Source of the DNA: a bacterium
GTDB taxonomy: Bacteria; Bacillota; Clostridia; UBA1381
NCBI GenBank assembly: GCA_030536655.1
Contig: JAUNPN010000009.1
Span: 1 to 44,373, forward strand
Direction of reading: 5' to 3'
DNA: 44,373 nt
Part shown: positions 1-44,373 of the stretch, in pieces
Layout of the letters: every line of letters begins with the position of its first letter
How positions within the stretch are numbered: the first letter of the stretch is position 1
Position numbers and translations under genes: made by a program
The notes under the pieces: generated by a model
Seen by the model: only the letters and a program-made list of their open reading frames with translations
What the model was told of the DNA's origin: nothing
Databases searched by the model: none

Positions 1-38
1 TGCAAGTTCAATGCGTGCTAAGCCATTAGGCGTTAATT

Positions 39-55
39 AATCAGTGGTTTCTTAA
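39..55 (+). repeat. Short repeat AATCAGTGNTTYCTTAA, copy 1
   Basis: This 17-base motif occurs here, at 5243-5259 in the same orientation and at 44322-44338 in the opposite orientation, with only two or three central bases differing. It resembles the terminus of a transposable element. No transposase is seen in the visible sequence to its left, so it may be the end of an element lying mostly outside the window. Confidence 0.4.
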
Positions 56-76
56 ATATTATTATAGCGCGAAATA

Positions 77-107
77 AATGCCGGGGCAATGGATTTGTCT
101 CGGCATT
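77..107. other. Imperfect hairpin upstream of the first gene
   Basis: AATGCCG and CGGCATT pair around a central GGGCAA/TTGTCT stretch. There is no clean T tract after it, so it may be a structured 3' end of a gene outside the window rather than an intrinsic terminator. Confidence 0.35.
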
Positions 108-136
108 CTCTGTCTATAAATTTTTCTGTCATAATT

Positions 137-190
137 ACAGGCTTACGGCGGAGATTCATGCAAAATCTTTATCCGAAGCCTGTATTTTTT
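137..190 (+). terminator. Putative intrinsic terminator of an off-window gene
   Basis: ACAGGCTTacGG pairs with CCgAAGCCTGT across a long loop and is followed by ATTTTTT. The stem plus T run fits a terminator for a plus-strand gene lying left of the window. Confidence 0.5.
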
Positions 191-196
191 GTGCTT

Positions 197-212
197 TAAG
201 AGCCTGTCCGTA
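197..212 (+). repeat. IS/MITE terminus-like motif TAAGAGCCTGTCCGTA
   Basis: This is the first of several copies of a GAGCCTRTCCGTAA motif in the window (7764-7782; complement at 7848-7866, 10093-10111, 10151-10167 and 12195-12211). Here only one end is visible, preceded by TAA. It is probably the remnant of a small transposable element that lies in full at 7764-7866. Confidence 0.4.
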
Positions 213-273
213 TTATATTTGTAAGATAAATGAGCCAAAACAGATAAAATTTACAAACCTGTACTTTAGGACG

Positions 274-302
274 GTGACATTTTTGCGGTTTTGTAGTATA
301 AT
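274..302 (+). promoter_or_regulatory. Sigma-A promoter of the LAL regulator operon
   Basis: GTGACA (274-279), a 17-bp spacer and TATAAT (297-302) give a good sigma-A match. The GTG at 274 that could extend the downstream reading frame is part of the -35 box, so translation cannot start there if this promoter is used. Confidence 0.65.
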
Positions 303-339
303 AAAAAAGACTGAAGTTTTAAAGGAGATGGCTTATGTT

Positions 340-2694
340 ATGGCGCTGATAAAACGCAGCTATCAGATGAAACAGCTTGATTTGGATATGCATAGTATTA
401 GTATTGCGTACTTTTGCGCGCATATGGGTTGGGGAAAAACAACGTTTATAAAGCAGTATTTTGAAGAATATAATTTAAACGGCTGTTTTCTTTCCGTGAA
501 GGATTCTGATTTTATAACGGCTTTTGACAGTGCGTTAAACAGCGGGGCGGAGCATATTGTTATTGACGATGCGCATCTTCTGACGGATATACCCGACGGC
601 TTTTCAATGCTTTTTAACCGAATGCTGAGGTCCGCGAAGGTGTATATTCTGAGCAGATGCGCTCTGCCCGCGTTTTTCAGACCCTATTCCGTAACAGGTC
701 ATCTCAAAGTCTACGGCACGGGATTTTTTGCGTTATCGGCAAAGGAAACGGCGTATTTGTTTGAAAGAAACGGAAAAATGATTTCATATGCGGCGGCGGA
801 GAATATACGGAGCAATACCAAGGGGTGGATATTCGGTACAATGGCGGTTTTGCGGCGTATCAGCGGAAATGCTCTTACGCAGGAAGTCATCGACCAATGC
901 TACAGCGATATATTTGAGTGCTTTGACGAAGTGATCTTTTCAAACTTCAGCAGTGAAGTACAGGAATTTCTTCTGAAGATAGGGCATATGAAATGCTTTA
1001 CGGCGGAGGCGGCTCAGATTATCTGCCGGCAAAGGGATATTGTACAGACAATAGACAAGGTTATGCAGACAGGCAGCTTTCTTACTTATTCTCAGTCGGA
1101 CGGCGTATATACATTTTATCCTGTCTTTAACCGTTATCTTATTTGGAAGCAGAAAAAAACAATTCCGGAAGAAACGCTGATAAAAAATTATGAGCTTTCA
1201 GCGCTTTATTTTTTACTGAGAAACGACATTCGGAATGCTCTGAAACACTACGCCCTTGCAGGGGACAATGAAAAGATGATAGAGCTTTTGACTGCAAACG
1301 CCGGAAAGTATATCGAAAACGGTTTGTGCACAGAGCTTCAGGAGTATTATCTCGGCATACCGGATAAATATATTTCGCAGTCGCCGGAACTGATAACCGT
1401 TGTATCGATGATACATTCTCTTAACTTCCGTCCGGCGGAAAGCGAGAAATATTTCGATATTCTTGCAGATCTTGAAGAATTTCTGCCCGCCTTTGACAGG
1501 CGGAAGAGGACAGCTCAGCGCATGCTTATTTATCTTAAAATCGGACTGCCGCACAGGGGGAGCGCCGGACTGCCGGAGCTTATAACGGAATCGGCAGAAA
1601 AAGTAAAGAGTGAAAACTTTGAAGTACAGTTTGCGGATATTACGGGCAATATGCCGAGTGTAATGAACGGAAAGAAGGATTTATGCGATTGGAGCAAGAA
1701 GGACGAGCTGTTCTATAAAAGCATAAAAGAGCCGCTGTACCTTTTGCTCGGAGAGAAGGCGGCAGGACTTGCGGAAATTGCCATGGGAGAAAGCGGATAC
1801 GAGAAAAATACCGACTGCAATTTCACTGACGAGCTGCTGTATTTGGGCAGCGGCATGGCGGACGCTCAGTCCTGCGGGAATATTCAGCTGATATTTTCGG
1901 CGTCGGCTTTAATGGCGCGGATTTTTGTCACTCAGGGAAAGCTTGACAAAGCTGTGGAAATAATAGAAAAGCTTATAAGAAAAACAGATGAAAAAGCAAT
2001 ATATAAAAATATGCAGGCATTTCTTATATGGCTGAAAATGCTTTCGGGAAAGTCGGAGGAATATAATGATTGGTTGGATCGTTTTTCTCCGGACGAATAC
2101 GAGAATTTATATATTACAGACAGTTATCGGTATATGATAAAGATAAAAATCTATATAGTAAAGCAAATGTATACGGAGGCTCATTTGCTGCTTGCGAGAC
2201 TGGAAAACTATTATGAAAGCTACGGCAGAATTTACCTGCATACGGAGGCACAGCTTTTAGAAGCAATCATTCTTTATCGTACGGGTGAAAAGAATTGGGC
2301 GGAGGTATTGAAAAAAGCGCTCCGCCGATGCGAAGAATATAAATTTATACGGATAGTATCGGAATACGGAGCGGCGATTCTGCCGCTGATAGAGGAAGCA
2401 GGACCGGATATAAATGAAGTATATTTAAGCCTGCTGTTGGAAAATACCCGCAGACAAGCGGTTCTGTATCCGCGGTATATGAAAACAGAGATAAAACACG
2501 ATTTCAATCTCACTGATACGGAAAAGAGTGTACTGAAGCTTATATGCAGCGGTTGTAACAACCGTGAAATCTCAAAGCTCATAGGAACAACCGAGCGCAC
2601 GGTGAAATTTCACCTGGGCAATATTTATAAAAAGCTTGATGTTGACGGACGTATTGACGCCGTGAACTTCTGCCTTGAAAATGATATTTTATAG
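340..2694 (+). CDS. LuxR-family LAL (MalT-like) transcriptional regulator
   Basis: This is a large ATP-dependent LuxR-type activator. A P-loop variant (AHMGWGKTT) lies near the N-terminus with a Walker B-like stretch HIVIDDAHLL. A long helical, TPR-like middle follows, and the last 65 residues form a LuxR helix-turn-helix (LTDTEKSVLKLICSG, then NREISKLIGTTERTVKFHLGN). The frame is open from a GTG at 274, but that codon sits in the -35 box. The ATG at 340 has AAAGGAG 12 bases upstream; an ATG at 328 is too close to the same site. The protein is about 784 aa, a usual size for the family. It is followed without a terminator by a secreted beta-helix protein and a 53-aa peptide gene, which it may regulate; that link is inference. 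The effector is unknown. Confidence 0.85.
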   Translation: MALIKRSYQMKQLDLDMHSISIAYFCAHMGWGKTTFIKQYFEEYNLNGCFLSVKDSDFITAFDSALNSGAEHIVIDDAHLLTDIPDGFSMLFNRMLRSAKVYILSRCALPAFFRPYSVTGHLKVYGTGFFALSAKETAYLFERNGKMISYAAAENIRSNTKGWIFGTMAVLRRISGNALTQEVIDQCYSDIFECFDEVIFSNFSSEVQEFLLKIGHMKCFTAEAAQIICRQRDIVQTIDKVMQTGSFLTYSQSDGVYTFYPVFNRYLIWKQKKTIPEETLIKNYELSALYFLLRNDIRNALKHYALAGDNEKMIELLTANAGKYIENGLCTELQEYYLGIPDKYISQSPELITVVSMIHSLNFRPAESEKYFDILADLEEFLPAFDRRKRTAQRMLIYLKIGLPHRGSAGLPELITESAEKVKSENFEVQFADITGNMPSVMNGKKDLCDWSKKDELFYKSIKEPLYLLLGEKAAGLAEIAMGESGYEKNTDCNFTDELLYLGSGMADAQSCGNIQLIFSASALMARIFVTQGKLDKAVEIIEKLIRKTDEKAIYKNMQAFLIWLKMLSGKSEEYNDWLDRFSPDEYENLYITDSYRYMIKIKIYIVKQMYTEAHLLLARLENYYESYGRIYLHTEAQLLEAIILYRTGEKNWAEVLKKALRRCEEYKFIRIVSEYGAAILPLIEEAGPDINEVYLSLLLENTRRQAVLYPRYMKTEIKHDFNLTDTEKSVLKLICSGCNNREISKLIGTTERTVKFHLGNIYKKLDVDGRIDAVNFCLENDIL

Positions 2695-2790
2695 GAGGAT
2701 GAATATGCACATACAGAAACTAAATTCAGGATAGGACAAAAAGAAACCGTATGGACTTTTAAAAATTTAAAGCTTGAAAGGATTAAAACA

Positions 2791-4839
2791 ATGAAAAGAA
2801 AACGAATTTTAGCATGGATATTATCCGTTGTTATGACAGCGGTTATGACAGCAGTCGTGACGACTGTTCCCGCAGGAATAGTCTTTGCGGAAAATGAAGA
2901 GTCGGACGTTAAGACGGTATATGATTTTTATTACAGCGCTCCGTATGACTCTGAGAATAATGGTACAATATATGTCGGTAAAGAACTTCCCGCCGATATG
3001 ACGATAACAGGTATTAGCGCGAGTGCTATAGACATTATAAGAAAATATTCGCCAACATATAATAACAACGCGTCTACAATAAAAATAAACTTTACAACCT
3101 GTATTCAACCTGACCCGACGTCGGGTACGTTTACCGTTATATTAAACACAAATTACGGAGATATAACCATAAATATACATATAAATCTTACGGGAAAGTA
3201 CAATGTTAACATAAGCGCTTATGCAATGGATGCGCTTTATGACGGAAACACTCACAAGGGTTATTATGACTTGAGGGGCGTTACCTTAAGCGGCGCTGAG
3301 TATACGGGAGATTATATTTTTAAGTATGAAAAAGCTGACGGAACGCCTCTTGAAGGAGAACCTTCCGCATTAGGAAGCTACAAGTTGACTATTGCCATAC
3401 CTGATGACAATGAATCTTATAAGGGCAGCGTTTCACTAATGTTTAATATTATTTCAGAAGCTGAAGCCGAATATCAGGAAGCAGCCGGCGGAGAATGGCG
3501 GAAGGGCGCTTTTACAGAAGCTCTGGCAAACGTATATGACGGCGGTACTGTCAAGCTGCTGAAGAATTTAGACCTTGATAAAACTGTTTTCGTTACCCGA
3601 AATATGACTTTGTCGAGCGATGATGCAAGTAATCCCAAAATTATTACAAGCACCATAAACGGACATGGTTACTTGCTTAGAATAAATGCTTCGGTTGTAA
3701 TGGAAAATATTATAATTGACGGCGGAAGCAAAAACAACGTAACAGCAATCCGAGCTTTAGCTTCGGTAGGCGACGGCACAAATGAGGGAGAACTTACATT
3801 AGGCAGCGGAAGTATACTTCGCGGCAATAATAATATTACAGAAAAAGGCGCGGGAGGCGGCGTTGCGGTGCTTCTCGGCAAACTGAACATTAATTCTGGT
3901 ACAATAACGGGTAATTCCGCGTATTACGGTGGCGGCATAGGCATTATAAATGGCACTGTTGATATGGATAACGGAAGTATCAGCAATAACACGTCAAATG
4001 GTAATGGCGGTGGCATATACGTTGTAAATGGCACTGTTGATATGGATAACGGAAGTATCAGCAATAACACGTCAAATGGTAATGGCGGCGGCGTATATTT
4101 GAGCGCTTCCCCTAAAGCTGTATTTAAGCTGAATGCAGGTGAAATAACAGGCAACTCCGCATACGGAGGCGGCGGTGTATATGTTTGTCAAACAGCCGCT
4201 TTTGAAATTTCAGGCGGAAGCATTACTGGTAATCGGGCAGACTATGTCGGCGGCGTTGAGTGTGTGCCTTCCTCGAATATAACTTTAACGGGAGCTCCTA
4301 TAATAAAAGACAATAGCTCAAAAGAGGAAGGAACCAACGGAGGCTTGTACGATGATGGAAATGACAGTGCCGGATATTCAAATATTCTTATTGGCGGGCT
4401 TGCGGACAATGCGGAGATCAATTTATATACATGGAAGCCATCGGAAGGATTTCTTATTGCAAAGCCTATTGAAAATTACAGCATTACCGAGGCTGACATG
4501 AGCAAGCTGACTTATATCGGCGATGGCTATGGTTTAAGGCTCAATGCTGCCGGAAACGTCGAATTGTTTAAGAGTGATGCACAGCCGTCATATACAAATA
4601 CCGTGCTTAAACGTATTACCGAAGATATGACACAGGATAATTCAGAGGCGACGGCAGTATTATCGGAGATTGATACAAAGGGCAGCACGATTAAGAAAAT
4701 TACTTGGACATGCGATGGCTACAGCGCAGAGTACAGTGGAGAAATCAGCGGTACGGTATCCTTTGGAATAGTAATTCCGGAGCTGCTTAAGGCAGAAACA
4801 AACGAGACTACTGATGAATTGCAGATAGCTATAGAATAA
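2791..4839 (+). CDS. Secreted right-handed beta-helix protein
   Basis: The protein is 682 aa with a lysine/arginine-rich start, a hydrophobic segment and an A-x-A-like end (VFAEN), a classical signal peptide to about residue 34. Residues of roughly 230-560 form repeating GGG-rich strands (GSITGN, GSISNNTS, GGGIYV/GGGVYL), the pattern of parallel beta-helix domains in adhesins and polymorphic outer-surface proteins. Two consecutive 26-residue repeats are almost identical. There is no LPXTG motif, S-layer domain or C-terminal anchor. The start has GAAAGGA eight bases upstream. It lies 96 bp after the LAL regulator and 15 bp before the 53-aa ORF, so it is probably co-transcribed. A surface-binding or carbohydrate-binding role is likely, but no catalytic motif is visible. 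Confidence 0.75.
   Translation: MKRKRILAWILSVVMTAVMTAVVTTVPAGIVFAENEESDVKTVYDFYYSAPYDSENNGTIYVGKELPADMTITGISASAIDIIRKYSPTYNNNASTIKINFTTCIQPDPTSGTFTVILNTNYGDITINIHINLTGKYNVNISAYAMDALYDGNTHKGYYDLRGVTLSGAEYTGDYIFKYEKADGTPLEGEPSALGSYKLTIAIPDDNESYKGSVSLMFNIISEAEAEYQEAAGGEWRKGAFTEALANVYDGGTVKLLKNLDLDKTVFVTRNMTLSSDDASNPKIITSTINGHGYLLRINASVVMENIIIDGGSKNNVTAIRALASVGDGTNEGELTLGSGSILRGNNNITEKGAGGGVAVLLGKLNINSGTITGNSAYYGGGIGIINGTVDMDNGSISNNTSNGNGGGIYVVNGTVDMDNGSISNNTSNGNGGGVYLSASPKAVFKLNAGEITGNSAYGGGGVYVCQTAAFEISGGSITGNRADYVGGVECVPSSNITLTGAPIIKDNSSKEEGTNGGLYDDGNDSAGYSNILIGGLADNAEINLYTWKPSEGFLIAKPIENYSITEADMSKLTYIGDGYGLRLNAAGNVELFKSDAQPSYTNTVLKRITEDMTQDNSEATAVLSEIDTKGSTIKKITWTCDGYSAEYSGEISGTVSFGIVIPELLKAETNETTDELQIAIE
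3947..4102 (+). repeat. Two 78-bp tandem repeats in the beta-helix gene
   Basis: Units 3947-4024 and 4025-4102 are identical over their first 64 bp, and the following bases differ at only a few positions. Each unit encodes 26 residues (NGTVDMDNGSISNNTS and flanks). DNA-level identity this high indicates recent duplication or recombination rather than conserved protein structure alone. Confidence 0.9.
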
Positions 4840-4854
4840 GGAGGACATATAAAT

Positions 4855-5016
4855 ATGAAAGTAAAGTATACTGCACCTGAAATGAAAATATCAAACTTTG
4901 AATATAAAAATATTCTCACAACTTCGGCAGTCAGGCAGGCACAGGCATATTTAAATACTGAATACAACGATAAGCCGTTGACAAAAGTTATAACGCTGGA
5001 AAAGGTTGGTTCTTAA
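4855..5016 (+). CDS. Small 53-aa peptide of unknown function
   Basis: This ORF begins MKVKYTAPEMKISNFEY and ends TLEKVGS, with AAGGAGG nine bases before the ATG. It has no signal peptide or membrane segment. Its start (short basic segment, Y-x-A-P-E-x-x-I, then an acidic/aromatic stretch ending near TTSA) resembles many small Firmicutes proteins of the 'KYEAPE...ITTS' type that lack an assigned role and look leader-like. It is the last gene of the LAL regulator operon and is followed by a terminator. It could be a secreted or processed peptide, but no maturation enzyme is nearby. Confidence 0.65.
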   Translation: MKVKYTAPEMKISNFEYKNILTTSAVRQAQAYLNTEYNDKPLTKVITLEKVGS

Positions 5017-5054
5017 AATTATAAAAACGTAATATAGCTTGCGTATAATAAAAC

Positions 5055-5094
5055 GGGCTGCAGCAGAACTTTGTTTTGCTGCGGCCTGTTTTTT
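5055..5094 (+). terminator. Terminator hairpin of the LAL operon
   Basis: GGGCTGCAGCAGAAC pairs with GTTTTGCTGCGGCC, followed by TGTTTTTT. The stem belongs to a hairpin family repeated at other 3' ends in this window. A run of eight G follows at 5095-5102. The remaining sequence to 5200 holds no convincing gene. Confidence 0.8.
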
Positions 5095-5201
5095 GGGGGG
5101 GGAAAACGCACAAATGAAAAATACGAATATAATGACGCATATGTAAGGTCTGTGATGTATCGGGCTTTGAAGTTTATTGAGCGATACTCTGTTTCTTTAA
5201 T

Positions 5202-5230
5202 CACCGCAGCTGACGTATTTGCATAATATA
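5202..5230 (+). promoter_or_regulatory. Sigma-K-type promoter of dpsA
   Basis: The -35 CACC (5202-5205), a 16-bp spacer and the -10 CATAATATA (5222-5230) match the sigma-K consensus mACm-16/17-CATAnnnTA at every defined position. In Bacillus subtilis the spoVF operon is transcribed by sigma-K in the mother cell, so this fits the downstream gene. The match is read by eye; the transcription start is not proven. Confidence 0.65.
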
Positions 5231-5242
5231 ATATTGATTAAT

Positions 5243-5259
5243 AATCAGTGATTTCTTAA
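5243..5259 (+). repeat. Short repeat AATCAGTGNTTYCTTAA, copy 2
   Basis: This copy sits in the dpsA leader between the sigma-K-like promoter and the ribosome binding site. Same motif as at 39-55 and, inverted, at 44322-44338. Confidence 0.4.
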
Positions 5260-5281
5260 TGAAGAAAACGGAGGAATAAAA

Positions 5282-6043
5282 ATGTTCAGAACAATTTCAG
5301 TAATAGGCGGAGATTTGCGGCAGCTTGCCGCGGCACAGTTTATGAGGAAGGATGGTTTTGATATAATACTTTACGGCTTCGAGGGTACAGATAAGCATGG
5401 AATCAGAGATACAAGCGATGTATCGGGAGCTTTATGCGCAGATGCAGTCATACTTCCTGTACCGGTGAGCTTTGACGGTAAATACGTTAATATGCCGTTT
5501 TCAAAAAATAAGCTGAGTACAGATGAACTTGTTGCCAATCTAAACCCCGCCGCAATGGTGTTCGGCGGACAGATTAAGCCGGAACTTGCAGAAGCATTGG
5601 AGCAAAGAGGAATAAAATACTGTGATTACTTGAAAAGGGAGGAGCTTGCAATAAGAAATGCTGTGCCGACTGCTGAGGGGGCAATTGAGCTTGCAATTTC
5701 AGAAACTCCGATTACACTGCATGGAAGCAGATGTCTTGTGACCGGTTACGGACGAATAGGAAAAATCCTTTCCAAAATGCTCTGCGGATTGGGAGCGCAT
5801 GTGAGTGTTGAAGCGCGTAAATATGCTGATCTGGCAATGATTGAAGGGCATGGCTGTAATGCGCTGTCATTAAAGGAGCTGGGGCATCATGTTAATGAGT
5901 TTGATATTATATTTAATACCGTTCCGGCGCTTATTTTTGATGCAGAGCTATTAAAGAAAATCAGAAGAAATACGCTTATTATTGATTTGGCTTCACGTCC
6001 CGGCGGGGTGGATTTTATTTTGCACCGGTTAATTATACCTTGA
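5282..6043 (+). CDS. dpsA: Dipicolinate synthase subunit A, 5' part (interrupted gene)
   Basis: DpsA (SpoVFA) works with DpsB to convert the dihydrodipicolinate-pathway intermediate to dipicolinic acid in the sporulating mother cell. The N-terminal SpoVFA domain (MFRTISVIGGDLRQLAAAQF) is followed by a Rossmann fold with GYGRIG at residues 155-160. The family sequence is intact up to ...DLASRPGGVDF (codon 245, ending 6016). Eight unrelated codons and a stop follow, because an element has inserted. The missing 41 C-terminal codons are at 10211-10336, in frame with this part when 6002-10195 is removed; the joined protein is 286 aa, close to the 297 aa of B. subtilis SpoVFA. GGAGG lies upstream of the ATG. 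No other disruption is seen, which argues for a functional split gene rather than a decaying one. Confidence 0.93.
   Translation: MFRTISVIGGDLRQLAAAQFMRKDGFDIILYGFEGTDKHGIRDTSDVSGALCADAVILPVPVSFDGKYVNMPFSKNKLSTDELVANLNPAAMVFGGQIKPELAEALEQRGIKYCDYLKREELAIRNAVPTAEGAIELAISETPITLHGSRCLVTGYGRIGKILSKMLCGLGAHVSVEARKYADLAMIEGHGCNALSLKELGHHVNEFDIIFNTVPALIFDAELLKKIRRNTLIIDLASRPGGVDFILHRLIIP
6002..6016 (+). repeat. Left junction (attL-like) direct repeat
   Basis: GGCGGGGTGGATTTT matches GGCGGGGTAGATTTT at 10196-10210 at 14 of 15 positions, in direct orientation. It encodes the end of the family-conserved ...GGVDF segment of DpsA. The single mismatch is the third base of a Val codon, GTG here and GTA on the right, so either product encodes the same residue. 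Confidence 0.85.
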
Positions 6044-7562
6044 AATTAAAGTATATTTTTATCTTCTTACCCTCAAATATTTCTATTTTTTGGATAAGCA
6101 ATGAAAGTATATTTCTGTCAACTTTATCAAACTGAAGAAATTCTTCGAGCAAGTCTTTCGCATTATCGCTGTTATCCTGCGTTTCCTTTATTCCGTCAAG
6201 CTGATTATTTAAAAGGCTGATTTGTTCTGTTATCATTTCTCTTTCATCATTAAACTTTTTGTGTATCGCAATGAAATCATTTTCTGTTATAATGCCTTTT
6301 GTTTTATCAACATAAAGATTTGTAATAATATTTGTTATTTCACTTAAACGTTTTTCCAAGGATTTAATATTGATTAATATTTCATTTTGCTCTGTAAATA
6401 AATTTTGGCTTGCCTTTAGAATTTTTTCTTTATTAAGGTGTTTTTTGGCATGCTCCCGCAGCTGATTTATTACCTCTTGTTCAAGATAATCTTCTCTTAT
6501 TCTATGAGATGTGCATATTTTTAATTTTGCATGCTTTCTCCATGCGGCGCATACGACATAACTCCGGGTATCATCTCTTGAAAATGTCATTCTGCCATGA
6601 CAATCACTGCAGAAAATCATTCCTGAAAGTAAATGGGGCTTTCCCTTTGCGGGGTTATATGTTCTTTTTTTCATTAACTCTTGTACCATATTAAAATCCT
6701 CCTTTGTTATAATCGGTTCGTGGGTGTTCTCGACAACAATCCATTTATCCTTTGGCAGTCTTACTTTTCCTTTGATTTTATAATTGATTTTTCTTGACTT
6801 GTTTTGCGCTAAGTTTCCTATATACGTGGGATTGCTTAATATTACGTGTATTATATTTTCGTTCCATACACCTTTATTAACTCTTTGGGTTGCCGTCAAA
6901 TTTTTGCTTTCTGATGGTGTGGGTATATGTTCAAGTGATAACTGATTTGCTATACCAAGCTTTGCAGCTCCGCTAAGATACATTGAAAATATCCGTTTAA
7001 CTATTACCGCCGTTTCTTCATCAACTATCAAATGCCCTTTATTTGAAGGGTCTTTTTTATATCCATAGGGCGCTGCGGAGCCGATAAAAAGTCCGTTTTC
7101 CTTTTTGGTATTTAACGCGGTACGCACTTTTCTTGAAATGTCTTTTGCGTACATATCATTAAAAACGGCTTTAAATGGCGTCATGTCATTATTTACATTG
7201 CTTTCAAATGTATCTATTCCATCGTTTACAGCTATATACCTTACGTTATGCTGTGGAAAATATCTCTCTAAATAATGACCCGTCATAATATAATCACGTC
7301 CAAGTCTTGATAAGTCTTTGGTTATAACACAATTGATACGGCCTCTTTCAATATCCACTAACAGTCTTTGGAAATCTGGTCTGTCAAAATTTGTGCCGCT
7401 CCAACCATCATCAATATAAATATCCATTAAGTAAAAGCCGTTTTTAATTACATACTGTGTTAAAAAGGCTTTTTGATTTTGAATACTCTCGCTTTCCTTT
7501 GAAGTTCCGTCATCACGGGATAACCGCAAATATATTGCGGTATTAAAATTATAACTATTCAT
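6033..7562 (-). CDS. Large serine recombinase of the dpsA element
   Basis: This 509-aa protein belongs to the large serine recombinase family (TnpX/CcrA/SpoIVCA type). The resolvase domain starts AIYLRLSRDDG with the catalytic serine at residue 15 and continues through the ITKDLSRLGRD motif. A recombinase domain (PYGYKKDP..., NPTYIGNL) follows, then a zinc ribbon (FCSDCHGRM with later CAAW and CTSH) and a coiled-coil C-terminus. The stop codon is 17 bp from the left junction, the usual position for an integrase that acts on its own ends. It is translated from GGGGAAAGGAAC with the ATG overlapping the 41-aa ORF upstream. It is complete, with no frameshift. The proposed job is excision of the element from dpsA during sporulation. 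Confidence 0.93.
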   Translation of the reverse strand: MNSYNFNTAIYLRLSRDDGTSKESESIQNQKAFLTQYVIKNGFYLMDIYIDDGWSGTNFDRPDFQRLLVDIERGRINCVITKDLSRLGRDYIMTGHYLERYFPQHNVRYIAVNDGIDTFESNVNNDMTPFKAVFNDMYAKDISRKVRTALNTKKENGLFIGSAAPYGYKKDPSNKGHLIVDEETAVIVKRIFSMYLSGAAKLGIANQLSLEHIPTPSESKNLTATQRVNKGVWNENIIHVILSNPTYIGNLAQNKSRKINYKIKGKVRLPKDKWIVVENTHEPIITKEDFNMVQELMKKRTYNPAKGKPHLLSGMIFCSDCHGRMTFSRDDTRSYVVCAAWRKHAKLKICTSHRIREDYLEQEVINQLREHAKKHLNKEKILKASQNLFTEQNEILINIKSLEKRLSEITNIITNLYVDKTKGIITENDFIAIHKKFNDEREMITEQISLLNNQLDGIKETQDNSDNAKDLLEEFLQFDKVDRNILSLLIQKIEIFEGKKIKIYFNFKV

Positions 7563-7680
7563 TGCGTTTTGTTCCTTTCCCCGTTTGAGCAGCTGTATTT
7601 TTTATTTGGAGTATAAATAATTGACTGATTACCTCTTGAAAGGTTTTGCTGTTTTCATTATATACGATTTCTACAGACAT
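7555..7680 (-). CDS. Small 41-aa ORF coupled to the recombinase
   Basis: The ORF starts MSVEIVYNENSKTFQEVISQ and ends GKGTKRNE. It has a strong AGAGGGGGAG ribosome binding site 5-6 bases before the ATG, and its last eight bases (ATGAATAG) overlap the recombinase start, so translation is probably coupled. The protein is charged, has no membrane segment and matches no family I can name. Its place beside a serine recombinase makes a recombination directionality factor or regulator plausible, as small accessory proteins control excision by this enzyme class. Confidence 0.65.
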   Translation of the reverse strand: MSVEIVYNENSKTFQEVISQLFILQIKNTAAQTGKGTKRNE

Positions 7681-7700
7681 ACTTTCTCCCCCTCTATACA

Positions 7701-7730
7701 GATATATGGGGAGATTGCTTGTACGTATTA
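7701..7730 (-). promoter_or_regulatory. Possible sigma-E promoter of the recombinase operon
   Basis: Reading the minus strand, TAATACG (7724-7730), a 15-bp spacer and CATATATC (7701-7708) resemble the sigma-E consensus KMATATT-14/15-CATACANT, with two mismatches in each box. The spacing would place transcription start just before the ribosome binding site of the 41-aa ORF. Mother-cell expression would match the skin-element recombinase. The match is weak. Confidence 0.3.
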
Positions 7731-7763
7731 CTGATTATCTGAGTTATTAAAATACGTATCTTA

Positions 7764-7866
7764 GAGCCTATCCGTAATTAAAGAAGAACCTATTGCAAAG
7801 TCGGATTTTTAGTGCGGTATGACGGAAAATCAGCAGGCGGGATGTGCTTAATTTATGGATAGGCTC
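7764..7866. mobile_element. 103-bp MITE-like element
   Basis: The ends GAGCCTATCCGTAATTAA and the complement of TTAATTTATGGATAGGCTC form near-perfect terminal inverted repeats, flanked on both sides by TTA (7761-7763 and 7867-7869) as a probable 3-bp target duplication. There is no coding capacity. The ends resemble those of IS5-group elements that duplicate TNA; the parent transposase is not in the window. Confidence 0.7.
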
Positions 7867-7961
7867 TTATTATATATAGCCTTAATATTATTAATATACA
7901 ATCATTTTTTAGACAATTTTGCTGAAATTCCTAACAATTATTTTACAAATAGAAAAAAACG

Positions 7962-7990
7962 TTGATTTTATTATTAAATTGTTGTACAAT
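7962..7990 (+). promoter_or_regulatory. Sigma-A promoter of glmS
   Basis: TTGATT (7962-7967), a 17-bp spacer and TACAAT (7985-7990). About 50 bases separate it from the glmS start, too few for a glmS ribozyme. A second TATAAT-like stretch follows in the AT-rich leader. The promoter lies inside the element, so glmS has its own vegetative-type promoter. Confidence 0.55.
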
Positions 7991-8048
7991 ATATAATAGT
8001 ATAATATTTTATATTATATTTCAATACTTATAGGGAGGTAATTTATTA

Positions 8049-9875
8049 ATGTGCGGAATAGTTGGATATATAGGTAAACGCAGTGTTGCCCCTATTCTTC
8101 TTGAAGGACTTTCTAAGCTTGAATATCGAGGCTACGACAGCGCAGGAATTGCTGTATATAACGGTTCGGAAATTCAGGTTGAAAAAGCAAAGGGACGCCT
8201 TGCGGTTTTATCAGAAAAAACTAACGGGGGACAAAGCGTAAACGGCACTGTCGGTATCGGCCATACAAGATGGGCTACCCACGGCGAGCCTTCTGACGTC
8301 AATGCGCACCCGCATCTTTCTCAGTCGGGGCGTTTTGCCGTTGTACATAATGGAATTATTGAAAATTATATAGCTTTAAAGAAACGCCTTGAATCAAAAG
8401 GCTTTGAATTTATTTCAGAAACAGATACCGAGGTTATCGCTCACCTTTTTGAGTATTACTATAAGGGTGATATTATGGAGGCTGTAACAAAGGTTATCAA
8501 TCGTGTTGAAGGCTCATACGCTTTAGGCGTACTCTGTGTTGATTATCCCGACCAATTTATTGCAGTAAGAAAAGCAAGCCCGTTAATAGTTGGTATTGGT
8601 GAGGATGAAAATTTCATTGCTTCGGATGTGACTGCAATATTAAAGTATACAAGAAACATTTATTACCTTGAGGATGATGAGATAGTTGTTCTCAAGCGTG
8701 ACGGTGTTGAAATCTACAATATGGATCTTGAAGAAGTGCAGAAGGAAGTATTTACGGTAAACTGGGATGTAAGCGCTGCTGAAAAGGGCGGCTACGAGCA
8801 TTTCATGATGAAGGAAATCGAAGAGCAGCCTAAGGCTCTCCGTGATACTATTTCACCGAGAATCAATAACGGTAAGGTTGTTCTTGATGATATTTCACTG
8901 ACAACACAGGATATAAAGAATATCAGAAAAATTTATATCGTTGCCTGCGGAAGCGCATATCATGTAGGTGTTGTCGGAAAATATGTAATTGAAAAAATGT
9001 GCCGTATTCCTGTTGAGGTTCAGGTTGCGTCTGAGTTCCGTTACTGCGACCCTATCGTTGGTTCAAAGGATCTTGTTATTGTAATCAGCCAGTCGGGTGA
9101 AACCGCAGACACTCTTGCGGGTCTTAAAGAAGCAAAGAACCATGGCGCGAGAATTCTTTCGATTGTTAATGTAGTAGGAAGTGCAATTGCAAATGCATCG
9201 GATGATGTTATTTATACATGGGCAGGACCTGAAATTGCAGTTGCAACAACCAAGGCTTATTCTACGCAGCTTGCTGTTATGTATCTTATCGCGTTATACA
9301 TGGCCGATAAGTTAGGCATGGTTACGTCAGGCGAATATGCAAGATATGTTAAGGACATTGAAGCGCTTCCGGATATGGTTGCAAAGATATTGGAAAACAA
9401 AGATGAGCTTCAGTACCTTGCGTCAAAATTCTACAACTGCAAGTCGATTTTCTTTATTGGAAGAAATCTTGACTATGCTGTTTCGCTTGAAGGCTCATTA
9501 AAGCTTAAGGAAATATCTTACATACACTCCGAAGCTTATGCTGCCGGAGAATTAAAGCACGGCACAATTTCACTTATTGAGGAAGGAACGCTTGTTATCG
9601 CTCTTGCTACCGGTTCAGAGCTGTTTGACAAAACTGTTTCAAATGTAAAAGAGGTTAAGGCAAGAGGCGCGGTTGTAATGGGTGTGACAACCGAAAATCA
9701 AGACGACATGGATACCGTTGCGGATTATGTTGTTAAGGTTCCGCAGATTAACGAAACACTTCTGCCGTCGCTTACAGTTATTCCTCTGCAATTATTCGGT
9801 TACTATGTAGCCTCGTTAAAAGGCTGTGATATTGACAAGCCGAGAAATCTCGCTAAGTCAGTTACTGTTGAATAA
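8049..9875 (+). CDS. glmS: Glutamine-fructose-6-phosphate aminotransferase (cargo of the element)
   Basis: GlmS makes glucosamine-6-phosphate from fructose-6-phosphate and glutamine, the first step towards UDP-GlcNAc and peptidoglycan. The 608-aa protein is full length. The N-terminal Ntn glutaminase domain starts MCGIVGYIG with the catalytic Cys2 and has the GHTRWATHG motif. Two SIS isomerase domains follow (ACGSAYHVG, SQSGETADT), and the terminus DKPRNLAKSVTVE is typical. The start has AGGGAGG upstream. It lies entirely inside the dpsA intervening element, with its own promoter and a hairpin downstream. No glmS ribozyme core precedes it. Its codon and base composition look like the host genes rather than like the AT-rich recombinase, which suggests capture from a related chromosome. 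Confidence 0.97.
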   Translation: MCGIVGYIGKRSVAPILLEGLSKLEYRGYDSAGIAVYNGSEIQVEKAKGRLAVLSEKTNGGQSVNGTVGIGHTRWATHGEPSDVNAHPHLSQSGRFAVVHNGIIENYIALKKRLESKGFEFISETDTEVIAHLFEYYYKGDIMEAVTKVINRVEGSYALGVLCVDYPDQFIAVRKASPLIVGIGEDENFIASDVTAILKYTRNIYYLEDDEIVVLKRDGVEIYNMDLEEVQKEVFTVNWDVSAAEKGGYEHFMMKEIEEQPKALRDTISPRINNGKVVLDDISLTTQDIKNIRKIYIVACGSAYHVGVVGKYVIEKMCRIPVEVQVASEFRYCDPIVGSKDLVIVISQSGETADTLAGLKEAKNHGARILSIVNVVGSAIANASDDVIYTWAGPEIAVATTKAYSTQLAVMYLIALYMADKLGMVTSGEYARYVKDIEALPDMVAKILENKDELQYLASKFYNCKSIFFIGRNLDYAVSLEGSLKLKEISYIHSEAYAAGELKHGTISLIEEGTLVIALATGSELFDKTVSNVKEVKARGAVVMGVTTENQDDMDTVADYVVKVPQINETLLPSLTVIPLQLFGYYVASLKGCDIDKPRNLAKSVTVE

Positions 9876-9895
9876 TTATAAAAGTAATGTTTTTT

Positions 9896-9928
9896 CAGCT
9901 GCTGCAAAACTTTGTTTTGCAGCAGCTG
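9896..9928. terminator. Perfect 15-bp palindromic hairpin after glmS
   Basis: CAGCTGCTGCAAAAC pairs perfectly with GTTTTGCAGCAGCTG around TTT. A T run precedes rather than follows the stem, so it is not a textbook intrinsic terminator for glmS. The stem is shared with other hairpins in the window. It would be expected to hinder read-through from dpsA to dpsB when the element is present. Confidence 0.6.
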
Positions 9929-9944
9929 TCACCATGCACATATT

Positions 9945-10085
9945 TTATTGACTGTCAGACCGCTTGGTGATAAAGGTAAGCGGCAATCCCCAAAACAGAA
10001 ATATACAGTATGCCGCTGCTATGCCGGCAGCATCTTCACCAATACAAATATTTGTGAATCCTCTTATTTCATTCCATGCTTTCAT
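9945..10085 (-). CDS. Possible 46-aa membrane peptide or gene remnant
   Basis: The frame begins MKAWNEIRGFTNICIGEDAA and contains a hydrophobic stretch (GIAAAYCIFLFWGLPLTFI) before a basic end (TKRSDSQ). The ribosome binding site is poor and a MITE-terminus-like motif lies directly upstream, so it may be the truncated end of a small membrane protein gene. I do not recognise the family. Confidence 0.3.
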   Translation of the reverse strand: MKAWNEIRGFTNICIGEDAAGIAAAYCIFLFWGLPLTFITKRSDSQ

Positions 10086-10092
10086 TTTCTTT

Positions 10093-10111
10093 AATTGCGA
10101 ACAGGCTCTTA
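10093..10111 (-). repeat. MITE terminus-like motif in the element's right end
   Basis: AATTGCGAACAGGCTCTTA is a variant of the complement of GAGCCTRTCCGTAA with the flanking TTA. No partner end is visible nearby. Confidence 0.4.
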
Positions 10112-10150
10112 TTATACATCCTTTTGCGTATTTTTGCAAATGCTTTTTGT

Positions 10151-10167
10151 TTACGGACAGGCTCTTA
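10151..10167 (-). repeat. MITE terminus-like motif close to the right junction
   Basis: TTACGGACAGGCTCTTA lies 28 bp inside the right junction, in the same orientation as the copy at 10093. Two same-way ends with no opposite end suggest nested or truncated small elements. Confidence 0.4.
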
Positions 10168-10195
10168 ATGTTCTTACTATACCAAAATAAAATCG

Positions 10196-10210
10196 GGCGG
10201 GGTAGATTTT
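10196..10210 (+). repeat. Right junction (attR-like) direct repeat
   Basis: GGCGGGGTAGATTTT is the partner of 6002-6016. It is read in frame as GGVDF, directly followed by the missing C-terminal codons of dpsA. Confidence 0.85.
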
Positions 10211-10336
10211 GAAGCTGCCGCAAAAATGGGAATAAAGGTAATATGGGCTCTTTCACTTCCTGGAAAGATTGCGCCGGTTACATCGGGAGCTATAATTAAA
10301 GATACGATAATAAACGTAATGAGGGAAATGGCATAA
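10196..10336 (+). CDS. dpsA: Dipicolinate synthase subunit A, 3' part (interrupted gene)
   Basis: Read in frame from the repeat, this stretch gives GGVDF then EAAAKMGIKVIWALSLPGKI, continuing through APVTSGAIIKDTIIN to a TAA at 10334-10336. That is the conserved C-terminal end of SpoVFA (the WALSLPGK..AP.T(A/S)G motif). It has no start codon or ribosome binding site of its own and is useful only when joined to the 5' part ending at 6016. Forty-one codons follow the shared repeat. The frame is intact, so selection has apparently preserved it. dpsB follows after 31 bp. Confidence 0.92.
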   Translation, partial: GGVDFEAAAKMGIKVIWALSLPGKIAPVTSGAIIKDTIINVMREMA

Positions 10337-10367
10337 GCGGCATAATAACAGAAAGGTGGTGATGACA

Positions 10368-10946
10368 ATGGATTTGAAGGATAAAAAAATCGGCTTTGCA
10401 ATGTGCGGGTCCTTCTGCACATTTAAAAAGACACTTGCCGCGCTTGAAGAACTGAAAAAAACAGGTGCTGAAATTTTCCCTATTATGAGCGAAACCGCTG
10501 CGTCAACTGACACGCGGTTCGGAAAAGCGGAGGAATTCAGGAAAAAAATAAAGGAAACCACAGGGAATGAAATTATAGAAACTATTAAAGCAGCAGAACC
10601 TATTGGTCCAAAAGCATACTTGGATATGTTGATTGTACTTCCGTGTACGGGAAATACACTTGCTAAGGCAGCGTCCGGAATTGCCGACAGCTCAGTTACG
10701 ATGGCAATTAAGGCGCATCTCAGAAACAATCGTCCCGTGTTGCTCGGTGTGTCAACAAATGATGGATTGGGAGTAGCTGCTGAAAACATCGGCAGACTGC
10801 TGACACGCAAAAATATGTATTTTATTCCGTTTTCTCAGGATGATTACATAAAAAAACCAAACTCACTTGTTGCACATTTTGATAAGCTCGTTCCGGCTGC
10901 CGAAGCGGCTGTCGAGAGCAGACAATTACAGCCGCTTATCGGCTGA
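10368..10946 (+). CDS. dpsB: Dipicolinate synthase subunit B
   Basis: DpsB (SpoVFB) is the flavoprotein-like partner of DpsA in dipicolinate synthesis, needed for spore-core mineralisation and heat resistance. The 192-aa protein starts MDLKDKKIGFAMCGSFCTF, with the typical flavoprotein segment MCGSFCTFKK and the LIVLPCTGNTLAKAA motif. The frame is open from a GTG at 10356, but AAAGGTGG at 10352-10359 is best spaced for the ATG at 10368. It lies 31 bp after the dpsA 3' part and has no obvious promoter of its own, so its sporulation transcript should depend on excision of the upstream element. A hairpin follows. The asd/dapG/dapA genes that follow spoVF in Bacillus are absent here. Confidence 0.93.
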   Translation: MDLKDKKIGFAMCGSFCTFKKTLAALEELKKTGAEIFPIMSETAASTDTRFGKAEEFRKKIKETTGNEIIETIKAAEPIGPKAYLDMLIVLPCTGNTLAKAASGIADSSVTMAIKAHLRNNRPVLLGVSTNDGLGVAAENIGRLLTRKNMYFIPFSQDDYIKKPNSLVAHFDKLVPAAEAAVESRQLQPLIG

Positions 10947-10974
10947 TTATATAGATGTTACAAATGAATAGAAG

Positions 10975-11009
10975 GAGCTGCTGTAAAAATTTACATTTTG
11001 CAGCAGCTC
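10975..11009. terminator. Palindromic hairpin after dpsB
   Basis: GAGCTGCTGTAAAA pairs with TTTTGCAGCAGCTC around ATTTACA. There is no T tract. It belongs to the same stem family as the hairpins at 5055, 9896, 34868 and 39595 and separates convergent dpsB and the integrase gene. Confidence 0.6.
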
Positions 11010-11034
11010 TATGCAAAAACAGGTTTAACAATAA

Positions 11035-12123
11035 TTATGACGGCAAATTTCCGCTGTATATACAGTTTAGCCGTTCCATACTTTTGCGCTTGTGCTCATC
11101 AAGTGAATGGGCATATCGTTTTAACGTAACGGAAACATCGGCATGACCTAATATTTCGCTTAGGGTTTTTATATCAAAACCGTTTTCAAGGGCGCGAACG
11201 GAAAAGGTGTGCCGTATAGTATGAAAATTTGCATATTCTACACCGGCTCTTTTTAATAATCTTTGGTATTGATTCTGCATTGTACGCGGATCCATAATAT
11301 GAGAGTAAAGCTTGATGATATAATCATCCGAATTTCCATATATATTCCTAAGAATTTTACATAAAAATGAAGGCATTGGAATAGTGCGGCGGGAGCTTTC
11401 ACTTTTCGGCGGAAATTCTGTAACAATTGATTTATTGTCTATTGTTATTCTTTGAACTGTGCGCCGCACAGACAAGGTACTGGACACGAAATTAATATCC
11501 TCCCATTTCAATCCGCATATTTCTCCCAGACGCAGACCGGTATACAATCCGATTAATATTCCTATCTCATTTGGATTTTTATCGATATTAACAGCGTTTT
11601 CTATCAGTGTCTGTTCTTCCCTTGTAAAAACTTTAACGTTATTTTTTCGGTTTTTGGGAAGTTCTGCACAACTCCATATATCATCTATGTAGTTCTTATC
11701 ATATGCAATTTTCAGCGCTTGCTTAAGTATAGTAAAAATTCCTTTTAATGTTGAGGGAGCTAAATAGCTTTTCGAATCAATAAATACCTGCAAAAATTCA
11801 GTGCTAAGCTTACAGAGCCTAATGGTATTAAAGAAGGGTTTTATGTGATTCCGGTGATAGCGCATATATACATTATATGTAGAAGGCTTAATTTTATCTT
11901 TTAGAGAAATGATGTAATTTTCAATCCAATCGGATGCGGATATGCTTATCGGTGAAAGCCTTTTATCAATATTAGCTTTTTTCATCCTAAAACGGACTTC
12001 GTTATAGGTATTGGCATATACAGATCGATATTTTGCTTTTCCGTTTAGTGAATACGATTCAATATACCGTCCTTCCCAGCGACCGTCCTTGCGTTTATAT
12101 ATATTTTCTCCTCTTCGCGGCAT
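11035..12123 (-). CDS. Solitary tyrosine recombinase (phage-type integrase)
   Basis: This 362-aa protein has an N-terminal arm-binding-like segment (MPRRGENIYKRKDGRWEGRY), a SAM-like core-binding domain and a C-terminal catalytic domain. Catalytic residues are R198 (GLRLGE), H301 and R304 (HTIRH), H327 (LGHADV) and Y337 (LKRYAHS), so it appears active. It resembles Tn916/ICE integrases of Clostridia. AAAGGAGG precedes the start. No excisionase, replication or transfer gene is nearby, and I found no clear att repeats. It may be the remnant of an integrated element or a free-standing recombinase acting on DNA elsewhere. The base composition is more AT-rich than its neighbours, suggesting transfer. 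Confidence 0.9.
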   Translation of the reverse strand: MPRRGENIYKRKDGRWEGRYIESYSLNGKAKYRSVYANTYNEVRFRMKKANIDKRLSPISISASDWIENYIISLKDKIKPSTYNVYMRYHRNHIKPFFNTIRLCKLSTEFLQVFIDSKSYLAPSTLKGIFTILKQALKIAYDKNYIDDIWSCAELPKNRKNNVKVFTREEQTLIENAVNIDKNPNEIGILIGLYTGLRLGEICGLKWEDINFVSSTLSVRRTVQRITIDNKSIVTEFPPKSESSRRTIPMPSFLCKILRNIYGNSDDYIIKLYSHIMDPRTMQNQYQRLLKRAGVEYANFHTIRHTFSVRALENGFDIKTLSEILGHADVSVTLKRYAHSLDEHKRKSMERLNCIYSGNLPS

Positions 12124-12194
12124 GATTTATAACCTCCTTTATCCTGACCACGTTTTTGATGGTTATTGAATAAATTATATCAGAAATTCTTAAA

Positions 12195-12211
12195 TTACGG
12201 ATAAGCTCTTA
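12195..12211 (-). repeat. MITE terminus-like motif upstream of the integrase
   Basis: TTACGGATAAGCTCTTA is another copy of the motif, with one base different from the consensus. The rest of the 449-bp gap between the integrase and transporter starts (12124-12572) is AT-rich and holds only the promoter listed next. Confidence 0.4.
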
Positions 12212-12461
12212 GTACGAATTTTTGAGGAGAAAATACAGAGAGTATCCTCGATTTTTAAACATGTACACAAGTTATGGATAAATTGCAAACAAGACATGAA
12301 GGCTTGCTCAAGGGGCGTAATTGTTTACGGACTATGATTAAACAAAACAATTATTTTATTATTTTAGAGTATAAACTGCTTGTTAAAACACACTGTTTAT
12401 TCATATCTTGTTAATAAAATTTACGATATTGTAAAAATAGTGAGAGAATGTTTCCTGCGGC

Positions 12462-12490
12462 TTGACTAATTTGCCATAGTATGATAGAAT
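12462..12490 (+). promoter_or_regulatory. Sigma-A promoter of the DMT transporter
   Basis: TTGACT (12462-12467), a 17-bp spacer and TAGAAT (12485-12490). Confidence 0.6.
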
Positions 12491-12572
12491 ATATTATACA
12501 ATGCAGAGGTTTTGGCAAATTTTCAGCTAAATTTTATGCACTAAAATATATAGGGAGGAATAAGAAATAAAC

Positions 12573-13496
12573 ATGAAGAAAAACACATTGACAAGAACAT
12601 CGGTTGTCTGTGTGCTGGCTATTCTCTGCTGTATTCTGTGGGGAAGCGCAACGCCGTCAATCAAGAAGGGGTATGAATTATTTAACATTGCCGCGGGAGA
12701 TACTGCTGCGCAGATTTTGTTTGCCGGTATGCGTTTTGTGCTTGCCGGAATATTGACAATTCTTTTCGGCAGTATAATAAGCAGAAAGGTGCTTGTTCCG
12801 AAAAAGGAATCTGCGGCGCCGATTGTAAAGCTTGCGATGGTTCAGACGATTTTGCAGTATGTATTTTTTTACATAGGTCATGCGCATACCTCCGGGGTAA
12901 AGGCGGCGATTATAAACGGCTCCAATGTATTTATTGCGATTCTGTTTGCAGTATATCTTTTCAGGTATGAGAAAATGACATGGATAAAGCTTGCAGGCTG
13001 TATTGCGGGCTTTGCGGGAATAGTGCTGATAAATCTCACAGGCAGCGGTTTTAACATGAATATGTCGCTGGCGGGGGAGGGAGCAATCCTTGTTTCGGCA
13101 ACAGCCTATGCGCTTTCATCGGGAATGATTAAGAAGTATTCACAGAATGAAAATCCGGTTGTTCTGAGCGGCTATCAGTTTTTTATCGGCGGAATTGTAA
13201 TGTGCGCTGCCGGGTTTATTGCAGGAGGAAGGATTATCGGCTTTACTGTTAATTCATCGCTGCTTCTTGTATATCTTGCAATGATTTCATCGGTAGCATA
13301 CACGATTTGGGGAATACTCCTGAAGTATAATCCGGTTGCAAAGGTTACTGTGTTTGGTTTTACAAACCCGATATTCGGAGTAATTCTTTCGGCAATATTC
13401 CTCGGCGAAGGAAGTCAGGCGTTCGGCATACGCGGGCTTGCGGCGCTTGCACTTGTGTCGCTCGGTATATTTGTAATCAATAAAGCAAAGCAGTAA
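12573..13496 (+). CDS. DMT-superfamily (EamA) transporter
   Basis: This 307-aa integral membrane protein has about ten hydrophobic segments and two EamA repeats, each opening with a W-G-S/W-G-I signature (ILCCILWGSATPSIKKG and YTIWGILLKYNP). The family exports or imports small metabolites such as amino acids or nucleotides; the substrate cannot be read from the sequence. AGGGAGGA lies about 13 bases before the ATG, slightly far. The gene is monocistronic, ending at a bidirectional terminator shared with gyrB. Confidence 0.88.
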   Translation: MKKNTLTRTSVVCVLAILCCILWGSATPSIKKGYELFNIAAGDTAAQILFAGMRFVLAGILTILFGSIISRKVLVPKKESAAPIVKLAMVQTILQYVFFYIGHAHTSGVKAAIINGSNVFIAILFAVYLFRYEKMTWIKLAGCIAGFAGIVLINLTGSGFNMNMSLAGEGAILVSATAYALSSGMIKKYSQNENPVVLSGYQFFIGGIVMCAAGFIAGGRIIGFTVNSSLLLVYLAMISSVAYTIWGILLKYNPVAKVTVFGFTNPIFGVILSAIFLGEGSQAFGIRGLAALALVSLGIFVINKAKQ

Positions 13497-13502
13497 AAAA
13501 TC

Positions 13503-13540
13503 CGTATCAAAACTAATTGAGTTTTGATACGAATTTTTTT
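13503..13540 (+). terminator. Bidirectional intrinsic terminator
   Basis: CGTATCAAAACT pairs perfectly with AGTTTTGATACG around AATTG, followed by a run of seven T. It ends the transporter gene and overlaps the gyrB stop codon; an A-rich stretch on the other side gives a shorter T tract for gyrB. Confidence 0.9.
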
Positions 13541-15467
13541 ATATATCCAAATTTGAAACATACTTTGCGTTAGCTTCGATAAACTCACGTCTGGGCTCTA
13601 CCTTATCTCCCATTAGAACTGTAAAAATTCTGTCTGCTTCAATAGCGTCCGCAAGTTCCACTCTAAGCAAAGTACGCTTTGCCGGATCCATAGTTGTTTC
13701 CTTAAGCTCCGGCGGATCCATCTCTCCAAGACCCTTGTAACGCTGAACCTTGCAGCCGGGACCCATTTCCTGGATAAGTCTGTCACGCTCCGTTTCGTCA
13801 AATGCAAAATGTTCGACAAGATTCTTGTTCTTGCCCTTAAATACCTTAAACAGCGGCGGCTGAGCCAGATATACATGTCCTTCCTCAATAAGAGGACGCA
13901 TATAACGGAAAAAGAAGGTAAGCAGCAGCGTTCTGATATGCGAACCGTCAACATCAGCATCTGCCATGATTATGACCTTGCCGTATTTAAGATTTGCCGT
14001 GTTAAATTCATCGCCTATACCGGCTCCGAGTGCCTGAATAATAGGAAGAAGCTTTTCATTCGTATAAACCTTGTCTATTCTTGACTTCTCAACATTCAGC
14101 ATTTTTCCCCACAAGGGAAGGATAGCCTGGAAACGTCTTTCGCGGCCCTGCTTAGCGCTTCCGCCCGCGCTGTCACCCTCAACGATAAACAGCTCTGTAT
14201 ACGGTGCACCTTCGTCTGTGCAGCGTGCAAGTTTACCTAAAAGCGAGGAATTGCTGGCATTGCTGTTTTTTCTTGAGTTTTCTCTTGCCGCCTTTGCCGC
14301 TTCTCTTGCGCGGGATGCCGCAAGCGTTTTTTCTATGATTGTGCGTGCAATTTTCGGGTTTTCTTCTAAGAAATCAGCAAATTTGCTGTTTAGTGCATTC
14401 TCAACAAGTGTTCTTGCCGCGCTGTTTCCAAGCTTTGCTTTTGTCTGACCTTCAAACTGAGCCTCTATTACTTTTACACTGATAACTGTTGTAAGACCCT
14501 CTCGTGTATCGTCACCTGTAAGATTGGAATCTTTTTCCTTAAGAAAATTATATTTTCGCGCATAATCGTTGATAACTCTTGTCATACCGGACTTAAAGCC
14601 CGTTTCGTGAGTACCGCCGTCCGGGGTATGAATATTGTTTGCAAACGAATAGAGCATCTCGCTGTAGGAAGTGGTATACTGCATTGCAATCTCAACCATC
14701 ATATCATTTCTTGCAGCTTCAAAATAGATAACCTCATCATGAAGCGGCTCCTTGCCCTTATTGAGATATGTTACAAACTCCTTGATACCGCCCTCGGCAT
14801 AGAGCGTAACCGGAGACGGTTTCTCAACTCTGTAGTCCGTGAGTATGATTTTCACGCCCTTGTTAAGGAATGCCTGCTCACGCATACGGTCAAGCAGCGT
14901 ATTATAATCAAATTCAAGCACCTCAAAAATTTCCGGGTCAGGCTTGAAGGTTATCTTTGTGCCTGTCTTATCAGTATCGCCTATAATCTTAAGCTTACAG
15001 GTGGCATGACCGCGCTCATAGCTTTGATAATGCACGTGCTCGCCGTCTGAAACCTCAACCTCAAGATGCTCGGAAAGCGCGTTTACTACCGAAGAGCCGA
15101 CTCCGTGCAGTCCGCCGGAAACCTTGTATCCGCCGCCGCCGAATTTACCGCCGGCATGAAGTACGGTCAGGACAACTTCAACTGTAGGTATACCTTGCTG
15201 AGGATGAATACCGACTGGGATTCCTCGTCCGTTATCGGTTACGGTTATGCTGTTGTCGGCATTGATGTCAACTGAAATTTCTGTGCAGTAACCGGCAAGT
15301 GCCTCGTCTATTGAGTTATCAACGATTTCGTATACCAGATGATGAAGGCCCGCAGATGAGGTAGAACCGATGTACATACCCGGACGCTTGCGCACGGCTT
15401 CAAGTCCTTCAAGAACCTGTATTTGGTTTTCGTCATATTTTACTTCGACTTTTTCTAATTCACTCAC
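13539..15467 (-). CDS. gyrB: DNA gyrase subunit B
   Basis: GyrB is the ATPase subunit of type II topoisomerase that introduces negative supercoils. The 642-aa protein is full length, with the GHKL ATPase domain ([27 protein letters not shown]), the transducer, and a TOPRIM domain ([16 protein letters not shown], with [11 protein letters not shown] and DADVDGSHI). The C-terminus ends [12 protein letters not shown]. It lies last in a minus-strand operon from recJ. gyrA, its usual downstream partner, is not present. Neighbouring recF and remB make gyrB rather than parE the right call. Confidence 0.97.
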
Positions 15468-15484
15468 GATTTTATATATCTCCT

Positions 15485-15748
15485 TTACAGTGCTATGTTT
15501 TTCTTCTTTGCGCGGCTGCCGAGTACCTTGGGCGACAGGGATGAAAGATAAACTCTCCTGCCGTTTTCCTTGCCGGTAACGATAAATGAAACGGGCAGCT
15601 CATCGGTGGAATTGACCAGCCTGCCGTTTTTCTGCGCATCGGGCAGAAAATCTCTGCCGCGCGGTGAAACGGTGGTGTTATCCATGTCAAATATTCCTAT
15701 TACATCTTTTGAACTGAGTACAAGATTGTTTCCTGCATGAATATACAT
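15485..15748 (-). CDS. remB: Extracellular matrix regulator RemB (DUF370/YaaB)
   Basis: The 87-aa protein starts [20 protein letters not shown], the typical opening of the RemB/YaaB family. In Bacillus subtilis yaaB lies between recF and gyrB exactly as here, and RemB activates matrix genes together with RemA. The protein is small, basic at its end (SRAKKKN) and has no membrane segment. It lies 17 bp upstream of gyrB and 11 bp downstream of recF. Confidence 0.88.
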
Positions 15749-15759
15749 AATATTTTTCC

Positions 15760-16854
15760 TTACATTATTACGCTGCCGGACTGTATTCTGAACAGATGTG
15801 TTTCGGCAGTGCTTTTTGTTAAATCCGTATCGGTTGAGGTAATTAATACCTGTTTGTTTTTTATCCTTTGCGCCAGATACATTCGCCTGTTGATGTCAAG
15901 CTCGCTCATAATATCATCAAGCAGCAGTACCGGATATTCATCTCTTATATGCTGTATACAGTCAGCTTGCGCAATTTTTATCGAAAGCGCAGCGGTTCTT
16001 TGCTGTCCCTGTGAACCGTAAAGCCGTGCTTCCTTGCCGTTTATTGTAATGCTCAGGTTATCGCGCTGAATGCCAAGCAGTGCAGAAGCGAATAATATTT
16101 CGCGCTCCTGAGCGGCTTCAAGGCGGCTGAGAAACTCATTTTCATCCAGCTCATTTTCCGTTTTTATACTCGGTGAGTATTCAAGACGCAGCTCCTCGCC
16201 GCAGATTTCCTTTTGTATAGATGAAGCAAACTCGTTCAGCCGCTCCAGAAATTCCGAGCGGTATTTCATTATAAGCGCGCCTTTTTCGGCGAGCGTCATG
16301 TTCCAGACGGTAAGCAGCGAATCAGAGGATTTGCCGTTTGCTTTAAGCTGCTTCAAAAGACTGTTCTTTTGTGCGAGTGCCTTGCTGTATTCCGAAAGGC
16401 TTATCAGATATTTCGGATAAAGCTGGCTCAGTGCAGAATCAATAAAGCGTCGGCGGAAGGCGGGAGAGCCTTTAACCAGATCAAGATCCTCCGGCGAAAA
16501 CATGACTACATTCAGGTAGCTCATCAGCTTTGAAAGCTTGTTTATCGGTACGGAGTTGATCCATACCGATTTTTTTCCGGAATTGCGGCGGCAAAGCCGC
16601 ATTTTGGCAGTATAGCTTCTGTCAGCATCCTCAAAGGTAATTTCAAGCTGCGCCATATCTGCACCGAACCGGATAAGCTCCTTATCGGACTTTGCTCTGT
16701 GGCTTCTGCCCTGAGCAAACATATACACAGCCTCAAGTATATTGGTTTTGCCCTGAGCATTGTCACCGTATATCATATTGGTAAGCGGTGAAAATTCAAG
16801 GACAGCCTCCGTATAATTACGGAAGTTCTGAAGCTTCAGCGAATTTATGTGCAT
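15760..16854 (-). CDS. recF: DNA replication and repair protein RecF
   Basis: RecF is an SMC-like ATPase that loads RecA at gaps with RecO and RecR. The 364-aa protein has the Walker A GDNAQGKT at residues 30-37, the ABC signature GSQGQQRT and the Walker B VLLLDDIMSELD. Length and domain order are normal. Its ATG overlaps the yaaA stop by one base, so translation is coupled. Confidence 0.97.
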   Translation of the reverse strand: MHINSLKLQNFRNYTEAVLEFSPLTNMIYGDNAQGKTNILEAVYMFAQGRSHRAKSDKELIRFGADMAQLEITFEDADRSYTAKMRLCRRNSGKKSVWINSVPINKLSKLMSYLNVVMFSPEDLDLVKGSPAFRRRFIDSALSQLYPKYLISLSEYSKALAQKNSLLKQLKANGKSSDSLLTVWNMTLAEKGALIMKYRSEFLERLNEFASSIQKEICGEELRLEYSPSIKTENELDENEFLSRLEAAQEREILFASALLGIQRDNLSITINGKEARLYGSQGQQRTAALSIKIAQADCIQHIRDEYPVLLLDDIMSELDINRRMYLAQRIKNKQVLITSTDTDLTKSTAETHLFRIQSGSVIM

Positions 16855-17084
16855 TATTCTTTCCCAATTAAGATTTCAACCGTTTCATCATCAAACTCAA
16901 CGGTTACAGTGTCACCCTCACGAACTTTTTTGCCGCGCATTTCGCAGCGTTCGCCGTTAAAGGAAACAATCCCCTCATGAATCATTGCTTTAGCGTCAGC
17001 TCCGTTTTCCGCAATGCCGGAAAATTTAAGGAGTTGGTCAAGCTTTATAAATTCTGTGTTTATATAAATATCAAGTTTCTGCAT
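16854..17084 (-). CDS. yaaA: S4-domain RNA-binding protein YaaA
   Basis: This 76-aa protein is a single S4 RNA-binding domain (IKLDQLLKFSGIAENGADAK, VSFNGERCEMRGKKVREGD). The family, also called RlbA, is usually found between dnaN and recF and is linked to ribosome biogenesis. Here recF follows as usual, but relA, not dnaN, lies upstream with a 14-bp gap. Confidence 0.93.
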   Translation of the reverse strand: MQKLDIYINTEFIKLDQLLKFSGIAENGADAKAMIHEGIVSFNGERCEMRGKKVREGDTVTVEFDDETVEILIGKE

Positions 17085-17098
17085 AATATATATCTCTT

Positions 17099-19357
17099 TT
17101 ATTTAGTTTCGCGCGAAACGGTTCTTACACCGTGTATCTGTTTGATTTTCTTTGTAAGCAATGCCAAATCTGAGGTGTTCCTCAGCTCGACACCGAGTGT
17201 AATAACAGCAATGCCGTTCTTCATGACGTATGCATTTACCGATTTAAACGGAATTTTCAGCGTTGAAAGGATATTTGTAATTTCCATAAGAACGCCGTCG
17301 CGGTCAAGTACCTCGATACGAAGCTTTGCCTCGGTAAGCGTAGCCTTTGACATATCCCATTCAACATCGATGAAACGTGCTCTGTCCTGCTCCTGAAGAT
17401 TATCGGGGTTGATGTTAGGACAGTCCGAGCGGTGAATGCTTACGCCCTTGCCCTTTGTAATAAAGCCGACAATACTGTCGCCGGGAACCGGGGTACAGCA
17501 GCTTGCAAGATTTACAAGACAATTACTGATGCCCTTTACTATTATACCCTTATCTGATGTACGTTTAATCGGTGCGGGAGAAATTTGTGAGGGAGAGCTT
17601 CCGTTTTCAAACACAGCATCCAACTGTTTGCGCTTTTCCTCCGCCTCAATTTCGGCAGTCCAGTTGTTGCGCAGACGCATTACAACCTTTTGAGCGGAAA
17701 TTCCTCCGTAGCCTACTGCGGCGATAAGGTCATCAAGCGTGTTGAAGCCGTATTTTTTTGTAACGAGCGACATCCATTCCGGTCTGAACAGCTGCGAACG
17801 GGTATTGCCCAGTCTCCTTAATTCACGCTCAATAAGCTCGTTTCCGTGTTCAATATTTTCCTCGCGCTTTTCCTTCTTAAACCACTGGTTAATTTTATTT
17901 TTTGCGTTTGTTGTGCGGCAGAGGTTTATCCAGTCTCTGCTGGGACCGTGGTTGTTTGCGGTTAGAATTTCAACGATTTCTCCGTTTTGCACGACATAGC
18001 TGTTCGGAACGATTTTACCGTTTACCTTAGCGCCGCTCATCTTACAGCCTACCTGCGTATGTATGAGGAATGCAAAGTCGATAACGGTGCTTCCGGCCGG
18101 CAGTGAAATAACTCTGCCCTGCGGAGTGAACACAAACACTTCATCTGCAAAAAGGTCACAGCGCAGTGTATTGAAGAAATCGTCTGTGTCGAGAACGGAC
18201 TGCTGAGTATCAAGCAGCTGTCTTACCCAGCTGAGCGTATTGTCCATATCGTTTGAACCGCTCTTGCCTTCCTTGTACTTCCAGTGTGCGGCAATACCTT
18301 CTTCGGCGATGCGATGCATTTCCCAGGTACGAATTTGAATTTCGAACGGAGTACCGTTCGGACCGATAACGGTTGTATGCAGAGATTTGTACATATTCGG
18401 CTTCGGCATTGCGATGTAGTCCTTAAAACGCATCGGAACAGGAGTGTAATGCTCATGCACAAGACCGAGAACAGCATAGCAGTCAGAAACAGAATCAACA
18501 ATTACACGAACTGCGAATAAGTCGTACAGCTCATCCATTGTCTTGTTCTGAGTGAACATTTTACGGAATATACTGTAAAAATGCTTGGCTCTGCCGCTTA
18601 CCTCACATTTTATCTCAGCGTCTGAAAGGATTTCGCGGAGAGTTTTCATAAGACCTGTTATATATTCCTCGCGCTCTTCTTTTTTCTGATTAATGCTTGT
18701 GCGGATTTCCTCGTAGGCTATAGGGTCAAGGTATTTGAGCGCTAAATCCTCAAGCTCGATTTTAATTTTTGACATACCAAGACGGTGTGCAAGCGGAGCA
18801 TACACGTCAAGGGTTTCCTTTGAGATAAGCAGCTGCTTCTTGCGGGGCATAAAGTTTAATGTGCGCATATTGTGAAGCCGGTCAATGAGCTTGATGATTA
18901 TTACGCGAATATCCTTTGCCATTGCGAAGAACATTTTGCGAAGGTTATCAACCTGCTGTTCTTCTCTTGTGTTGTATTTGATTTTTTTTAGCTTAGTTAC
19001 GCCGTCAACGAGCAGAGCGACATTCGGACCGAACAAAGTCTCAATATTCTCGTATGAATAGGGAGTATCCTCAACAACGTCATGGAGCATACAGGCAGTT
19101 ATTGTTGTAGCGTCCATTGAAAGCTGTGATGCGATATATGCAACCTGAACAGGATGCTCAATATATGGTGCACCGCTTTTTCTGAACTGATTTTGATGTG
19201 ACCATTTAGCAAGTCTGTACGCGGTATAAATCATATCGGTATTGGCGGACGGATTGTGTTCCTTGACAGAACGGATAATTTCGTCTACAATCGCATTTGA
19301 ATCGGTCGTACAATTTTGTTTGATTTTAGACGGTTCAAAAATGTTGTTATTTTCCAT
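17099..19357 (-). CDS. relA: Bifunctional (p)ppGpp synthetase/hydrolase
   Basis: Rel makes and degrades (p)ppGpp in the stringent response. The 752-aa protein has the HD hydrolase domain (HDVVEDT at residues 92-98), the synthetase domain with RFKDYIAMPKPN (the RxKD motif is typical of bifunctional enzymes), a TGS domain (VFVFTPQGRVISLPAGSTV), a zinc-finger/conserved Cys region (NCLVNLASCCTPVPGD) and a C-terminal ACT domain. All parts are intact. It lies between recJ (11-bp gap) and yaaA (14-bp gap). Confidence 0.96.
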   Translation of the reverse strand: MENNNIFEPSKIKQNCTTDSNAIVDEIIRSVKEHNPSANTDMIYTAYRLAKWSHQNQFRKSGAPYIEHPVQVAYIASQLSMDATTITACMLHDVVEDTPYSYENIETLFGPNVALLVDGVTKLKKIKYNTREEQQVDNLRKMFFAMAKDIRVIIIKLIDRLHNMRTLNFMPRKKQLLISKETLDVYAPLAHRLGMSKIKIELEDLALKYLDPIAYEEIRTSINQKKEEREEYITGLMKTLREILSDAEIKCEVSGRAKHFYSIFRKMFTQNKTMDELYDLFAVRVIVDSVSDCYAVLGLVHEHYTPVPMRFKDYIAMPKPNMYKSLHTTVIGPNGTPFEIQIRTWEMHRIAEEGIAAHWKYKEGKSGSNDMDNTLSWVRQLLDTQQSVLDTDDFFNTLRCDLFADEVFVFTPQGRVISLPAGSTVIDFAFLIHTQVGCKMSGAKVNGKIVPNSYVVQNGEIVEILTANNHGPSRDWINLCRTTNAKNKINQWFKKEKREENIEHGNELIERELRRLGNTRSQLFRPEWMSLVTKKYGFNTLDDLIAAVGYGGISAQKVVMRLRNNWTAEIEAEEKRKQLDAVFENGSSPSQISPAPIKRTSDKGIIVKGISNCLVNLASCCTPVPGDSIVGFITKGKGVSIHRSDCPNINPDNLQEQDRARFIDVEWDMSKATLTEAKLRIEVLDRDGVLMEITNILSTLKIPFKSVNAYVMKNGIAVITLGVELRNTSDLALLTKKIKQIHGVRTVSRETK

Positions 19358-19368
19358 TACAAATCCCC

Positions 19369-21084
19369 CTATCGATTCATTATTTTTAAATCTTTAATAA
19401 TAAGCTGCACCGACTCAACGCCAAGATAATAATTTATATCAAGCTGAAAAGCCGCATTAATAATCATTCCGGTACTAAGCTCCGAGGCGAGAGAGCCTAA
19501 TGAAAAGCCTATACCGTTTAAGCTTATACCCTCGCGCGTAAGCTTAAGCCGAAGATGGTTATTATCTGCTCCGACTGTGCTTACATATACAATCTCAAGA
19601 TTATCCATTGAAAAGACGGGCTTTTCATTATTCATGCCAAACGGTTCAAGCTTTGATAATGCCTTTGCGCATTGAAGTGTTGCGTGTCCGGGATTAATCG
19701 GGCAGTCAATACAAAGCTTTGGAACAAGCATATCCGGACTGAGGCACTTATCCGCATATTTGTTGATAGCCTCTGAGAACTTAGTAATATCGGAGATATT
19801 TACGTTAAGTCCTGCGGCTGCCGAATGTCCTCCGAAGCCGATTAGGAAGTCCGAGCAAGCGGTAAGCGCATCAAAAAGGTTGAAACCGGGAACGCTTCTT
19901 CCGCTGCCCTTACCGTTGCCCTTTCCATCATCGGAAATAAGTATGCAGGGCTTGTAGTAGCGCTCATTAAGCCTTGAAGCCACAATACCTATAACTCCCT
20001 GATGCCAGTTTGTATTTGAGAGGACGATAACCTTTTTCTTTTCAAAGTTCACATCGCGCGCGATCATGTCAAGTGCTTGGTCAAATATTTTCTGTTCTTC
20101 GCTTTGACGCTTACGGTTTGCAAAATCGAGCTTCTTAGCCGTTTCAAGAGCCTCGTTGTAATCCTCGCAGAGAAGCAGATCTACGCCGATTGAAGCGTTG
20201 TAAAGTCTGCCTGACGCGTTAAGCCGCGGCGCTAATGTAAAGCCTATAGTTGATGAATTAACCGGAGTACGCGAGCCGGAGACCTCCATTAATGCGCGTA
20301 TACCGGGGCGGGAGGGCTTTTGAAGAAGCCGCAGACCTCGGTCGACGAAAATTCTGTTTTCATCAATAAGCGGGACAACATCCGCAATTGTGCCTATTGC
20401 AACGAGATCAATGTATTTGTTAAAGCACTGACTTGTATTACTGCCCATAGCCATTGTTACTGCAAGTATCAGCTTAAAGGCTATGCCCGCACCGCATAGA
20501 CTGTCAAACGGATAGGTATCGTCTTCTTGTTTGGGGTCAATAACAGCAACGGCGTCTTCCGGGATACGCTCCTTGCAGGTATGGTGATCGGTAATGATGA
20601 CGTCCATGCCTTGGAGATGAGCAAACGAGGTTTCGCCTATAGCCGTAATTCCGCAGTCAACGCTTATAAGAAGCTTTTTTCCTTTTTTTATAAGCTTATT
20701 CACAGCTCGGATATTTATACCATAGCCCTCGCTGCTGCGTTCCGGAATGTAGTATTCGACATCAGCGCCGTGAGAGCGGAGAAAATCGTAAAGTATAGCA
20801 GTGGAGGTAATGCCGTCAACGTCATAGTCACCGTATACAACGATAGGCTCGCGCTTCTCCAGAGCAGCCATTATGCGTGCAACCGCTTTGTCCATATCCT
20901 TCATTTCAAAAGGATTAATAATATCGTGCATGGATTTTGTAAAATACGGTTTAATCTTATCTTCCGAAATGCCGCGGTTAAGGAGAACAGCGGTTATTAT
21001 GGGATGAAGCGAGTACTTTTTTGATATACGGGTTATATCCTCACGCTTATGCTGCTTATATTTATATTCCCATTTCTTTTCCAA
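19369..21084 (-). CDS. recJ: Single-stranded-DNA-specific exonuclease RecJ
   Basis: RecJ is a 5'-3' single-strand exonuclease acting in recombination and base-excision repair. The protein (about 571 aa) has the DHH-family motifs VVYGDYDVDGITS, ISVDCG and VIITDHHTC, the DHHA1 GGHSAAAG motif and the RLNASGR segment. The frame is open to an alternative TTG at 21102 (MLRGIT...), but AAGAGGA is placed seven bases before the TTG at 21084 (reading LEKKWEYKYK), so I choose that start. It is the first gene of the minus-strand operon and is preceded by a strong promoter. Confidence 0.93.
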   Translation of the reverse strand: MEKKWEYKYKQHKREDITRISKKYSLHPIITAVLLNRGISEDKIKPYFTKSMHDIINPFEMKDMDKAVARIMAALEKREPIVVYGDYDVDGITSTAILYDFLRSHGADVEYYIPERSSEGYGINIRAVNKLIKKGKKLLISVDCGITAIGETSFAHLQGMDVIITDHHTCKERIPEDAVAVIDPKQEDDTYPFDSLCGAGIAFKLILAVTMAMGSNTSQCFNKYIDLVAIGTIADVVPLIDENRIFVDRGLRLLQKPSRPGIRALMEVSGSRTPVNSSTIGFTLAPRLNASGRLYNASIGVDLLLCEDYNEALETAKKLDFANRKRQSEEQKIFDQALDMIARDVNFEKKKVIVLSNTNWHQGVIGIVASRLNERYYKPCILISDDGKGNGKGSGRSVPGFNLFDALTACSDFLIGFGGHSAAAGLNVNISDITKFSEAINKYADKCLSPDMLVPKLCIDCPINPGHATLQCAKALSKLEPFGMNNEKPVFSMDNLEIVYVSTVGADNNHLRLKLTREGISLNGIGFSLGSLASELSTGMIINAAFQLDINYYLGVESVQLIIKDLKIMNR

Positions 21085-21125
21085 AGTAATTCCTCTTAAC
21101 AATTATAAAATATTTTCTTCATAAT

Positions 21126-21154
21126 ATTATAACATTTTTTTTTGAACTTGTAAA
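21126..21154 (-). promoter_or_regulatory. Sigma-A promoter of the recJ-relA-yaaA-recF-remB-gyrB operon
   Basis: On the minus strand TTTACA (21149-21154), a 17-bp spacer and TATAAT (21126-21131). No terminator is seen between the six genes. Confidence 0.65.
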
Positions 21155-21321
21155 GTGCAATATAAAAATAAATTTATTTTTCAAGCAAAACTCTTAATTG
21201 ACAAAGTAAATTCAAGTCTTAAATTTGTCAGACTAAGTTCTACTTGGTATGCTTTTACAGCTGAAGTTACTTTGGCAATTAAGAACACGTTCAAAAACCG
21301 TGGATAAAGTAAAAGTTACTC

Positions 21322-21351
21322 TTGACTAAATTAACACGGATATGCTATAAT
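21322..21351 (+). promoter_or_regulatory. Sigma-A promoter of the nucleotidyltransferase gene
   Basis: TTGACT (21322-21327), an 18-bp spacer and TATAAT (21346-21351). The stretch 21155-21321 upstream is AT-rich and holds nothing else I can name. Confidence 0.65.
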
Positions 21352-21401
21352 TAGTTTGGGGAGAATAATATTTGCAGCGTTTAAAGAAAGTAGGTATTTA
21401 C

Positions 21402-22310
21402 ATGAAAACAGCATTATTAATTATGGCTGCGGGGATAGGCTCACGCTTCGGCGGAGGAATCAAGCAGCTTGCACCGGTCGGAATGAACGGTGAAATTATC
21501 ATGGATTATTCGATTCATGACGCCATTGAAGCAGGCTTTAATAAAATTATTTTTGTTATAAGAAAAGATATTGAAAAAGATTTTATGGAGGTTATAGGCA
21601 GCCGCATAGAGAAGATATGCGCTTCAAAGGGTGTTGAGGTAGCATATGCGTTCCAAAGTCTTGACGATATTCCGGGAGAAGTTCCGGAAGGACGCACAAA
21701 GCCGTGGGGAACCGGTCAGGCTGTGCTTGCTGCGAGAGATGCGATTGATTCACCGTTTGTAGTTCTCAATGCGGATGATTATTACGGCAAGGAGGCTTTT
21801 GTGAAGCTTCATGATTATCTCTGCCTTGAAGCAAAGGACGAGTTCTGTATGGCAGGCTTTAAGCTTAAGAATACCCTATCGGATAACGGCAGTGTAACAA
21901 GAGGCATCTGCAAGGTTGATGACAGCTTATTTTTAACCGAGGTTGTTGAAACTACGGATATAGTAAAGACAGAAAACGGCGCGGCTGTAAACGGAAAAGA
22001 GGTTGACCCGGACGCGTATGTTTCAATGAATATGTGGGGACTTCCGCAGAGCTTTGTGTATACCTTGAAGGAAGGGTTTGTGACCTTCTTTGAGGAGGAT
22101 GTTCCGGCAAATCCGATGAAGGCAGAATACTTGCTGCCGATTATAATCGGAAAGCTTCTTGAGGAGGGAAAGGTTGCCGTAAAGGTACTGGAATCAAGCG
22201 ATAAATGGTTCGGTGTTACATACGCTGAGGACAAGGCATATGTTATAGAGTCCTTTAAAAAACTTATTGACGAGGGCATCTATAAGGAAGAATTATTCAG
22301 CGATTTATAA
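21402..22310 (+). CDS. Sugar-phosphate nucleotidyltransferase
   Basis: The 302-aa protein belongs to the NTP-transferase family, activating a sugar phosphate with an NTP. The N-terminal LLIMAAGIGSRFGGGIKQLAPVG is the nucleotide-binding GxGxRxGG...K loop, and VVLNADDYYG contains the metal-binding aspartates. A TTG further upstream (21372) leaves the frame open, but the ATG at 21402 has AGTAGG eight bases before it and matches the family start. The substrate cannot be fixed; UTP-glucose-1-phosphate uridylyltransferase-like is a reasonable guess. It is monocistronic; the T-box leader follows. Confidence 0.85.
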   Translation: MKTALLIMAAGIGSRFGGGIKQLAPVGMNGEIIMDYSIHDAIEAGFNKIIFVIRKDIEKDFMEVIGSRIEKICASKGVEVAYAFQSLDDIPGEVPEGRTKPWGTGQAVLAARDAIDSPFVVLNADDYYGKEAFVKLHDYLCLEAKDEFCMAGFKLKNTLSDNGSVTRGICKVDDSLFLTEVVETTDIVKTENGAAVNGKEVDPDAYVSMNMWGLPQSFVYTLKEGFVTFFEEDVPANPMKAEYLLPIIIGKLLEEGKVAVKVLESSDKWFGVTYAEDKAYVIESFKKLIDEGIYKEELFSDL

Positions 22311-22341
22311 TTTAAAACCGTGAAATATTAAAAATTCAGTA

Positions 22342-22370
22342 TTGACAAATAAGAAAAACAGTGCTATAAT
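22342..22370 (+). promoter_or_regulatory. Sigma-A promoter of thrS
   Basis: TTGACA (22342-22347), a 17-bp spacer and TATAAT (22365-22370), a full consensus, directly upstream of the T-box leader. Confidence 0.85.
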
Positions 22371-22379
22371 ATTATATAA

Positions 22380-22619
22380 AAGCGATGAAAAAGACAGTAG
22401 CATAGTTATACGCCGTAAAGAGAGGGAATATCATGGGCTGGAAGTATTCCTATGGCGCGGCAGTGTGAAAACCACTTTTGAGCTGCGGTGAGGAAATGCG
22501 CCGCCGTGTTTCCGCGTTAAGGATTAATTGAGTGACAGTACAATTGTACTGTAATCAGGATGGAACCGTGTATATTTACACTCCTGAGGCATATTATTAC
22601 TATGTCTCAGGAGTTTTTT
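22380..22619 (+). ncRNA. T-box riboswitch (threonine) controlling thrS
   Basis: The leader contains an AGTA box near 22396, an AGAGAGGGAA stretch (AG bulge region), a specifier region with GTGTGAAAACCAC in which ACC (22471-22473) is a Thr codon, the T-box sequence TGGAACCGTG (22561-22570) and a terminator stem CTCCTGAG...CTCAGGAG followed by TTTTTT (22581-22619). Uncharged tRNA-Thr would stabilise the antiterminator. TGGA predicts a U discriminator base in the matching tRNA. Confidence 0.92.
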
Positions 22620-22643
22620 ATTTTTTTGAAAGGAAGATGAAAA

Positions 22644-24398
22644 ATGGCAGAAGAATTAAATGAGCTTCAAACGCTGCGCCACAGTGCGTCGCACGTTATG
22701 GCACAGGCAGTAAAAAGACTGTTTCCGCAGGTAAAGTTAGCGATAGGACCGGCGATTGACACCGGCTTCTACTATGATTTTGATACAGATAAGCCGTTCA
22801 CACGCGAGGACCTTGACGCCATTGAATCGGAAATGAAGAAGATTGCAAAGGAAAATCTGAAAATTGAGCGTTTTGAACTGCCGAGAGCAGAAGCACTTGA
22901 ATTAATGAAGGATGAACCGTACAAGATAGAGCTGATTAATGAGCTTCCGGAGGATTCTGTTATTTCCTTCTACAAGCAGGGTGAGTTCACAGACCTTTGT
23001 GCCGGTCCGCACGTAAAGTACACCTCAAAGGTAAAAGCATATAAGCTGCTTTCCGCAACGGGTGCATATTGGAGAGGTGACGAGCACAGACAGATGCTTA
23101 CAAGAATTTACGGTACAGCGTTTACAAATAAGGCAGATCTTGAGGCTCATTTAGAGCAGCTTGAAGAAGCAAAGAAACGTGACCATAACAAGCTTGGACG
23201 TGACCTTGAATTGTTTACTACGGTGGATATTATCGGTCAGGGACTTCCGGTAATGCTGCCGAAGGGCGCGAGAATTATCCAGCTGCTTCAGCGTTGGGTT
23301 GAGGACGAGGAGCAAAAACGCGGATGGCAGCTTACAAAAACTCCGTTAATGGCAAAAAGTGATTTGTATAAGCTGTCCGGTCACTGGGATCATTATAAAG
23401 ATGGTATGTTTGTATTGGGTGATGAAGAAAAGGATGACGAGGTGTTTGCTCTCCGTCCGATGACATGTCCGTTCCAGTATCAGGCATTCCTGAATAGAGG
23501 ACGTTCCTACAGAGATTTGCCGATGCGTCTGAATGAAACTTCGACATTGTTCAGAAATGAAGCTTCCGGTGAAATGCATGGACTTATCAGAGTTCGTCAG
23601 TTCACAATCTCGGAGGGACATTTAATGTGCACTCCGGAGCAGCTTGAGGATGAGTTCAGAGGCTGTCTTGAGCTTACGACCTATATGTTAAAGACTTTGG
23701 GATTATATGAGGACGTTTCATACCGTTTTTCACAGTGGGATCCGTCTGACAGAGAAAAGTATATCGGAACAGAGGAGCAGTGGGACGAAGCGCAGAGCAA
23801 GATGAAGAATATTCTTGACGATCTTGGAATTGATTATAAAATCGGAATCGGCGAGGCTGCATTTTATGGTCCGAAGCTTGATATTCAGATTAAGAATGTA
23901 CACGGCAAGGAGGATACTCTTATCACAATCCAGATTGACCAGATGCTTGCAGAGAAGTTTGGTATGGAATATACCGACCGTGACGGAAAGAAGAAGAATC
24001 CTTATATTATCCACAGAACATCAATCGGTTGCTATGAAAGAACGCTTGCGCTTTTGATTGAAAAGTATGCGGGCGCGTTCCCGACATGGTTGGCTCCGGT
24101 ACAGCTTAAGTTCCTTCCGATTGCGGACAGACATCTCGATTATGTGTATGACGTAAAGAAAAAGCTTGCAGACAGCGGTATAATCAGAGTGGAGGTTGAC
24201 GACAGAAGCGAAAAGCTTGGCTACAAGCTCCGTGAGGCTCAGCTTGAGAAGGTTCCTTATATGATTGTTGTCGGCGATAAGGATATTGAAAACGGCACTG
24301 TATCAGTTCGTTCGAGAAAGAAGGGTGATATGGGAAGTATGAAGATTGACGAATTTATCAAGATGATTGTTGACGAGGTCGAAAGCAAGGCAAGATAA
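22644..24398 (+). CDS. thrS: Threonyl-tRNA synthetase (without N-terminal TGS domain)
   Basis: ThrRS charges tRNA-Thr. The protein is 584 aa against about 640 in species that have a TGS domain. It begins directly with the editing domain, whose zinc-type HxxxH motif is HSASH at residues 13-17. The class II catalytic core (motif 2 FRNEASGEMHGLIRVRQFT; motif 3 HRTSIGCYERTLALLIE) and the C-terminal anticodon-binding domain are intact. Loss of TGS is common in Clostridia and the protein should be functional. GAAAGGAAG lies upstream of the ATG, and a T-box controls it. Confidence 0.96.
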   Translation: MAEELNELQTLRHSASHVMAQAVKRLFPQVKLAIGPAIDTGFYYDFDTDKPFTREDLDAIESEMKKIAKENLKIERFELPRAEALELMKDEPYKIELINELPEDSVISFYKQGEFTDLCAGPHVKYTSKVKAYKLLSATGAYWRGDEHRQMLTRIYGTAFTNKADLEAHLEQLEEAKKRDHNKLGRDLELFTTVDIIGQGLPVMLPKGARIIQLLQRWVEDEEQKRGWQLTKTPLMAKSDLYKLSGHWDHYKDGMFVLGDEEKDDEVFALRPMTCPFQYQAFLNRGRSYRDLPMRLNETSTLFRNEASGEMHGLIRVRQFTISEGHLMCTPEQLEDEFRGCLELTTYMLKTLGLYEDVSYRFSQWDPSDREKYIGTEEQWDEAQSKMKNILDDLGIDYKIGIGEAAFYGPKLDIQIKNVHGKEDTLITIQIDQMLAEKFGMEYTDRDGKKKNPYIIHRTSIGCYERTLALLIEKYAGAFPTWLAPVQLKFLPIADRHLDYVYDVKKKLADSGIIRVEVDDRSEKLGYKLREAQLEKVPYMIVVGDKDIENGTVSVRSRKKGDMGSMKIDEFIKMIVDEVESKAR

Positions 24399-24430
24399 GT
24401 CTTGCGCGGCTTGGATATGCCGGAATTAAG

Positions 24431-24478
24431 AAAAAGGCAAAAATGCATGGAGGCTGCCAATGTATTTTTGCCTTTTTT
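24431..24478 (+). terminator. Terminator after thrS
   Basis: AAAAAGGCAAAAATGCATGG pairs with CCAATGTATTTTTGCC (one bulge), followed by TTTTTT. Confidence 0.85.
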
Positions 24479-24481
24479 CCC

Positions 24482-24510
24482 TTGAATAAACCCTCGCTGT
24501 GTGGTACAAT
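24482..24510 (+). promoter_or_regulatory. Sigma-A promoter of the pectate lyase gene
   Basis: TTGAAT (24482-24487), a 17-bp spacer and TACAAT (24505-24510). The resulting leader of about 160 bases contains the first copy of the dispersed repeat. Confidence 0.6.
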
Positions 24511-24538
24511 AGTAAAGAGAATAAAAATATCGGAGGAA

Positions 24539-24676
24539 GTTTGGAAAAAGATAAACGGCGCATCTTGCCGCCTTTCGGTGCTTGAAGTACATTGAGTACG
24601 ACTGCGTCCCTCAAAGCGGCAATCTGCTTGCTTCTCTTTTCCCAAACGGATTGGTGAAAGCATTTCAGGTTATAAA
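24539..24676. repeat. Dispersed 137-bp repeat, copy A
   Basis: The ends of this segment are nearly identical to 28234-28371: GTTTGGAAAAAGATAA at the start, then CGGCGCATCTTGC; towards the end CGGCAATCTGCTTGCTTC and CTCTTTTCCCAAACG, while the middle differs. GTTTGGaAAAAGA pairs with TCTTTTcCCAAAC, so the unit can fold into a long hairpin. It lies in the leader of the pectate lyase gene. It could be a mobile hairpin element or a conserved leader RNA. Confidence 0.75.
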
Positions 24677-24678
24677 GT

Positions 24679-27375
24679 ATGAAAATTAAGAAAATATTAG
24701 CAGCGGGGATGATTTTTGCTGCAATGACAGTTTGTACAAGTGCGCGAGCTTCCGATTTGCCGGCATTTCCCGGTGCGGAGGGCGGCGGAAAATATACAAC
24801 GGGCGCAAGGGGAAAGAGTACCCGTTCGGTGTATCATGTAACAAATTTGAATTCAAGCGGCACAGGCTCTTTTAAAGACGCTGTTTCAAAAGAAGGAAGG
24901 ATAATTGTATTTGATGTGGGCGGTACAATTGAGCTTAACGGCACCCTTACAATAAATAAAAACAATCTTACAATACTCGGACAGACTGCTCCCGGCGACG
25001 GAATAACCTTTTCCGGCGGAGATATTTTGATTGGCGAAGGGAAAAAGAATATCATAATGAGGTATCTGAGAGTACGTCCGACAGATAAAAACGGCGGCGA
25101 GCCGGATGGGATAGGCGGAAGATGGAACAGTAATATTATAATTGACCACTGTTCAATGTCATGGTCTGTTGATGAAATGATGACCCTTTATGCAGGTTCA
25201 TCGGAAAAAGCCACTCCCGGTTCAAATCTGACGGTACAGAACTGTATTGCGGCGGAAAGTCTCAGAATGAGTAATCATTTTAAAGGCGCCCACGGCTACG
25301 GTGCAATTATCGGCGGAACAAATTCAAGCTGGCTGAATAATCTGTTCGCTCATCATGACAGCCGTTCTCCGAGGCTTGACAGAGAATTGCAGAACACGGA
25401 TTTCTCGAATAATGTCATATATGACTGGGGAATTACCAATTCGGCATATGGTGCAGAGCCGTATTCCTACAATAACAAGACACAGAAAAAGTCGATTGTA
25501 AACTGGGTGAATAACTATTATAAATACGGCCCCGGAACAGCTCCGAAGCTGATGAGCAGAATATTTGATGTGAGCAATCCGGAGGGTGTATCTCCGTATT
25601 CGCAGTTCTATTTTAACGGCAATTTTGTCGAGGACAGCGAACAGGTAACAAATAATAATTTAAGCGGAATAAATAACAGCAGATACGCTGATTTTCTCAC
25701 AGAAGCGGCATATATGGGTAAATATACATATGAACCGCTGACTGCCGGAGAAGCGTATAAATATGTTCTTGCGAATGCCGGTGCGACACTTCCAAGGCGT
25801 GACGCTGCGGATGCGAGAATAATAAATGATGTCAAAAACAGAACAGGCAGAATAATTAACAATGCGGACGAGGTCGGCGGAAGCATAAAATCAGAACCGG
25901 CTTATAAAAAATTTGAGATTCCGGAAGATTGGAAGACTGCAAACTCAATGGATAACGCAAAGGAAACGGACATAGTTTCCGATGGAAAATTTGCGGGTTA
26001 TACATGGATAGAAGCGTATATAAATGATTGGACAGAAAATGCGGAGCCGCCCTCAAACCCTATGGTAACCGTACTTTCGCCGGCAACGGCAGCCGTATAT
26101 GACAGCATCAACGGATACAATGTTGATAACGGTGCGTGGAGGGTTATGAAGGAGGATGAAACTCTTGAATACCGCGCCGTTGCTGACGCTGTACCCGGAA
26201 CAACAGTTCAGAATATGGAGCTGTATGATGGCAGTACGCTTTTAAAGACATATGAGGGACATGAAATCAATGACGTTATCAGTCTTGAAGAAGGGACACA
26301 TTATCTTACCTGCCGTGCCGTTAATAACAAGGGTGAAAAAACACAAAGCACTACTTCGATAGTATATGTCGATTCGGTAAACGCACCGGAGAACCTCAGA
26401 TACACTGCGATAGGAGATACGGCATTTGAAGGAGCGGGAGCGGCGTCTGTGAATGATGAGGGCATATACACAGTGAGCGGAGCCGGAGGAATATATCCAT
26501 CATCCGGAGTTTCAAATGACAGCTGCGGATTTATGTACAGAGAGCTTGCCGGAGATTTTGACATAAGCGTAAAAATAGAAGAAATACCCAAGTTTGAAAA
26601 TTACCAGGTAAGCGGTCTTATGTTGAGAGCCGGACTTGAGCCGTCTGCGCAGATGGCTATGCTTGCGGACGGATGGATTAAATACGGTGAAAACGTAAGA
26701 GTAATAAGCAGGGCAAAAAGCGGCGGAAAAACCAAGGAAACTTTTTTCAGCAGCAGCAGCGGGAAGGTGATTTCAAATTTGGATTTGTACAATACGCAGG
26801 AAACGGAATATAGGCTTCCGAAGTATCTCAGAATGACAAGAACCGGGGACACAATAACCTTCTATGTTTCAAACGGCGGCAGCAGCTGGAACGATAATAC
26901 GCGTCAGCCAATGACTATCACGTTGGAAAACCTGCCGGAAATGGTATATGTCGGATTGGCGGCAGACAGCGCGTGCGGCATATCCGTAAAGGATTATTTC
27001 GCAAGAGCCAAATTCAGTGATTTTAAGCTGAACGGTACGGATATTACTGAAGTGCCGCTTTATACAGCGGCTCCCGCACCCCCGGAACCAACGGCTCCGT
27101 CAACGGCAGAGCCTTCAGCGTCACCTGACGCCGAGCCGACAAAAAAACCGGAAAACTATATTTTTGAATCAGATAATATAATACATATATTGTCGGATAC
27201 CGATGCTCAGGCATATATTGTATATTATTCGGAAAACGGCAGGCTTGAGAGCGTACGCAGACTTGACGTTAAGATGAATGAGGAGATACAGGCTGAGCGC
27301 ACATCGGGCGGTAAAGCAATCGTAATGCTGTGGAGCGGACAAAAGCCCCTGACAGATAAAACGGAGCTTTATTAA
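24679..27375 (+). CDS. Secreted pectate lyase (PL1-like) with accessory domains
   Basis: The 898-aa protein has a signal peptide (MKIKKILAAGMIFAAMTVC, cleavage near SARA-SD). FPGAEGGGKYTTGARGKS opens a PL1-type right-handed beta-helix (to about residue 380), with IVFDVGGTIEL, GDGITFSGG and IIIDHCSMSWSVDE typical of pectate lyases. An Ig-like segment (about 450-560) follows, then a beta-rich carbohydrate-binding or DUF1349-like domain (about 570-790), a Pro/Thr/Ser-rich linker (about 795-830) and a short C-terminal tail. No cell-wall anchor is seen, so it is probably secreted to cleave polygalacturonate by beta-elimination. The ribosome binding site (CAGG) is weak. DUF3737 follows 35 bp later. 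Confidence 0.88.
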   Translation: MKIKKILAAGMIFAAMTVCTSARASDLPAFPGAEGGGKYTTGARGKSTRSVYHVTNLNSSGTGSFKDAVSKEGRIIVFDVGGTIELNGTLTINKNNLTILGQTAPGDGITFSGGDILIGEGKKNIIMRYLRVRPTDKNGGEPDGIGGRWNSNIIIDHCSMSWSVDEMMTLYAGSSEKATPGSNLTVQNCIAAESLRMSNHFKGAHGYGAIIGGTNSSWLNNLFAHHDSRSPRLDRELQNTDFSNNVIYDWGITNSAYGAEPYSYNNKTQKKSIVNWVNNYYKYGPGTAPKLMSRIFDVSNPEGVSPYSQFYFNGNFVEDSEQVTNNNLSGINNSRYADFLTEAAYMGKYTYEPLTAGEAYKYVLANAGATLPRRDAADARIINDVKNRTGRIINNADEVGGSIKSEPAYKKFEIPEDWKTANSMDNAKETDIVSDGKFAGYTWIEAYINDWTENAEPPSNPMVTVLSPATAAVYDSINGYNVDNGAWRVMKEDETLEYRAVADAVPGTTVQNMELYDGSTLLKTYEGHEINDVISLEEGTHYLTCRAVNNKGEKTQSTTSIVYVDSVNAPENLRYTAIGDTAFEGAGAASVNDEGIYTVSGAGGIYPSSGVSNDSCGFMYRELAGDFDISVKIEEIPKFENYQVSGLMLRAGLEPSAQMAMLADGWIKYGENVRVISRAKSGGKTKETFFSSSSGKVISNLDLYNTQETEYRLPKYLRMTRTGDTITFYVSNGGSSWNDNTRQPMTITLENLPEMVYVGLAADSACGISVKDYFARAKFSDFKLNGTDITEVPLYTAAPAPPEPTAPSTAEPSASPDAEPTKKPENYIFESDNIIHILSDTDAQAYIVYYSENGRLESVRRLDVKMNEEIQAERTSGGKAIVMLWSGQKPLTDKTELY

Positions 27376-27409
27376 ATCTGCAAAGAAGAAAAGGGAGAGA
27401 ATAGAAATC

Positions 27410-28249
27410 GTGAAAATCTACTTAAATGAAACTCATGATGAGGAGCGGGCATTTTACGGAATAACCGGCGCAAGGCTGAAAGGCTGTCGGTTTGAGGGTC
27501 CGGCAGACGGAGAATCCGCATTGAAGGAAACTGCCGATTTGGAGATAGAGAACTGTGATTTCCTTTTAAGATATCCGCTTTGGCATACGGACAGAGCTGC
27601 TGTAACAGATTGCCGTATGACTGAAACCTGCCGCGCAGCTCTTTGGTATGATAATGACATTTTAATAAAAAATTCAGAGCTTGGCGGAATCAAGGCGGTG
27701 CGTGAATGTAACAATATAAGCCTTGAGGCTTGCAGAATAAATTCGACGGAATTCGGCTGGTTCTGCAGAAACATAAAAATGAAGGATTGTGAGCTTAGCT
27801 CGGAATATCCGTTTTTACATAGCTCGGAAATGGAATTTGACGGACTGAAGATGAAGGGAAAGTATTCATTTCAGTATACGGAAAATGTTACATTCCGGAA
27901 CTGCCGGCTTGATACGAAGGATGCGTTCTGGCACAGTAGAAATGTAACCGTATATGACAGCATAGTGAAGGGAGAATATCTCGCGTGGTATTCGGAAAAT
28001 CTTCGTCTTGTACGCTGTAAAATTATCGGCACGCAGCCTCTCTGCTATGCAAAGGGACTTGTTATAGAGGACTGCGAGATGATAGACTGTGATCTGTCCT
28101 TTGAAAAGAGCTATGTTCACGCAAGCGTAAGGGGCAATATTATGAGCGTGAAAAATCCGGCGGGCGGAGTTATTACGGCTGACACGATAGGTGAAATAAT
28201 ACAGGAAGATAAAACAAGCAAATGTGAGATTAAGTTTGGAAAAAGATAA
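27410..28249 (+). CDS. DUF3737-family beta-helix protein
   Basis: The 279-aa protein has repeated short strands (GCRFEGPADGESALKE, NCDFLLRYPLWH, NCRLDTKDAFWHSRNV, YSENLRLVRCKI) typical of the DUF3737 right-handed beta-helix. There is no signal peptide, so it is probably cytoplasmic. The start is GTG with AAGGGAG upstream. Its last codons (KFGKR, then TAA) lie within the second copy of the dispersed repeat, so the present stop and C-terminus are supplied by that repeat. It is probably co-transcribed with the pectate lyase. No function is established for the family. Confidence 0.85.
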   Translation: MKIYLNETHDEERAFYGITGARLKGCRFEGPADGESALKETADLEIENCDFLLRYPLWHTDRAAVTDCRMTETCRAALWYDNDILIKNSELGGIKAVRECNNISLEACRINSTEFGWFCRNIKMKDCELSSEYPFLHSSEMEFDGLKMKGKYSFQYTENVTFRNCRLDTKDAFWHSRNVTVYDSIVKGEYLAWYSENLRLVRCKIIGTQPLCYAKGLVIEDCEMIDCDLSFEKSYVHASVRGNIMSVKNPAGGVITADTIGEIIQEDKTSKCEIKFGKR

Positions 28250-28371
28250 GCGGCGCATCTTGCTTCCCTCAGCGAATTGAAGTATAAACATACGTCGGCG
28301 TCGCTTCTGACGGCAATCTGCTTGCTTCTCTTTTCCCAAACGCATTGCTGAAAGGAATTCGGATTATAAGT
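28234..28371. repeat. Dispersed 137-bp repeat, copy B
   Basis: This copy shares its ends with copy A at 24539 but has a different middle. It overlaps the last 16 bases of the DUF3737 gene, including the stop codon, and lies in the leader of the DUF3795 gene. Confidence 0.75.
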
Positions 28372-28408
28372 TTGGAAATGATTATTTAAGTTTTAGGGAG
28401 ATATATTT

Positions 28409-28843
28409 ATGAAATCAATATGCGGTGCAGATTGTAATAACTGCGGCATGAAAAAGAACTGTAAAGGCTGTATTGAAACGGATGCTCATCCGTTTGGAGG
28501 CAGATGTGCAGCGGGAGAATGTTATAAAAACGGAGGCAAAAAATTATTCTGTGAATATAAAAAGCAGCTGATTGAAGAATTTAATTCTCTTGATATTCCT
28601 GATATGCCTAAGATAACAGAGCTATGCACATTAAAAGGCGAATATATCAATTTAGAGTATGCACTTCCTAATGGACAGCAAATAAAACTGCTTGAGGATA
28701 ATAATATATATTTAGGATATCAGGCTGAAAAGAAAGACAGTGACAGGTGTTACGGTCTTGCAGCCGATGATGATTATCTTTTGATATGTGAATATGGCTG
28801 CGGCGGTGCTGAACCGCAAATTGTAATATACAGAAGAAGATAG
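28409..28843 (+). CDS. DUF3795 Cys-rich protein
   Basis: The 144-aa protein begins MKSICGADCNNCGMKKNCKGC, an N-terminal cysteine cluster (C-x3-C-x2-C-x4-C-x2-C) typical of DUF3795, with further cysteines in the first 50 residues that may bind zinc or an iron-sulfur cluster. AGGGAGAT precedes the ATG. It has no membrane segment. Function is unknown. Confidence 0.8.
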   Translation: MKSICGADCNNCGMKKNCKGCIETDAHPFGGRCAAGECYKNGGKKLFCEYKKQLIEEFNSLDIPDMPKITELCTLKGEYINLEYALPNGQQIKLLEDNNIYLGYQAEKKDSDRCYGLAADDDYLLICEYGCGGAEPQIVIYRRR

Positions 28844-28924
28844 ATTTGGTTTGTTATATAGCAGACTTTATGATTTTTCAAAAAGGAATTATAAATGAGA
28901 TAACACAGGAAAGAGGCTGTCACA

Positions 28925-29713
28925 GTGGTCAATTTGAAATTAAGCAAAGATTTGCCGATAGGCTTTATGGATTCCGGACTTGGAGGACTGAGCGTACTGC
29001 GTCAGGCGGTGCGCCTTATGCCGAATGAGGATTTTATATACTACGGAGATTCAGCAAACGCACCGTATGGTACAAAGCCTGCGGAGGTTATACGAACGCT
29101 CACGTTCAGCGTGGTGGAAATGCTTTTGGAGCGAGGAATAAAAGGACTTGTCGTAGCATGCAACACGGCGACAAGCGCTGCGGTAAGACCGCTTCGTGAA
29201 AAATATCCGGATCTGCCGATAGTGGGAATAGAACCTGCGGTAAAGCCCGCGGCAATACAAAATCACGGCGGCAGAGTCATTGTAATGGCAACGCCGATGA
29301 CGATACGTCAGCCAAAGTTTCATCATTTGATTGACAAGTATAAGAATATGGCTGAGATTATTCCGGTTGAGTGTAAGGGCTTGATGGAGTATGTTGAGCA
29401 CGGGGAGCTGTACGGAGCTGATTTGAATGAGTATTTTGACGAGCATTTGGCGCCGTACCTTACGGAGGATACAGAAACAATAGTTTTGGGCTGTACGCAT
29501 TACCCGTTTTTAATTCCGCAGCTTAAGGAATATCTGAATAACGATAATATAAGGCTGATAGACGGAAGCTACGGCACATCAATGGAGCTTATGCGCCAGC
29601 TTAAGGAAAAGGATTTATTAAAGGACGGAACTGAAAAGGGACACGTGATTATAGAAAATTCATTGCCGGATTCTAAAATGGTAGAGTTGAGTTATAGGTT
29701 ATTGAGAGGATAA
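28925..29713 (+). CDS. murI: Glutamate racemase
   Basis: MurI supplies D-glutamate for peptidoglycan. The 262-aa protein contains the three family motifs MDSGLGGLSVLR, VVACNTATSAA (first catalytic Cys) and VLGCTHYPFL (second catalytic Cys). Translation starts at GTG 28925 with GAAAGAGG about eight bases upstream. A terminator follows. Confidence 0.96.
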   Translation: MVNLKLSKDLPIGFMDSGLGGLSVLRQAVRLMPNEDFIYYGDSANAPYGTKPAEVIRTLTFSVVEMLLERGIKGLVVACNTATSAAVRPLREKYPDLPIVGIEPAVKPAAIQNHGGRVIVMATPMTIRQPKFHHLIDKYKNMAEIIPVECKGLMEYVEHGELYGADLNEYFDEHLAPYLTEDTETIVLGCTHYPFLIPQLKEYLNNDNIRLIDGSYGTSMELMRQLKEKDLLKDGTEKGHVIIENSLPDSKMVELSYRLLRG

Positions 29714-29716
29714 AAG

Positions 29717-29764
29717 AAAGAGCGGAGCTTTGGCGAAATTATTGCCGAAAAAGCTCTGCTCTTT
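29717..29764. terminator. Bidirectional terminator between murI and the LonB-like gene
   Basis: AAAGAGCGGAGCTTTGGC pairs with GCCGAAAAAGCTCTGCTCTTT around a short loop, between convergent genes. Confidence 0.8.
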
Positions 29765-29767
29765 GTA

Positions 29768-30844
29768 TTACTGCTGCTTGCTAATAAATCTTACGTCAAT
29801 AATTCGGCTTCCGTCGCTGGCTTCCGTTCCGTCTATATAATGGCAGGAATTAAGCGCCCAAACAGCATCTTCAATGGTAATCCTTTCGCGGTTTTCAAGG
29901 AATATAATATTTTTAGCCATTTGCAGCAGCTTAACGGCATCACGTCCGTTCTTGGTATACTTTGCAAGCATGCGAATTGCCTGGTCGTCAATCGGAAGCA
30001 GCAGCCGTTTACAGGTATTGCGTATAATTGTATTCCTGTCAGCTTCCGTGAGCGGTTTAAAAAATACCTCAACACAGCGAGAGCGAACCGCCTCAGGTAT
30101 TTCCTCCGGGCGCCGCGTGGTCGCACCGATGAGCCGGAAATCCGCAGGTATTCCGTGCTTGAATATATCGTGAATATACGGAGGAATATTTTTGTTGCCT
30201 TCACTGTAGTATGCGCTTTCAAAAATAACCTTCCTGTCCTCAAGCACTTTTAAAAGCTTGTTCATCTGACAATGCTGGAGCTCGCCGATTTCATCAATGA
30301 ACAAAACGCCGCCGTGAGCCTTTGAAACGGCTCCCTCCTTAGGTTCGGGAATACCGCTCATGCCGTAAGAGCCCGCACCCTGATAAATAGGGTCATGAAC
30401 CGAACCGATTAGCGCGTCGGCGATGCAGCGTTCATCGTACTGCATTATAGTGGCGTCGGCTTCAACAAATTTTGCATTTTTGAGAAAAGGAGTGCCGCGG
30501 CTCAGCTTGGCATATTCCAGCGCAATTCGTGCTGCTGCCGTTTTGCCTACCCCGGGAGGCCCGTATATAAGAATATGCTGCGGATGCGGTCCGCATAATG
30601 CCGCCTTGATGGATTTCACTCCGTCATCCTGTCCGATAATATCCTCTGCGCATTTCGGGCGCGCCTGCTCCGTCAGCGGCTCTGTTAAATGAATTTTGCG
30701 CATAGCGTTGATGCGTTCCGCTTCTTTTGTGGATTTTTCCTTGACTGCATTTGTGTCCGCAGATTCGGAGCGCATTTTTGAAAAGAAATACATACCCATA
30801 ACAACAGTAAAGAAAACCTGTGTGATAAGTAAAATACTGCTCAT
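29768..30844 (-). CDS. LonB-like AAA+ ATPase lacking the Lon protease domain
   Basis: The 358-aa protein closely resembles the N-terminal two thirds of the sporulation protease LonB. There is an N-terminal membrane segment (LLITQVFFTVVMGMYFF), the conserved linker MRKIHLTEPLTEQARPK, the P-loop GPPGVGKT at 95-102, Walker B FIDE at 182-185, and the family segment GSVHDPIYQGAGSYGMSGIP. LonB of Bacillus subtilis is 552 aa and ends in a Ser-Lys Lon protease domain; here the frame stops cleanly after the AAA+ lid (VRFISKQQ), and only a terminator and murI follow, so the protease part is absent rather than frameshifted. It could be a chaperone-like ATPase or work with another peptidase. A sigma-F-like -10 box precedes it. 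Confidence 0.85.
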   Translation of the reverse strand: MSSILLITQVFFTVVMGMYFFSKMRSESADTNAVKEKSTKEAERINAMRKIHLTEPLTEQARPKCAEDIIGQDDGVKSIKAALCGPHPQHILIYGPPGVGKTAAARIALEYAKLSRGTPFLKNAKFVEADATIMQYDERCIADALIGSVHDPIYQGAGSYGMSGIPEPKEGAVSKAHGGVLFIDEIGELQHCQMNKLLKVLEDRKVIFESAYYSEGNKNIPPYIHDIFKHGIPADFRLIGATTRRPEEIPEAVRSRCVEVFFKPLTEADRNTIIRNTCKRLLLPIDDQAIRMLAKYTKNGRDAVKLLQMAKNIIFLENRERITIEDAVWALNSCHYIDGTEASDGSRIIDVRFISKQQ

Positions 30845-30874
30845 ATCTTCTCATCCTTTCGTATCCTTTTCTGA

Positions 30875-30903
30875 TATTATTTCCAAGTGAACGTTAATTA
30901 TGT
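30875..30903 (-). promoter_or_regulatory. Possible sigma-F promoter of the LonB-like gene
   Basis: On the minus strand the -10 GGAAATAATA (30875-30884) matches GGNRANANTW fully. The -35 candidate ACATA (30899-30903) is one base off GYWTA, with a 14-bp spacer that is shorter than usual. lonB of B. subtilis is a forespore (sigma-F) gene. Confidence 0.35.
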
Positions 30904-30932
30904 GGGGTGCCGCAAAAACTTTGCAGCACCCC
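30904..30932. terminator. Hairpin after the phosphopantetheinyl transferase gene
   Basis: GGGGTGCcGCAAA pairs with TTTGCaGCACCCC. It lacks a T run. The GCAAA...TTTGC part resembles the other hairpins in the window. Confidence 0.45.
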
Positions 30933-30940
30933 GTGACTGG

Positions 30941-31510
30941 TTATTTGTTCCATAAGCATACCCACATGACATAGCCGCTTTCGGGCGGAGTAAGTTCTAT
31001 AAATTCAAAGCCGCCGCCGTTTTTCAATACGGAAAATGAATTGAGCGGAATAGTTATTCCTGTGCCGGTAGCTTTTACGCGGCTCTCTTTTTTTGACCAC
31101 AATTCAAAAAAACGCGCTTCGCTGCTGCCGATATACTCGCATTCTTCTCCGGTAAAATAACGTTCGGCAATCCTGAAATCTGCACGGCGCATCTGCTGAA
31201 TATCAATTCCGACCTCACGGTCGGCAGCCGCGCATACCGCGTAATTGCCTGAGTGGGAAAAATTAATGTGAAGCTCCGGGTAATCACATAGATACGGCTT
31301 GCCGTGTTTTCCGCGCTTGCAGCGGAGCGGGAGAGGAGCTGACGGGTAAAAATGCAGAACTGCCTTTATAAGCGCAAGCTCAGCCGCAAGCGAAAGCCGT
31401 TTTGAGGCTTCATTTTTCAGGCGGGCAAGCTTTTCTCTGCGTTCGCTGCATACCATATCTGTGCGGGTCAAATCAAGCGTGCGCGCGTCAACAGTAAAAA
31501 TTTCAAGCAT
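30941..31510 (-). CDS. 4'-phosphopantetheinyl transferase (Sfp type)
   Basis: This 189-aa enzyme would transfer 4'-phosphopantetheine from CoA to a carrier protein. The conserved motifs are HINFSHSG, VGIDIQ (metal-binding Asp) and FFELWSKKESRVKATGTG (the W/F-xx-KE-AxxK core). It is shorter than Bacillus Sfp but within the family range. Its start overlaps rsmE by eight bases. No polyketide or NRPS gene is nearby, so its carrier may be the fatty-acid ACP. Confidence 0.85.
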   Translation of the reverse strand: MLEIFTVDARTLDLTRTDMVCSERREKLARLKNEASKRLSLAAELALIKAVLHFYPSAPLPLRCKRGKHGKPYLCDYPELHINFSHSGNYAVCAAADREVGIDIQQMRRADFRIAERYFTGEECEYIGSSEARFFELWSKKESRVKATGTGITIPLNSFSVLKNGGGFEFIELTPPESGYVMWVCLWNK

Positions 31511-32249
31511 TTATATCGCCCTTTTCATACATTGTCATTGCAAGCACAGCTTCACCGGCGGTTTCGGTGCGCAGAATTCGTTTTCCGAGTGTAACTGTTT
31601 TTATTCCGGCAGCGCGAAGCTTTTCAATTTCGCTAATGTCAAAACCGCCTTCGGGTCCTATGATAAATCCTATTTTTGACGGCTTTTCAACCGAGGTCAG
31701 CACTGCTTTAAGACTCTGCATCTCCTCACATTCATATGGCGCAAAGGCAATATCACATTCCTTCAGCTGAGCGATTGCCGCATCTATGGACGCAACCGGA
31801 GCAATATCGGGGACAATTCCGCGTCCGGACTGCTTGGCGGCGGACTCGGCAATTTTTTGCCAGCGCTCGGTTTTCTTAAGCTCCGCCTTCGAATTTTCAA
31901 GCTTAACAACACAGCGTGAAAGCTTGCAGGGAACAATTCTTGAAATTCCAAGCTCGGTTGTTTTCTGTATAATATATTCCATTTTGGAAGCTTTTGGCAG
32001 TCCTTGGAAAAGAATAACCTCAATATTCGGTTCAGTGCTGCTCTTTCTTGCTTCGGTAATACGGCATATAACTTCCTTTGAGTTTGTTTCGATGATTTCA
32101 GCGTTATAGTCAAAGCCTTTTCCGTCGCAGAGCAGAAGCGTATCACCGATTCCCATACGAAGCACGCGTGTGATATGCGAAACATCCCCGCTGTTAATCA
32201 CGATTGTATTGCCGTGAATATTTTCCTTAGGTACAAAAAATTTAGGCAT
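31503..32249 (-). CDS. rsmE: 16S rRNA m3U1498 methyltransferase RsmE
   Basis: RsmE methylates N3 of U1498 in 16S rRNA. The 248-aa protein starts MPKFFVPKENIHG with GGAAAGGA upstream; an alternative Met 11 codons earlier is less likely. Motifs are GDVSHITRVLRM, the SPOUT knot IGFIIGPEGGFDISEIE and TLGKRILRTETA. It overlaps both neighbours (the dipeptidase and Sfp-type genes) by eight bases. Confidence 0.93.
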   Translation of the reverse strand: MPKFFVPKENIHGNTIVINSGDVSHITRVLRMGIGDTLLLCDGKGFDYNAEIIETNSKEVICRITEARKSSTEPNIEVILFQGLPKASKMEYIIQKTTELGISRIVPCKLSRCVVKLENSKAELKKTERWQKIAESAAKQSGRGIVPDIAPVASIDAAIAQLKECDIAFAPYECEEMQSLKAVLTSVEKPSKIGFIIGPEGGFDISEIEKLRAAGIKTVTLGKRILRTETAGEAVLAMTMYEKGDINA

Positions 32250-33129
32250 TTGTAGTCCTTTCCGGCATAAACAGCCTTTCAAAATTTTTATGACTTATTT
32301 TTTCAACCTGTTCGTATGTATAATTAAGCTGTAAAAGTCTATCAAATATTTTGTATAAATCCTCGCATCCGCCGATTCCGTCGGGGAGAAGTCCGTCAGT
32401 TCCGTCAAAATCCGCGCCTATACCAATATTGTTTTCGCCGCCGAGAGCCATAAAATGCTCGATGTGACGGATGACGCTGTCAATACAGGCATTTCCCGAA
32501 ATCTCAAGAAACGGCGGGTAAAGGTTTATTCCGGTACAGCCGCCGCTTTTGACAATAATCCGGAACATATCATCTGTAAGGCATCGTCTGTGTCCGCATA
32601 CTGCTCTTGAATTTGAGTGAGTGGCAATAATGGGTGCGGAGGAAATTTCGGCAATGTCGTAAAATGATTTGTCGTTCAAATGAGAAACATCGGCATACAT
32701 TCCTATACGGTTCATTTCGGGTATAAGCTTTTTCCCGAAATCTGTAAGACCGCGGCTGCAATCCGGCTCATCTGCACCGGAGGCAATGTGGTTGGAGTAA
32801 TTCCATGTCAGTGCTGCAATACGAATGCCAAGCCGATACAGTGTTTTGAGTACAGGCAGCGATGTAATCATATCTCCGCCCTCAATGCTTAAAATACCGT
32901 GTATGCCCCGGCTGCGGAACAAATCAATCATATTAATGCAGCGTTCGAGAGCGCAGCCTCGGTATTCGGGGGCGATAAAGCAGGCGAAAATCTGTGTATA
33001 GTGATTATAGCGGTTCTGACGTTCAAGGTCGATGTTACAGCTGTTGTGTGAGAACTCCTGAGCTGTGTCAAGCATAACTGAAAGAGTATCACAGTGTGCG
33101 TCAAAAATTGAATATGATTTACTTTGCAT
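32242..33129 (-). CDS. M19-family membrane dipeptidase-like protein
   Basis: This 295-aa protein belongs to the renal dipeptidase (M19) family, zinc-dependent hydrolases of dipeptides. Metal-binding motifs are DAHCDTL, the Glu in LSIEGGDMI, THSNSRAVCGHRR and GIGADFDGTDG. There is no signal peptide, so it is probably cytoplasmic. Its end overlaps the rsmE start, and it lies between SRPBCC and rsmE. It may recycle peptides, although D-Ala or sporulation roles cannot be excluded. Confidence 0.9.
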   Translation of the reverse strand: MQSKSYSIFDAHCDTLSVMLDTAQEFSHNSCNIDLERQNRYNHYTQIFACFIAPEYRGCALERCINMIDLFRSRGIHGILSIEGGDMITSLPVLKTLYRLGIRIAALTWNYSNHIASGADEPDCSRGLTDFGKKLIPEMNRIGMYADVSHLNDKSFYDIAEISSAPIIATHSNSRAVCGHRRCLTDDMFRIIVKSGGCTGINLYPPFLEISGNACIDSVIRHIEHFMALGGENNIGIGADFDGTDGLLPDGIGGCEDLYKIFDRLLQLNYTYEQVEKISHKNFERLFMPERTTNA

Positions 33130-33146
33130 AAACAGCCTCCGTGCTT

Positions 33147-33539
33147 TTATTTAAGAGCCTTCTTTAAATCAGAAATATATAATTCCTGCTGCTTTTTCAG
33201 ATATGCTTTAACGAACGGCTTCATTATCCATTTTTTTGCTGTAACGGATTCGGTAAATTCAATCTTCGTATGAGCGTTGTTCCCGGTAAATACGCCTATC
33301 CAGTGGCCTTTTATGTTTCCGTTTTCCATATCAAATTCCCAGCGTCTGCAATAATCATTTGAGGTAACTGTAAATAATGTGGCATAGCCTGATTTTGTGT
33401 ATTCCTTAAACTGTTTTTCATTTATGATTTCAATTTTACTTAAATCACTGCGCCATGAATAGTTTGTTAAAGAGGTTACGGTTTCCCATACCTTTGTTAT
33501 ATCACTGTCAAAAGCTGCTTTTATGGTTGAAGCTGCCAT
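33147..33539 (-). CDS. SRPBCC-family protein
   Basis: The 130-aa protein (MAASTIKAAFDSDITKVWET...) has the START/SRPBCC helix-grip pattern that binds hydrophobic ligands. A Met 20 codons earlier (33599) lies in the -35 box of a promoter, so the ATG at 33539 with TTGGAG is chosen. It is the first gene of the dipeptidase-rsmE-Sfp cluster. Ligand unknown. Confidence 0.75.
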   Translation of the reverse strand: MAASTIKAAFDSDITKVWETVTSLTNYSWRSDLSKIEIINEKQFKEYTKSGYATLFTVTSNDYCRRWEFDMENGNIKGHWIGVFTGNNAHTKIEFTESVTAKKWIMKPFVKAYLKKQQELYISDLKKALK

Positions 33540-33570
33540 AATCAAATCACTCCAATGAAAATTATTTATT

Positions 33571-33599
33571 ATTATACCGCATAGCTTTGGATAATGCAA
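33571..33599 (-). promoter_or_regulatory. Sigma-A promoter of the SRPBCC-dipeptidase-rsmE cluster
   Basis: TTGCAT (33594-33599 on the minus strand), a 17-bp spacer and TATAAT (33571-33576). Confidence 0.65.
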
Positions 33600-33657
33600 T
33601 CCGTATTATGAAGTTTTGTTAAATATGCCTGTAACAATTTCAGATAAGCTGCTGAAA

Positions 33658-34455
33658 TCACTTTATACCAATACGCATACGGTAGCAGAAATCAATATCA
33701 AATTCCTGTTTGCCGAACAGATTATTTATATATGTTTTAAATTGTTCGGTGTCGGCTTCAATTAATTCGGGAGAGTTTTTTAGAATTGTCTGTAAGCTGC
33801 CCTGACTTAAAATAATATTTATAAAACGCTCAGCCGTACATTTTTCTGTATTTGCAAATAAGATTTCGCGCGTATATGTGAAATAGCCGCTGTCATTTAT
33901 ATTTTTCAGATGCTTATCCTTGCTGTAATGTACAAAGGTATCTTTAATGAATTTTGAAGATTTTTCGATTTCTTTTACCTTGCTGTAGAGCGTCATATAA
34001 GCCTTTTCCGCCTGCCGGAGCGTAACCGGCGGCCAGTCACAGTCAACTGCTGCGAAAACACCGTTTCCCTTTAAAATACGGTTTACCTCTTTTAAGGTTG
34101 CCTTCGGCTCCATCCAGTGGAAGGACTGAGAGCATACCACAACATCCGCGCAGTTATCGGGGAGAGTGGTTTTGTCTGAAAATGCCTGTATAAATTTCAT
34201 ATTTTCAGACTGCTTGCAGCGTGCAATATTAATCATATCTATGCTTGGTTCAATGCCGATAATGTTTCCGGCAGTATTCTTCCATGCACGGGAAGAAAGT
34301 CCTGTTCCGCATCCGAGGTCTACAACTGTATCGGGCTTTTTGCCGAGGTAGGAACATATCACATTAATGGGGTATTGAGGAACCATGGGACGCGCATTTT
34401 CGTATATATCGGCAAAGCCGGTAAAGCGATCTGCATTCTTTTGCTTTCCGTCCAT
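33658..34455 (-). CDS. Class I SAM-dependent methyltransferase
   Basis: The 265-aa protein has the SAM-binding motif VVDLGCGTGLSSRAW and the post-motif GIEPSIDMINIA, followed by the VVVCSQSFHWMEP region of type 11 methyltransferases. Substrate unknown. AAAGGATG lies upstream of the ATG. Confidence 0.85.
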   Translation of the reverse strand: MDGKQKNADRFTGFADIYENARPMVPQYPINVICSYLGKKPDTVVDLGCGTGLSSRAWKNTAGNIIGIEPSIDMINIARCKQSENMKFIQAFSDKTTLPDNCADVVVCSQSFHWMEPKATLKEVNRILKGNGVFAAVDCDWPPVTLRQAEKAYMTLYSKVKEIEKSSKFIKDTFVHYSKDKHLKNINDSGYFTYTREILFANTEKCTAERFINIILSQGSLQTILKNSPELIEADTEQFKTYINNLFGKQEFDIDFCYRMRIGIK

Positions 34456-34488
34456 AAATCATCATCCTTTCAAAAGTTTTTCAATAAT

Positions 34489-34517
34489 ATTATACTATAA
34501 AAAATAGAATATTTCAA
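34489..34517 (-). promoter_or_regulatory. Sigma-A promoter of the methyltransferase gene
   Basis: TTGAAA (34512-34517 on the minus strand), a 17-bp spacer and TATAAT (34489-34494). It is divergent to the sporulation transcript at 34543. Confidence 0.6.
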
Positions 34518-34542
34518 TATTTTTTTTATACTTTAGTTATTG

Positions 34543-34571
34543 TAATAAAGACAAGAAAAACGGCATAGTAT
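34543..34571 (+). promoter_or_regulatory. Possible sigma-E promoter of the 55-aa ORF and spoVM
   Basis: TAATAAA (34543-34549), a 14-bp spacer and CATAGTAT (34564-34571) match sigma-E KMATATT-14/15-CATACANT at most positions. spoVM of B. subtilis is a sigma-E gene. Confidence 0.4.
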
Positions 34572-34589
34572 ATGGTGAGGTGGTGATAT

Positions 34590-34757
34590 ATGCTGAACTG
34601 GTGTATGCGCGGCTGTTCCAAGGCCGCAGGCTTGTCCGCACTGTCATTTTGTCTGGGTATAGCTGCGGGAATGTTTTTGCCTGTGGCGGCGGTAGCTGTG
34701 ATTGAAACACTGATGCTTATATTTATAGGGTATTTATGCTTGTTTAAGTGGGATTAA
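34590..34757 (+). CDS. Small 55-aa membrane protein upstream of spoVM
   Basis: The ORF starts MLNWCMRGCSKAAGLSALSF and is largely hydrophobic (AGLSALSFCLGIAAGMF and VIETLMLIFIGYLCLF), giving two likely membrane segments. GAGGTGGTGAT precedes the ATG. It shares the transcript with spoVM, 37 bp away, so a sporulation role is likely. I do not recognise the family. Confidence 0.65.
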   Translation: MLNWCMRGCSKAAGLSALSFCLGIAAGMFLPVAAVAVIETLMLIFIGYLCLFKWD

Positions 34758-34794
34758 AAATGAAGCGGTTCTGAGAGATTGGAGGTAGAAATTA

Positions 34795-34863
34795 ATGAAA
34801 ATCAAGGTATTAAAGCTTCCGAAATGCTTAAGAGGAATAGTAAAAGCAATATTTAAGATATAA
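34795..34863 (+). CDS. spoVM: Stage V sporulation protein M
   Basis: This 22-aa peptide (MKIKVLKLPKCLRGIVKAIF plus KI) aligns with B. subtilis SpoVM, an amphipathic peptide of 26 aa that senses forespore membrane curvature and anchors the SpoIVA coat layer. The family features are the early KLPK with Pro at position 9, the GIV core at 14-16 and the basic residue at 17. TTGGAGG lies nine bases before the ATG. It is shorter at the C-terminus than the Bacillus protein. It was identified from pattern alone. Confidence 0.82.
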   Translation: MKIKVLKLPKCLRGIVKAIFKI

Positions 34864-34867
34864 AAAA

Positions 34868-34896
34868 GCTGTCGCAAAACTCTGTTTTGCGACAGC
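34868..34896. terminator. Terminator hairpin between spoVM and aconitase
   Basis: GCTGTCGCAAAAC pairs perfectly with GTTTTGCGACAGC around TCT. It lies between convergent genes and can serve both. Same stem family as at 9896 and 39595. Confidence 0.75.
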
Positions 34897-34906
34897 CGAT
34901 TTTATG

Positions 34907-36841
34907 TTACGAATTAAGCTGCTTTGTATAGGGAAGAAGTCCGCCCGCATAAAGCATATTCTTCTGTCTGTCGGAGAAGGATACGTTACAGTCGAAGTCA
35001 AATCCCTTAGTGGTATTTGTTACCTTAATAACGTTTGATTCTGCAATCTGCTTTCCAATATTCTTAATTTCAAGTTCGTCACCTTGGTCGATTTTGTCGT
35101 AATCAGCCTCATTTGCAAAGGTCATCGGAACGATACCTGCATTTATAAGGTTAGCCATATGAATACGTGCAAACGACTTCGTGATAACAGCCTTTACGCC
35201 GAGATAAAGTGGAGCAAGTGCCGCATGCTCACGTGATGAACCCTGACCGTAGTTTGAACCGCCGACAATAATGCTCTTGCCCATTTCAAGCGCTCTGTCG
35301 TGGAACTTTTCGTCACATACGGCGAAGCAATACTTTGAAATCTCCGGAATATTTGAACGAAGCGGAAGTATCTTTGCACCTGCCGGCATGATGTGGTCTG
35401 TTGTGATGTTATCTCCAACCTTTAAGCTTACGCCTGCCTTGATTGTTTCCGCAAGCGGCTCTGAGGTTGGGAACGGCTTAATATTCGGTCCGCGCAGAAC
35501 CTCCACGCTGTCCATTTCTTCTTCGGGAGCCGGTGCCGCAACCATGTTGTCGTTGATAAGAAACTTCTCAGGAAGAACAAATTCCGGCATATCTCCGAGA
35601 GTTCTCGGGTCTGTGAGTACGCCGGTGAGTGCTGAAGCGGCTGCAACCTCCGGTGATACAAGATATATCTGACCGTCCTTTGTGCCTGAGCGTCCCTCAA
35701 AGTTACGGTTGAAGGTTCTCAGCGATATACCCTTTGAATTCGGTGACTGACCCATACCGATACAGGGTCCGCACGCACTTTCAAGAATTCTTGCGCCTGC
35801 ACCGATCATATCGGCAAGCGCGCCGTTCTCGGCAAGCATATTTAATACCTGCTTTGAACCCGGAGCAATTGAAAGCTGAACATCCGGATGAATTGTCTTG
35901 CCCTTTAAGATATATGCAACCTTAAGCATATCGAGCAGCGATGAATTGGTACATGAGCCGATACAAACCTGGTCAATCTTCATTTCTCCAAGCTCAGCGC
36001 AGGTTTTAACGTTGTCCGGTGAATGCGGACAAGCAGCCTGCGGAACAAGCTCACTTAAGTTAATATTGATTACCTCATCATATACTGCGTCATCGTCAGC
36101 CTTAAGCTCTGTCCATACATCCTCACGACCCTGAGCCTTAAGGAATGATAATGTCACTTCATCTGAAGGGAAGATTGAAGTTGTTGCGCCAAGCTCAGCG
36201 CCCATATTAGTAATGGTTGCACGTTCCGGAACCGATAAGGTTTTAACGCCTTCGCCGCAGTACTCAATAACCTTTCCTACGCCGCCCTTAACTGACATAA
36301 TCTTCAATACTTCAAGAATAACATCCTTTGCGGCAACCCACGGAGAAAGCTTGCCGGTCAGATTAACCTTAACAACCTTCGGACATGTAATGTAATAAGT
36401 ACCGCCGCCCATAGCAACAGCAACGTCCATACCGCCGGCGCCGATTGCAATCATACCGATACCGCCGCCTGTTGGGGTATGCGAGTCTGAGCCGATAAGA
36501 GTTTTGCCCGGAACACCGAATCTTTCAAGGTGAACCTGATGGCATATACCGTTGCCGGGACGTGAGAAATAAATTCCATGCTTCTTTGCAACAGAACCTA
36601 TGAAGCGGTGGTCGTCCATATTCATAAAGCCGTTCTGCAATGTATTGTGGTCGATATAAGCAACTGAACGCTCTGTCTTAACTCTCGGAACACCCATGGC
36701 CTCAAACTCAAGGTATGCCATTGTGCCTGTTGCATCCTGTGTGAGTGTCTGATCAATTTTGATACCGATTTCGGTGCCCTTTATCATTTCGCCCTCAACG
36801 AGATGCTTTGATAATATTTTTTCTGTTAAAGTTAAACCCAT
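34907..36841 (-). CDS. acn: Aconitate hydratase
   Basis: Aconitase converts citrate to isocitrate in the TCA cycle using a [4Fe-4S] cluster. The 644-aa protein has the cluster cysteines in IGSCTNSS and ACGPCIGMG, the substrate-binding GSDSHTPTGGG, the swivel domain motif GGSNYGQGSSREHAA and SFARIHMANL. The length matches the mitochondrial-type/short AcnA family. AAGGAGG precedes the ATG. It is a single gene with its own promoter. Confidence 0.93.
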   Translation of the reverse strand: MGLTLTEKILSKHLVEGEMIKGTEIGIKIDQTLTQDATGTMAYLEFEAMGVPRVKTERSVAYIDHNTLQNGFMNMDDHRFIGSVAKKHGIYFSRPGNGICHQVHLERFGVPGKTLIGSDSHTPTGGGIGMIAIGAGGMDVAVAMGGGTYYITCPKVVKVNLTGKLSPWVAAKDVILEVLKIMSVKGGVGKVIEYCGEGVKTLSVPERATITNMGAELGATTSIFPSDEVTLSFLKAQGREDVWTELKADDDAVYDEVININLSELVPQAACPHSPDNVKTCAELGEMKIDQVCIGSCTNSSLLDMLKVAYILKGKTIHPDVQLSIAPGSKQVLNMLAENGALADMIGAGARILESACGPCIGMGQSPNSKGISLRTFNRNFEGRSGTKDGQIYLVSPEVAAASALTGVLTDPRTLGDMPEFVLPEKFLINDNMVAAPAPEEEMDSVEVLRGPNIKPFPTSEPLAETIKAGVSLKVGDNITTDHIMPAGAKILPLRSNIPEISKYCFAVCDEKFHDRALEMGKSIIVGGSNYGQGSSREHAALAPLYLGVKAVITKSFARIHMANLINAGIVPMTFANEADYDKIDQGDELEIKNIGKQIAESNVIKVTNTTKGFDFDCNVSFSDRQKNMLYAGGLLPYTKQLNS

Positions 36842-36885
36842 AAAGCTTTTACCTCCTTATTTAGCCGTACTTAAGGCTTACAAAT

Positions 36886-36914
36886 AGTATAGCACAAATA
36901 TTCAGTAAGGTCAA
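36886..36914 (-). promoter_or_regulatory. Sigma-A promoter of acn
   Basis: TTGACC (36909-36914 on the minus strand), a 17-bp spacer and TATACT (36886-36891). Confidence 0.7.
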
Positions 36915-36962
36915 TAAATATACAAAAAAATCTGCATTTTCTATATATTTTCCAAATAGTAT

Positions 36963-36978
36963 ATATGGATAGGCTTTT
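36963..36978 (-). repeat. Degenerate MITE terminus-like motif
   Basis: TATGGATAGGCTTTT resembles the right end of the 7764-7866 element but has lost the TTA flank. It lies in the AT-rich acn-spoIIGA gap (36842-37187), which otherwise holds only promoters and an inverted repeat. Confidence 0.25.
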
Positions 36979-37024
36979 GCACTTGTCACAATTTATTAAT
37001 AATAATAAACCCCTTATTTTGTAT

Positions 37025-37056
37025 AATTTATGCTTAGGCTGCGGAATGCATAAATT
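37025..37056. repeat. Inverted repeat upstream of spoIIGA
   Basis: AATTTATGC and GCATAAATT (perfect 9-bp arms) are separated by 14 bases, about 70 bp upstream of the spoIIG -35 region. It might be an operator or an RNA hairpin; no known site matches. Confidence 0.4.
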
Positions 37057-37114
37057 GTCATAAAAAATAAAATTAAGGCAGATTATGAAAATTTGTGAAA
37101 TCCTGTTACCAGTA

Positions 37115-37161
37115 TTCGACAACCGGTTTTGACAGCCTTTTTTCGCCTCAGATAGTATAAT
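37115..37161 (+). promoter_or_regulatory. Spo0A-dependent spoIIG promoter
   Basis: A consensus 0A box (TTCGACA, complement of TGTCGAA) lies at 37115-37121. A second, one-base-off box TTTGACA overlaps the -35 TTGACA (37129-37134). The -10 TATAAT is at 37156-37161, separated by 21 bp. The unusually long spacing and the 0A boxes match the B. subtilis spoIIG promoter (22 bp), which sigma-A uses only with Spo0A~P. Confidence 0.8.
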
Positions 37162-37187
37162 AAAACACGTTCGGAGGAGATAGAAGC

Positions 37188-37970
37188 ATGAGTATATATA
37201 TCGATGAGCTGTTTATAATAAACCTTGTCGCGTGCCTATTTCTTATTGAGCTGTATTCGTCGGTATTTGATTTGAAGGCGGGATGGAAACGCAGGCTTGC
37301 CGCTGCGGCGTTCGGAGGGGCTGTAGCCTGTATAAGATTTCTGTTTTCAAGACTTACGCCTTTGGCACTGGCGGCGGAGGCGGCTGTGCCTGTTATTGCA
37401 TTTGGGAAAATGCCTGTTAAAAAAGTATTGCTTCTTGTTCTGATAAAATATGCTTTTTCGGGACTGGCGGTACCGGCAGTATCGTTTTTCGGCGGTTCTG
37501 CCGCAATAATACGAAACGGTACGATATATTTCGACATAAGTCCCCGGATTTTTATTGTTGTATTTTTAATCTGCGGTGCGCTGTCCATGACGACGGCAAA
37601 GCTTTTGCGGCTGAAACGTTTGCGGCATTTTTATACATTGGTTATAACAAAGGGCGGCAGGAATGTGAAAATTAAAGCTTTGTACGACAGCGGGAATTTA
37701 TTGAAAAATCCGTATGACGGAACCGATGTTGTAATAGCGGAGAAGGAAACGCTTGAAGGACTTGAATTAACAGGCTTTGTTCTGATACCGTACAGAGCGT
37801 TGGGAACGGAGAACGGACTGTTAAAGGCGTTTAAGGCAGATAAAATATATTGTGTCGAAAATGGTAAAACTATAAATAATGTGACTGTGGGACTGAGCGA
37901 AATACGTCTGTCGAAAAACGGCGGTATAAAAGCGCTTATAGGTCCCGGCTTTTTCAAGGAGGAGAGTTAA
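37188..37970 (+). CDS. spoIIGA: Sigma-E processing peptidase SpoIIGA
   Basis: SpoIIGA is a membrane aspartic protease that activates pro-sigma-E after the SpoIIR signal from the forespore. The 260-aa protein has five or so N-terminal membrane segments (IDELFIINLVACLFLIEL and following, to about residue 140) and a cytoplasmic protease domain with the catalytic motif ALYDSGNLL (Asp167). GGAGG precedes the ATG. The stop codon is directly followed by the sigE start. Confidence 0.95.
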   Translation: MSIYIDELFIINLVACLFLIELYSSVFDLKAGWKRRLAAAAFGGAVACIRFLFSRLTPLALAAEAAVPVIAFGKMPVKKVLLLVLIKYAFSGLAVPAVSFFGGSAAIIRNGTIYFDISPRIFIVVFLICGALSMTTAKLLRLKRLRHFYTLVITKGGRNVKIKALYDSGNLLKNPYDGTDVVIAEKETLEGLELTGFVLIPYRALGTENGLLKAFKADKIYCVENGKTINNVTVGLSEIRLSKNGGIKALIGPGFFKEES

Positions 37971-38678
37971 ATGGAGTGGCTTAGCACTTTAACGGATGCG
38001 GTTTTCAAAAGGAATACGGAAAACTATAAGGATGTATTTTACATAGGAGGAAGCGATACGCTTCCGTCGCCCTTATCAAAGGAGGAGGAGCATAGTCTGC
38101 TTATGCGTCTTGAGGAGGGAGATATGTCGGTAAAATCAACTCTGATTGAGCGTAATTTAAGACTGGTGGTATATATTTCAAGAAAGTTTGAAAATACAGG
38201 AGTATATATTGAGGATTTAATTTCTATAGGAACAATAGGACTGATAAAGGCGATAAACACCTTTAAGCCGTCAAAAAATATAAAGCTTGCGACATACGCG
38301 TCACGGTGCATTGAAAATGAGATACTTATGTATCTGAGAAAAAACTCAAATACAAGGATGGAGGTTTCCATAGACGAGCCGTTAAATGTGGACTGGGACG
38401 GAAACGAGCTTTTATTGTCGGACATCTTGGGAACGGATAATGATGTAATATGCCGTGACATAGAGGATGAGGTTGACAGAAAGCTTTTGCATGAAGCGCT
38501 GCAAAAGCTGAGCGGCAGGGAAAGAAAAATAATGGAGCTGCGTTTTGGATTGAATACAGGAGATGAAATGACGCAGAAGGAGGTTGCCGACCTTCTCGGA
38601 ATTTCGCAGTCATATATATCGCGTCTTGAAAAAAGGATAATAGGACGTCTTAAAAAAGAAATAATACGGCTTATATGA
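37971..38678 (+). CDS. sigE: RNA polymerase sigma-E factor (pro-sigma-E)
   Basis: SigE is the early mother-cell sigma factor. The 235-aa protein has a pro-like N-terminus ([18 protein letters not shown]), region 2 ([34 protein letters not shown]) with the core-binding and -10 recognition segments, and region 4 ([36 protein letters not shown]). The ATG directly follows the spoIIGA stop; AAGGAGG lies in the end of spoIIGA. Confidence 0.96.
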
Positions 38679-38782
38679 GGAATATAAACCCCTGTTCATA
38701 ATACAAAGAAACATATATAAATCTCCGTACATAACTGCAAAAGAATAGAAAAAACATGACGGTTATGTAGGGAGGTTTTATC

Positions 38783-39553
38783 ATGATAAACAAGGTTGAA
38801 ATCTGCGGAGTAAACACATCGAAGCTTCCGGTGCTGACCAGAGAGGAAAAGGACGAGCTGTTTGTAAAAATAAAGGCAGGAGATATGCAGGCGAGAGAGA
38901 AGTTTATCCACGGCAATCTAAGACTTGTGTTAAGTGTAATACAAAGATTCAACAACCGCGGCGAGAACGCCGATGATTTGTTCCAGGTTGGCTGCATAGG
39001 TCTGATAAAAGCGATAGACAATTTTGACACCACATTAAATGTACAGTTTTCAACCTATGCTGTACCGATGATAGTAGGAGAGATAAGGCGTTATCTGAGG
39101 GATAATAATGCAATTCGGGTAAGCCGTTCGCTGAAGGATATAGCTTATAAGGCTCTGCATATAAAGGAAAAGCTCACGTCACAGTGTTCAAATGAGCCGA
39201 CTGTTTCGGAGATAGCAAAGGAAATGGATATGCCTATTGAGGAGGTAGTATTCGCGCTTGACGCGATAGCTGATCCGGTATCATTGTTTGAACCGGTGTA
39301 TCATGACGGCGGTGAGGCTATATTTGTAATGGACCAAGTAAGGGACACAAAAAATACGGATGAAAACTGGCTGGAGAACATCGCCTTGAGCGAGGCAATG
39401 AAGCATCTTGGCGAACGGGAAAAGCATATACTGGATTTAAGGTTTTTCAAATCAAAAACACAGATGGAGGTTGCCGATGAGATAGGAATATCTCAGGCAC
39501 AGGTGTCAAGACTGGAAAAATCCGCTTTGAAACAGCTTAGGAAATATATATAA
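38783..39553 (+). CDS. sigG: RNA polymerase sigma-G factor
   Basis: SigG is the late forespore sigma factor. The 256-aa protein begins MINKVEICGVNTSKLPVL, typical of sigma-G, followed by region 2 (GNLRLVLSVIQRFNNRGENADDLFQ, FSTYAVPMIVGEIRRYLRD), region 3 (SNEPTVSEIAKEMD) and region 4 (FKSKTQMEVADEIGISQAQVSRLEKS). The 104-bp gap after sigE has no sigma-F promoter that I can defend. AGGGAGG precedes the ATG. Confidence 0.96.
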   Translation: MINKVEICGVNTSKLPVLTREEKDELFVKIKAGDMQAREKFIHGNLRLVLSVIQRFNNRGENADDLFQVGCIGLIKAIDNFDTTLNVQFSTYAVPMIVGEIRRYLRDNNAIRVSRSLKDIAYKALHIKEKLTSQCSNEPTVSEIAKEMDMPIEEVVFALDAIADPVSLFEPVYHDGGEAIFVMDQVRDTKNTDENWLENIALSEAMKHLGEREKHILDLRFFKSKTQMEVADEIGISQAQVSRLEKSALKQLRKYI

Positions 39554-39594
39554 TTGGGAAATATATACAATAAGGATAGGCTATAAGATATTAT

Positions 39595-39631
39595 AAAGGC
39601 TGCTGCAAAACATTGTTTTGCAGCAGCCTTT
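39595..39631. terminator. Perfect 17-bp palindromic hairpin after sigG
   Basis: AAAGGCTGCTGCAAAAC pairs perfectly with GTTTTGCAGCAGCCTTT around ATT, between convergent sigG and ptsH. It is the best example of the hairpin family of this window. Confidence 0.8.
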
Positions 39632-39636
39632 AAATA

Positions 39637-39894
39637 TTACAGATTAGCCTTGAAGAAAGCTTCCATAGCTGCCGCAGCCTCTGCTTCGTCATCACCTTCA
39701 ACAGTGATTGCAACAGTATTTCCTGCCTTTACGGCAAGCCCCATAACTGCGAACAGGGTCTTAAGATTAGCCTTCTTTCCGTCCTTGGTAATCGACATTG
39801 CAGAAGCGTACTTTTTCGCTTCCTTAACGAGCAGACCTGCCGGTCTTGCATGGATACCCTGCGGGTCTGTGATTGTGTAGTCAAACTGTTTCAT
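39637..39894 (-). CDS. ptsH: HPr-like phosphocarrier protein
   Basis: HPr passes phosphate from Enzyme I to sugar-specific EIIA proteins. The 85-aa protein has the active-site GIHARPAG with His15 and the usual length. The regulatory Ser46 of Gram-positive HPr (phosphorylated by HPr kinase) is replaced by Thr (NLKTLFAVM). It lies 53 bp after fruA at the end of the fru operon, so it may be a fructose-dedicated HPr rather than the main one. ptsI is not in the window. Confidence 0.92.
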   Translation of the reverse strand: MKQFDYTITDPQGIHARPAGLLVKEAKKYASAMSITKDGKKANLKTLFAVMGLAVKAGNTVAITVEGDDEAEAAAAMEAFFKANL

Positions 39895-39947
39895 AAATGA
39901 TACTTCCTTTCATTGTATTATATTTATTATAAATTATTTTCTTAAAA

Positions 39948-41915
39948 TTATTTATTAAGAGGCTTCTTTAATACTGCAAGCAGCAGCATTGTTACAACGG
40001 AGCCTGCTGCGAGAGCCACAAGATACATCGGCCAGTTTCCGACAACCGGGAATACGAAGATACCTCCGTGCGGAGCTCTTAAGGTGCAGTTAAAGAGCAT
40101 TGACAGCGCGCCGGCAACACCTGCGCCGATTGCTGTCGCCGGAATTACGTGCAGCGGGTCAGCTGCTGCAAACGGGATTGCACCCTCTGTGATGAATGCA
40201 AGACCCATAACGTAATTTGTTATACCGGACTTCCTTTCCGAATCTGTGAAACGGTTCTTAAAGAAGGTCGTTGCAAGAGCAATACCGATAGGAGGAACCA
40301 TACCTCCGATCATAACCGCGGCCATGATTTCGTAGCTTCCGCTTGCTATTGCCATTGTGCCGAATACATATGCGGCTTTGTTAATCGGACCGCCCATGTC
40401 AATCGCCATCATTGCTCCGAGTACGATGCCCAGTAATATCTTTGAACTGCCGCCCATGCTGTTAAGGAATGAGGCAAGAGCTTCGTTTACAATTCCTATA
40501 ACCGGGTTAAATACGAAGAGCATTAATGTTCCGATAATAAACACGCCGAATACCGGATAGAGGAGAGTAGGCTTAATTCCGTCAAGGCTTTCGGGAAGCT
40601 TTGAGAACAGCTTCTTTAAAAGAAGCACTATATAGCCTGCTGCGAAGCCTGCCGCCAACGCGCCCAGAAATCCGGAAACTGTTGCGCCCGAAGCATTGAA
40701 TACTGTATTCTGAAGGTAGCCCGCAAGTCCGGAATGCTGATTTGTAAATTCAAGCACCGCATTTCCGTTTGCAGCCATCATACCTCCTACGAAACCAACT
40801 GCAAGTCCGGGACGGTCTGCAATACTGTATGCGATATATCCCGCAAGTACAGGAAGCATAAGTCCAAAGGATACTTCGCCGATTGTTTTGAAGAAGGCCG
40901 CAATAGGAAGATTCTTTCCGAAGTTTGACGGGTCAATGTTAAAATCATCAAGCAGGAATGCAATCGCAATCAGGATACCTCCTCCGATAACGAACGGCAG
41001 CATATGCGATACACCGCTCATGAGGTGAGTATAAAGCCTGTGACCGATTCCTTCCTTCCCATTGTCAGCGCCTTCAGAAGCGCTTTCAGAAGCTGATGAG
41101 GTGAATATCGGGGCGTCGTGTGCAGCTGCGCGGCTTACGAGTTCATCAGCCTTGTTGATGCCGTCTGCTACTTTTGTGATAATAACCCTCTTTCCATTGA
41201 AGCGTTCCAAGGGAACCTTTGTATCGGCTGCAACAATAATGCAGTCCGCATCGTTAATTTCGGCTTGGGTAAGAATATTCTTTGCACCGCCTGAGCCTCT
41301 TGTTTCAACCTTGATTGAGTAACCGGCTTTTTCTGCCGCTTTTTGAAGGCTTTCAGCCGCCATATAGGTATGAGCAATGCCTGTGGGGCAGCCCGTTACT
41401 GCAAGGAGCTTAATCTGCGCACCGGCGTTTACAACGCTTGGAGCTTCCTCTTCGTCCTTTGCGCTTTCCGCTTTGTCAATAACCGCAAGAAATTCATCGG
41501 TTGTTTTTGCCTTCTTTAATGAGTCAATAAAGCCTTCGTCCATCATAAGAACGGACAGCTTTGAAAGAACGTCAAGATGAACATTTTCCTTTGTGTTAGG
41601 AGCGGCAATGGCAAATATTACATATACAGGTTCACCGTCATCGGAATCAAAATCAACGCCGGAGGGAACAAGCATTGCCGCAAGTCCGGGCTTTGAAACC
41701 GCATTTCCCTTGTAGTGCGGAATTGCGATACCTTCGCCGACACCTGTGGAGCTTTCTTCCTCGCGTTTAAAAAGTCCGCTGACATACTCCTGCTCGTCTG
41801 TAATTTTGCCGCTCTTTGCCATAAGCTTAGCCATGGCTCTTATTGCTTCATCCTTTGATTTCGGTGTGCCGTTAAGCTCAATGCTTTCACGGGCAAGCAA
41901 ATCTCTTATACGCAT
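39948..41915 (-). CDS. fruA: Fructose-specific PTS permease, EIIABC
   Basis: This 655-aa permease imports and phosphorylates fructose to fructose-1-phosphate. EIIA at the N-terminus has the active His67 (GIAIPHYKG), EIIB has the active Cys176 (AVTGCPTGIAHTYMA), and EIIC occupies about residues 300-655 with about ten membrane segments (HMLPFVIGGGILIAIAFLLDD to the C-terminus). An Ala/Ser/Glu-rich linker separates EIIB and EIIC. It follows fruK after four bases. Confidence 0.95.
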   Translation of the reverse strand: MRIRDLLARESIELNGTPKSKDEAIRAMAKLMAKSGKITDEQEYVSGLFKREEESSTGVGEGIAIPHYKGNAVSKPGLAAMLVPSGVDFDSDDGEPVYVIFAIAAPNTKENVHLDVLSKLSVLMMDEGFIDSLKKAKTTDEFLAVIDKAESAKDEEEAPSVVNAGAQIKLLAVTGCPTGIAHTYMAAESLQKAAEKAGYSIKVETRGSGGAKNILTQAEINDADCIIVAADTKVPLERFNGKRVIITKVADGINKADELVSRAAAHDAPIFTSSASESASEGADNGKEGIGHRLYTHLMSGVSHMLPFVIGGGILIAIAFLLDDFNIDPSNFGKNLPIAAFFKTIGEVSFGLMLPVLAGYIAYSIADRPGLAVGFVGGMMAANGNAVLEFTNQHSGLAGYLQNTVFNASGATVSGFLGALAAGFAAGYIVLLLKKLFSKLPESLDGIKPTLLYPVFGVFIIGTLMLFVFNPVIGIVNEALASFLNSMGGSSKILLGIVLGAMMAIDMGGPINKAAYVFGTMAIASGSYEIMAAVMIGGMVPPIGIALATTFFKNRFTDSERKSGITNYVMGLAFITEGAIPFAAADPLHVIPATAIGAGVAGALSMLFNCTLRAPHGGIFVFPVVGNWPMYLVALAAGSVVTMLLLAVLKKPLNK

Positions 41916-41919
41916 AGTT

Positions 41920-42834
41920 TTAATCCTCCTGTTTTATAGTTTTATATACTGCACGAACTTCACTGCCGGAAGCAAGGTTTTCGGAAAATGCGCTTGCGCT
42001 TCCGGCGGAAAGTCCCATAAGAAAAGCTGTTTTGTATTCGCCGCTTTCCAGATAACCTGCGACAAATCCGGCAACCATACTGTCGCCTGCACCGGTTGAG
42101 TTTATTACCTTGCCTTTGGGCGGAAGGCTTTTTATAATTTTACCGTCCTCGCCGAGGAAAATGCCGCCGTCGCCTGCCATTGAAACAAGAACGTTTCTCG
42201 CGCCCTTTTCCTGAAGCTGCTTTGCACATTCTATAATTTCATTGTCGGATTTCAGCTCTCTGCCGAATATCTCGCCAAGCTCATGGTTGTTCGGCTTGAT
42301 GAGGAACGGTTTGTATTTGAGTACATTTACAAGCAGATCGCGGGTGGCGTCAACTATAATTTTTAAATCCTTATCCTTTAGCCGTGCCATTATATCGCAA
42401 TAGACGGAGTCGGGGAGTGAAGAGGGGATGCTCCCCGCGAGTATGAGAATGTCTCCGTCATTGAGTTTGTCAAGCTTGGAATATAATTCGTCAAGTGCAC
42501 GGTCGGAAATCTCGGGACCGATGCCGTTTACTTCAGTTTCTTCGCTGCACTTGAGTTTAACGTTAATTCTGGTCATTCCGGAATTAAGGTGTATAAAATC
42601 AGTATTGACTCCCATATCATCGAGTAAGCGCTCAATTTCATCACCGGTAAAGCCGGCGGTAAAGCCGAGAGCTGTATTGTCATGACCGAGGTTTTTGAGT
42701 ACAGTGGAAACATTTATGCCCTTGCCTCCGGCAAGGATTTTTTCGGAAACGGCTCTGTTTACAGCTCCGTTCCTATAGTCCGGAACCGATACGATATAAT
42801 CGATTGCCGGGTTGAAGGTTATTGTATAAATCAT
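41920..42834 (-). CDS. fruK: 1-phosphofructokinase
   Basis: FruK phosphorylates fructose-1-phosphate to fructose-1,6-bisphosphate. The 304-aa protein of the PfkB/ribokinase family starts MIYTITFNPAIDY with AGGKGINVS (substrate loop) and has the C-terminal NSTGAGDSMVAGF signature with the catalytic Asp. Its start overlaps the fruR stop by four bases (ATGA). Confidence 0.96.
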   Translation of the reverse strand: MIYTITFNPAIDYIVSVPDYRNGAVNRAVSEKILAGGKGINVSTVLKNLGHDNTALGFTAGFTGDEIERLLDDMGVNTDFIHLNSGMTRINVKLKCSEETEVNGIGPEISDRALDELYSKLDKLNDGDILILAGSIPSSLPDSVYCDIMARLKDKDLKIIVDATRDLLVNVLKYKPFLIKPNNHELGEIFGRELKSDNEIIECAKQLQEKGARNVLVSMAGDGGIFLGEDGKIIKSLPPKGKVINSTGAGDSMVAGFVAGYLESGEYKTAFLMGLSAGSASAFSENLASGSEVRAVYKTIKQED

Positions 42835-43571
42835 TGCGCTACCTCCATTTGGCAGCCCTTGCAGGCTGCGTTGAGTTTTTCAGTTATAATAATTACGTCG
42901 TCAGGGTCTGCAAACCGGACGGTTGAAACCTTGTCGAGCTTTGAAGAGTCTGCTAACACATAGCATCTGTTGCAGCTGTTTACCGCCTGCTGCTTAACTA
43001 CTGCTTCGTTTATATCCGGAGTGGTTATTCCTGCACCGGAGCTTATTCCGTTTGCTCCGAAAAAGCCGAGAGAGAAGTTGAATTTTCTTAGGGAGACAAC
43101 TGCCTCGCCGCCTATCACTGCTTCTGTTACAGGTTTAAGCATACCGCCGATTACATGAACTCTAAGTCCCTTTGAAACAAGCCTTACAGCATGAGAAACT
43201 GCGTTTGTTACATATACGGCTTCTTTTTCGGTTATGAAGTCCGTCAAAAATTCGGTGGTAGTTCCCGCGTCTATATATACCACATCTCCGGGTTTAATAA
43301 GCTTAGCTGCATATGCCGCGATTTTCTGCTTTGCTTCTGCATTTTTTGTCCTTCGCTCTGACATTCTGCTGTCTGACGCATAAGTCTGATCGCTGACCGA
43401 CATTGCACCTCCGTGTACCTTAACGACCATGCCGCGGGAAGCAAGCTCTGTAACATCTCTCCGTATTGTTGAGAGTGATGAATCTGTCAAGTCTGCAAGT
43501 TCCTGATTTGTTATACTGCGATTGTCGCTGACTATCCGAACAATGGCTTCCAGCCGTTCTTCGGGAAGCAT
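42831..43571 (-). CDS. fruR: DeoR-family fructose operon repressor
   Basis: The 246-aa protein has the DeoR N-terminal HTH (SITNQELADLTDSSLSTIRRDVTELASRGMV) and the sugar-phosphate-sensing C-terminal domain (VYIDAGTTTEFLTDF, GANGIS). Fructose-1-phosphate is the expected effector for a fru-linked member. It is the first gene of fruR-fruK-fruA-ptsH. Confidence 0.93.
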   Translation of the reverse strand: MLPEERLEAIVRIVSDNRSITNQELADLTDSSLSTIRRDVTELASRGMVVKVHGGAMSVSDQTYASDSRMSERRTKNAEAKQKIAAYAAKLIKPGDVVYIDAGTTTEFLTDFITEKEAVYVTNAVSHAVRLVSKGLRVHVIGGMLKPVTEAVIGGEAVVSLRKFNFSLGFFGANGISSGAGITTPDINEAVVKQQAVNSCNRCYVLADSSKLDKVSTVRFADPDDVIIITEKLNAACKGCQMEVAQ

Positions 43572-43606
43572 ATATTCACCTCCGTTTCGTAAATGGTTTT
43601 GAACGT

Positions 43607-43625
43607 TTATGATTTCTTATGATTT
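43607..43625. promoter_or_regulatory. Direct repeat, possible FruR operator
   Basis: TTATGATTT occurs twice at a 10-bp interval between the fruR promoter and start. A 10-bp (one helical turn) repeat downstream of the -10 box would suit a repressor operator; this is inference. Confidence 0.35.
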
Positions 43626-43634
43626 GTTGATTAT

Positions 43635-43663
43635 ATTATACAACCAAAAACACTCAAAGTCAA
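43635..43663 (-). promoter_or_regulatory. Sigma-A promoter of the fru operon
   Basis: TTGACT (43658-43663 on the minus strand), a 17-bp spacer and TATAAT (43635-43640). Confidence 0.8.
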
Positions 43664-43745
43664 TCATCAAACAATACAAAAATTATATATATTTTTGTAC
43701 AGTATCAACAAAAATATGTGAATTAATTTGCGGCAGCTCAAGCTG

Positions 43746-43774
43746 TTGACAGTGCAGGTATATTGTGATAAAAT
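43746..43774 (+). promoter_or_regulatory. Sigma-A promoter of the corrinoid adenosyltransferase gene
   Basis: TTGACA (43746-43751), a 17-bp spacer and TAAAAT (43769-43774). Confidence 0.7.
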
Positions 43775-43821
43775 AATGGGAGTATCAAACAGCATTGGCG
43801 AAAGGAGTTTAGATTATAAAA

Positions 43822-44325
43822 ATGATACACTTATATTATGGAGATGGCAAGGGAAAAACGACAGCGGCGTTGGGACTTGCAATGAGGTGTGCAGGAAGCG
43901 GAAAAAAGGTTCTTATGTTTCAGTTTTTGAAGGGGAAAAGTTCATCAGAGTGCATAACAGCGGATAAAATTATGGATGTAATAAACGGCAGGAGTAATGA
44001 AAAATTTGTATTCAATATGACGGACGAAGAAAAGACAGAGGCGGCGGTATTTTATACAGACAAACTGCGTGAAGCGGAAGGCAAAGCGGATAAATATGAT
44101 ATGATAATTCTTGATGAGGCGGCTGACGCGGCAGAGGTCGGATTTATAAGCGAAGCAGAGCTTATTAATTTTATAAAGAGGTACGGAGGGAAAAAGGAGA
44201 TAGTAATAACAGGTCACAATCCGTCAAAATCACTCATAAATAACAGTGACTATGTAACAGAAATGCGCAAAATAAAGCATCCGTTTGATAACGGTGCAGC
44301 TGCAAGGAAAGGAATTGAATATTAA
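43822..44325 (+). CDS. Corrinoid adenosyltransferase (CobO/BtuR type)
   Basis: The 167-aa protein transfers the adenosyl group of ATP to cob(I)alamin or a precursor. The N-terminal MIHLYYGDGKGKTTAALGLA is the modified P-loop of the family, followed by GSGKKVLMFQFLKG, the IILDEAADA segment and the C-terminal KHPFDNGAAARKGIEY. Slightly shorter than typical BtuR. AAAGGAG lies upstream of the ATG. The stop overlaps a short repeat, so an element may begin at its very end. Confidence 0.9.
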   Translation: MIHLYYGDGKGKTTAALGLAMRCAGSGKKVLMFQFLKGKSSSECITADKIMDVINGRSNEKFVFNMTDEEKTEAAVFYTDKLREAEGKADKYDMIILDEAADAAEVGFISEAELINFIKRYGGKKEIVITGHNPSKSLINNSDYVTEMRKIKHPFDNGAAARKGIEY

Positions 44326-44338
44326 GGAAGCACTGATT
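44322..44338 (-). repeat. Short repeat AATCAGTGNTTYCTTAA, copy 3 (inverted)
   Basis: On the minus strand AATCAGTGCTTCCTTAA matches the copies at 39-55 and 5243-5259. It overlaps the adenosyltransferase stop codon. The remaining 35 bases of the window carry no recognisable gene. Confidence 0.45.
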
Positions 44339-44373
44339 AAATATAGTACGCAGTGAACACAGTCAGATTTTTC

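Follow-up and report, generated by a model that had tools for sequence, protein, structure and literature searches.

A small non-phage element splitting the sporulation gene dpsA carries the only full glmS found in a clostridial genome

Elements that interrupt sporulation genes have been described in sigK, spsM, spoVFB, gerE, and yabG (PMC5025042, PMC4191935, PMC10747680, PMC5595907). Their existence poses a puzzle: if a cell that loses such an element gets its sporulation gene back in one piece, why are elements subject to developmental excision retained? The question arises at a locus in a draft genome of the clostridial lineage UBA1381, from which a 44,373-nt stretch of contig JAUNPN010000009.1 (the window) was analyzed. 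Domain searches and alignment revealed that dpsA, encoding dipicolinate synthase A, is interrupted at residues 245/246 by a 4,194-bp element; relatives with an unsplit dpsA exist. The original prediction, made from the window alone, held that the element carries the housekeeping gene glmS as cargo, which, if it were the only copy, would tie the element to the genome. The features of the locus are collected in Table 1.

Table 1. Positions in the window of the two dpsA parts, the element between them, and the adjoining dpsB
Feature	Position	Strand	Basis or remark
dpsA 5′ part (dipicolinate synthase A, residues 1-245)	5282-6016	+	DpaA_N Pfam, 1.4e-28; alignment to intact relatives
Left-end core repeat (attL), GGCGGGGTgGATTTT	6002-6016		14/15 match to 10196-10210, spacing 4194 bp; conserved core in same-site elements
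Left inverted arm of predicted attP	6011-6023		12/13 complementary to 10182-10194
Large serine recombinase, 509 aa	6033-7562	-	Pfam Resolvase, Recombinase, Zn_ribbon_recom; 47-68% identity to same-dpsA-site recombinases
41-aa ORF overlapping recombinase start	7555-7680	-	Candidate recombination directionality or accessory factor (putative function)
MITE-like inverted repeat between recombinase and glmS	7763-7867		28-nt arms, 79% complementary
glmS promoter, TTGATT-17 nt-TACAAT, vegetative/sigma-A-type	7962-7990	+	Sequence; layout comparison with relatives
glmS, glucosamine-6-phosphate synthase, sole full copy found	8049-9875	+	TIGR01135; own-genome search
Terminator-like palindrome after glmS, 15-nt perfect arms	9896-9928	+	Dispersed near-identical copies
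Remnants with the same termini as the MITE-like repeat, right of glmS	10104-10171		Copies elsewhere 83-85%
Right inverted arm of predicted attP	10182-10194		Complementary to 6011-6023
Right-end core repeat (attR), GGCGGGGTaGATTTT	10196-10210		14/15 match to 6002-6016 (one mismatch)
dpsA 3′ part (residues 246-286)	10211-10336	+	Alignment to relatives; joined reading frame
dpsB, intact	10356-10946	+	TIGR02852, 261.8 bits against a cut-off of 229

Three properties of elements of the skin, vfbin, and gin type were found here: the coding sequence of a sporulation gene is split, recombination between the 14/15 core repeats would restore its frame, and the element encodes its own site-specific recombinase. 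The restored frame was computed by a join at the core, with the 5′ part fused to position 10211 onward, and gave an uninterrupted 286-aa DpsA ORF. The recombinase contains the Resolvase, Recombinase, and zinc-ribbon domains of large serine recombinases, and YLRLSRDD, the motif of the N-terminal catalytic serine, is conserved in alignment. Known phages were rejected as its source, given identities of 37% or less. Elsewhere in the host genome, on contig C88 (L289:4573-6112), a related recombinase (53% identity) is broken into two frames. The inverted arms, whose 12/13 complementarity was reached in 0 of 20,000 shuffles, adjoin the core on the element side and match the layout predicted for an attP site. 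ORFs of 30 to 41 aa are located just upstream of the recombinase in most same-site dpsA elements; scanning of 170 recombinase matches identified such an ORF in eight, of which seven are located at dpsA and the eighth is on a contig that lacks dpsA. The product of the 41-aa ORF is proposed as a candidate directionality or accessory factor. No conserved sporulation-type promoter was recognized upstream of the small ORF, and a conserved sigma-E/K-type -10 sequence upstream of the recombinase was considered and rejected, as matches to CATANNNT were scattered. Phage structural and replication genes were not found in the 4.2 kb, which hold the recombinase, the 41-aa ORF, and glmS only; the element is non-phage, like gin.

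The condition of these parts bears on whether the insertion could be frozen, with dpsA broken in a host without dipicolinate or sporulation and glmS stranded beside a fossil recombinase. Partial loss of a same-site recombinase is seen in genome G051, where one and the same dpsA carries a truncated recombinase (245 site) together with a fragment of a second serine recombinase (262 site; L064:2077-5502). Because of this truncation, some same-site elements appear to be no longer active. In the window, however, the 509-aa recombinase is open, the att arms and core are intact, and both dpsA parts are open in frame; at the level of sequence, these features also speak against an element that never excises, which is one of the cases in which the original prediction would fail. 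In addition, dpsB is intact, Spo0A is encoded in the host genome, and the recombinase clade is under purifying selection, with dN/dS values of 0.06 to 0.19 among same-site recombinases where measurable. We regard a dead element as improbable. Directly 3′ of dpsB, a tyrosine integrase (window 11035-12123) possibly marks a second integrated element.

The predicted placement of glmS entirely inside the element, with a promoter of its own, was borne out. The gene is wholly enclosed by the core repeats and encodes a full-length GlmS (TIGR01135 equivalog, 821 bits against a cut-off of 418), and the -35/17/-10 layout of its promoter is also found upstream of native glmS in two relatives (L013 and L027). 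Neither the window element nor the glmS loci of 19 relatives gave an Rfam match, and a glmS ribozyme was rejected as the regulator. A search of the host genome, a 3.49-Mb draft in 266 contigs that is 98.35% complete (1.65% estimated missing), yielded one full glmS; the other three hits were 34% identical, partial, and confined to amidotransferase-domain stretches. The original prediction had called for this count and depended on the absence of a second full copy, and none was found in the draft.

A genome in 266 contigs, with dispersed repeats on both flanks of glmS, raises the prospect that glmS was misjoined into the dpsA element at those repeats. The MITE-like repeat on the left has ~50 diverged matches in the host genome, but identity reaches only 83% for the best long one, which is also its best full-length other copy, and near-identity on the right is limited to stretches of ~27 to 31 nt. 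These are poor grounds for two misjoins, and glmS is absent from every other contig, so an assembly artifact is very unlikely. Termini like those of the MITE-like repeat recur right of glmS and near window position 200. The near-identical 27- to 31-nt terminator-like palindrome (CAGCTGCTGCAAAAC..) occurs at window 9896-9928 and 39599-39627 and is dispersed over many contigs.

The history of the gene was then approached through relatives and phylogeny, as the original prediction had suggested. In most of the 70 family genomes, glmS is present in one full copy, which as a rule is not close to dpsA. The ancestral order in relatives is mutS2-DUF1961-glmS: a DUF1961 gene is near glmS in 11 of the 20 relatives examined, usually together with mutS2. 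The host genome (G000) keeps DUF1961-mutS2 (~80% and ~75% identical to relatives, respectively), with an efflux operon in the place expected for glmS and no glmS remnant found at this locus. The trees computed for GlmS, DpsB, MutS2, and DUF1961 all placed the host within the family as a lineage of its own; a horizontal origin of glmS received no support from these trees and was rejected. Because GlmS behaves in trees like other host proteins, the promoter layout is like that of relatives, and the ancestral slot is empty, the simplest reading of the sequences is that native glmS was relocated, with its vegetative promoter, into the dpsA element. The dispersed repeats that flank glmS may have mediated the move. 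Another glmS beside a related recombinase (L171) was rejected as cargo of the same type, being 51% identical and at a locus from which dpsA is absent.

The element in the window is one of many insertions in this gene. A dpsA match was obtained in 59 family genomes; the gene is in pieces in ~21 of them, at least 10 of which have the pieces on one contig, and the remainder may include contig breaks. The interruption points are at about residues 132, 245, and 262, and several genomes have two interruptions; dpsA is an insertion hotspot in uncultured gut Clostridia. Examples in the family (L064, L065, L069, L074, L076, L081, L088, and L089) involve different serine recombinase groups. Elements at the same site as that in the window share recombinases of 47 to 68% identity, a common core, and inverted arms. 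Their cargo is heterogeneous and non-phage, including a sugar isomerase-like protein, an aldo-keto reductase with a Phd/ParE-type toxin-antitoxin pair (the latter in the G026 element, L075:3250-3854), LysR, and flavodoxin-like genes, among others. A 638-aa cargo ORF in the G009 element matched no family. In G069 (L072:2003-8125), microcompartment-like and aldehyde dehydrogenase genes directly follow the dpsA 5′ part. Because cargo such as the sugar isomerase-like protein, the aldo-keto reductase, and LysR looks non-essential, essential cargo is not a rule of the dpsA-element family.

A parallel case was identified in another family. Same-site dpsA elements in genomes G070 and G071 encode a glutamine-dependent NAD synthetase (L143:14213-16126 and L152:12969-14879, respectively; NF002730, 835 and 846 bits), along with a SulP transporter, and no NAD synthetase other than this element-borne nadE was found in the two genomes. 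Among the other 18 genomes of this family, whose completeness is not given, 12 have a short NadE (~250 aa) elsewhere and six have none above the cut-off; dpsA is unsplit in 10 of the 18 and is interrupted at a different position in G072. G070 and G071 share both nadE and SulP, with synonymous sites near saturation (dS ~2); therefore, the element and this cargo have long been together in the two genomes. The resident gene was apparently displaced by the nadE of the element.

These comparisons bear on how the glmS cargo is to be understood. By analogy with skin, vfbin, gin, and SP-beta, the recombinase would act late in sporulation to excise the element in the mother cell, probably with the 41-aa ORF product as the directionality factor. 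Excision would restore dpsA and allow dipicolinate to be made, and the forespore would keep the element. A vegetative cell losing the element would likewise regain dpsA, but would lose glmS and be killed or starved of amino sugars unless fed. Because de novo glucosamine-6-phosphate synthesis would depend on the element copy, the mother cell would be the one place where the element could readily be lost: the sole-copy glmS would lock it into the germ line and leave terminal mother-cell excision free. glmS can be dispensable when GlcN or GlcNAc is supplied, and amino-sugar salvage may rescue its loss. On balance, we consider it probable that this is a 4.2-kb non-phage dpsA element with a relocated sole-copy glmS, which is excised in the mother cell and locked in the germ line by the essentiality of its cargo.

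The retention of glmS might instead be a side effect of accidental capture, in which a rearrangement placed the gene in an existing element and the native copy was lost by drift. Such an origin fits a native glmS with dispersed repeat copies on its flanks, through which a rearrangement could take place, and it fits the heterogeneous cargo across the element family. It accounts less readily for nadE, where another essential enzyme present in sole copy occupies the same site in a different family and has been retained since a near-saturated synonymous divergence, or for the toxin-antitoxin pair in a third element, although two or three cases do not suffice for statistics. The host genus is represented here by one genome, and the persistence of the glmS element is undatable. 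Accidental capture as the whole explanation is possible but rather unlikely; the evidence from nadE and from the toxin-antitoxin element, although small in numbers, leans toward selection for such cargo. Capture of glmS may have been accidental even under the germ-line lock, which would follow either way.

The original prediction further held that excision takes away the glmS template of the mother cell, and glmS might then have been placed so that excision shuts off mother-cell amino-sugar synthesis. The anatomy of the locus implies that excision would unlink glmS from the mother-cell chromosome. The excised circle would nevertheless retain glmS and its sigma-A-type promoter, GlmS protein already made persists, and cortex peptidoglycan precursors are still needed around the stage of excision, which also counts against a developmental switch. 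We consider such a switch very unlikely. The original interpretation thus stands in part: the sole-copy cargo, the empty ancestral locus, and the parallel nadE agree with it, and the removal of the mother-cell template does not. The stabilizer reading of the glmS cargo, as far as sequence comparison goes, is supported by the parallel cases.

Known systems resemble the dpsA element in different respects. In the portions of the sources available (PMC10747680, PMC5595907), vfbin is described as splitting spoVFB of Bacillus weihenstephanensis, the gene for dipicolinate synthase B and hence for a subunit of the same enzyme, and as encoding a serine recombinase expressed in sporulation; the dpsA element likewise has a serine recombinase. 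It differs in the subunit gene that it occupies, and vfbin is presented there among prophage-like elements, with essential host cargo unmentioned in those portions. The gin element in gerE of Bacillus cereus ATCC10987 is non-phage, as is the dpsA element, and uses a serine recombinase with a separate excision factor, GirX (PMC5595907). However, gin is 28.6 kb and has three recombinases, whereas the dpsA element has 4.2 kb, one recombinase, and a sole-copy host enzyme. The skin elements in sigK (B. subtilis, C. difficile) and SP-beta in spsM also rely on large serine recombinases, and their precise terminal excision restores the mother-cell gene; unlike the dpsA element, they are prophages or prophage-derived and occupy other target genes, and essential sole-copy cargo is not described for them in the literature found. 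Loss of the element also harms the cell in toxin-antitoxin stabilization of integrative elements and in engineered essential-gene complementation of plasmids (PMC11062541, PMC11875142). The lock of the dpsA element would differ from these in two respects: it would consist of a metabolic gene of the host that has been relocated, and the element that carries this gene would be lost from the mother cell as a step of development. In the open-access literature, no paper was found that describes a dpsA/spoVFA element or reports sole-copy essential cargo for any sporulation gene-intervening element, consistent with the original remark that no sporulation element with such a gene is known to have been described.

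Sole-copy essential cargo would offer a simple answer to the puzzle of persistence. We suggest tentatively that dpsA elements have repeatedly been locked in by a sole-copy essential gene, glmS by relocation and nadE by displacement; this would be a metabolic addiction compatible with mother-cell excision, an analogue of toxin-antitoxin locks that is tied to the division between germ line and soma. Annotation pipelines would likely read dpsA genes interrupted by such elements as broken genes. The nadE case suggests that such elements can permanently take over an essential host function.
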